From Halichondria panicea (lineage: Eukaryota > Porifera > Demospongiae > Suberitida > Halichondriidae), in the NCBI RefSeq assembly GCF_963675165.1, contig NC_087388.1, positions 1,962,800 through 2,026,799 of the forward strand: DNA of 64,000 nucleotides, read 5' to 3'. A model generated the notes under the pieces. That model did not search any database. It had not been told where the DNA came from and was given only the letters and a program-made list of their open reading frames with translations. This document shows, piece by piece, positions 1 through 64,000 of this stretch; position 1 is the first letter of the stretch, and each line of letters starts with the position of its first letter. The position numbers and the translations under genes are program-made.

Positions 1-149
1 TTAGGCCGGCTCTACTGTAGCTAGCTATATAAGAGTCTCACATGAACAAAGCCAACAACAACACTACACTCTACTCTTGGAATCAGAGTTCTTGAGAGAC
101 AGATTCTAGCCGGCCAAGAATGTATAATTATGTCACATATTATTATTCA

Positions 150-690
150 TAATGAAAGCACCGTGGGTGCTGATGCCTCGGTGGAGGTGTCAAAGCTACA
201 TAACATAAAGCTGCACATGTAGCATAAAGCTGTTTTATACACACATTGATTATACAATGATGAAATCAATTTTGCTGCATGCAGAATCCAGAATGAACTC
301 AAAGAGTGGGTTATGATCGACCATGATTGTTGTTAAAACGATTGATGCCAAAAGTCCAAGTCTAAAATTGATGGCTGCATTACACATGTACATGCATCAG
401 CAGAACCTTGCAGCTCTCTTCTCACACCTATACCAATAGCTATAGCGTTCTAGTGCAGAGCTAGCTACTAAGTAGAGTAGCAACACTCGGTGGACATGTA
501 CAAGTTTTGCTACGTACTCTTCTGAAAAGGCTGCAATGGCATTCCAAGTAAGCAAAACTAGGCATAACTCGAGAACAAAGCATTATTTTGCAAATCCAAG
601 AATTAAAATCCAAGAAAAACTACTAACACTTCATTGATCCTAGAGAGACAATCACACACATGCACACACACATACACACTTGCGCATGCG
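150..690. repeat. Dispersed repeat, copy 1 (dynein intron)
   Basis: About 540 bp of intronic sequence that closely matches 30623-31130, in the same orientation. Shared stretches include GGTGCTGATGCCTCGGTGGA, AGTAGAGTAGCAACACTCGG and CTCTTCTGAAAAGGCTGCAA, separated by small indels. No open reading frame or terminal inverted repeat is evident. The rest of 1-872 is also intron of the dynein gene, and I see no further dynein exon in it. Confidence 0.85.
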
Positions 691-872
691 CACTAAGGCA
701 TAACTATATCCAAATCATACTCTCTATAGCATGCAAGTCCAGTCTACTCTCCTTCTTTCTCCTAAAATTGTACTTAAATACAACTCTGCGCGAGGCTAAT
801 CATGCGTATGCGTATACCTAGTTAAAAAGTGAGCTAGTAGTTTGATTTTGAATAAAATTTTACAACACTTAC

Positions 873-3800
873 CGGAGAGAAGCAGAGAACAATATGGAGG
901 TTTTGTCTGGCTCGAGACAGGAAGTAGTCGTAAAGGTTTTCAGGTGTTGGTGGTCTTCGTGGAAACTCTTTCTTCATGACGGGGATGAGGTAAGCGTTGA
1001 TCTCGTCAATTTCATCTTTAGCTAAAAGGTTGGACACCTCCCCAGAGGAGAGGACATTGTTGATGTACTCGAGGAACCCTTCATCTTTGATCTCGTTGTC
1101 AGTAAAGAGGAACGTTACTCCCTTCCCCTGCTCTCCCGCAATTCGATAGAGGACCTTGAGATCTTCCAGTAGATTGTTGGAACTGTAAGAGCGAGACAGC
1201 TGGATCTGGAACGTCTTGTAGCCGGCAATAAAGGAAGCCAATCGAGTGAGACTCTGTTTCCCTGACCCGCCCACACCAACCAGCAGGGCAGCTCCTCTGT
1301 CCGTGCGGATGATGCGAGAAATCTTTATCAGATGGACCATGGCATCTTTGAAGAAGACCAATTCCATGGCTGAACCTCTAACAGTTTCGTTGTATTGGGT
1401 GAGGAAGCTATGCAGACGATCTTGTAATTCCTGGTACTCTGGAATCTGCAGAAACAATAAAAAACATGCAGTCAACAAATTATAGAACAATATTTAAGGA
1501 AAACCATACAAAGGCTTATGGCAAAACTATAAACTTATTTACCGCTTCATATATTTTTGGTGCCTCGTACTCAAAGTCCTCAGGCTCATCTCCAGTGGGC
1601 TCAGGAGGATCTCTACGCAAGAAATAATTACGTGTAATTGATTATAGTAATCATACAGGGAGGAAAGAACACGTATTCGAAACTGTTCGCAGTTAGCAAA
1701 AAGTAACAGAATAGTCACCTGAGAAAGTCCACAAAGTATGGCTCATCAGCAAGTATTGCTTTCACCTCGGGTCCCATGTGTTCCTCAATTGCCCTGTACG
1801 TAGCACCATTAAACCAATCCTTGTCCTTCTCCGCCGTGAAGCGATCAGCTATCACACGTGTACACTCACTCTTCCAAAGAGCTAAAGCTCCTTTCTTATC
1901 TGTGATAGTATCCTTGTCAACGTGAAGCATACCCTCCCAAATTCGAGACAGATCTCGGAGATTGAACACATAATGAAATTTGGCGGGTGTCGGAAGCATT
2001 TTCACTTTTGTAGCCTGCCAGAGTAGTCTTGTGCACACTACCAAACTTTCAATAGCTGAGATAACATCTTCACTGAAACCTCGCTCTTTGCAGAAATGAC
2101 CTAAACCAATAACGCCAAAGATCTTGTCAATTGATGCATTTGAAGGAAGGGTACAGTTGAAAACAACATATTTGCTCTTGAGACGTGGAGGAATATCGTT
2201 TCTTCCTCCTCCGGGGTGAATCATGGCGGCCATGATTTGGAGGTCTTGGATGTGTATGAAATCGCCAGGTTTATCCAAACTGTAGAATCCTTTCATTTCC
2301 ATCAGCTGTCGGACTATTTCGTTGGTGATCTGATCGCCCCACTCGTTGATTCTCGGCATGTTCACGTCGTCAATAAACACAGTACATTTCTTGCCAGCTG
2401 GTGGGCCGTACGTGGTCCCCACTCTCTTGTCAATGTAGCTCTCGATGGCTCGCTGGAAGTGGCCGGGGGAGGTGGCTGAGGAGAAGGTCAAGTTCTTGCC
2501 AATCTGCTCCTCTATGTTATATTTGGACATGTAGCCCTTGATGATCACCGTTTTGGCCGTCCCCTGCTCTCCAATCAGAAGTACTCCTTTGCCCTGTTTG
2601 GCGATTGTATGAATAAGAAAGTCTGTTCGTACGTTGTCCACATTGGGAACGAGGATGGAGGCATAAGTGGGCGTGCTGTCGTGAGGGTACACATACTCCT
2701 CAACATGAGTTGTCCAATGTTCCCAGTTCCCGTCCTTGTCCACAGTAAACTCAAATATAGTATCTCCTGAACCCTCGGTACAGGCGGGGAGGTCCAAGTC
2801 CTTCTTAGTTTCTCTCAGCCATGCCTCCGCCTTGGCTCTGTCGTCAAGTTCAATGAGTGCCCCCATGCTCCACATAACAGCAAAGATATACAGCTTCTCT
2901 AGATGTGACTTGGGAAGTGAGGTGTTATCATCTTTGGCTTTGGTTGGGATAAGGCCTTCCAGGAGCTGACACGCTTGGTAGATGTAATTACATTGAAGGA
3001 GCTTCATCTTTGCTATACAGTTAACACTTGTAAACTGGTAAAGATCGAGAAAGGAAGCGTCAAAAAGAGCTGTTAATATGTCTGCCTCGGACTGTGTAAC
3101 CTTCTTCTCCGCCAGCATGTGTAGAAGCCACCCCTCCATGATGGGCTTCCATTCCAGACCAGACGAGCTCATGTACACCATTCCATTCCGGGAAACGGTG
3201 GCGGGAGATGCATTGTCCACATTATCAGGCTCAAATACAATTTTGCTGTCCGGGTACATGGGAATCCTGTCCCCATTGGCCAGAGTCAACGTTTTATTGT
3301 CATCAAGTACACTGTTCAAGTTCTCAATCCAAATTGCGTCAACAGGACCATCCAGAACTAGCCAAACATGATCTCCTTTTTTCAACTTGTGTGAACGTCT
3401 CCAGAGAGTTGAGAAAATACCGTCTGTCCAGTCGTTGGTGGCCACGTCTAGACGCCCAAACATTTCGGAGGCAGTGATAGCCTTAGGGTTCATTCTCCAC
3501 TCCTTGTGAGGTACGCCGATGTCTGTCATAGCCTTCATGAGGATGTGAATACACTTGGTCTTCCCCGTGCCCGATGGACCCAGGACCATGAACCCGTGAC
3601 GTACAGATTGTGTCTCGTACAGCTGGATGAGTTTCAGAGTCCAAGATGGGTGGTTGATGAGTCCCGCTTCCCGCACTTCTTGATCAATGGCCGCCTCCAG
3701 GTCATCGTACACAGCTTTGGCTATCTCAATGCCTGGAAAGAGATCGTTGATGAGGGACATGAAGAGAGGCTCGTCTTCGTCCACTAGCTTAGAGAGGTTC

Positions 3801-6800
3801 ATGTCTCTGAGACCTCTCATTACAATGGTAAGTTCAGTATCGGTTTTGGTGGCCCTCTTGGCAGCTCCGAGAGTTCTGAGCACGGAGAGAATGTTTCTGA
3901 GTCCAAAGTCGTAGTGGACCTGTTTGGAGAGCTGGTCCTCGCACAGTTTGTAGAGAGTGTAGAACTTCTCTGAGAGAACAATGTTCTGAAGGAAACCACA
4001 ACTGGCCAACTTCACTCGAATGATGATCTGCATGGGGGAGAGTGAAGGGATAATAATACATGTAGCTATTTCAATTCATTGCGATACGTATGTACATTAG
4101 TATGCAGAACTACGTACGTTCATTTAAGGGAAATTTAGCTTTGAACAGGACAAATAATTTGATTGAGCTTGTGAAATAGCTTCACGTACCTTTCTGTCAG
4201 GGACCATCATAGCGATGGGTCTGAAATTCATCTTGAGGTTCTCAGGTAGCTCTTGCCTACCAGCATAACCAGGATTCTGTGAGAGATAATCAAGATAGCA
4301 ATTACTGTAGTTAATACTAATGGTCGACAGTGAGTTTATATGTAGTTAGTGCATGGCTCACACCAATCACAAATAATTGGCTAAAATGACCAAAGCGACG
4401 TATTTAACCACAATGAAATGGCCTAAAATAGCACCAAAAAGCATAGAAACAAGAAAAATAAGTATAGAGCAAATGGTATAATATTATACATTGTACATAC
4501 CATAGTGAGGAAGAGTCCAAACTCAGGATTCATAGTCACCACATCTCCGTCCATGAACACAAACTCGGCTTTACGTTCCTTCCTACACATGAGGATAATT
4601 GCAATCTGTTGAGCAGCCACAGAGAGAACGGGTAACTCTATCCTGTTGAATTCGTCGAAGCAGCCCCAGCTCCCAGACTGAGCCAGACCCTTGTAGATCC
4701 TGCCCAGCCCTCGGAAATCCATCTGATCGGAGCAGTTGAACACGACTACGTACTTTCCTAGAGCTCTTCCCATATCTTTGACGGTCTCTGTCTTGCCAGT
4801 GCCAGCTGGTCCTGCCGGAGCCCCACCCATTGAGAACCCGAGAGCCTGGGCCAGTGTGATGTAGCATCTGTCAGTGAGAGGGGTGATGACAAGTCGCTCT
4901 GTGCAGCCGATAAACTCGTTCTGATAGATGAAGTCAACGTCGGTGATGGAGATAATGGTTTGATTGCTTTCCTCTTTGTAATAGAATCTGCTTTGTTTCA
5001 ACCAGTCGAAGTCTGTTGCTGATTTGATTTTCAAGGTAACCTAGAAAAGATGGATATCATTAATGTATGTGTAGAAATAAATATGTGTAGCGACATGTGA
5101 TGGTATTTACTATACGTAGCTACGCGTACATACGAAAGCATTTGTAAAGGTACACGTAGTGTATACCATTGTACAAATTCTTGTTCAATTATTAAGAGCA
5201 AAATACCATGGCACAGGGTCATGTCTTGTTAGTTGCCTACATAATTATTGGAATCGTATGTATAGTTAGTTACTGCACAACAAGCCTTACCAAGTCGTGG
5301 AAGATATCTCTCTGATGAAGATGGATGGTAATGAGCGTCTCAAACTTCCTTCGAGATATTTTTGTAAGATTCCGAGTAGTGACATCAATAAGAGCGACTA
5401 GCATCTCAAGAAATACCTCATCCGTGCTGGCCATAATCTTTTTGTCTGAGCGAGCACTGTTCAGGGCAATCTCAGCGTCCCTCGTCCAAATAAACTGAAT
5501 ACCCAAGATTCCGATCTGCATAAACAATAATTATAATGTGTAGCACCCTTTATTGTCAGCTGTAGATATTATTATACGTAGTCTACATGTACTGGCAGGT
5601 AACTCTGTAGAGCTACGTATCATTTTATAGCGTGCACGTGAGTACTTGTATACTAATTTAACATGTAAGATAGGCTTAGTATAATTATGCCCCACTCAAG
5701 GTACAATCCAAATAGCGAGACCACATGCACTTCTCAGAAAATTGGAGATACGCTTAATTAGTTATTTGGTCACCTGAGCTGGTTGAACGTCAAGGAAGTC
5801 CACCATGTCGAAGCTAGGGTCCTCGACAGCAATAGACGCATTCCTGATCACCACGTGCACTGAATGTAGAGCCTCCTTAAGCAGAGCACCCAACCAATGC
5901 TCCACGTTGCCCTGGGCCACCACAGGCTTGTCCAGCTGTGTGTGTGTGTACATGTACACATTATTATAGGTGAGTAGATTGTTTGTTAAACTGTGTAAAA
6001 TTGCACATTTCAGTATATAATAAAAGGTCTGCATGGGGGATAGCTAGTTTAGAATTAAGGTTCGTGTAGTGCTATGAAAGACTGGAAACTCATCGGAAAA
6101 AATTGTCAGACACAATCATTATACAGTGTGTAGAAAATTTCAGAGATAAAGCTTCAGGATTGGATCAGCCCAACAAGTTTGGCCATTACTTCAGAAGGAA
6201 GAGGTTTGAGATTGCTAGATCTACAGCTAGCAGAAATTACATAGAGGAAATTTTATATGACATTGTGGTAGAAAGTATAAGTTATTTTTCTATACCCATG
6301 GTGTATTCACACACTATAAAATTATATCTGTAAGCTCACCTCGATGGTCTCGGGCTCTCTGGAGTGGATGTGTGTGATTTTATCGTACTCCTTCTCATGG
6401 AAGGTCACTGTCTTGGTGTTATCGAACACACTCAGGAGATGGGCTTGTATGGTGTGAGAGTCTGATGCCTGTCCGAGGATCTCGAGGAGTGCCGGATCTG
6501 AGACAAAGAAGAATCGTGGGAAGACGAGTCTCTTCTTCTCGAGGTAGCCGGTGAGGGACTTCTGACAGAGCTCCAGCTGCTCCAGGAGATGGGGCAGCAG
6601 CTGTCCGAGTGTCTCATCTCCCACACAGCATGTCACCACGTTGGAGTTCTCGTGAGCCTTTGTCATGATTTTGATCCATGACTTGTCAATGTTCTGGAAA
6701 CGCTTTGCTTCCTGGAATGGAGTGGAAAGTAGTGTTACCACTATGCAAGCAATACATGTATATACTGTTGTGATTGAAACAACACTATACTGATATAAGA

Positions 6801-9800
6801 GTATGCAGTGGTATGTTTTTAGCAAGCACACTAATAGCTACAGCACTAACCTTGGGCAGTTGTTTGGCGATGTCTCCACCTACAAACACAGCTTCCAGGT
6901 ACACCCACAGGTTCTGCACGATCAACCAGCTCTCGATAATCTCAGTAGAATTTGATAACTTTTGCACCCAGAGTTGAATCTCCTTCTTGAATGGAACGTT
7001 GTAGCGATTGGACGAGAGTGACCCTAGCACCATAAGAGAATCCTCCATGAGCCCAATGATCTCTGATGTGTCCTCTCCCCTCAGCAAGAGCTCTCCACGA
7101 GTCTTGAACCCAGAGAAGGAGAGGTTTTGCACTGCCCAGTCTGCCTTCACCTGCTTCAGCTTCATCTCAATGTCCTTCTCCTTTGTAGCACTGATACAGA
7201 TGTCCTGAGGGATGGGTGGTGCATGGTGGATAGCATAATTGTATGCAAAAATTGTATACTATAGATATTTACATATTGTCTCCCTTCCCACTTTACTGAC
7301 AGCCTGCCCAACTCACAAGCTAGCCCAACAGTGTATAATTACATACACGCCCCAAACTCAATTAACTGACGTCAATGACCCCCAGAAACATACCTAAATG
7401 TACATGTATGTAATATACCCCTATCACACTGCCATCAAACACACCTCAATGTCTTCTCTGAACTTCAGTAGAGGAGCCTCCATAATATTCCTGAGTTGAA
7501 AGGACTCAGACTCCACGTCAAAACTGTGACTAGTTGTCTCCTCCAGTCTTTTCCAATGTCTCTCCAGCATGGCTTTGTTGGCCATCATTTCCAGGAGGGG
7601 GCACGTCTCATTGAAATCATCAATCTTCTTTTTGAGCTCGTTAAATGCTTGCCAGTCCTTCAGAGCCTTAGGGAGCTTACGGCACCTGTAGACGGAATTA
7701 ATAAAATTAACCCACCCATAATAGAAAAAGAAAGGCCAATTGTAACTAAATGCCAGGTATACCCAGATCTCAAAAGAACAGCTTGTATTCAAAACAACAT
7801 AGCACCTCTGTATGCATTGTGAAAATGTTATTAGACACTAAAGTTGATAAGATCTACATGGGAAGTACATGGAAAAAGTGCCTCAGACTTAGTATACCTA
7901 AAATTTACTTAGTATACCAAGTATCCCGTTGTCAAGTAATTGTATTGTAGTCAAGTCGAGGGCAAGGTTTGCGCAAGCGCACTAGTGTATATATTATAGA
8001 CACTGTTTTGTTGGTGTCCATGTGATTTAGAAACCCTCAGCCACTTGTAGTACCCTCGCTACGCTCGGGATACTAAATCAGTGCCTTTGGGCTTTTAAAT
8101 CCCATAGACACCTCTAAAACATTATCTACAGTTTATCAATAAAAAAACATACATGTACTACTGTTACCGCGTATGAATTCTTATGGATGCAACAAAAACT
8201 GATATTATACTGATGTCACCACTCACTTGTTCTGGAAGTCTAACAGTTCATTGTTGATCTTCTCAATGTCCACGTCACTCCACAGAATATCGTAGTAGCC
8301 ATCGATACTGTCCATAACAGTGTTGAATAGCCCATACAACTTCTGAAGAAGGTTGAGCTCTTTCTTGATCCTATTGAGATCCTCGTACTCCGTAACAGGC
8401 AGTCCGAAAAGCTCCTCCCCATCAGTGTAGATTTGGTACTTGCGCCAGAGCTCGTCGAACCGTGTCTGGTAGATGGCGACCCGATTACTGGCCTCTCTTG
8501 GCTCAATCCCATCCGCCATTGGTCCTTCCTGCAATTACACACAATGTAGTAGACGTACGTACAGTAGTATAATTGTATACACGGATCCCATAAAAGAAAA
8601 GTGTTGCTAATCTGATAATCTAGATTGTGCCGAAAAACCTTTTGCAAACATCAAGGGCCAGTGTATGTGTTCGTACGGATGTACATAATCAAGATAATGA
8701 TGTGAACTTGTAATAGTAGCCTGTTATATTAAGACGACAGGCATGTGTACATGCATGTGTGTGCATGTATACACAAGCTCACCGTGTCATAGTCACCGTA
8801 GAACTCCGTTGTGTCTGTCTGGAAGGAGCCCACTTTGTTGAGCAGGTCAGCCTGAAACTTGGACTGAATTGAGATCAGGTGATTCTGCGCTTTTGTCTGT
8901 ATGAATGAGAATGTAGTCACATGACATGCACGACACACACACACACAGCTTCCCCTCACCGATAAAGTGTTGAGTTTCTCCCAGGAGAACCTCAGAGAGT
9001 CCACCCTCTCAGAGTCGTCCTTGGATACACTAATCTGGTACTTAGTCGTTAAAGAGTAGGATTCCTACAAGGACAATCAGACCGTTTTAACATTTATCTT
9101 AGGTAGGGGTGGATCCAAGCAAGCGGGGGCTCGATCATATCCCTCATATCCCCTTATTAAAACAAGACTATATATACTGATGCCAAATTGAATATTTGGA
9201 CCAAATTATGAACAGTTCAAGGGAGATTACGCTGCTTGAACAATTCTTCCTGCCTATTACGCTATACCGCAAAGTATGTCTCAGCAAATATAAACTCAAA
9301 GCACACATAGAATCGGTATAATAGACTAATTACTCTTCTCTGTTTAGATATTGCAAGAAAAGTATCCTAAGACTTCCGAGGATATCAGAACATGTACGTA
9401 CCTCAATAGGATCCAGAGAAGAGTCTATAAAGATCTCCTTCTCTCTCAGCTCTTTGAGTGCGGCCATGGCTTGTCGAACGTCGTCCAAATCTTTGACGTT
9501 CCGAGACAAGCGCTTAGACAGGTCCTCTATCTGCTCCATTATTTTCTCCATGAGCTCGGAGTAGGTGGAGTTCATGCTACGGCCATAGAGTAGCTTCCAG
9601 TCCTTGGCCTCGGCCACCATCGCCAACTTAAGATCATCTGTGGAGAGAGTAAAAAATCAAGTGCTAGTACATCTCACAATGTGTGGAATTATGCGCATAC
9701 ATAAATATATTTAGGCAAAAAGTGTCAAACTTGTAATGCATGGAAGCACGTATACTATAATAATTATGTGTGGCTTAAATTTATTCCTCGGTGTACACTA

Positions 9801-12800
9801 GTTTTTTGGATGACAAACATCATACGTGTTTATTATGTAATTCACATGGTAACCAATTTCTAGAAAGCCAATAGTACATTAAAGCTCACAGGATTACTGA
9901 GCACCCATCCACCCTATAGTCACTCACCAGTATCGAGTGTGAGTGCACCGACAGTGAGCTCTTCCTCTTCCTCCGTTATAATCTCCTCCAGTTCCATGTA
10001 CTTTCTGATCTCCGACTCAAATTCAGACAGTCCAGGTTTACCCTCGAGAAATGTCTTCATGTGTTCCTCTCGATCCAGGCTCCAAAGATGCTCGTAAACT
10101 TTGAAATGATCCAAAGATTGACTGATAAGTCCTTTAGCTGAGCTGATAGTAGAAGAAAGCATCGACACGAGTTTGGCTGTTTCCTTGTGCTCAGATATAA
10201 CTTTAAAGAAAGTGTTTGGAGCACCTTGTGGTTTGTCTAGCACGGCGGATGAATTAGCTATAGCTAACACAGCAGCAGAAGCTTGGGCCAGCCCTCCTGC
10301 TGTTGTCGGAGAGAGCACTTTACTTTGAGCAGCCAGTTTGGAGGAACTGGGAGCAGTAAGAGGACTAGTGGACACTTGTCTCCACTGATTCACTCCTTTA
10401 TGCACAGCTAGTATCTGTTGCACTACAGTGTTGACTGTATTTTGAATCCCCTCAATGGAAGGTTTGAGAGTAATTTGTGGTATCGACAAAACTAGTTTCA
10501 CTCTAAATGCTGGTCTAGAGTCGAGTTTTTTGTTTCTATCGTCGTCCCCATAGCTGAGAGCAGACGGGGAAGTGACTCTTCTCTTGAGATTTTCAAGTGT
10601 GGTGCGAGTGCAGCGAATCAGAGCGTCTATTGTCTTTCGATTGAAGTGTGCCAAAAGAAATTCGGCTTCTTGGTAGAGTTCTTGTCGCTTCTTTGCTTCT
10701 CTCTGTTGCGTGATCTCTCCAGGTTTAAAATCCTCTTCTTCCTCTGCTAGTATCGAGAGACGAGAGGCGATGGTCATCCTGTTGGGTGTATTTATCCCAG
10801 ATTTTGGTTCTAGTGCAGCTGCCATGTCTTCAAGGGTCATGCCCTCAGGGAGGAGTGTTTTGATGAGGTCTTGAGTAGCTGTCTCGATTTTCCCACATCT
10901 GGTGTTCAGTTGAGGAGCAATTTTTGAACACTGTACCTACACAGCCGTGAGTACATATATAGTAATATGGAACAGACACAAATTCCATTTCAAAGGTCAA
11001 TTGACGGCTATAGTAAAATTTGATTACAAAGTACTCTAGTTACCTGCAATTGTATATAAATATAATAAAATATATATAGCCATGATAAGCTAACCTGCAC
11101 TGTATACATACTGTCATACAGTCTTACCCGCGTCTTGTTGACAAACTGCTCAATGGTCCATGGCTCATTCTCGGGGAGCTCACACAGTTGTGTGCTCTGA
11201 ATGGCACTTAGGTTCCCTTCGATTTGAATACTCCAAATATCTATGGCTCTGTCGATGAGCAGCTCCAAAGATTTCACCGATGTGGTCACAGAGTCTACAT
11301 AGGCATCAATATTGAGTGAGGTCCAGCGAAGAATGGTTAATCCGGGACTAATCATCTTGTCAATTTGCTCCAGATGTGGTACCATCATGGGCTCGAAGAT
11401 CTCTGGTATCTTCCTTCTTACCCTGGCAATCTCTGACACCAAATGCTGGGAGAAGAAATCATTAATTATTACGAAGGAGAAACTATATACATGTACATGT
11501 ACAACTCAAGCTCTAACTCATAACGAACCACATGAGAAATTCTCAAAGCTAAGCACACACAGCTAGTCCACTGCTTCCGCTTTGCAAACTCATTAGGTAA
11601 AGTCTTCCTGCACAAGCAAACTCGGCTCTAAATAGATCACTAACCGAGATTATATCCAGCTTTCGCTTCATCTGCTTCTCTTGGGCTGCGAAGGGCCGGG
11701 CTTGGGTGGGCAAGTCGAGCCCCATCTTCGTGAGTACCTCTATCTCCCTCATCACTTCAAGAATCTTCCTATCAAAGTTGACATGGAGGCTCTTAGTCTC
11801 CGGGTGACGCACAAGAACTGTTGAGTTGAGACTGGCCCGTCCCGCCTCAATCTCACGTCCCCACGCCTGTGGTATATAGCATATAGTGAGAATTGAACAA
11901 ATGCATTCGTCTAAATTATGTGAATTTACAGGGTTAGTAATAAACTAAGTCAGCACACTGCATGCAGTCAACTAGTTTACTTTTTACTTTGGTAAAATGT
12001 TACATCTCCCCCCCACACCTGCACAAAGATGAGCTCGTACTCGACGAGTACTCTCGCCAGACGGTTGTACTTCTTAATGGCCTTCTTGGTCTCAGGGAGA
12101 GCCATCAGCTCCTTGTTCTTCTGAAACACTTCCACTGGCCCAGATATCCTCCGATAGAGCTGTCGGGCCCAAGCTATCTTGCCAGAGATTGGGGGAAGGT
12201 TACGGGAAATCGGCGGATTCTCCTTGTTCTCTGAGTACAGGTTCTGGACAAACTGTAGATCGTCCAAGAAGAGAGACATTGCATGCCTCCACTTGGTCAT
12301 CATGTCCAGACAAGGAAGTCGAAGTCTATATAGGATGGCAAGTGTTTTAAATTTTCAGCACAAATAAATCAATGTCTCATGTGCTTGTGTACAAAATGTC
12401 ACCTGCTTCACAATCAATTTCCCTCCTCTATGTAGCGTTGGACTGGTCTCGTCGTCGTGTTGCATGCATATGTATTTTTGTGAAGCGGTCAAAACTCGCA
12501 TGTTTGATGCTCGCAAAATATGTAGTTAATACGGTACGATACACATACGTACGTGCCACTAAATGTGTGCTTCTTTGAATTTATTCTCTAGAGTACAGGT
12601 TTTGTTTGTCTGCTCTGACAGACCTAGTATTATTATACAAAAAGAGCAACTATCTATAACGCTTTTAATTATGCACCAACATTTAAAGAGCCACTATCAC
12701 AGGGCACTCAGCCTTGTATACGTATCTCGAAATTGTACAGTAGATTTAACTCTATGGGAACCTTTCCCTCCCACCTTGAATACAACAAAGCCAATGGTAT

Positions 12801-15321
12801 GACAATTGTGATGAAACATTCAATATAATTATGTGATCTGTTTGCATTTAGAGTGAGTGGGTGAAGTACCTCTCAAATCTTTGAGTGAACTCAATAGCTC
12901 TCTGCACTGTTTTAGCGTTCTCAAAGTACTGCTCCATAAACATCTGAAGTTGCTCCTACGTATACATTAGAAGCGAGCACATTAGAATATAATAATTATA
13001 AGTTCCAGCTATACAGACATGAAATGTTGTGAGGATAATTTACAACAGACTAGCCATTTTTACAAACACGAATGATAATTGTTACATAATTATTAGATTA
13101 TTATCTGACCTCAAAGTCTTTGAGTTGCGCCTTGAACTCCAAGTAGTCAATGTCAAAGTCTGGCTTCCTATGTTCGAGAGGGTCATATCCCTTCTTCTTC
13201 AAGTTGGTGACCAGAAGATCAAAGCGGGAGTTGTATGTCTGAATACCTTCAATCTGTGATAGACCAAGAGTTTCAAATGACCTGGCTATCCGCAAAAATT
13301 CTTGCATGTTCTCAATCCTGTATAAGAAATATTCATAGAATGAGAACTCACACGTGAATCAAATTAGCAAATCATGAATCTCAAAGCTCTTGTTATTGTA
13401 ACATGTCCCCCACATGTATTTCCATGGTAACCAGGCAGGTAACAGCAGTACCAATGTGTCACCTTTTTCCAAAGTTGTTGAATTTTCCAAAGATGTACAT
13501 CTCCGAGAAATCAAACTGCCTTTCGTCGGGGTGATCCCTGAGTGTCTCCTTGGTCCTCTGGAAGACCGCCTGGTACTCGTCGTTGAGTTTGAGGCATTCA
13601 GAGATCCTCTGAAGAACCACACCCACTTCCTGCTCCCACACTTTGTGGTAACCACTGTCCGTGAGGTGGGCCCTACACGCTGTAATCATCTGGTTCGTCA
13701 CCTTCACAAAAAGTGCCGTCATCCGGTCAGATGTGTTGTAGTAGCGAGAGTAGCTGTTGATCATGCGAATGGCGTTCATGAGTCCCGGAATGGCATCTAA
13801 CATTGTCACCTGGGGGGAGGGGATTGCTGAGTCAGCAGGGGTTGCTCTTAACGTATTTATGGAACTTACTGGATTGCACTTGTAGAGAGGCTCACAATAC
13901 TTCTCCAGGGTGTACAGGAACTTGACGTTGTCTTTGGCCTCATTTGTGACATCAGTGATGGTCATGTCCTGATCCTTCCACCTCTGTAAGATACATACAT
14001 TTAGGAGACGGATATTGACCTGACTATTGGCAGGTGAAAAAGGGGCTGGGCTGACCTACCTGCAAGACTTTGGATTTGCTGGCCACCAGCACGCTGATGA
14101 CTGCTCTGCATTGAGGGCTCTTTACACAAGTGGTGAGGGAGTCAAACTTGGCCATTCTCTTCTTCCAGTGCTCCAGCTCAGCCCTCGGGCCCACACTATC
14201 AGACTCCTTACGCATCTGCTCCGACTGAGTGAGGATGAGCTCGATCTCCTTGCACCAGACCAGAGTGGTGTCCTCCGCTGCCTCCACTGTCTCTGGCTGG
14301 CCAGCGACAGCCATGATCTCTGCAGGGCTGGAGATGCCCGCCAGGACTGGATGAGAGCATGGTGTCAGCTTCACAGCATTCGCTATGCTCGCACGTGCAT
14401 TGGCTATTACGGCTACGAACGACGACAGTTTGCTGAGGAAAGCTTCTTTTCTTACATGACCATTAGCATCCTTCGAGAGGTTTCCCCAGTTAGTTTGGCA
14501 CTGTAGAGCTGGTATGAACACCTTGGTGAGCAATGATTCTACAGCTTCAAGTAGACCTCCTCCATTAGCTTCAAGGATCCCAAAGAATGTTTCATTGGCC
14601 ACATTTGAAGTGGTAAGACCTTTAGACGTTGTACGAATAAAGAAGATTCCAAGTCCCGGGAATTTCTCTTTGGTACCATCTGTCAGGTAAAGGTTCTTTG
14701 TCACCTTTTTTTCTGTAATGCATAATTGATAGATTAAGGTTAAAACTATTACAGCCACATTGAATGCATCTGTGACAAACTCACTCTCTCCCTCCACTGT
14801 AGTAGTTTCTTCGTAAAAGAACAGGAGACACTTGGAGCCATTAGGAGCAAAAAAATCTTCTATTTGTTGAACCTATACGAAGGAAATGCAATGGTTGTCA
14901 ATAACAACGGAGCTTTTGCCTCCTATATCTTAGAACTGTGTAATAAATACCCCACCCCACTTATGCTTTGACAAAGTTTCTCACTTCATCTCCTTCGAGA
15001 ACAAAATCCTCCACTTGACTCTCTTCAAGACAAAGTTTTGTGGCAACCACACTAAAGACGTACTGATGTCTTGAATCAAGAGTTGCTCTTTTTGCTTCCT
15101 TCTCTTCTTTCAGACGTTGCTGAGAATAGATAGAAAATAAACATTATTTTCCTCAATTAGAAACCTACTTGTCTTTCTTTGATGGCATCTGCCGGCATTA
15201 CTGAAGACCTCTTTGTTTTGGTGGATGCCTGATCCCTTCTCAAGTGTTTCCTGGTGGTAGCTATCTTGGTCTTGAGTCCAGGACCACCAGCTCCATCACC
15301 AGTAGGAGAAAGCTCAGCCAT
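873..15321 (-). CDS. DNAH5/DNAH8-like: Axonemal outer-arm dynein heavy chain (DNAH5/DNAH8 type), 5' part, 26 exons
   Basis: Motor subunit of the ciliary outer dynein arm, an AAA+ ATPase that slides doublet microtubules. Exons (5' to 3'): 15321-15169, 15119-14985, 14872-14785, 14712-14060, 13983-13870, 13809-13463, 13317-13110, 12955-12870, 12325-12019, 11866-11645, 11445-11095, 10936-9928, 9637-9402, 9064-8960, 8896-8783, 8528-8227, 7685-7445, 7204-6851, 6711-6340, 5935-5774, 5515-5291, 5040-4501, 4276-4190, 4027-1719, 1612-1543, 1445-873. They encode about 3,121 in-frame residues. Visible are the N-terminal tail, the linker, and four P-loops: GPAGTGKT (about 2005, AAA1), GPSGTGKT (about 2287, AAA2), GEQGTAKT (about 2623, AAA3) and GVGGSGKQ (about 2987, AAA4). 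Segments such as [33 protein letters not shown] and NPGYAGR match the DNAH5/8 class. The model stops at a donor after ...LHIVLCFSP. The stalk, AAA5 and AAA6 (about 1,500 residues) must lie left of the window. Exon 10936-9928 could instead begin 6 nt later. DNAH5 versus DNAH8 cannot be decided. Confidence 0.95.
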
Positions 15322-15593
15322 GCTTAAACAGAAGCTATAGGTAGATCTAGCTGCAGCAAAATTTATGTACCTGGCTATATCCTAGCCTAGGTTGCAGCTT
15401 TGATGACAACAAGCTAGCCTACAGAGCAAAGCATTACACTAATGCTGCAGCAGGTAGCTAGTTTTGTGTGAGAGCACTAGAGTAGACCCTCCCCTAAAAC
15501 TATTGGATGCACATCTGCAATCATACGAGCCCCTCCTCCAAAACAAACACAGGGGGCGTGGCTCCTTTGTGACATCATCAAACAAGGTAAAAC
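15322..15593. promoter_or_regulatory. Bidirectional promoter, dynein / cathepsin Z-like
   Basis: There are 272 bp between the start codon of the dynein gene (minus strand) and that of the protease (plus strand), so both promoters must fit here or overlap the first exons. I see no canonical TATA box and no RFX X-box. The right end carries a GC-rich run (GGGGGCGTGGC) near 15553 and a CRE-like TGACATCA at about 15570. Confidence 0.6.
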
Positions 15594-16484
15594 ATGGCTG
15601 CTTTCAAGGCTATCTCAGTACTTATTTTCTGTTCCTGGGCTGCTGCAGATACTGCTGCTGAATATGGAAGCTGCTACAAGGAGCTAAGTGGTCCACTACC
15701 AAGCCATATTGTCACTACACCTCCACACAAGAGGCTCGATTTTGATGTAATTCCGGAATCTTTCGACTGGAGAAATGTCAACAACACGTACTTTGTCACC
15801 CAGGTCACCAACCAGTTCCTACCCTCACCATGTGGCTGTTGCTGGGCACTTGCAGCTGTTGGTTCGCTCACAGATCGAATGATAATCGCTACAAAAGCTA
15901 AAGTCCCAATAGTCCCCCTGTCCCCTCAAGTTCTGCTTGATTGCACTGACCCCGATCTCGGCACATGCAAAGGTGGTAGTGCACTCGGTGCTTACAAGTT
16001 CATCTACAAGAATGGCATCACCGATATAACCTGCTCTCCATTTATGGGGGTGGATGATTTTTACTGGGCCGAACAGCCGTGCAAGGAGACCATGTGCCGA
16101 ACATGTGATCGATTCGGTACCTGCAAGTTCATCAACGGACCTACATACTATATTTCTGAATACGGGACAGTGCAAGGAGAGGACCAAATGAAAGCCGAGA
16201 TCTTCGCTAGAGGTCCTATAGCCTGCTCCGTTTATGCTCATAGTGATCCGTTTGAGAAGTACACAGGGGGTATTATAGTTGACCCCGCCCAGTACAACAT
16301 GACCACACACGTGGTGGCCATAACAGGCTGGGGGAAAGATCAGGACACTGGAATGGACTATTGGATTGGACGGAATTCGTTTGGAACGGCTTGGGGAGAG
16401 CTGGGTTGGTTTCGACTTCAGAGAGGTGTGAATGCTCTGGACATTGAGAACCACACTTGTGCTTGGGCTGTGCCGAAAATGTAA
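15594..16484 (+). CDS. CTSZ-like: Cathepsin Z/X-like cysteine protease, single exon
   Basis: A 296-aa papain-family (C1) carboxypeptidase-type protease, expected in lysosomes or secreted. A hydrophobic signal peptide covers about residues 1-19. A short propeptide follows with a cysteine in GSCYKELSGP, matching the pro-cysteine of cathepsin Z. The mature enzyme starts near PESFDWRN. The insertion before the active site (NQFLPSPCGCCW) corresponds to the diagnostic mini-loop of cathepsin Z. Predicted catalytic residues are C83, H239 (THVVAITGWG) and N261 (NSFG), with Q74 for the oxyanion hole. The usual CGSCW is CGCCW here and NSWG is NSFG. The gene has no intron although its neighbours have many, which suggests a retrocopy or intron loss. 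A possible ATTAAA poly(A) signal is near 16535. Confidence 0.93.
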   Translation: MAAFKAISVLIFCSWAAADTAAEYGSCYKELSGPLPSHIVTTPPHKRLDFDVIPESFDWRNVNNTYFVTQVTNQFLPSPCGCCWALAAVGSLTDRMIIATKAKVPIVPLSPQVLLDCTDPDLGTCKGGSALGAYKFIYKNGITDITCSPFMGVDDFYWAEQPCKETMCRTCDRFGTCKFINGPTYYISEYGTVQGEDQMKAEIFARGPIACSVYAHSDPFEKYTGGIIVDPAQYNMTTHVVAITGWGKDQDTGMDYWIGRNSFGTAWGELGWFRLQRGVNALDIENHTCAWAVPKM

Positions 16485-16676
16485 CTGGCCTAAACGTATT
16501 TTGTATCGATGTTCTTAACTTTCACTTTACAATTATTAAATTTATTTTCCCCGATTGACGAATTCATAGTACTTTCACTAGAAGCTTATACTTCATGTTT
16601 ACCAATAATGATTCATATATTTTATATATAATTACACATAAAATTGCTATAGCTATGAAGGTGGGTTAAGTATAGG

Positions 16677-16806
16677 ATATACCACACCTAAGAGCTAGGA
16701 GGATATGCACCCATATATCCTCCGCTACCGTGGTTACTCCGAGGGGTATGTAACCACGGTAGCGGAGGATATATAGGGTGCATATCCTCCGAGTAGGTGT
16801 GGCATA
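16677..16806. repeat. Long near-perfect hairpin (foldback element)
   Basis: The left arm 16677-16736 pairs with the right arm 16751-16806 around a 14-nt loop. The inner 40 bp (ending CCGCTACCGTGGTTA / TAACCACGGTAGCGG) are identical except for one inserted base. The outer part (TACCACACCTA / TAGGTGTGGCATA) carries one mismatch and a small bulge. It lies 190 bp downstream of the protease stop codon. It is most simply a foldback or MITE insertion. Confidence 0.85.
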
Positions 16807-17376
16807 TCTGACTTATACCACGTGACCGCAGCACTATAAAAGGACCTCCCCCTAGCAACAATTCAATCATGATGCAGATTGCAAAAAGAACAAGACTATG
16901 CCGGATTTTGCAGCCTTCAAAGAGCTAGTTGAGCAACATGTTGACTCCTACAGATGCTCAAGAGCTTCCTTGGTCCAAGCGTTGACCATTCGACGTCCCT
17001 TACTGGAGTTGCAAGCTCTTCTTGGATAAAATGTATCTAAACCGCGCCCATGGACCCATGGAAGCTTAGCCATCTTGTTGGAGAGCACCTTCCGTGTTTC
17101 TGCCGTCGCTTTGAGTCTTAGTATCGTCAAGTATGGCTCTTTTCTCTTTGCTTACTTTCTTGAACAAATGAAAAAACAACTTGAAAAACTGTGCATGCCT
17201 AGCGCCTGGGGCCGGGGCTGTATGATATCCTACAGCTGTTGACCAATGAGATCAATTTGTGGTGACGTAAGTGTGGTATAATTTTTGTTGTTGGTTGTCT
17301 CATAATTCACAATTGAAAATAATGGTGATTATGATGAACAAAATTTGAATTCATAAAAACATATGCAACAATTACA
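16807..17376. other. Intergenic spacer with a TATA box and short ORFs
   Basis: This spacer lies between the protease and the 3' end of the Ca2+-pump. TATAAAAG occurs at 16835-16842, followed by ATGs at 16869 and 16872 (19-20 codons) and an overlapping 43-codon ORF at 16898-17029 (starts MPDFAAFKELVEQHVDSYRC). A 60-codon ORF runs on the other strand at 16948-17130. None is recognisable as a family member. Since reading is open on both strands, this could be a transposon remnant. I do not call a gene. Confidence 0.35.
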
Positions 17377-26565
<9,189 letters not shown>

Positions 26566-26801
26566 TAGTACTTTATCCTTTATCTACCGATCACCAATCA
26601 GCCTCCATAGCAAGCCCCCGGGCTATGCTGTGAAACCTCAATCATGCATCAGTAAAATAATGTTTAGCTCCTTTCTTGCTAGTTAGCACATCTCTGCAAC
26701 CATGGAGACTTCACACAAGGCAACAACACCTTCACCCTCACTTTTACTGTATTGCAAAGTGAGTAGAAGAACTGGTGAAAGAGGACAAGTGAAAGTTGCA
26801 A
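26566..26801. promoter_or_regulatory. Bidirectional promoter, SPCA / type I membrane protein
   Basis: There are 236 bp between the two divergent start codons. An ATG at 26702 opens a short reading frame that does not join the downstream exons with a good donor; I treat it as 5' leader. I see no TATA box. Confidence 0.55.
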
Positions 26802-28374
26802 ATGGCACTAACTCATGCTCTAGCTTGTGCATGGAGCATACTATGCATATTCAATTATGCATCATCTCATGGTATTTAACGATTTTACTAGCCTAGCTAT
26901 TTAAACTAAAAATCCATCTGTGTTCAATTGCCCAACTCAAGTTATTGTAGGGAGTGGCGATGGCAGTGGAAGTGGTATACTGGTTCCGGACTGTCCTCAG
27001 GCACCCATTAAAGTGAACATCACCCGACCAATCAATACCGAATTCTTATCGCAGGTCCATCTCACTGGAATAAGATTACCCGTCACAAGTAAACCTGATG
27101 ACCTCTCTGTCTCCATCACTCAAATTAAGCTTCGCCCTGAAGCAGTTAACTTCAGGATAGCTGCAGGAGACGTAACAGTACAGATCAAATTGTCTAGTGA
27201 TAGTAAAAAGCTTACAGTTACTGTTGCCGGGGATCTTGTGTCAGCAACTATGATAATTGTGGACATCTTGGTACTTGATGAGGACGATATGATGATGATG
27301 ATGGACGATTCTTCTTGCAAGTTCAGCATTGAGATAACAGTGCAGGATCGTTCGAATTGTGCTGAGGAGAGCTCTATTGTTCGCATTTCGAATGCTCAGC
27401 TTGAGGGCTTCTTTGCAGTTACACTCACACTGAACATTCACGTGACTGATGTGAGTGTTTTAATTTTTTGCAATGTTCCCCTTTGAATTAACAAATTAAT
27501 GTCCTAGCTAGGAGTATCAAAATGCCTATATCTAAATGCTGGAAAAATCCTTACATTTATTTTTTATACTCATACGCAGTTCAATTCTGACAGTTCAATT
27601 CTGATCCAAATTGCAACACCAATTGTCAGAATACTGAACTCCGTCTGTCCTCAAGACTGTAACAGATGTGGAATGGGAGGGTAAGAGTAATTGCATTTAT
27701 ATAACAATGTAGGTAGCTAAAATTATCACTGAGCCACAGGTTTAGGGTTTTAATAACACATATAATTATTATCTGACATGCAGATCTTGCAATTCCTACC
27801 TGCAATTCTGTCAAGAGTTTTCTGTGAGCGATATCGAACTATATGACGCACCAAAAGCAGGGCTCAGCAGGCTAGTCAAGAGAGCTATCCCCACTACAAC
27901 AACACAAAACACAACTGTGATAAACCTGGTTTTGAGGCATCCAACCGGATCCCCACTCAGTGGAATCGTAGCACTAGTACCACCCTTCACTTCCCTCAGT
28001 GCTCTCAACGATGCCCTTCAAACTATCCAAAACACCACAGGCATTACGATATTCGACACTGATGCTTTGATAAACAGTTCAAACATCATCATGACAACCT
28101 TTTTTGCTCACATCGTCCTACCCATCATGATAATACTGTTTGTTCTCATCTTGGCAATTGGAGTGATCATTATTCTGATTGTTGGGTAAGTGCTAAGAAA
28201 CAAACTACGCTAAGCCCATTTAATGCCAATTGAAACATGTAGGTGTTAAATTTTGCGTGAACTTCACTTCCTGTTATACTGCTCATTTGTCATTTTGTTT
28301 ATCACAGGAGAAAGAGAAAGAATAATAGGAAGAAATCAAAGATCCGACCTCTGATTGGCAGTACCTCCTCATGA
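26802..28374 (+). CDS. Unrecognised type I membrane protein with furin-like site, 5 exons
   Basis: Exons 26802-26871, 26951-27450, 27580-27680, 27784-28185 and 28308-28374 give 379 aa with every junction in phase. Residues 1-23 look like a signal peptide (MALTHALACAWSILCIFNYA). Then comes SGDGSGSG, a possible glycosaminoglycan-attachment run of SG repeats next to an acidic residue. A roughly 160-residue beta-rich ectodomain follows, with an acidic run (DEDD plus five Met). Next are a small cysteine cluster (CPQDCNRCGMGGSCNSYLQFC, EGF-like spacing, about 213-233) and RLVKR at 253-257, a furin-type cleavage motif. A Thr/Asn-rich juxtamembrane stretch, a strong membrane segment at about 330-357 and a basic 22-residue tail complete it. 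No family was recognised. I chose this start because the signal peptide appears only with it and the 1+2 phase fits. An AATAAA lies at 28611. Confidence 0.75.
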
Positions 28375-28663
28375 TCACAAAATGCATATTGGGGAGAGGA
28401 AAAACTCATGTCTAAATCTAACTGTAAACTTTATCATTATGTAGTGTAGCATTTTTTGATTGGTGAGTGTTAATTATTTTGAGGATAAGCTACATGTACA
28501 TACAGCTGTAGTATTACAAACAGTGGAACGAGAGGTACAAGTGAGCAACAATACCATAATAATGTAAATAGCTGGTACTTATAACAAGCACCTCAAACTA
28601 TAGAAATGAAAATAAAATAATTATGTTGAAGGTACAACTATAATTTATATGCACACATTATTG
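28375..28663. other. Convergent 3' intergenic spacer
   Basis: There are 289 bp between the stop codons of the membrane protein (+) and POT1 (-), AT-rich, with AATAAA at 28611-28616 on the plus strand. Nothing else was recognised. Confidence 0.6.
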
Positions 28664-31647
28664 CTAAACACTAACTTTACAAACAGTGTCATTAAGAGTG
28701 AATCTTGTCTTGCCGTCAATAGAAGTAAATGTTCGTACACAGCACCTGACACGAGGTCTCTTTAAGTCCACTTCAGTAGGTACGGGGTAAAACGGATCGT
28801 TTCCACCTGTCAACACATACAACAACCTAGTTAGTTCCTCTCTTGAGCTTTGCCGGGCGTAAAGATTTGTCGGGCGCACATGATGCAGAAAGATTTCACC
28901 ATCTTCAGCTGTCACACAAATGTCCAGGATGCCTGTTCGATCTTTTAGTCGCATAACAAACACATACATGTACACAAGACAAGGACCATCGTTCTTAGAA
29001 TCAGAGCAAAAAACACACACCATTTCGGCTGGTAGGGGAGGGTCACTCGACCGTGGAGAAACATACCTCGTTTTACACATGGAGCATCGTAATTGACAGA
29101 GCTCCTCGATTGGTCCATTACTAAAACTCATGATTTGTCCCTCGACAACGAATAACTTCCCAGATCGAGACTTTAGCACTTCTTGCACTGTAGCTGTTTG
29201 TTTCATTCTGTCATTAATGATAATTTCAAACAGCGGATCAGGGGGTGTGTTAGAAGGCCTCATAAAGATGGGGAAGGGTCCACATGGTTCGGGAAAGTCA
29301 CTCAAATATTTGTTGACCAGTTCCGACTCATTTCCAGTAAGTACTGTGATAGTGCCGCTGTTTTGCTTCGAAGAGAGGGTAAGTTTAACGGCCTGGATAT
29401 CATTTTTTCCCAAGCAAGTTCCATCTTGGCAGTTGGGCTCAACGTGTACATTTCTCAAAGATATGTATTGTCCAGGTTTAATCGAGAATTGCCTGTTCCA
29501 GTCAGTAACTTGCACTTCACAAATAATGGAGCTGTTTAATTTGACTGCAAGCTGACGGTCAATATCACTAGTCCACCGTCCTCGAGTTGTATCGAGATGG
29601 TCGCAAGGAAACTTTGGTGTTGTGCCATCGAAAATATCGAGTACTGTGCGATTTTCGTTCATACAAGTGTGTACAGCAACCACCCTGCACACTGTATTGA
29701 AGAAATGACCAACACTGAATTGACAAAGTTGTGTATTGACCAGGAGCATGCCTTGTTCATGAGACCAGGTCTTAAGACGAGCGATAATATCCTTCTCTTG
29801 ATTAGATAATGAATACCAGTCGCCGATGGATCTTGGAACAGGCTCATTTTGGCGGTTTCGGAACACCCCAATAATTGCACCGTTGTAGCCAGTAGCTTGA
29901 ATTCGACCTTGGTACTTAGACGTCTTGAGACCTTTCAGAAGGACAATTTGGCCTACAGGAATATTGGAGATTAGTTGCTGATCTGATGGATTGAACAATG
30001 TACAGCTGACAGTATTTGTGGCACTGGTTTCGTCCAATAGTCCTATTGTGATGTAATAATCACTTCCTCTTGAGCGTGTTACAGGTTTGAAGTACTGTAC
30101 TATCCCACATACCGCCACACTGCCTTGACCGACCGCCAATGAACCCAAGTTTGTATGGGGAAGATTGACAGTTTTCCGATTCGTTGACGAGGGCCTGAGA
30201 TCATTTGATGATGTAGCTGCGAATTGTTGAGAGTCTATATCGAACGTTTGCGATGAATCAACGATGTTTGTTGTCGGATTGTCTGCAGGGTGTGAAATGG
30301 ATGGTGGCTGGTTGGTTGTGAGAGGTTGAGAGTCTGGCAGAAAATAAGACAAAATGCGTTATCTATCAAAAGTGTCACGAGTAAGAATGTTTCTTTTATC
30401 ATTACTGTCGGATATTGTGTGTGTGGTTGAAACCCGGATGATAATGTCAGAGCTTACCTTCAAGGGGGAGTGACAGTCTGCATGACAGAAACGTACATGC
30501 ATACTGTACCCTTGTACCCTAAGCAGACATACAGTATACAGGCAGTTATAGTTTAAGCCATGTACCCGATAACATGTAGCTCAATAACGTAATATTGTAT
30601 ACATACATTGGTACAAATAATAATGAAAGCACCGCAGGTGCTGATGCCTCGGTGGAGATGCTAAAGCTAGATAACATATAAAGCTACTAATAGCTTTTAT
30701 ACACCATTATATCATAATTATGATGAACATCATTATTTTTGTAATTTTTGCTGCATCAAACTCAGAGTGGGTAATGATCAACCACGATTGTATTAACGAT
30801 GCCAAAAGTTCAATAAATGGCTGCATCAGCAGAGCCTTGCAGCTCTCTTTTCACTCTTGCAGCTACCAATAGCCAGCGTTCTAGTGCAGAGCTAACTACT
30901 AAGTAGAGTAGCAACACTCGGTGAACAAGTTTTGCTAGGCACTCTTCTGAAAAGGCTGCAATGACATTCCAAGTAAGCAAAACTAGGCACAACTCGATAA
31001 CGAAGCATTATTTTGCAAATCGAATTAAAATCCATGACTAGAAGCCTATAGAAACTCTTACTTGCACTTCATTGATCCCTGAGCAGCTGTAGCACTCTAC
31101 ACAGGCAGACAGACACACACACACACACTAACTGCATGGGCACCGAGGCATAATAATTATGTGGAACACTAACAAAAAATAATTTAAAGTACATCCCCGT
31201 AAACGAGCCCCGCCCACCTTGTGATGTATTGGACAGCTCTCTCCATGCTCTTAGCTCATGCACCCGGGTCCTCTCAATAGCAGACACAGTGCAGTTAGGT
31301 GAACTTGTCACGGGGATGCTGTTGCCATCTTGAAATAGGACCCAGCTCGTGAAACTTGAACCAGTGAGACAACTATCGGAAAAATCACAACGTCTCACAC
31401 ATATAATATCGCCATCTTTGCACCCTCCAGGCAGTTTCTGCAACTCTTTATTGAATAGCACACACGTCATTGACTGATTTGAACTTTCATCTGCTATGCC
31501 AATAGCACAGGAGTAGTCTGAGCGTCGTGTTTTAGCCGGAGCTCTGAAGTGCTGCACAGCTCCAATCACATTGACCCTCTTCATTCCATAGCTCAATTGC
31601 GATATCTTGTTGTATGTGTACGATCGAGGAGGTGTTCTTCTTTCCAT
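28664..31647 (-). CDS. POT1: POT1-like telomere ssDNA-binding protein with duplicated N-terminal OB fold
   Basis: Shelterin-type protein expected to bind the telomeric G-strand overhang in the nucleus. Two exons, 31647-31218 and 30333-28664, join in phase (CAA G | AC TCT) to give 699 aa (human POT1 is 634). Exon 1 (residues about 14-135) is a Telo_bind-type OB fold: VIGAVQHFRAP...RSDYS...DES...CVLF. Exon 2 repeats the same pattern at about 200-300: VCGIVQYFKP...GSDYY...LLDET...CTLF. A second-type OB follows (about 340-440, with LDIFDGTTPKFP). The C-terminal OB (about 530-699) has paired cysteines C560/C563 and C583/C586 and YVFVMRLKDRTGILDICV, close to human YVFVMTFTLDDGTGVLEA. The two cysteine pairs are only about 20 residues apart, whereas human POT1 has a resolvase-like domain between them. 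The intron carries a dispersed repeat. If the junction is wrong, exon 1 would be a separate single-OB gene, but phase and order argue for one gene. Confidence 0.88.
30623..31130. repeat. Dispersed repeat, copy 2 (POT1 intron)
   Basis: About 500 bp matching 150-690 in the same orientation, with shared blocks such as GGTGCTGATGCCTCGGTGGA and CTCTTCTGAAAAGGCTGCAA. It fills more than half of the 884-bp POT1 intron. No coding capacity was seen. Confidence 0.85.
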
Positions 31648-31789
31648 GATGTCTAACGTCTAGGCACGTCTTATATTACACTAGCAGGTAAAGATCATCA
31701 CAAACGCGTACAGTTGAATCGACTCCACCCCCTCCACACATGGAGTTTGATGCTCTTTAATTAGAAACACATTTCTGTGTTTTTTAATT
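31648..31789. promoter_or_regulatory. Bidirectional promoter, POT1 / p47
   Basis: There are only 142 bp between divergent start codons, so the two transcripts must initiate within or next to this segment. No TATA box was seen. Confidence 0.65.
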
Positions 31790-34700
31790 ATGGCCTCTAT
31801 AGATCCTACTCAAGAGGAAAGCATTGTCCAGTTTGTGAGTGTGACTGGAGCTGATAATGAAAGAGCTCTCTTTTACCTACAAGCAGCTGCTTGGAATCTA
31901 GAAGTAAATTGCCTTGTCACGATAAAATGATTATACACTCAGCTTTATACACAATAAAAATAATTTGTCTATCCTAACAGTCTGCCCTAAGTGCTTTCTT
32001 TGACAATTCTGAGCCGTCCCACTCTGGTGATGGTCTGGGGGATGAACCTCTCATGCCAGTCCAAGAGACGCAAGCTCCTGATCCCTCGGCTGTCCCCAAC
32101 CGTCACGCTGTACCCGAGAAGGAAGAGGCATCATCAAAGCAACAGTGAGGATGTGTGTGTATATAGGTGACAGGTGACTGTGTGTTGAGAGAGAGAGAGA
32201 GAATTTGGGTGTGCACTACATAGATTGTACGTGTAGGAGTGCACTGATATCTAGTGTGTGGGCACATGTGTATCTTAATCTCATTGCACAATCATGTACC
32301 TATTATCATACTGGCATTATTGTGGTCTTGTTATTGTGTATTGGGGCATGAAACAACAGTAGCTATAATTACAGTCGCATTATACTATAAGTTATTGCGA
32401 CTCTAAAAGCCATGCAATGACACACAAGTTTGTGCACATACAGTGTACACATTATTCATTCACTCATACTGACATAGGGGAGGAATTGCCACCCTCTCTG
32501 ACTATCAGTCCAAACCGGGAACTTCCAGTGGGGACAAAGGTCAGGAGTACTTTGCGGGGGGCTCTGAGCACAGTGGGCAGATGATTGAGGGCCCTCCCAG
32601 GAAGAAACAGACCCCTGACAGTATCGCCAAAGAGGTGTTTGAGTCAGCGAAGAAGTGAGTGGTTGATGTATTTACACACCTCACAGAACTTAATCTAAAC
32701 ATGTTGTAAGAGCTGTTTTTATTAATTTATGTACACTTGGGTCCTCTTGTGATATAATACGTATGTCAATGTCCACAACATCTGTCATATCCCCACTCCA
32801 CCCCCTGATCACACCCACACTACAGCCAAGGTGCCATGAACATTGATGAAGAAGAGCAGCAGAAAAAGAAAGATAAATCAGCAGCTTTCCAGGGTTCAGG
32901 GTTCAAGTTGGGGGACTCAGAGGGTCCGAGTGTGCAAATCAGAGGAAGAGCACGTGACCAATCATCTGAGAAGGTATGTAACAGTAGCTGTGCTAGTACA
33001 GTGTTGTTGTGAGTGTGTCAGTGTGCTGGTGTTTACATTGTACAGTGTATAAGTTATCCGAGGCCATGCCGCGGCCAGCAGGTATATTATTCCGTTGGTT
33101 TGTTTGTTTGTGACATGTGAGTCTACTCACTTGGATACCATAGCGCTGTGTTTACAGTATGGATAGCCTTCACACAACAAGTTATTACCGTATATCTTCT
33201 AATTTATCGGACAGCAAAAAATAATTATTTTAGAAATTGTCCGGGTATAATTGGAACAGATTTTTATAGAGCATGCGAAGTGTCCGGAATAATTAGAACA
33301 AGCAAGCAGCTGCATGCGAGCTAGCTAAGTTTAATAGAACAGGGTACGACTGAATAGTTGCACTAGCTATCTAAAACTAGCCACTCAAAGCTATCTATCT
33401 GCAGCACTCAAGCCTTACTTGCCGTCTATGAATGGTAACTCAACTTTTCAAGGTATTGTCCGGATATTTAGAACAATGTAATATTAAAGTACTGGCGTGT
33501 CCGTTGTATTAGAACAACGAAAATTGCCCAAAAGAGTGTCCGGGGTAATTAGAAGTGTCCGATAAATTAGAAGATATACGGTAGTTTTAATAGTGGCAGA
33601 TTTGCTCGTTGTAGAATAAAAGCCAGCAAAAGCTAAGAAGCTTGAACTTGCACGTTGGCTAGCTAGATAACACGCGACGTTTATTCGAGGCAGATCTTAT
33701 TCTACATATTTGCAGCTGAAGTGATCCTTTACCCGTCTCTATTAGAAGTAGGTTGTTCTTCTTTACTATTGTATAACTGAAAATTCCTCTAGATCCTATT
33801 AATTTTACACTTCAGTGCTCTAGTTATTATAGTTACATGTAGCAGATAGAAAGTTTGTTTTGAAGGCCTTATTGTGTTTTCAGTTGCTATACATGTACGT
33901 GTAGCATTTCATTATTAATGTTTGTGGTTTTCGCTGATTAGGCATGTACACGAACATTATTTTATACCCACAAATTTAATATCTCATGCATGCATGCTGC
34001 AAAAAGGCCTGCTATTCCTTAAATCCACGAAATCCATTCGAATGGTATTCCTGCGAAAGTTCACACCCTCAAAATAATACGACTATTACATTCAGTACTC
34101 TTACTCATTGCATTTATAGGTGCGTGTGTATAATTATGAGTGAGACTTAAAAGAAATATTCCCATGAACTGTTGTAAAATAGAGGTTGTCTTCAATCAGA
34201 CAATCCTATGTAGTACATTTTATTGTACACTTTATCGTACATGCCCCTCCCCCTCAGGTTCGACACACATTAACGTTCTGGAAGGATGGTTTCTCAGTGG
34301 ATGATAGTGAACTGCGCAATGGAGAGTCGGAAGCTGACAAGGCCTTCATAGCAGCCATCCGTAAAGGGTAAGTTAGAACTCAAGGCTAGTTGTGAATGTG
34401 GCTTGTCCTAGTTTCAGTTGTACTGTGCACACTTGTAGAAAGGATCCTCTACAGTCATGTATCTCTTATATTATGCACACCATTATTATTATTGTGCACA
34501 AAAATGTGCATGTACTTCTGTGTGTGTGTACTTGTAATGTCGATAATTATCATGTTACAAAGTTTGTTTGTTCAGGGAGATTCCTCAAGAACTACTTCGC
34601 TCGGCTAAAGGCGGGGAAGTAGACATTGACTTACAGGACAGACGAACAGAGAACTATGTCCAACCTAAACGCAAGGTCGTGGCTTTTTCTGGGGAGGGGT

Positions 34701-35475
34701 ATAAACTGGGAGGGTGAGTTTATGTAGTACTGTCACCATGCGGCTTAATCTTAGCTATAGTGACATAGCCCAGTGGCCACACAAGTATGCAAGTTGAAGA
34801 GGCTATGTTGATTACATGACTAGCCTCGATCCCAGACCTTCCTTCAATGCGACCTAGAATCGAGGCTAGACATGCAATCTCTCAGAACATGACTTAAAGT
34901 AATTAATACACATTCATGTGTATTTGATTTCTCTGCTTTATTGTTCGCAGGGTTGCCCCAGAGGTAGTGTCTCATGCATCCCCTTCCTCGTCTGCCACGC
35001 CCACTCCCCCTCCATCAGTCCCTATCGATCCCGACCAACCAACAACTAATGTTCAAATCCGATTGGCCGATGGTAGCAGAGTGGTAGCAAAATTTAATCA
35101 CACCCACACTGTCAACGACATCAGACAGTACATCAATCTGTATCCTAATAATTATGTGTGGGACAGCGTTATAAAATTGTAGACTTGGATATGTAATTTT
35201 AATTTTACATTGTACAGATAGTGTGAGTGTGTATAATAATATAATTATCGCCTGCTTACATTTCTGAATCCCTCCTGTTTAGAGAGCTTTACATACGCCG
35301 TGTTTGTGTCCCCAATGACTGCGCTATAGTCCCTAACCCTCCCATCAGCTGTCGACCCTCTTCCTCTGTCTACGCTCTAATGACCACCTTCCCCAATCGA
35401 GAACTGAATGACCCAACACAAACAATAGCTGAAGCTAAGCTTCTCAATGCTGTTGTTGTGCAGAGACTCAAGTAG
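31790..35475 (+). CDS. NSFL1C: p47 / NSFL1 cofactor (UBA-SEP-UBX), 8 exons
   Basis: Adaptor of the p97/VCP ATPase, used in Golgi and ER membrane fusion. Exons 31790-31903, 31981-32144, 32478-32654, 32826-32973, 34258-34367, 34576-34713, 34951-35139 and 35349-35475 give 388 aa (human 370). The UBA-like domain is at the N terminus ([20 protein letters not shown]). The SEP domain begins near residue 202 ([20 protein letters not shown]) and contains the conserved [10 protein letters not shown]. The C-terminal UBX domain runs from about 300 ([20 protein letters not shown] to [11 protein letters not shown]) and includes the p97-contacting loop [10 protein letters not shown] placed the last acceptor at 35349 because the product then matches human p47 in length. 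An upstream in-phase AG at 35281-35282 would add 22 residues. A MITE sits in the fourth intron. Confidence 0.95.
33186..33583. mobile_element. MITE family A, copy 1
   Basis: A 398-bp element bounded by TA, with inverted ends TACCGTATATCTTCTAATTT and AAATTAGAAGATATACGGTA. It lies in a p47 intron. Its reverse complement aligns over its full length with 52943-53347. Internally it has repeated motifs of the form GTCCGG...TTAGAA. No ORF. Confidence 0.9.
34820..34869. repeat. AGCCTCG foldback element, copy 2
   Basis: A 50-bp palindrome starting CTAGCCTCGATCCCAG and ending AATCGAGGCTAG, in a p47 intron. Confidence 0.8.
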
Positions 35476-35860
35476 AGCTGTGTAGTGCAAACTCTATATT
35501 GTTACTCACTCATTGATTGTTGATTATTCTGTATGTACAATTATCATTGTATATAAAGGGTTTTTACGGAATAATGAAGTAGAAATACGCCTGTTAATTG
35601 ACGATTATCACCAATAGCAACAATACTGAACCAAAAACCAACGATTATAGACTAGCTAGTTACTATTGCTGAGATACTGCTGCTGTGTGTACAAGACACG
35701 TATGTACGACATGTAAGGTAAATAACTGCTGATAGCATTATACGCACAGTAACACACGATTCATGATAAACTGACGACTGCATGAGCCAGCCCCGCCCCC
35801 CTTATGTGGTGCAAAAAAACAATTCACTGAATTTACATTCACTTGTAGAATGAATGAGTG
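35476..35860. other. Intergenic spacer between two plus-strand genes
   Basis: It holds the 3' end of p47 and the presumed promoter of the next gene. AT-rich; no repeat or RNA gene recognised. Confidence 0.5.
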
Positions 35861-37050
35861 ATGGACAAGTCCTCCAAATATCCACTCTTTCCTTCAATCC
35901 CGAACAATTACCTCCCCCCAACACCCACCCCCACTCCTCACCATTTAAATAGGCGAGCTTACGGCTCCAGTACAGGTCATGACTCACCTCAAAGAAGCTG
36001 CATAGACACTCCTCTGAGTCTGTATGCATCCACAAGGACCAGACTGAGAGAAGAAATAGACAGCTATGCCTCTGTTCCTGTACCATGGAGACGAAAAAGC
36101 ATTCAGGTCAGCGTTTGAAAGATTATAATTGCCATTAACAATACGACGTAAAACAAGGTTGCATTATTATTATTATTTCCCTCTTGTTAGGATGAATCTC
36201 TAGCTGGTTAAGTGCGTCAGTTTTCTTTATATCTAGTGCCACACCTAGATCTGCATGTACTCTGTCATTCAACTATTAATTTTTGTTTTAATTGCTGTAG
36301 AATAATCACCGTTCATTCATAATCCAGGTCCCCCTCTCAGCATTGTGTGCACCAAAGGCAGTTCTAGGGGCAGTGGGAGGCACATTCAACTCCACTACTA
36401 AAGTCAAGAGTTTCCCATTGCCTTCAATCTACAATCGCCACCAGTTATCCAGTCGCGGAGTTCGCAATGTTGGATTACACACCGACAGGTACTTGCCAAC
36501 TACTCGCTCAAAAACAAGACGAACTGTATCAGACTCACTAGTAAATTTTTCAAGAATAGGCACAAAACAAAGTGAGCACCTGATCCGTTGTGAAACTGGT
36601 ATCATGTTCAGTCGCAAAATTCAAAAAGACGGAGAAGTAACGCCTCACAGGGTGCAACAGTCGTATTATATGAATGGACGCACAGCCCAACTTTTTAACA
36701 GAGAGGAAATTCCACAGAATGAGCTAGAGGTTTTACAGAAAATGGCACTCTCTCAAAATACTCGTCTCTACTACGGCAAAGGGATTCAATCGTTTGGAGG
36801 GAGAACTAGTAAAATCGTGAAACAGTTCGAGGACAGACTGCAAGAGACGATATCTGCAAATAATCATGGTAGTTATACTACTTTGGAGGACATTGATGCT
36901 AATCGATACAGTAGAGCAAGCAGAGCAGTGACACCCGGTTCCCCTATCATTGAGGAGAATGAACATGAAACTGAGCAAATAACTAGCAAGGTGCCCTCGG
37001 ATACAACCTTCATGACAGAACAAAACGATAACAATCAACCGTATACATGA
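35861..37050 (+). CDS. Unrecognised basic, low-complexity protein, 2 exons
   Basis: Exons 35861-36106 and 36301-37050 give 331 aa in phase; using a nearer AG (36327-36328) instead would remove nine residues. I do not recognise a family. The N-terminal part is Pro/Ser/Arg-rich (PPTPTPTPHH). The middle is basic with many Tyr, Arg and Ser, and the C-terminal 60 residues are acidic and polar. There is no signal peptide, membrane segment or repeat, and much of it looks disordered. The second exon is a long clean ORF with splice sites fitting the first, which supports a real gene. It is the only gene here that is not part of a divergent pair. Confidence 0.65.
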
Positions 37051-37288
37051 CGTTTGTATAGATAGATCTACTACAGTTTTTATGTTCAACAATGTCATGT
37101 TGTAGAAATGTTTCACAAAAGGGCATAGCCTGGGATCTACTCATAGACAATAATAATTGACTTTCCAAGTCACAAGAAAATTACACAAGTACATAGTTAC
37201 TGATAGGATTGGCTCAGCCTATTAAAAACAGATTCTTGTTATAATTATATACATTAGAAAAAACATAAAAATTACTAGAATTATAAAG
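37051..37288. other. Convergent 3' intergenic spacer
   Basis: 238 bp, AT-rich, between the stop codons of the unrecognised gene (+) and GGCT (-). Nothing recognised. Confidence 0.5.
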
Positions 37289-37901
37289 TTACTCTTTGTA
37301 ACCATTGTTCTGTACACATAAAAAAGTGTTTCGTACGTAGTCTTCTGGTAGTCCATGCTCTCTAGCACCGGCCACGATAGTCTTGAGGTACATTGGAGAT
37401 GGGAGTTCATCGTTCTCCTCTTTGCACATGTGGTACGCCTGACATTGCAGCTTCTCACCAGAGCCAAGCTCAACTTCTATTTCTCCTCTCGCCAGCAAAG
37501 GGGATTCTTGTCTGCAGAGATAGAATTGAACTACTAGAAAGTAGCTATGATGATTAATTACTATACATGCAGAGCATGTACATTACCCACAAGTCATGAT
37601 CATCGAAACGACTCTAAACATGCAGTGAGATTTAGCTCTACTGTTCAAACTGCCCTCACCTGTCCAGCATGGGTAACTGCCCTCTTTCCAGTCTCCAGAC
37701 CACCCCCCACACAACCTCTCCACCCTCCACCATGGTCGACCCCGCCCCCTTCCAAGATTCTGACCAGCCACAGAACCTGATACGCTTGCCATACACCTGC
37801 CCAATGCTCACAAAGCTTGCTGTAGGGCAGAACTGGTGAATCCTAGCTGAGCTCATATAGGAGCCGAAACTAAAGTAAAGAAAAGTCCCATCTTGGGCCA
37901 T
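37289..37901 (-). CDS. GGCT: Gamma-glutamylcyclotransferase, 2 exons
   Basis: Cytosolic enzyme of the gamma-glutamyl cycle that converts gamma-glutamyl amino acids to 5-oxoproline and a free amino acid. Exons 37901-37660 and 37511-37289 give 154 aa. It matches human GGCT along its length: FLYFSFGSYMSSARIH at the N terminus, EVVWGVVWRLERGQLPMLD in the middle, LPSPMYLKTIVAGAREHGLP near the end. The likely catalytic acid is E83, in LDRQE, equivalent to human LDEQE. The family YGSN substrate-pocket motif is FGSY here (residues 12-15), so binding may differ. Human GGCT is about 188 aa; this one ends about 20 residues sooner and its N terminus is shorter. Confidence 0.92.
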
Positions 37902-38104
37902 TTTCTGGTTTCAGCCTTCAAGGGGTCTGAGGAGTGCTGAGTTGGCTACACACCCACACCCTGAAATTGCGGCAAACATTATGGTCAATGAATATCATTA
38001 GCGAAACCAGTTTTCACATACAATACAGTCAAAGATCGCGATCGAGACCAGGGGCGGATAAGACTCTTTTTGGCTTGTCTTTTTCATGATCAAAACAGCT
38101 CAAG
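37902..38104. promoter_or_regulatory. Bidirectional promoter, GGCT / SOWAH
   Basis: There are 203 bp between divergent start codons. No TATA box or known motif recognised. Confidence 0.6.
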
Positions 38105-41100
38105 ATGTCTGATGTAACGCAAGATATGATCTTGGAGTATATCCTACGTAAGGGTGGAATGGTAAAGAATGTTGATCTAGTTCGACACTTCAAGAAGCAT
38201 CTTCAAGTTGAAGATCCAAGAATGAAAGGTACTACCCTACTACTAACTTAGCTAGGTATCTGGCAGTGTTTGTGCTTGTTGTTTTAATCTGGATTTGTAG
38301 ACACAGTAGCTTGCAACATAAGGCATGGCACACGGAAATGAATGTTTGCTTTGCATTACCGTATAGATAATTATAATTTTGGAACTGGTGTTTGCCCTAG
38401 GCCGGCTATAAAGCTAAGCGATCACTGCCCCTAAACAAGCTAAATCTTTCTATTGTAAAGAGCTAGAGAAAGAGAGTCAGTGTTTGTTGGTGGTAGACAT
38501 TCCTAACTATGCTTTTAAGCTAATTTGTGGCTTGAGTGCTAATTACCTGATCTGTGGCTTCAGGACTTAATTTTATTTGTGAAGTAAGTGTGCAGTAGAT
38601 ACTCTCCACCACTGTCCATTGTTTTACAACACACAGCAGAAGCCCCAGCATGTGTGCTAATAGGGTAGATAGACATAGCTTGCTCATTTGGGGGACTTTG
38701 TCTATTGCAGATGTAAGTGCATGTGCATTGTAGATCAGAAATTGTACTTTTAGCTGCCACTGTTGATTCGCTGATAAATTAATTCATATTTTCTTTTGAT
38801 GTGGTTTTATCTATCACACATCAGCATTTTATATGTACCTTAACTAGCTCAATGATTCTGTTTGCCTCCTAGCAACCGTCTGTCTACCACAATGTTCCTC
38901 ATTGTCAGGCAGATAACTGTGCTTTTGTTGCTTCTTCAGATCGAGCTCGAGAAGCTTTTAAAGAGAAAGTGAACTCTGTTGCCTACATCAAGTCTGAAAG
39001 GGTAAGTGTGAGATGTGTGTACGTGATATTCACAATAAATAGAACGGGATATGCACTCATATTTACAATGAGTATCTATGGCATCTCGATTTCTCTTTGC
39101 ATTAGTGGTCTTTGTATTAGTGGTGTTTGTGCCAATTCGTTCTTATTTTAGTAAAGTATATTGCACAATGCTGTTGACCCAGTAAATACCTGGCCATTGT
39201 ATAGTTATGTCGTGTTGTTTGTGTGAATTTGTTTGCTGATCTTGCCCCAGGGATTATACCAGTTAATCATTAGGTAATTATGGGGTGGTCACAATGGTAT
39301 GGAGGATACGGGTTATTACCTCTCAGTGTACATAGACACACTCCTAAACACCCCCATCTGAGGCTTGTGGTAGCTATAGGCTAAAAAAGGTTCAGAATCA
39401 GTTTAAAGTACAATTAATTACACACAGAGTAAATAGCCTTTTAGTAGCTCAACTATAGTTATGGTTTGTTGACCGATCTGGTTTGCTTGGGTCCCCTTCA
39501 ATAGTGACACAATAAGCTATGTGTACATGTATGTTGCATGACTGTCTGCCACCTTGTGTGGCCCACACTACTGTAACCATAACTTAGTCTGTCTCACCAT
39601 GACTACCCACGCATATGCCCACAGGGCGACAAGTTCCTCCACTTGCGACCGCAGTTTGAGTTTAAACTGGCCCAGCCCCCTTCAGGACGAGTACCAAACG
39701 GACAGAGATCCTCCATCTCCTCAACAGAAGACGCGTTTTCACCTCGGAAACAAACTCTAACTCAACGAGACTCGCTTTCGTATGATTTTAAATCTCCAGT
39801 AAAATCTTCTCCACCTCCGAGACCGATTACCAACTCAAGAGAGCCCATCTCTAACAGCATTGCTGGTGTCGCGCCGTCTCCGAAGAACACAGCTGTTCTA
39901 AACTCGTACAAGCCTGTCAGCATATCCCCTCCCCCTTCTAACTCTGTGTATAGCCCACCAAGTGTATCCAAGCCAGACTCTTCGATGGACTTTGACCTTG
40001 GAGGCTCAGATTTTGGCTCTTCTCTATTTGCTCAACTCGATTCGTTTGGGTCCTCACTTTTCACTAATGATACTGGTAGTAGTTCATTGACTACTAGTGG
40101 TAAAACTAGTCTGTCTGCTTCCAACGTAACTTCCTCTTCTCGTCAAACGGGTTTGTCCAGTTCTAATGTCGACTCTGCATCTCATCCCACTAGTTCATCA
40201 AGCTCCTATCTAGGCTCTCCATCTCGGCAAACTGGTCCGTCCAGTTCCAAAGTAGACAGTTATTCCAGCTCAAATTTAGGCTCTACTTCTCGTCAAACCG
40301 GTTTGACCAGCTCATCCATAGGAGACAGCAGCTCATACCGTGGGACCTCTTCAACCGCACCCAACTCTACTAGCAGCCTAAAAAGTTCGAACAATACAGG
40401 GCAGTCGCATCAGACAACTCAGCCGAGTTCTCTGTCACGCCACTCTGCTGTGAAGAGTGGTCTTCAAGTTGGGGACCGAGCCAGCTCTGGCTATGGATCA
40501 CTGGGGAAGGCTTCAAGTAAGTCTTATTGTCCTATGTACGTGCAGTAAATGGTTTTGGTACAATAAACTTAGGGGAAATTAAGGCAAGCTTGTAGTACAA
40601 TGTGTATAGTTATGGTATATCATTATGCCTGAGCTTCTAATTCCATGTGATGCTTCTTTAGTAAACACAACATAGTAGTGTACTCTGCATGTCTCTTGAA
40701 GTTCTTATAAGTTGATTAGGCTGCCTACAGTGTTTCTCCTAGCCATGCCAACATCCTTACTCTAGTCTGCCAGGGCTGTTGCCAGGATTCATTACAATAG
40801 TATGTGTTACAAACTGGTTCACCCTTGAGCAATAAGACTGGCCATATAAAGAGGAGGCCTGCCAACTCATTCAAGCTGAAATACATGCTATGGAGACTTT
40901 AGGGCCCATTAAACCTGGCTGCATTATAGAGGGTGAACTGCTTTATATGGTGGACAGGTTTGTAATAACCAAGCTATTCTATCTGTGAATAAAGCTCAAA
41001 AGGTATTTTCCTTGGTCTGTCGTAACTACCTGTGGTGGTAAAGGTACACCTGTTATCTTAACCACATCTGCGCACACAGCAGTCGTGTGGGTTTGTTTAC

Positions 41101-44100
41101 AGTGCATGTCTCTGATATAAATACGCTTCAATGTACATACCACATTAGTGATGTAATCTAGCTATTGATTTTGTCTTCCTCGATGTATGTACAAATGCTA
41201 ATTATGATGTAATACATATTTACTGTCAGCTTAATGCAATAAAGTATAATTGTGACTGTACAGTTTGGTATGTGGGAATTAAACCTTTCTATACCATAAT
41301 TAAATTATTATGTACTACCGTCCTTTGGTATATTTATGACTCAGTAAATTAACACAGAAATGCCCTGTCTAAGCATCCACTAAAAATTAAAACTCGATCG
41401 GCCTATATAATTACATCGATTGGTGAAACCTATACTGTTTAATTATATATTTCTCAGTAATACCTGTATACTGTATAGCGCTCGTGACATTTGTTTGTGT
41501 GTGCATCTTCTCTGAATTTTGTAGTGATGGTTTCTACATGTATATATGCTGTGTTTGTTGCGGTCTTGTGTACGGCTCTATACGATATGTTGTGTCAACT
41601 AGCCTGAACTTTGTGGACTAGTTAGATATGTATTGTTGAAGACGATAGATTATTAAAGCATTTTCAACATTTCACTGCAATTTACATTATTAGTCGTGCT
41701 TATTATTGATAAATCCTGTTTAGAGCGATCATCTTTGGGCAGACTAACAGTGGCTGTAATAAAGAGGTGGCCTACGCTAACAGTTTAAAACACATAAGTT
41801 AGTGACCACAATAGACAGATTTTTGCTGTATGTTTGTGCATTGCATTTCCTGATCATGAACTATATGATCATGAACTATGTGGCATAATTGTGTTCCATG
41901 CAGTCACTGTATTGTACTGTACGTATATAGCTATGGTAATGGATAAGGCTCATAGGAGATGTACATCACTGTTTTCATTCCAGTCATTCTGTGCATAGCT
42001 CTGCTTGGCATGACTGCGTGATATTCTTGTGGGAATTGGCTACACATGAATATGGTGCTAGTACTAGTGTGTCTGAGTGTTGTATATATCTGAGCCTAAT
42101 GTAGTGCCGTTGAACAATGGCTGTATGCAATTGGCTGGTCTGTGTCTGTTGACAGTGTGTACAGTGTGTGTTGACAGGTCCTGAGGGAATTTGAGGAGTG
42201 GTAATTAATGCAGCCCGCTGTTAATACGACACAGTGACATATAATATCTCGTTTCACGCTTCTATGGACACACCTACACACACTTACTACACACACTCAC
42301 AACGCACATACTTATCCCTCCCCTCCACCCCCCCACACACACACTCACTCCTCACCCCACCCACCACACACACACACACAGACTCCCCCCACAGCACTTC
42401 CACGCCGAGCAAAACCCTTCAAAGCAGCAGCAGTGCAAACAAATCAACATCGAGCTCACTATTTGATGACCTTGATACAATGTTAGCTGGTCTGGATTCC
42501 TCCATCTCTATGAGCCTATTCGATAGTACCCCCTCTAAACCCTCGTCATCCACTGTTGACACGTCTGTCTCGAGTAATGGCCCGGGGTCGTCTCTAAATA
42601 GCCCACCCTCGAGTAATGGCCCGAGGTCCTCTTTGAATAGCCCACCCTCAAGCGTTTACTCCAAACCAGCAGCTTCCTCGACTAACAGCACGCCATCGAA
42701 GACTGCGAACTCGAATAGTGGAACAGGGTATTCATATAACAGCATACCCCCCAAGACAAACAGTGGTACATCCTCCAGGCCAATAAGAGAGTCAACACAG
42801 AGCATGGCTAGTGCTACTTCTATCGGTTCTTCTAAATCGCTCTCAAGTACCTCTCCAGCCTTGACCAATGGGAGCGAAGAAGTCAAACATGTGACCAGTC
42901 GTCGCCCACCCCCTGGACCGTCTCCTGTCCCCAAACGCCCTGCCCCTAAGCCCCCCACTCGTAAATCAAGCGAACAGAAGGAGAGTCCACTAATGGCAAA
43001 CACGCTTGGTCGACACACGACCACTTCCAACAGTCATGAAAACTATGGCTCAAATACACAGTCTTTGGGACGACAACCACACTCCCCCAAAGCTGCAGAG
43101 GGTGTGGTCAATCGTCACGGGGGTAAGGCAGACGATCCATCTCATGGAACATTGGGGGGTCTTGGACTGGATTTTTTGAGTTCGTTTGGAAGTTTTGGAT
43201 CATCTGCAGGGACGAGCTTAGATTATGGACCTCCACCACCCTCACAACCCCCACCCCTCTCACAACAGGCTCCACCCACACAACCTCCACCACCCTCACA
43301 GCGGGCTCCACCCGCTCAGACGGGGCACTCCAGATTGTCTGATATCGGGCGACCACAGACATCAACGGAGGATGCCCCTGCAATCAGAGTGGAGTCTCCT
43401 ACCAAAAGCTCAGGTGAGTTGAGTGTATATAGGTTCAGATAGCCTAGGAGATGAACCTTGAACCCTCGTGTGATGCTTAAAATTAGTGTGTGTTCAGATG
43501 TCTTGCCAATAATTATGTACCTGCATGTACACACAACTTACATGCACATGTTTGTGCACAGATTTAGCGTGGCTTAGTATTTGGCTCGCACATGTACTGT
43601 AGCTGTGTTATGAGGTGAAGTACCGGCCCTTTGATGATTCAATATACTTTTTAGGAAAATGAATCTTAAGAATTACCCGTACAACAATGTACAATACATG
43701 TATATGTACATGTACATGCATATACACCGTATGTGCTTGTTCACATATGCAGTACCTTCAGGCCTTATGGTTTTGTTCTCTGTTACCATGACTTCATGGC
43801 CTGCTATTGATTGATCACATAAGACACACCTTTACACCTCGTTGATTTGGTAATAGAATACACATGTAATTGTTTTATTCCAGACACATCCAGTCACACT
43901 GGTAGGATCTCCCCATTCAATGTCAACGAGAGTGGACGTGGTCGATCCCCAACATATACCAGTCTGGGGCCACGACCTCATCACGATTCTGCTGAGCGAT
44001 TAGGCCAAAAATGTAAGTTTTCACTGGTAGAAAGAGGATGCATATAATTATACGTAAAGTAATGTTGTTTGCAAAATACATGTACATGTACCACACCCCA

Positions 44101-46120
44101 CACCTTTCACACTCTCACACACACAGCTCATCATCTCTCCAACGAGCGGATCCCAGCTGGCGTAGTGTTGCGTACTAGAGCTCCTAGCAACATACATCCG
44201 TCAGCCAACAGAAGATCGAGAAACTTTGACAAAAACAGTGAGTATATAATTATAGTCTATCTATATCTGAGTTCTATAGGCTCCCACATGTACATGCATG
44301 TATATAGCGATACTTTAAACTATACACTGTAGAGGTACCATTTTCTAACATTTTCGGTTGAAATTAAACTGGGTAGTTGCTTGAATTAGATATCGCACAC
44401 CGATTGATCTGTGCATGCACATACCATTGCTGTCTTTGTACCCACAGGTAACCTCGAGAACAAGACTCGTCAGATGATAATAGGGACGCCCCCCACAGCT
44501 CGACGTCACTCCAAACTCTTGGCCCCCCCTGAAGTTGCCCCCAAGCCGGCCAACAACAGTCATGAGTTCCCACCAGCCAGGTCCAGAGAGGATGTGAGTG
44601 CTTGAGTTTTGATTTCTATATAATATTATATATACAAGTACAAGTATCCGATAACTTCCTAAAATTCAGTTTTTGTACTCACTGGGTTCCTGAGTAGTTG
44701 TTTTGTAACTCTGTATTTGTGAGTGTTCTAAATGTCCATACAGTAAGTCTTCCCTGGAGGCCTGCGTAAGTAGCTATTTTCATACATCTTTGTATGTATT
44801 AATTGCCTGTTGCTGTAGTTTCACTGTTGATATACTTTAAGTTAGTAACCTTTTTTGTGCTATACCCACGTACGGTATTATATATTGTGCATGTAGGTGT
44901 TGAATGGTACGTAGCAATGTTTTCTTATTGTGATGTGCATGTTTTATGCTGAGACCTCTTGTAAGGTGTTGTACATTCATTGTTCTGTTTTGATGTTGAG
45001 GTCTCTAAGACATATGTATCACACCCACTGACCCCGCCCACTCAGGTGTCACAGTACGGGGACGAGGAGGGGTCAGGGTCCCTACAAGGTACAGAACCAG
45101 ACTACTGGGACATTGACCCGTACGAGAAGGAATGGATGTTGGCCAATGCTGAGGGTAACATGGAGACAATACATCGCCTCTTTATGACTGAGTCTTCGCT
45201 GGTGAACAGAAAAGACTTTCTCCATGGTTACACAGCCATGCATTGGGCAGCCAAACACGGTCGTTGTGACTTGATCACAGCTCTAGCAATGAACGGGGCA
45301 ACTGTCAACTTGAAGTCGGTGAGTGCATGTGGATATATATACATGTAGCTACACCTACATGTGTAAAGGCGTATGTTGTATAGAATTTCCACAGTGCGTT
45401 ATGTAATTATGTGTATATATATAATATGCAATGTATAATAATATTGTTTGAAAAGCGGTTCCTTCCCTAACATGCTTTCATGATCAAGGCAGTAATGTTT
45501 CTATTATTTTATTGTAGGGCTTATATAGTTGTGTTTTGGCTTTCAAAGCTAGCAGCTGTACAGTACTACGTGTATATAGTCATGCATCTGGAACTAAGTG
45601 CAGCTGTGTTTGTTTGCTTAGTGAACAGCGTGTACGTGTGTATGTGTGCGCGCGTGTATGTGTGTGTGTGTGTTGCAGCATGCAGTGTGTTTGATCTCAT
45701 TTCCCTCTCCCCACACATGTGCTGTCACCTTCCTAACAACCACAGAATGTAAGTCAATATATTTGTAGTGTATCGTAAATAGTTCAGTGTAAGGCTAATT
45801 TCCTATTAATACAGGTATCAATTTCAGTGTAGGATTGTATGTCCATGCATGGTAGCTATAGGTATCGTCTTGTATGGTGTCTACGTTTAGTTCACTCTCT
45901 CTCCCACCCATCATTCCCATACATGGAACTCTATACACTTCTCCTCTTACACATGGACTCTATAGGGGGTGAGCCACACACACACACACGCACGCACACA
46001 CACACACACACACACATACACACACACACACACACTCACACACACACACACACACACACGCACGCACGCACGCACACACACACACTCACACACACTCACA
46101 CTCACACACACACACACACA

Positions 46121-46179
<59 letters not shown>

Positions 46180-48009
46180 GGTGGTATAATTATGTTGTTG
46201 TTTTTAGGTGGTTTTGGCATATTTGCTATAATTGTAGGGTTTCTGTTTTTCACTTTCGTGAAATCTTTGAAGTTTTTGAAGTTTTCTCCTTTATAAATTT
46301 AGCAGATATTTTACACTCACGTACATTGTGCGTGACCACTCTAATTATCTGTGTAGAAAGCACACACATCTCCCAGGCAACTGGTTCCTTGGGGGCTTCA
46401 GTTTACCATAGAGCAATTATCACATGTTTATCTCGTTGTGTAGGGGCTGACTCCTCTGCATTTGGCAGCTGCCAGTGGTCACGACAACGCAATACAATTT
46501 CTGGTCCAGGAATACAGTGAGTCGATCAAATCACTTCTTTATTTGTAGCTGTTACAATAGCCATTGTATTTTCTCTCCTATATGATAATATGAGAACCGG
46601 ATACTTAGAAACCTATTGTGGTGTGTGAACATAGAAGGTCTCCCTCCATTCTGAGAATCAATGTTAATGGTAGCTCTACTGTACTTAAAAGAAAAGGAAT
46701 CTCTTGATTATGAGTTTAATATTTGATCTTATTATGAGATTAATATTCCTTAAGAGGCTAGTCCAATTGTCTGGTGTGGGTTTAATCATTTTGAGAGGTG
46801 CGGAATCAAATAGTGTCTGTATACTAGCTGCTAGTGATATATCTGTATTGTGTTTGGTTCAGATGCCAATGTGAATGCCCGTGACCACGGTGGACGGAGA
46901 CCTGTCGACGTACTCAACCCAAAGTGCCAACAGAAGACAAAAGGTGCGGATAGGTCCCATCCTCAATACAGGTCATCGAAAAGTCCATTTTAATAGTCTT
47001 TATGGACGTGGATATCATTAATTTTGCTTTTTTATTATAGTGTTGAGAGGTGAGAATGTTATAATTTTGTTTGTTTGTCTCTTGATTTTGCAGGTATGCT
47101 CTCAAACATTAACAACCACGGGCTACCAGTTCCTTCAAGTAAGTATACGTACCTTATAGTTATATAATTGTACATACAGTGTACACTCTGAGTTGATTAC
47201 TCTTCTCTATTGACAACCCACTCACACCAACTCTCTGTGTGTCCAGTAGTTTTGCTTCTGCGTGCATGTAAGTATTATAGCTGCATGTACAATGTTTAAG
47301 GAGGCAGCCTAACTAACCACCTGACAGTGTGTGTAATTATCCGCCTGCATACACACACACACACTCACCGCCCACTCCCCACCCCACAGTGCACTGGGTG
47401 AACAACCTCTCCTCGTTTAGTCGCCCTCGTAGTTCCAGCACCCTCTCCCGTACCTGGAGCTCGGTGGGGGACATTAATCGGAAACACCACGCCTCAGAAC
47501 CCACTCGGAGACGAAACTCACCAAAGTCCATACGCAAGAGTTTCAGTTTCAAAAGGACGACGCGCATCAAGGTCGTAGAGCCGACCTCTCCTTCTAAGAA
47601 AGACAAGAAGGCAGAAAAAAAAAGGTGAGCACATTATTTATTTCTTACCTTACCTGTTACCAATAACTTTTTTTATGAATAAAACAAATTGTTTACCTTC
47701 CCTCAAACATCTCCGCTGTAGTTGGTCATTTACAGTAGTACAATCATCCTTATGTGTGACTGTGTGATGATTATACGTGCATGTAAATATTCTTTGTTTT
47801 GCTCTAGTTTTTAAGATATTGCAAAAAAGGATCACCTGAATCACAGACTGTTACTGTATAATTATTATTACCTCACACCACACACACACACGCCACACCA
47901 CACCACACACACACACACACACACACACCACACGTACAGCAAAAAGCAATCAAAGCGGCCTCACAGTGATGCTCACTCCTACTCAACCAGTAAAAACTGG
48001 GACGTTTAG
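38105..48009 (+). CDS. SOWAH-like: Sosondowah-type ankyrin-repeat protein (SOWAH), 13 exons
   Basis: Exons 38105-38228, 38940-39001, 39625-40516, 42382-43413, 43884-44012, 44127-44237, 44448-44593, 45046-45318, 46444-46516, 46863-46943, 47094-47138, 47390-47624 and 47940-48009 give 1,090 aa with consistent phases. The N-terminal 75 residues form the winged-helix-like SOWAH domain (ILEYILRKGGMVKNVDLVRH, then AREAFKEKVNSVAYIK). A Ser/Thr/Pro-rich linker of some 700 residues follows, with SH3-ligand-like PxxP clusters near 42900 and 43240. Ankyrin repeats lie at about 870-980: YEKEWMLANAEGN, GYTAMHWAAKHGR, GLTPLHLAAASGH. A basic tail of about 110 residues ends the protein. The SOWAH domain plus two ankyrin repeats is the family architecture, but the linker is much longer than in human SOWAHC. 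Function is poorly known. A 21-nt in-phase microexon candidate lies at 47247-47267. Confidence 0.9.
40817..40960. repeat. Dispersed AATAAAGAGGTGGC repeat, degenerate copy
   Basis: Shares TATAAAGAGGAGGCCT and ATGCTATGGAGACTTTAGGG with the copies at 22380-22468 and 49503-49578. It lies in the largest SOWAH intron (40517-42381), which is otherwise featureless AT-rich sequence. Confidence 0.55.
41723..41803. repeat. Dispersed AATAAAGAGGTGGC repeat, copy 2
   Basis: GGGCAGACTAACAGTGGCTG and TAATAAAGAGGTGGCCTA match 22380-22468 closely. In the same SOWAH intron. Confidence 0.75.
45974..46177. repeat. (CA)n microsatellite
   Basis: About 200 bp of CA repeats with CG and CT interruptions, in a SOWAH intron. 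A smaller CA tract with CCACACCA variants is at 47876-47932. Confidence 0.95.
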
Positions 48010-48706
48010 AACAAATTTTTTTGTCAGTTTGAGATTTAATTTCAGAAAGTTTTAACCAGCCAGCAATTTGTTGTGTAGTCGTGGCAATGACCGTTGCACT
48101 CCTTCACTTGTTTGTACCACTGCAATCCGAATTATTATGTATGCTCTATTATATATATATAGCACATGTTCACAAGATTTAATTTTTATACATAATGCAC
48201 ATGTGTATTGTAATTATGTGGTCTATATAAAAGTTTGTGTACAAAATGTATTTACTGTATGACATGCATGACTGACTGTACATGTACAAGAGTTTATATA
48301 CCTCAATCGATCTACGTTTGCTGCTGGTTTAATTTTAGAATTACATGCATGCATGATTATATAATATTTATGATTTTGATCTAAGCTGTACCTCAATTAT
48401 ACCATATGTGACAGGGCCTAGGAAAACCCCCCCTTAACGCGGTACTAATTAAATTAACCTTTAGGTCACAAAGGTTGAAAGTGAAGTTCTGCAATCAACA
48501 AATCTTTTTGCACCAGCTTGAAGCGTACGTGTATATAACAGAAACATAGACTCGTCAAAATTATACAGTCATGTACACGTTTGTATGAATGAAAGGGATG
48601 AGGATAAAACCAGACAAGCTTGTCAACGACAATTATTAACTTGTAGAATAATACACCGAGTGTCCGATAAATACATGTACATGTAAGAGTGTTAGAATTG
48701 AATTAT
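48010..48706. other. Convergent 3' intergenic spacer
   Basis: 697 bp between the SOWAH and TBC1D31 stop codons. AT-rich, presumably two 3' UTRs. No gene, RNA or repeat recognised. Confidence 0.5.
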
Positions 48707-51700
48707 TCAGAGGTGTCTGGAGTTAGTGTACGAGGTTGTGGAGTTGACCTGTCCTGCAACCACCCTCTGTCGTACCTCGTTCACTCGTGAGAGCAGGTCA
48801 GCTTCTTGTCTGTCCAGGACGTCACGACGACGAGACCAGTCCAACGCTACATGGAGGATAGGGTCAGGAGGGAAATTGATCGTGAAGCAGGTGACATTTT
48901 GTACACAAGACACGACATTGACAGATGAACTCCTCTTAGCTACATATAAGCAGCTATGATTTTTTCCTTGTAACAAGTATATACGACCACCATGCGAGAT
49001 AAAGGCCACAATGAAACTAGATACATACCAGTTACCATAACAAAGGCCAGCACCCAGGTCCTAAATGAACAGCTGTACAAACAACCCCCCAACAAAGGGC
49101 ACTTTATATAATAAAAATCGTGCTCGCTAAAGGTGTCGTCCTATAAAAAGATCCCACTGTATACATGTGCTAAAACCTGGCACACCTGAGTGTCCGTAAG
49201 AGCTGCTGCCTGTAGTGCTGGGGTCCTCAGAGCTAGAGGTCATAGAGGTCACAGCTATTCTTTCCCTCTGGGACACGCCCAATTCACCACCCACTCCACT
49301 CGGGTACGAGGCACGGGACTGAATGTTCTTTCCCACTCTAAGCTCTTGTTTGTGTTGATCCAGGTGAGTTTTTGTGAGATCCTCAGTGAGTGAACGGAGT
49401 TGCTTCTCCTTGAACCGAGTCTCACGTGCCTTAATGACAACCTGTAACAAAGAGGAGCACACCATAATGTACATTGGACACTACTGTTGCATGTATGTCT
49501 ATAGCGGTCACCCTCGGGCAAACTAATAGTGGCTCACTGCAATAAAGAGGTGGCTTAATCGCTAACACAGGTTGAAACTAAATAATATGCCCATGCAGTT
49601 GAATATATACATGTACTGTAGTTGCCAAAAATGCTTCATTTTGAGAGAAAAAACACAGGCAGGTATTTAGCCGTTGTTCTGGTGAATGAATTTCAATGGA
49701 GACTTGGGGCTGATTACCAACTTGACTGTATTTATGGAGGGTGATCTGATTATAGGGCGACCATTAGTCTAAGACAGGTTTAACTGTCCCTGTGTCACTA
49801 CAGCACATTACACGCCGCAATGAGTGCCAACAATTGTTTGGTTGAGGACAAAGCTAATCAACGTCTCAATGAGTGCCAACAATTGTTTGGTTGAGGACAA
49901 AGCTAATCAGAAATACAAAACACTGTGTAACAAATTACTACAATTGTTGTCAGGGTTCTCAACAACATTGCAGAGGTAAATACAAATTGAAAGTTGTACA
50001 TGCACATAAAAATTATAATTCCACTGACTGTCTCCTCACCTCCTCTGTATTGATATCCCTTTCCACGTCCCCGAGTGTCCTCCGTGCTCCAGCTTCGGCC
50101 AGTATCCGGGTGTTGGCCAGCTCTGCCTGACTACGAGCCAATCTACAGTGAGTGGTAGCATCATAATTACTGAGTGATTGTGTGTACGGTAGCTGTGTTT
50201 TCTCAATACTAGGCTGTAGCTCCATCACACAGCTGCAAACACAGACTAGTTTACATGTACATGTAGCTTAGGAATAACCAAACATGTAGTAATAAAATTA
50301 ATGTCCAATGGGTCCTAAAATACAAGTTCCCTAACTGTTCAGACGCTAGTCAAAATAATAGGTCTGGAATGCCTGAATAGTCTGTACATGTGCAGTGTAT
50401 GTTGCTGTTACTATGCCCACTAACTTAGCCTGAGCAGCCTCCAGTTTGCTCCTCTCTCTGGCAGCATCCTCTTCCACAGCTCTCTCCAACATGCCCTGCT
50501 CCACCTCGTGACGATGACCCTGAGTGGCCATGTCCGTTCGAAGACGATACAACATCTGTATGACGGTTGGGTGGGGAAAAGTACATTGTGTTTTGACTAA
50601 AGTCGTAAATGCACAGTCAGTACCAGTGTAGTTAAAAATTAGATAATTAAATTTCCAGCCATCGAACAATGTGATAAAGTGTAAGCTACAGAAAAAGTTG
50701 GCTGGATATCTAATGGCAGTATAATAGAAGGTTCTGGCTGCTAAAAAATGCAAGTTTCAGCAAACAACGAAATACTGATATAATGCTCAGGTACTGTACA
50801 CTTAGTCTATTGTTGATACACTCGCAGTACATGCATATAATTATACATTTTAGCCTCGCTCCCAGGCCAATTTTTTTTCAAAGGAACTGAAGGGGAAAAA
50901 TACGACCAGCGTTTAATAGGAGGAAAAACGGCCTGGGACCGAGGCTAATCCTCATACAAATCAAGGGCAGGTCGATCACTCACCTCCTCTTGAGAGCGGG
51001 CCAGCTCCTGCTCGAGGAGGGCTTTCTGTCTCTCCAACTCCAGAGCCCGTGTCTCAATGTCAGTCAGCACATTCTTTGTCTCTCTCTCACGCTGGGTCAC
51101 CTGGAGGGGACACACTGTTACAGTATATGACAATAAACAGCTGATAGCTATCTCACAGCTACAGTGTACTTTGTACAGCTCCCCCAGTAATGAACGTACA
51201 TGCTAACATCACTACTCACAGGTTATATAGAGAAGGTGTCTAATAGCCTGGTACATATTATTTTACTCTACGTGCATGTACATGTACATAAAATATTCAT
51301 TGTTAAAAATTCCTAGACGAAGTATTTAAACTCAACGGATGAAAATGTACATTCTGTTTTCTGGGTCATACCTAATCCAACTTCTTTGCAGTCATGTACA
51401 TGTACACTCACCTTCCTCTGTATCTCGGTGTCCATCCTGGCCAGCTCTGTCTCACGCACTGTCTGCTGGTTGGAGAGGAACCTATGTCTGGCTGCATCCA
51501 ACACATTGACCTCCTTCACTTTGATCTCCCTCTTCAGCGCCTGCAGTCTGGGGAAGGGAGGAAGGGGTATAACTTGTGTGTGTACTGCATACAACAAACG
51601 TGTACTTTAAAATATGTTAAATGCGCACCGATGCATAAAAGGGGACATTCATAAGCTAACAGTACATGTAGCTCTGGTTAGGAACATTTTGAACTGCTTT

Positions 51701-54700
51701 GACAAAACGATAGGCAAAAATATGCATTTACAGTGATTGTGTATAATTGTGCACATAATTATACAGTCATGCATATAACATTTGTAGGTCTTGATTTGTA
51801 CAGTGTACATGTACTACCTTGCCCTCTGATCGGTGAGCCTCATGTCCTCCACCTGAATCATTTTCCGACGTTGTTCCTCAGCATCCATGAGCAGTGCTTG
51901 CTGGCGGGTCCATGCCTCCTCCTCCAGTCGTCGCTGCTCTGTCAGTCTCTCCAGCTCAAGAGCACTCTGTCTGCAGGGATCAAGTGTGTAGCTGTCCTCA
52001 TACATCACTGTCATGAAATCTAATCAGTAATGCACTACAGTAGAACCTCGATTATCCGGACACCTTGGTTCCAGAAGCAGGCCGGATAAGTGAATATGCC
52101 GGATAATCGAAGAGATAAACTACACCTTGATCCACCCACTTTATTGATAAACAGCGGTGCCACATGGTTGTATGCGCATGCGCAGAAGATAAGCAGGCAT
52201 GTCTCCATGGTAACAGCTGCAACGCGCATGCGCGTTTGAGGGACACGCCCATTTTCTGATCTGATAACAAGAAAACTGCTTAGCCGGATAATCGAGGTTC
52301 CGGATAATGGAGGGCCGGATAATCGAGGTTCTACTGTATTTATTTACGCCCTTTGGTTTTTTATGAATTTCATACTGGGGTCCTTAAGACTTAACGCTCT
52401 ACAAAGATACATGATATACACCAAACTTCAGGCAAATTCTACGAGCCTTTTATCTCCACATAGAACACATGTCACCCACACCACATCCTCACCTCTCACG
52501 GAGGTAGTCTAGCTCCTCTTTGCGAATTCTCTCTCTCTCGACTATCTGATAGTCGACAATGAACTTGGGGTACTTGTTGAACACGGGGTAAGCCCCTCTC
52601 GTTAGCGGCTCAAACGAGGGGAGGAGTTTCTCTGGATGGATGTCAGGGGGTGTGGTCTGTTGCATGTGATAGGCCTCCTGAACGACTGCTCCAACGTCCA
52701 CTGTTGACGTGTGATGGAAGAAGTACTGCAAAATAGGTGTGTAGGTTCAATCAAGCCCACCAAATGGTTATATTCTGTACATGCACATTGGGTGAAACGC
52801 TTGTTCTGTTTAGATGTTCTTATTAGTCAACCTACATTTTGGAAGTACATGTAGTAGCTAAAGTATCAGTACAACCATGTATACAGTGTACATTATGCAG
52901 TAAGAATCACCAAAAGGTGTTCATCTCCTACAATGTACGTACTACCGTATATCTTCTAATTTATCGGACACTTCTAATTACCCCGGACACTCTTTTGGGC
53001 AATTTTCGTTGTTCTAATACAACGGACACTCCAGTACTTTTTAATATTACATTTGTTCTAAATATCTGGACAATACCTTGAAAAGTTGAGTTACCATTCA
53101 TAGACGGCAAGTAAGACTTAGAGTGCTGCAGTTAGATAGCTTTGAGTAGCTAGTTTTAGATAGCTAGTGCAACTATTCAGTCGTACCCTGTTCTTCTATT
53201 AAACTTAGCTAGCTCGCATGCAGCTGCTTGCTTGTTCTAATTATTCCGGACACTTCGCATGCTCTATAAAAATCTGTTCCAATTATACCCGGACAATTTC
53301 CCAAATAATTATTTTTTGCCGTCTGATAAATTAGAAGATATACGGTATACATGTGTGTACATAAAATACAGTAAATTACATGTGATACATGTACGTACGT
53401 ATACAGTACACAAAACTTCACCAAGAGATCGAAGAGTGACTAACAGATACCTAGTTCCCCTCTCACCTGAAAGTCCTCGATGCGAGCACACTGCAGGAGA
53501 GCCCCACGAGCAGAGACAAGGTAGGAGGTGACCAGGAGGAGCAGGAACCCGGGATGGTTGGAGAGGGCATTGTCCCACAGACGCAGCCAGCCGTCACGAG
53601 AGAGCACCTCAGAGAACAGGGTCTCCATCAGGGGCCACACATACAGCTGCCATGCAAGAAATTTATAATTTGTATGCTCAAGGTAATAACAAGATGTAAC
53701 CTTGAGAACTGTACACTTATATCACATGCACAGCGTACTACATTGTACATACACAATTTAACCAAATAATATTTGGTGCCGTAACAGCAAGGCTACTATT
53801 ACAAATGTATATGCTCACATGTGAGGTGACTCCATGCTTGATGAGGTGCTCCAGTAGTGTAGCATCGTGATGTGCCAGAGTGTTCTCGACCATGGCCAGC
53901 ACGTTGAGAGGAGGGTTGGGGAAATACTCAAACCACTGACTGCACCAGTTCACTGCAGTAGAGTCAACTAGCTTGTAAACACCACAAGTTAATCGGATAT
54001 ACATTTACCATTTACATGCACTGAATTTAGAAAGTGGTTCAGGCAAATGGGGGAATGAGTTTGAAGGACAATTTTACTACTTGTACATGTATTCGTAATC
54101 GTTCTTTCTTTTGACTGCATGCAAGATCCAATTCAGTAAAAGCTTCACAGTTACAAAATCGATATGTACGTACACGTATTAAGTGTGCGTGCGTGTGTGA
54201 GTTGCTCACGGAGTATGGTGGCTAGGAGCTCAAAGGTGACCAGCTGGTTGTTCTGGAACAGCTTCACAAAGGGGAACACCAGTCCGGGAAGATAGGGGGT
54301 CTCTGCAAATATGGACGCCCAGTGACCAAGCGCTGACAGTGTCCTGAAATAATAGGAGGACAACAAAATTATACAGTGTACAGTACAATGCATTTTAGTT
54401 GTACAGATGTACAAAATACAGCCACATACTAGCCTCGATCCCAGGCCCTTGGTTTTTCTCCTTTGATAGCAACCTGGGGTCGAGGCTAATGTAATACAGA
54501 TGTGAGAATGTGAATACTGGGTGGACACTTGCCAATGTGAAAACATACTATGACTAGGTCTATTACAGTCCTCACACACAAGAGTTTGACTACAGACTAC
54601 AGTAAAGTACAGTAAAGTCTCACAGTAAAAGAATGAATAAATTGAAGACAACAATAATCACGTGGTACCTCTGTAGTACTCTGAGTAGCTTCCTGCTCTT

Positions 54701-57700
54701 GATGGGGTAGGTCTGATGCAGGGTGATGAAGGCAGGGTGGGTGCCCTTGTCCAGGAGGGAGGAGTATGCATTGTAGTTGTCAGGGAGACGTAGTAGACAA
54801 CGCCATATGAACGTCCTGTAGGGAAGAGAAGATGTCAACACAACTGCAATACATTCAACTTTGAGGGTAAGTCCCATCATAATAATGTGCATGTACAGAG
54901 ATCAAAGATATAATTACATGTATTGACAGGGTGAAACCATCGTTTTAGACTACATGTACGTACATGTACAACAATACAGTACATGTAGCTAATTATGACT
55001 CGCATTACCTGTATTTGGATGGGTACTCTCCGTAGCCCTTTAAGATGGAGAGGAGTTTGTCCACCTTCAGCCGACCACTGTTAGCCACACCCACTTCCTG
55101 CTCCTGCACGTCTCTAGCCTTAGTCAGAGTCTTGTGAGAAATCAATGGAGGAGATTTCTCTCGTGAGATGCTGTCGAGCGGTTCATCACCAGACGCCATT
55201 TTCGTTGGCTTGATTTTGTCCTCTGATCTGGGGTATTCCACCATTTTCACCAGAGGAGCTGGAGGCTATAAGCAAGAAAAGAATGATTTAACGATGCTCT
55301 TACAGTCATGCACATGTATATGTACATTCAAACCACCTATTCAAACCTCAATGTAATGTACAGTATAATTAACATATGATTATGTGCTTGCATGGAGCAT
55401 ATCAGAAACTACACAACACACCGAGACTGTCTATTGAGAGAACAGTACACTAGACTTACACTATGCAGGTACCGTGCACTATACTTAAACAGTTACTAGA
55501 GAGACTCACCTTGTGCAGGTTATGCGAGGCCGCGGGGACATCATACAGTAACAGATTGCCTCTCTCACTGACACAGGTGATGGTGGCCCCATCAGGACTG
55601 GCATGAGCCGAGGACAGCCTGTTCTCTTGGGAACCCAGTTGGAAGAGGAGCTTGCACGTGTGAATATCTATGAACCGCAGGATACCATCTTGAGCCAGGA
55701 ACCCCAAGCTCTGCACAGGGATTGGCAAGGATCTTTAGAAGGCTGCTCAAAACACTTAAATTCTGCATTACACTAGCAGATTGAAGCTTTTATTTTACAT
55801 GACCCTTTACCAGCTTTAATCATGTAGCTGTTTGTAGCTTTTGTTTTGCATGACCCTTTACCAGTCGCAAACATGCAGCTATTTGTAGTTTTTATTTTGC
55901 GTGACCCTTTACCAGTTGCAACCTAGCCTCGAGACACATTTTAATCGGCCTGGTCTCGAGGCTAGTTGCAACCGCCATGAGAACTGATTGCAGCTTTTGT
56001 TTTGCAAAACCCTTTACCAGATGCTACAAAGTGGGCCTGGTAAAGATCAACACATTTCAAATAAGCAAAAGCCTTCCCTGCACCATTCACTGTGTAATAA
56101 TCACGGAGTGTGATTACCAGGAGTCATGTGATCTCACCTCGCTAGAGTCTCCGTCCATGTTGTTGTTTAGGAAGAGCAGCTGTTTCACTAGTCGGACCTT
56201 CGAGGGCAGCTGTACGATCCTCAACAATTGTCTACTCTCCGTCTTCCATATATGGATGAAGTTGGATCGCCCCCCAGCCACTAGGAGTCGGCCATCATTG
56301 GAGGCAACAAAAGATCGGTAGTGAGGGGTGGGGCTGTGTGGAGGAGGGATGGCGTACTTGTAATCGAGAGTGTCTGCGTCCCAGGCGTGGATGGAGTCGT
56401 CTTTGAAACAGGAGATGATGGTATTAGAGAAGGGCAGGTAGAACACCTGCATTAGTAGCAGCAATGCACTGTTAGAGGCTGTGTCTAGTACAACAAGATG
56501 CACACTGTAATTCAAGGATTTAGATTTGCAGTCCTTATGAACCTTAAAATAAGGTATTTTCGTGCTTTTTAATAATTATGTCACCGCTTTTATTCATTAC
56601 ATTTGCAAGACTAATGTATACAAAAAATTGATTTAGGTGCTAAGAATATTACATGGGCAAATTGTCCAGGGGGTGCTGCTGTGCATAAATGGAAGGGGGC
56701 ATTTCGAGAAATGTACAGTGCATATATGATTACACAACAGGTCTCACTTACATCCTGAACTCCGACCTCCTGTCCACCACTGAGGGTGCGTACCTACAAA
56801 ATAATATACCGTTATAATTATTAGTAATAATTATGCTATACAAACTGTAACAGCTACGTGTATGTATAATATTCGAGGGGACATACTTATGATTGACCGT
56901 CTATTACTCATGAAAACTAGACTGCAAGTCAATATGTAGAGTACATATGCAGTGGGTACTGTGGACAGAATAAAGTCGAACAAGACAGTTCCCTCAGGCA
57001 TTGCATACCCTGGTAAACGAGTCGAGGTCCCAGAGGACAGAGTCTCGTGAGGAGACGGCCAACAGGTGGCGACCAGAGCTGGCTAGGGACAGGCTCTTGA
57101 CACACGCCTCGTGACCTCGCAGGGTGGCTACCACCTCATTTGTATCTGAGAGGAGGAGAGAGAGGGGCAATATAGTGTAGAGGCAACCTGATAGTACATG
57201 TACATTGGACATTTTGCCTAAGCAGTAACCATTATGGGAGCATTGTTATAACTCCTTCTGCATGCATGAACTTAGTACTCTCAATGGATATCACTGAGCT
57301 ACATAACACCAAGGGCGTATAAGAGAAGAGGGCATGCAACTCACTATTAGTCCAACGTGCGAGCAAAAACTGCATTCGATCTATTTATAGCTATCAGCTA
57401 CCTGTACTTTGCACCAAACTCCATTTAACAGAAATCTATTTTTAGATATTACTGTACTTTTCCAGTAACATTACTCCGCCCATTCAGTTTTTGCTCGTGG
57501 ACTGTTGCATGCCCTCTTCTCTTATACGCCCTTGATAACACTGTACGATTATGTAAAATGACACATACTTTTGAATATACATTGAGTTGCAAATCTTACA
57601 ACACTCACCAACATCGATGCAGCGCAGTGTGTAGTCAGCGAGAGCCATGAGCACCTCGTTGGGTCGACTGATGCATGCACCCAGGGCCGTGCATGACTGA

Positions 57701-58038
57701 CCAGCCTTGTGTAACAGCTTGTACTTGTTACGGGCCAAGTCAAACAGGAACAAATGTCCGTGTTGGTCACCGGCAACAAACCAGTTGCCATGACTACCAA
57801 ACGCCACTCTTGTGAATTGAAGGTGCCGTCCTTGTGTAGTGAGACCGGATTTCGTGTTACTCACTTCTAGATATAGTCTAAGGTGAGGAAAAATATATGT
57901 AGTTGGTGGGTGATTGTCATACACGCGCGCGCGCGTTTTTTATGATTAGACTCACCCATTCTTTATGACAGGGGAAGGTCTTCGTGTCCAAATGCTCCCG
58001 GACTCCTTGCCATGGAGGTCTATCAGCATGTGGGCCAT
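48707..58038 (-). CDS. TBC1D31: TBC1D31 (WDR67): WD40-TBC-coiled-coil protein, 19 exons
   Basis: Centriolar-satellite/ciliary protein in vertebrates. Exons (5' to 3'): 58038-57956, 57877-57609, 57145-57009, 56793-56752, 56446-56138, 55710-55510, 55265-55009, 54815-54669, 54343-54210, 53952-53819, 53646-53467, 52725-52493, 51970-51818, 51547-51412, 51100-50984, 50555-50425, 50142-50040, 49441-49186, 48846-48707. They give 1,053 aa (human 1,066). WD40 repeats occupy about 25-345 (VAGDQHGHLFLFDL, LRGHEACVKSLSLA, SCFKDDSIHAWD, AGGRSNFIHIW). The TBC domain is at about 430-640 (KGYGEYPSKYR, then IKSRKLLRVLQRTLSALGHW, FVKLFQNNQL, NWCSQWFEYFPNPP). Long charged coiled coil follows to the end (VDYQIVERERIRKEELDYLR, ALKREIKVKEVNVLDAARHR), closing with [14 protein letters not shown] do not see the IxxDxxR arginine-finger motif of active Rab-GAPs, so GAP activity is doubtful. 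Start M1 or M4 are both possible. Confidence 0.95.
49503..49578. repeat. Dispersed AATAAAGAGGTGGC repeat, copy 3
   Basis: GGGCAAACTAATAGTGGCTC, CAATAAAGAGGTGGCTTA and AACACAGGTTGAAAC match the copies at 22380 and 41723. In a TBC1D31 intron. Confidence 0.7.
49818..49909. repeat. Two-copy tandem duplication, 49-bp period
   Basis: The 43-bp stretch beginning CAATGAGTGCCAACAATTGT occurs at 49818 and again at 49867 without mismatch over the shared part. It lies in a TBC1D31 intron, so it has no coding effect. Confidence 0.9.
50851..50947. repeat. AGCCTCG foldback element, copy 3
   Basis: A 97-bp element starting TAGCCTCGCTCCCAGGCC and ending GGCCTGGGACCGAGGCTA, with an A/T-rich loop. In a TBC1D31 intron. 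Confidence 0.85.
52036..52338. mobile_element. Pogo/Tigger-like MITE, copy 2
   Basis: A 303-bp element with TA flanks and inverted ends CAGTAGAACCTCGATTATCC and GGATAATCGAGGTTCTACTG. Part of the terminal motif is repeated internally. It lies in a TBC1D31 intron and is non-coding. It contains GTCTCCATGGTAAC at 52201-52214, which fits the RFX X-box consensus. Confidence 0.9.
52943..53347. mobile_element. MITE family A, copy 2 (opposite orientation)
   Basis: A 405-bp element, the reverse complement of 33186-33583 with few differences, with TA flanks and the same TACCGTATATCTTC / GAAGATATACGGTA ends. In a TBC1D31 intron. Confidence 0.9.
54429..54488. repeat. AGCCTCG foldback element, copy 4
   Basis: A 60-bp palindrome, CTAGCCTCGATCCCAGGCCC to ACCTGGGGTCGAGGCTA, in a TBC1D31 intron. 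Confidence 0.85.
55923..55965. repeat. AGCCTCG foldback element, copy 5
   Basis: A 43-bp palindrome, CTAGCCTCGAGACA to TGGTCTCGAGGCTAG, in a TBC1D31 intron beside a short repeated motif (TTTTGCATGACCCTTTACCAG and variants, about 55796-56020). Confidence 0.75.
57311..57533. mobile_element. Inverted-repeat element with about 50-bp arms
   Basis: The left arm 57311-57372 begins AAGGGCGTATAAGAGAAGAG and the right arm 57485-57533 ends with its exact complement. The arms differ only by one short insertion in the left arm. The 112-bp centre is non-coding. In the second TBC1D31 intron. Confidence 0.85.
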
Positions 58039-58177
58039 ATCACAGCCTCAAAGGATGAGCTGTCTTCTATCTTCACAGTTAAATTTCGTGCAGGGTCAAA
58101 GTCCAGTTTTGAGGTCGAAGGTCGTTTGTTTCTAATTTAAGAAAATATTCTAAAGAAGTAAATTTAAAAAAGAAATC
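58039..58177. promoter_or_regulatory. Bidirectional promoter, TBC1D31 / RPRD1
   Basis: 139 bp between divergent start codons, the shortest of the five head-to-head gaps. No TATA box or X-box seen. Confidence 0.65.
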
Positions 58178-60266
58178 ATGGCCAGTGCTCCAAGCAGTTT
58201 CTCTGCTGCAGCTTTGGAGAAGAAGTTGAAGGACCTCAACTCATCTCTGCAGAGCATTCAAGGAGTGTCTCAGTGGCTCATCCACTACAGAAGGAATGCC
58301 AAGACCATTGTGAATGTCTGGTACAAAGAGCTGCAGAAAGGTAGCTGCAATTCACAGTTGCTGCATTGCACCACATCATTTTATAGGGATGGTGCATTCA
58401 ACTTACCCATTCTAACTTACCCGTTCCAAACTATTGCAATTATTGTTTGTAAACTAGATTTGTTTCTTGCCCTCATGCACACCCACACATTTATAGCTGC
58501 AGTCAGTCGTAAACTAACTCTCCTCTACCTGGCCAATGACATCATCCAGAATTCCCGTAAGAAAGGACAGGAGTACCACACTCACTTCTCTAAGATCATG
58601 CCCAGAGCACTCCAGCAGATCGCAAAGTAAGTGCCTTCAATCATAATGTTGATAGTAAGAGTCATTTACACTTAGCGACTGTTTATACGTGTAAATCAAT
58701 TTTCAACACCAATATTGGTTCAATCAATATCAGTTGCCGCTCTTTTAATACCAGAATTTGTGTAGTTTTAAAGGTCAGCCGTCATAGTTTTCTTCATTCT
58801 ATATTTTCTTGCAGATCCAAGGATGCCTCAGTGCTGCACTCGGTGGAGAGGATCATCTCAGTGTGGGAAGAGAGACAGATCTTCGATCCTGCCATTATCA
58901 TCAGGTTCAAGGCTGTGCTAGGTGAGAAAATGAAAATGAGCCAGTACAAGCCCCACCACAGGTCTGGGATTTAATGGGGAAATTCCCTAGCTGAGGCTCT
59001 ACAACCTCTACTGGGAAAGTCCCTAGTTGAGTACAATGTCTTGTAGTTCACACCATTTTGTTCCATAGTTATACATTACACTTATACCACACTTATACGT
59101 CACCACTAATAGATCTCTAATGTTAGGTAAAAACAACTCCCTTCCCTTCCACACACACACGTGCAGCGTCAGGCAGTATGCAGCCTAGTAGGAGAACCAA
59201 GAGTGAGTCTGATGTCAAGCAATCTGTTGCCAGGAGGAGGACAGAGTCACAGGGCAGCTCCTCCGAGGACCAACCCCCCAACGGGAGGAAACCACCAGAG
59301 GTGAGATATTGTAGTCTCTCTGAACAAAGTGTTTGCTGTATGAACCAGTAGCGTGTGTACATGTACACATAAGTGTTTAATACTGATTGTTATCTGCGGG
59401 TTGCTTTTTTTAAAACAAACTTCAGTTGTCATTATATTTACGCCTCCCATAGTTCCATACCTTTTGTGGTTTGATAACACGAAAACAGTGAAATACGGAA
59501 ACAAAATGATCCTTGTACATGTATATGTAGCCGTATTCTTGCCAGGTTCTGTATTGATGATAATCCTCCCAGCCTGAGGCACTGATCAAGAAGATGCTGG
59601 AGGTGGATGGTGAGAACTCTGTCATGGGGGACATGGCCACCAGAGAAAAGATTGCCAGCATCCCTCCTGAGATACACGACCCCAACGTACTCACCAAGAT
59701 CAAGGGTGAGTGCGTATTTGAGTTGAATTTAACTCACCAACAGCTCTAGCTCCCAACAATTATAACTACACAGCACTATGTATAATTATGTATGTAACTG
59801 TATATGCACATGTAAATGATACACTCTGACATATACATTGTATGTATTATCTGGGACAGTCTTCTCTGTGATGAGTATGTATATCTTGTTCACGAACACA
59901 CACACACACACACACATCCCCACCCACTCACCACCCACCACAGACAAGGCTACTCTAGAAGAGCTGGCCGAGAAAGTTGAGGAGGCGTCCAAAGTCCTTC
60001 AAGAGTACATAACACGACTAGACGCTGAGCTTCAGGAGAGAAACGATATACAAGAACTGCTTGACGCTTTCATATGGCAGCAAAAATCGTTGCTGAAAAC
60101 TGCCAAAAAGAACTTGAAAGATCACCAATCAAAACTGGAGAGCATTTCAAATGTACGGGAAGAACTTAAATCACATTTGGCCAACCTCCCTGATCTCTCT
60201 AAGCTGCCCATGGGTAAAATGAAGAGTCTAGAGCCACTACCTTCAGTTGGGGACTTATTCAACTAA
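58178..60266 (+). CDS. RPRD1A/B-like: RPRD1 (CID-domain RNA polymerase II CTD regulator), 6 exons
   Basis: Nuclear scaffold that binds the phosphorylated CTD of RNA polymerase II through an N-terminal CID domain and helps dephosphorylation. Exons 58178-58340, 58497-58626, 58815-58921, 59167-59300, 59573-59705 and 59944-60266 give 329 aa (human RPRD1B 326). The CID spans about 2-135: ALEKKLKDLNSSLQSIQGVS, RKLTLLYLANDIIQNSRKKG, and VERIISVWEERQIFDPAII. A variable Ser/Arg-rich linker follows. The C-terminal coiled coil (about 220-329) contains EYITRLDAELQERNDIQELL and ends LPSVGDLFN, matching the family's LPSAGDLFSTD end. A single copy resembling both RPRD1A and RPRD1B is consistent with an unduplicated ancestor. 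ATTAAA lies near 60380. Confidence 0.96.
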
Positions 60267-60716
60267 CACTTGTACTTAGCTAATACCAGTCAACCCATTC
60301 GTTTTATACGTACGTGTACATAATAACATATACAGTCATGCATAACCTGTTTTGACACAATGTTTTGTATACACAACGTATTAAAACTTTATGTTTTTCG
60401 TACAAGTGATTAACAATTATATAAGTGATTGTATGGAAGCCCAAAGGGGCCATTTAGTTCCACATAAATAATCCACTCTGGATGCATTTCCATTCTGAAA
60501 TTCCATTGTGTTATTTAGCCATTTAACACTGCTGTCTCCATCCAGTGTGAAAAATGGCTAGTGAAGTTGAGAAACTTGTTAAAATTTTGAGAGTGCATGG
60601 GTATTCTCACAGGCTAATCCGACCTGCATGTGTTTTTTTATCTTGTTGTAATCCCTAACAGCTACTGCATGTAGTAATTATTCTGAAACATAGTTAGGAT
60701 ACAATCAAACAATCAC

Positions 60717-61100
60717 TGTAGTCTGGGGGCCAGACCTCTTTCTCAGAGGGGGGAGGGGAAAGAGAGAAAGAGGTCTGGAGACTACTCTTGCAGCACTTCC
60801 GTGTGCTCTTGGAATGTCAATAGGGAGGAGACTGTGATATTGGAGGTTATAAAGAAGGATTAGATGTAGCAATACTCTCATTTCATTGGCTGTATCTAAA
60901 TTCCATTGGCTGTAATCCAAATTCCACAAAGGCAATACTCGCATTTCATTGGATTAAAAATCACATGACATAGGATATGCATTTCATTGGCTCTGGCCAC
61001 ATTCCGCTAGAGCACACGGAAATGCTGCAAGAGTCTCCAGACCTAATCCTAGCTCTCTTGATTTTGCCCCCGAGCTATTAGGTCTGGCCCCCAGACTACA
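60717..61100. mobile_element. Inverted-repeat element with perfect 21-bp ends
   Basis: The left end 60717-60737 (starts TGTAGTCTGGGGGCCAGACC) is exactly complementary to 61080-61100. A second inner inverted pair lies nearer the centre (CTCTTGCAGCA...TTCCGTGTGCTC against GAGCACACGGAA...TGCTGCAAGAG). The middle carries repeated TTCATTGG/TTCCATTGGCTGTA motifs. No ORF; a foldback-type non-autonomous element. Confidence 0.85.
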
Positions 61101-62828
61101 ACCACTGTTACGGTGACAGCATTGGGGGACATGAATGCATGCTATAGCTAAGTGCCTGAACACGTACACTTTGTCCTGACACATACGACACCTTCACTCT
61201 GCAGAGGAGGTGGTCACATATCAAAATGTTTTAATTAAACTTTCGTATTAAGGAGGAATGTGCGTGCACAGAGACAGAAAAGAGATACACGGAAACTTGC
61301 AGAGAAAAGTAGCTATCCTAGCTAAGCTAAACGGCTGCAAACGATCGTAGCCCTCTATACTATGATGCTAAGAATGCTCAGTGGCACTAGAAAGTGAGTA
61401 GCATAGTCATACTCGAAGTAATGAGCCAGAAATTTATGGTAGTGTCAAAATTAGGGTGATTGCAATGAGGGTGTGTTTTCATACATTGAGGGTGCTTTTT
61501 AATCTTATGAGGGGTGTCTTTTCTGCCAGTGAGGGTGCTATTCCGGCTCTCTGAAGTACGGCCACCTCGATATACCGGTGTCAGAGGAATGAATGACTCC
61601 CCGGTGTGAGTGACCCCCCCGGTCATTTCTGCCTAAGGTGTGAGGGACTCCCCCAGGAGTGAATGACTCCCTATGCGCATGCCCGCCAATGTGACCTGTT
61701 TCCATCTAGTACATTGTAGAATGAAGAGCCAGGTTAGTAGCAAGGTAGTATAGTAGACAGCAAGTGACAGCTGGAATGTAGACCTGAATGAAGAGCAAGG
61801 TAGCAAGGTTAATATGGGAAAGAACTGGAGCCAAGTGCTGAGCTGCAATCGCCCAAATGTACAAGCACACAATAGGTTGTTACTGTGACTGTCTGTGGCC
61901 TTTATTCAGCAGCAGAACAGTACAACTGTAGTTTATTTGCTATTGCCCTGCATACCACAAATTGCAAGGAGACAATTACTTGGATCACATAATCACAAAA
62001 TGAGGCACCACCTTGTACGTTGTTTTAAAAATGAAAAACTGAAGAAGATTTATGAAGTCAAAAGAACTGAATAGCCACAAGAGACCAGAGAGATGTTCCA
62101 GCATTGTGATTACTATAATTATAATATTATATACTGCATGCCCTTGTCTCCACCCTGACTCCTACAATGAAGTGATACAGTGTGATACGTGCAACTCGTG
62201 GTATCATTATACGTATTAAAGTATCTCCACTTGCAGCTATAGCTAGTTGTAGATCTAAATAGAATTTTAGGCTTTCGTTATCTTCCACTGCTGTTTTTGT
62301 TTTTCATAATAAAAATTATTATTTGCACTGTATTGTTTTTGTTTTCGTGCACTGTAATAATTATTGTGGTGGATGTTATTGTTTCAAAATTATATTACTT
62401 TACAGTGGTTTTTGTAACTTTTCCATACAAGCTTCATTTCAGTTTATATTTCACAAAGATGTCATAAATATCACAATAATAATGGCCAATAGACAGTTGT
62501 TATTTCCAAATGGCCAACAGGCATAATAATATATAATTTTGTCTTTATAGAGCCTATAGTGTCTTAGGTGAGATCCAGAGGAGAGTTTTGCTCAATCTGG
62601 CTGATGCTACAAGCTCTCCCCTACAGCATGTATGCAGGAACGATCACATTTGCTGCTCATCAGCCCTGTCTTCTGTCTTTTTGCTACTCATAGCCAGCCA
62701 CCTTTGGTATAGCCTCGATTCAAGCCGGGAGGCCTGGTTTTTCGAGGCCGTAACACGGATGGTTTCATCCGGTTCTATTGCGGTTCCAATCCCTCTCCCT
62801 CCTTATTTTTCAAAACTTATGAATCCAA
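61101..62828. other. Gene-poor spacer
   Basis: No gene recognised. 61400-61680 has short irregular repeats (GAGGGTG, GAATGACTCCC). Short ORFs at 62323-62526 and 62588-62851 show no coding features. 62710-62749 holds half of an AGCCTCG foldback element. Confidence 0.5.
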
Positions 62829-62967
62829 ATGGAGCTGATTGGACTCCTTGACACTGTCAGCGAGCTTGAGCACACTGTCAGAGAGCTTGAGGAGGACCAG
62901 GGAGTCTGTTATGACCATGACAAGCCCAGTGATGACGATTTTGAGACAGATCTGGAGAGTGATTCAG
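62829..62967 (+). other. Possible acidic coding exon, low confidence
   Basis: An ATG right after an in-frame stop opens 46 codons beginning MELIGLLDTVSELEHTVREL and ending in an acidic run (PSDDDFETDLESDS), then G|GTTTGT as a possible donor. The leucine heptads and acidic end look protein-like, but no second exon is visible before the tandem repeats. It could equally be a decayed fragment. Confidence 0.25.
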
Positions 62968-63065
62968 GTTTGTGTCATTGCACCATTAAATAGTGGTTGG
63001 GGAGGCAGCATTGTGATGCCCTAACGATATGTGGCCTCTTTTTGGCGGAGGCGTCGTGTGCATGC

Positions 63066-64000
63066 CTTTTGTGGCTCCTCCCACATTGTGTGAGCCTGCG
63101 TCGCCTTGACTGCAGTACTGTACTGTACCCTAACCCCCAGTTGTTAATGATATTCATAGCACCACACGCGTGCGTTATGCCCACATATTGATATTCATGG
63201 TTGTTGTGGTTTATTGGGCTCCTCCCACGAGCCTTTGATGTGGACGAGCCTTTTCCTCTGACCTAACCTAACCACCCCCCCTCAGTCGTTAATGATATTC
63301 ATAGCACCACATGAGTGTGAGGTACGCCCACGTAATGACATTCATGGTTGTTGTGGTTTGTTGGGCTCCTCCCACGAGCCTTTGATGTGGACGAGCCTTT
63401 TCCTCTGCTGTACAGTACCTATGTACTGTACCTACCCTAACCCCCCCCCAGTAGTTAATGATATTCATAGCACCACACGAGTGTGAGGTGCACCCACGTA
63501 ATGACATTCATGGTTGTTGTGGTTTGTTGGGCTCCTCCCACGAGCCTTTTCCTCTGCTGTACAGTACCTATGTGCCCTAACCCCCCCCCCCCCCCAGTAG
63601 TTAATGATATTCATAGCACCACACGGGTGTGAGGTGCGCCCACGTAATGACATTCATGGTTGTTGTGGTTTGTTGGGCTCCTCCCACGAGCCTTTTCCTC
63701 TGCTGTACAGTACCTATGTGCCCTAACCCCCCCCCCCCAGTAGTTATAATGATATTCATAGCACCACACGGGTGTGAGGTGCGCCCACGTAATGACATTC
63801 ATGGTTGTTGTGGTTTGTTGGGCTCCTCCCACGAGCCTTTGATGTGGACGAGCCTTTTCCTCTGCTGTACTGTACCTATGTGCCCTAACCCCCCCCCCAG
63901 TAGTTAATGATATTCATAGCACCACACGAGTGAGGTGCGCCCACGTAATGACATTCATGGTTGTTGTGGTTTGTTGGGCTCCTCCCACGAGCCTTTGATG
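63066..64000. repeat. Minisatellite, 136-166 bp units, running off the window
   Basis: The landmark GTTAATGATATTCATAGC (GTTATAATGATA in one unit) starts at 63143, 63298, 63464, 63600, 63743 and 63903, giving spacings of 155, 166, 136, 143 and 160 bp. Each unit contains CACGTAATGACATTCATGG, TTGGGCTCCTCCCACGAGCC and a variable poly-C run. Length differences come from the poly-C run, an optional TTTGATGTGGACGAGCC segment and a CTGTACAGTACCTATG block. Short ORFs across it are products of the repeat. Confidence 0.95.

Follow-up and report, generated by a model that had tools for sequence, protein, structure and literature searches.

In the sponge Halichondria panicea, a gene on contig NC_087388.1 is very probably a POT1 paralogue that has diverged and whose product has tandem OB1-type domains, the predicted order being OB1', linker, OB1, OB2 and OB3. 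This assessment concerns the anatomy of the protein and its assignment to POT1, and it assigns no specific role to the additional domain. The gene lies in a window of 64,000 nucleotides (the whole stretch of DNA analysed) and consists of two minus-strand exons, whose conceptual join gives an in-frame protein of 699 aa with a terminal stop and no inner stop (Table 1). The original prediction described a POT1 with two tandem Telo_bind/OB1-type domains before OB2, and both parts of that description hold up well: PF02765 is found in both exons, each time above the Pfam cut-off, PF16686 is found in exon 2, and the best matches of both exons among solved structures are human POT1 chains (E 1.2e-10 for exon 1 and 4.4e-12 for exon 2). 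At the level of sequence, the match of both exons to POT1 is far beyond chance. How the chromosome ends of animals are held and protected depends on the domain composition of POT1, and a doubled first OB fold may change how POT1 holds them.

Table 1. Features of the POT1 gene in the 64,000-nucleotide window
Feature	Position	Strand	Remarks
Exon 1: ATG and first OB1-type (PF02765/Telo_bind) domain	31218..31647	-	430 nt, 143 codons plus 1 nt
Intron, GTGGGC...CTGCCAG	30334..31217	-	884 nt, GT...AG ends, phase 1
MITE-like high-copy dispersed repeat in the intron	30613..31156	.	imperfect inverted ends at 30644-30661 and 31134-31151
Exon 2: linker, second OB1, OB2 and OB3-type end	28664..30333	-	1670 nt including the stop
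Linker between the two OB1-type domains	30173..30333	-	about 55 aa, in exon 2
Second OB1-type (PF02765) domain	29762..30130	-	in exon 2; E 4.3e-12, 49.0 bits
OB2 (PF16686, POT1PC)	29390..29728	-	38.5-41 bits, cut-off 27.2
C-terminal region, candidate OB3-type	28664..29239	-	191 aa; alignment to the C16 paralogue, position, motif

Gene model and genomic setting

An important question is whether the two exons are joined in one transcript. The junction had been placed at 30334/31217; the in-phase join stands, but these positions are the outermost bases of the intron, and the junction itself is 31218|30333. The earliest methionine in exon 2 is residue 195 of 555, just past the OB1 of that exon, and this OB1 therefore needs an upstream coding exon. 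Scored with donor weights, the donor at 31218|31217 reaches 4.1 bits in the right phase and is the sole positive score among the 27 GTs tested, which lie between nt 330 of exon 1 and the point where its open frame ends. The donor sequence GTGGGC departs from the perfect consensus, and 1.4% of the 8488 GTs on both strands of the window score as high. Taken at the level of the DNA, the evidence favours a single transcript for exons 1 and 2.

An alternative is that the two exons are parts of different transcripts, exon 1 being a single-OB gene or isoform of its own. Nematodes have POT1-like proteins with a single OB, and the frame of exon 1 remains open as far as 31069, which gives 192 aa from its methionine. 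This arrangement would leave exon 2 without a start before its OB1, however, and the intron showed no ATG-led mini-exon that is in the right phase and whose donor scores above 3. In addition, the proposed donor fits the phase and is the best of 27, and the dispersed repeat takes up about 540 of the intron's 884 bases. We consider separate transcripts very unlikely, and joined exons remain the preferred gene model. At least 45 matches to the repeat are listed, 40 of the 3332 first-look candidates having been scored, and at least 40 long copies besides that of the window, 80-86% identical, are spread over 16 contigs.

Upstream of exon 1, the first exon of a UBA_4 gene (31790-31903, plus strand, 45 bits), which is p47/NSFL1C-like by eye, lies head to head with the POT1 gene, and the ATGs of the two genes are separated by 142 bases. 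The exon 1 ATG thus stands beside a likely shared promoter. A search of window positions 27000-34000 against Rfam at the gathering threshold gave no match. Elsewhere in the window are minus-strand exons of a dynein heavy chain (AAA_6, AAA_7 and lid domains at 1715-4075, DHC_N1 at 13459-14055) and, at 15591-16484 on the plus strand, a 297-aa open frame for a cathepsin-like, papain-family cysteine protease (PF00112, 163 bits).

Identity of the tandem domains

The check with PF02765 that had been proposed for the two segments was run, and exon 1 scores as a member of the Telo_bind family with 58.3 bits (residues 22-136), while exon 2 scores 49.0 bits, against a cut-off of 29 (hmmscan on the separate frames). 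A six-frame search of the animal's own genome (131 Mb, 39 contigs) with the same family gave three places, all three first-look candidates having been scored: two are the domains of the window gene, at E 1.7e-13 and 4.3e-12, and the third, at E 9.1e-20, belongs to a paralogue on contig C16. At least 10 matches to Wnt in this genome point to an animal. PF02765 had matches in none of 14 control genomes, which thus provided no positive control. The motif order that the original prediction saw in both copies is indeed common to them, as GAVQHF, DY, DESS and CVLF in exon 1 and as GIVQYF, DY, DETS and CTLF in exon 2. OB2 follows the exon 2 OB1 directly, and the only two matches to PF16686 in the genome are the two POT1 genes. 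NCBIfam yielded nothing useful.

The C-terminal region carries paired CxxC motifs, CSMC and CVFC, and hmmscan placed no Pfam domain in it. Alignment to the C16 paralogue, position and the cysteine motif make it a candidate OB3-type domain. No HJRL was recognized in it, the region being 191 aa in length with 19 residues between the CxxC pairs.

The C16 gene comprises a first exon of 539 nt, a phase 2 intron and an exon encoding OB1, OB2 and an OB3-type end, in frame for a protein of 717 aa. It thus has the same two-exon plan as the window gene, in which an N-terminal domain and an intron precede an OB1-OB2-OB3-type end. The C16 OB1-OB2 pair is closer to human POT1, scoring 98 bits against the human OB1-OB2 chains, compared with 48 bits for the exon 2 described here. 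The C16 gene therefore looks like the conserved copy, and it is the window gene that looks diverged. The OB1 domains of the two proteins can be aligned clearly, and their C-terminal regions are clearly alike (33% identity, E 3.2e-7; z 18.6, with 0 of 500 shuffles as good); that of the C16 protein has the cysteine pairs CTHC and CPRC and a weak stretch of similarity to human OB3 (5.7 bits). Similarity between the OB2 domains is weak (z 3.9, a value reached by 3 of 500 shuffles), and the linkers have no significant similarity (z 0.6, 131 of 500 shuffles as good). Because the linkers are unalike and the intron phases differ (1 in the window gene, 2 in the C16 gene), the shared plan may be partly a coincidence.

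Unlike exon 1 of the window gene, the N-terminal domain of the C16 protein has no match to PF02765. Its searches returned no Pfam match of note (the best, at E 0.19, is to an unrelated family), one PDB match at E 1 and no other match in the animal's own genome. Judged by its position, it is a candidate OB-N.

Could the tandem arrangement be an assembly artefact or a decaying duplicate? The gene is diverged, with an exon 2 OB1 that is 23% identical to the C16 OB1, as a decaying copy might be. Against this, the gene lies within a contig of 6.76 Mb and its 699 codons are intact and retain the domain hallmarks; moreover, the tandem copies are only 26% identical and so are no mis-assembled duplicate. 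An artefact or decay is highly improbable, and an intact tandem gene is the reading followed below.

All-against-all comparisons with 200 shuffles place exon 1 among the OB1 domains, with z values of 30.8 to the C16 OB1, 27.1 to human OB1 and 19.3 to the exon 2 OB1. In the same test, the C16 N-terminal domain gave -0.8, and the two OB2 domains gave 0.1 and -0.6. When aligned by hhalign to a three-sequence OB1 profile, exon 1 gave an E value of 4.4e-18 and the C16 N-terminal domain one of 0.71. As exon 1 resembles the OB1 domains and is unlike the C16 N-terminal domain, it is an OB1-type domain in the position of an OB-N.

A competing explanation is that exon 1 is the lineage's own OB-N, which merely looks like an OB1. 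Exon 1 stands where an OB-N would stand in the chain, and the available text of PMC9119445 reports OB-N as widespread in metazoans. That text also weighs an OB1 duplication as the origin of the basidiomycete OB-N; the phylogeny there does not favour it, and its authors could not exclude independent origins. But exon 1 reaches 58 bits to the OB1 family, above the 49 bits of the gene's own OB1, and it is unlike the C16 N-terminal domain, itself a candidate OB-N. An OB-N in disguise is accordingly unlikely in our estimation, and an OB1-type first domain is preferred.

Where such an OB1-type domain came from is less clear-cut. In a likelihood test with four sequences, the grouping of exon 1 with the C16 OB1 was best (bp-RELL 0.636), and the grouping with the OB1 of its own exon 2 was not rejected (bp-RELL 0.355, AU 0.353). 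Grouping exon 1 with human OB1 was rejected by the AU test (0.030), but not by the KH (0.138) or SH (0.184) tests. A C16-like gene is therefore slightly better supported than the neighbouring OB1 as the putative source. The tandem copies share 26-27% identity, so either the duplication is old or the domains evolve fast. Among viral contigs, 18 pattern matches to the OB1 alignment and two to exon 2 were found and none was confirmed; a search of genome contigs with exon 1 gave 46 matches, again with none confirmed. As the contigs searched were viral, bacterial and archaeal, these results make no statement on relatives in other animals.

Possible functions of the exon 1 domain

What might the additional OB1-type domain do? 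In the favoured explanation, splicing of the two exons would yield a single expressed chain, in which the exon 2 OB1-OB2 pair would bind the TTAGGG overhang in the usual POT1 way, and OB3 would dock a TPP1-like partner. The exon 1 domain, OB1', would be a copy of OB1 that stands where an OB-N normally stands and has lost part of the surface that stacks on ssDNA.

The telomeric setting is that of an ordinary repeat. TTAGGG arrays together with a 31-bp satellite are present in seven of 12 contig-end stretches (neither is present in four, and one reads N), and the array and the satellite abut at the two contig ends that were run through Tandem Repeats Finder. Given the TTAGGG arrays at contig ends, the telomere repeat is the common one. 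The TPP1 family PF10341 has no match in the animal's own genome, nor has it any in the control genomes. For telomerase, the TERT RNA-binding domain (PF12009) gave six matches at three neighbouring places within about 109 kb of contig C14 (2648638-2652458, 2686848-2688710 and 2755968-2757381), and one of the matches contains two in-frame stops. Pieces aligned by blastn among these places are about 79-94% identical, and some of them may not be exons. This looks like a tandem amplification of TERT in a genome with two POT1 genes.

The residues of the two copies bear on their predicted roles. In human OB1, the stacking positions are 31, 62 and 89 (PMC4598567, where it cites Lei et al.). In our alignment, these positions are Y, F and Y in exon 2, D, F and Y in the C16 OB1, and H, F and a gap in exon 1. 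That exon 1 lacks a tyrosine kept by exon 2 had been predicted, and two alignments agree, with no residue of exon 1 at human Y89. The suggestion that the exon 1 copy has diverged in this segment is likewise borne out: both Y89 and Q94 are missing from exon 1 (at Q94 one alignment has a gap and the second another residue), and exon 2 keeps both. Exon 1 does keep human F62 and D42 and has R at human positions 33 and 39, and with these retained residues DNA contact is possible.

One possibility within the same anatomy, in line with the longer footprint suggested in the original prediction, is that the tandem copy extends the stretch of ssDNA bound with high affinity by one whole TTAGGG repeat. 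The telomere is a regular TTAGGG array, and F62, D42 and the arginines at 33 and 39 of exon 1 would fit such a role. However, exon 1 keeps only F62 of the three stacking positions, and a longer footprint is weakened by the loss of Y89 and Q94 and by the H in place of F31. Position 31 by itself is not decisive, since the C16 OB1 also has no aromatic residue there. On balance, a footprint longer by a full repeat is rather doubtful. It is likelier that the exon 2 OB1-OB2 pair, rather than the exon 1 copy, is the overhang binder, and OB1' would most likely be an accessory domain and no third full-strength DNA reader.

Another possibility is a division of the two jobs of OB1. The OB1 POT-hole holds the 5' phosphate (available text of PMC7617103 and PMC12913867). 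Exon 1 keeps the Y-x-Y start as well as two basic residues at human positions 82-83; the exon 2 OB1 has no Y-x-Y start and has K-G at 82-83. We take positions 9-11 and 82-83 to be part of the POT-hole. The exon 1 copy might then cap the 5' end at the ds-ss junction and the exon 2 copy read the 3' overhang, a reading prompted by the Y-x-Y and basic 82-83 of exon 1 and by Y31, F62, Y89 and Q94 of exon 2. Such a split is unlikely; if true, one chain would hold the junction and the overhang with separate domains.

Within an accessory part, several roles for OB1' may be entertained. It might make an accessory contact with ssDNA, a tentative reading of which the full extra-repeat footprint makes up somewhat over half. 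By analogy with OB-N, it might instead serve in protein contact, a suggestion we make just as tentatively. Specialized capping of the ds-ss junction would be a considerably less probable role, and what is left of the odds goes to a domain with no retained role.

Comparison with known POT1 architectures

The choice of human POT1 as the baseline in the original prediction proved a poor one. The available text of PMC9119445 ascribes four OB folds, the fourth being N-terminal, to most POT1s of metazoans (following Myler et al. 2021) and to most Pot1s of basidiomycetes. As four OB folds are thus ordinary for an animal POT1, what sets the sponge gene apart is the OB1 type of its first fold, and a further point of interest is that it is one of two POT1 paralogues. 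The same text describes the OB-Ns of metazoans and basidiomycetes as nearer to one another than to either OB1 or the OB-N of RPA70, and reports that a basidiomycete OB-N models on OB-A of RPA70. The Ustilago OB-N is described there as having no nucleic-acid binding and as helping to bind Rad51. The origin of the N-terminal OB is under discussion, and PMC9119445 considers shared ancestry, a duplication of OB1 or OB2, and a relationship to RPA70.

The tandem-OB1 POT1 may be a previously undescribed arrangement; the evidence for this is weak, namely that a literature search, which took in several longer lists at their top and few subscription papers, turned up no POT1 described as carrying a second OB1-type domain. 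An OB1-type N-terminal fold, beside a dissimilar one in the C16 POT1, would show that a copy of OB1 can fill this position. Moreover, such a protein would offer a natural test of the ssDNA-reading against the junction-capping surface of OB1. The finding would become more interesting if the tandem were conserved in related animals or if the functional split were true.

Like the window gene, the four-OB POT1s of metazoans and basidiomycetes have an extra domain before OB1 and four domains in total. Their extra domain is an OB-N, as far as these POT1s are described in PMC9119445, whereas that of the window gene is OB1-type by comparison with OB1 domains and with the candidate OB-N of the C16 protein. 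Human POT1 resembles the window gene in having OB1 followed by OB2 and paired cysteine motifs in its C-terminal part. It differs in having a single OB1 and an HJRL inside OB3 (available text of PMC7598640 and PMC9333443), while the window gene has two OB1-type domains and a C-terminal region of about 191 aa. A further parallel is found in mouse (POT1a and POT1b), ciliates and Arabidopsis, which have POT1 paralogues with divergent roles. Of the two mouse proteins, POT1a is the one for which an OB1 POT-hole is described, and POT1b behaves like a POT-hole mutant (available text of PMC3558436 and PMC12913867). In those organisms, as described there, whole POT1 genes have been duplicated, whereas in the window gene the first OB is also doubled within the gene.
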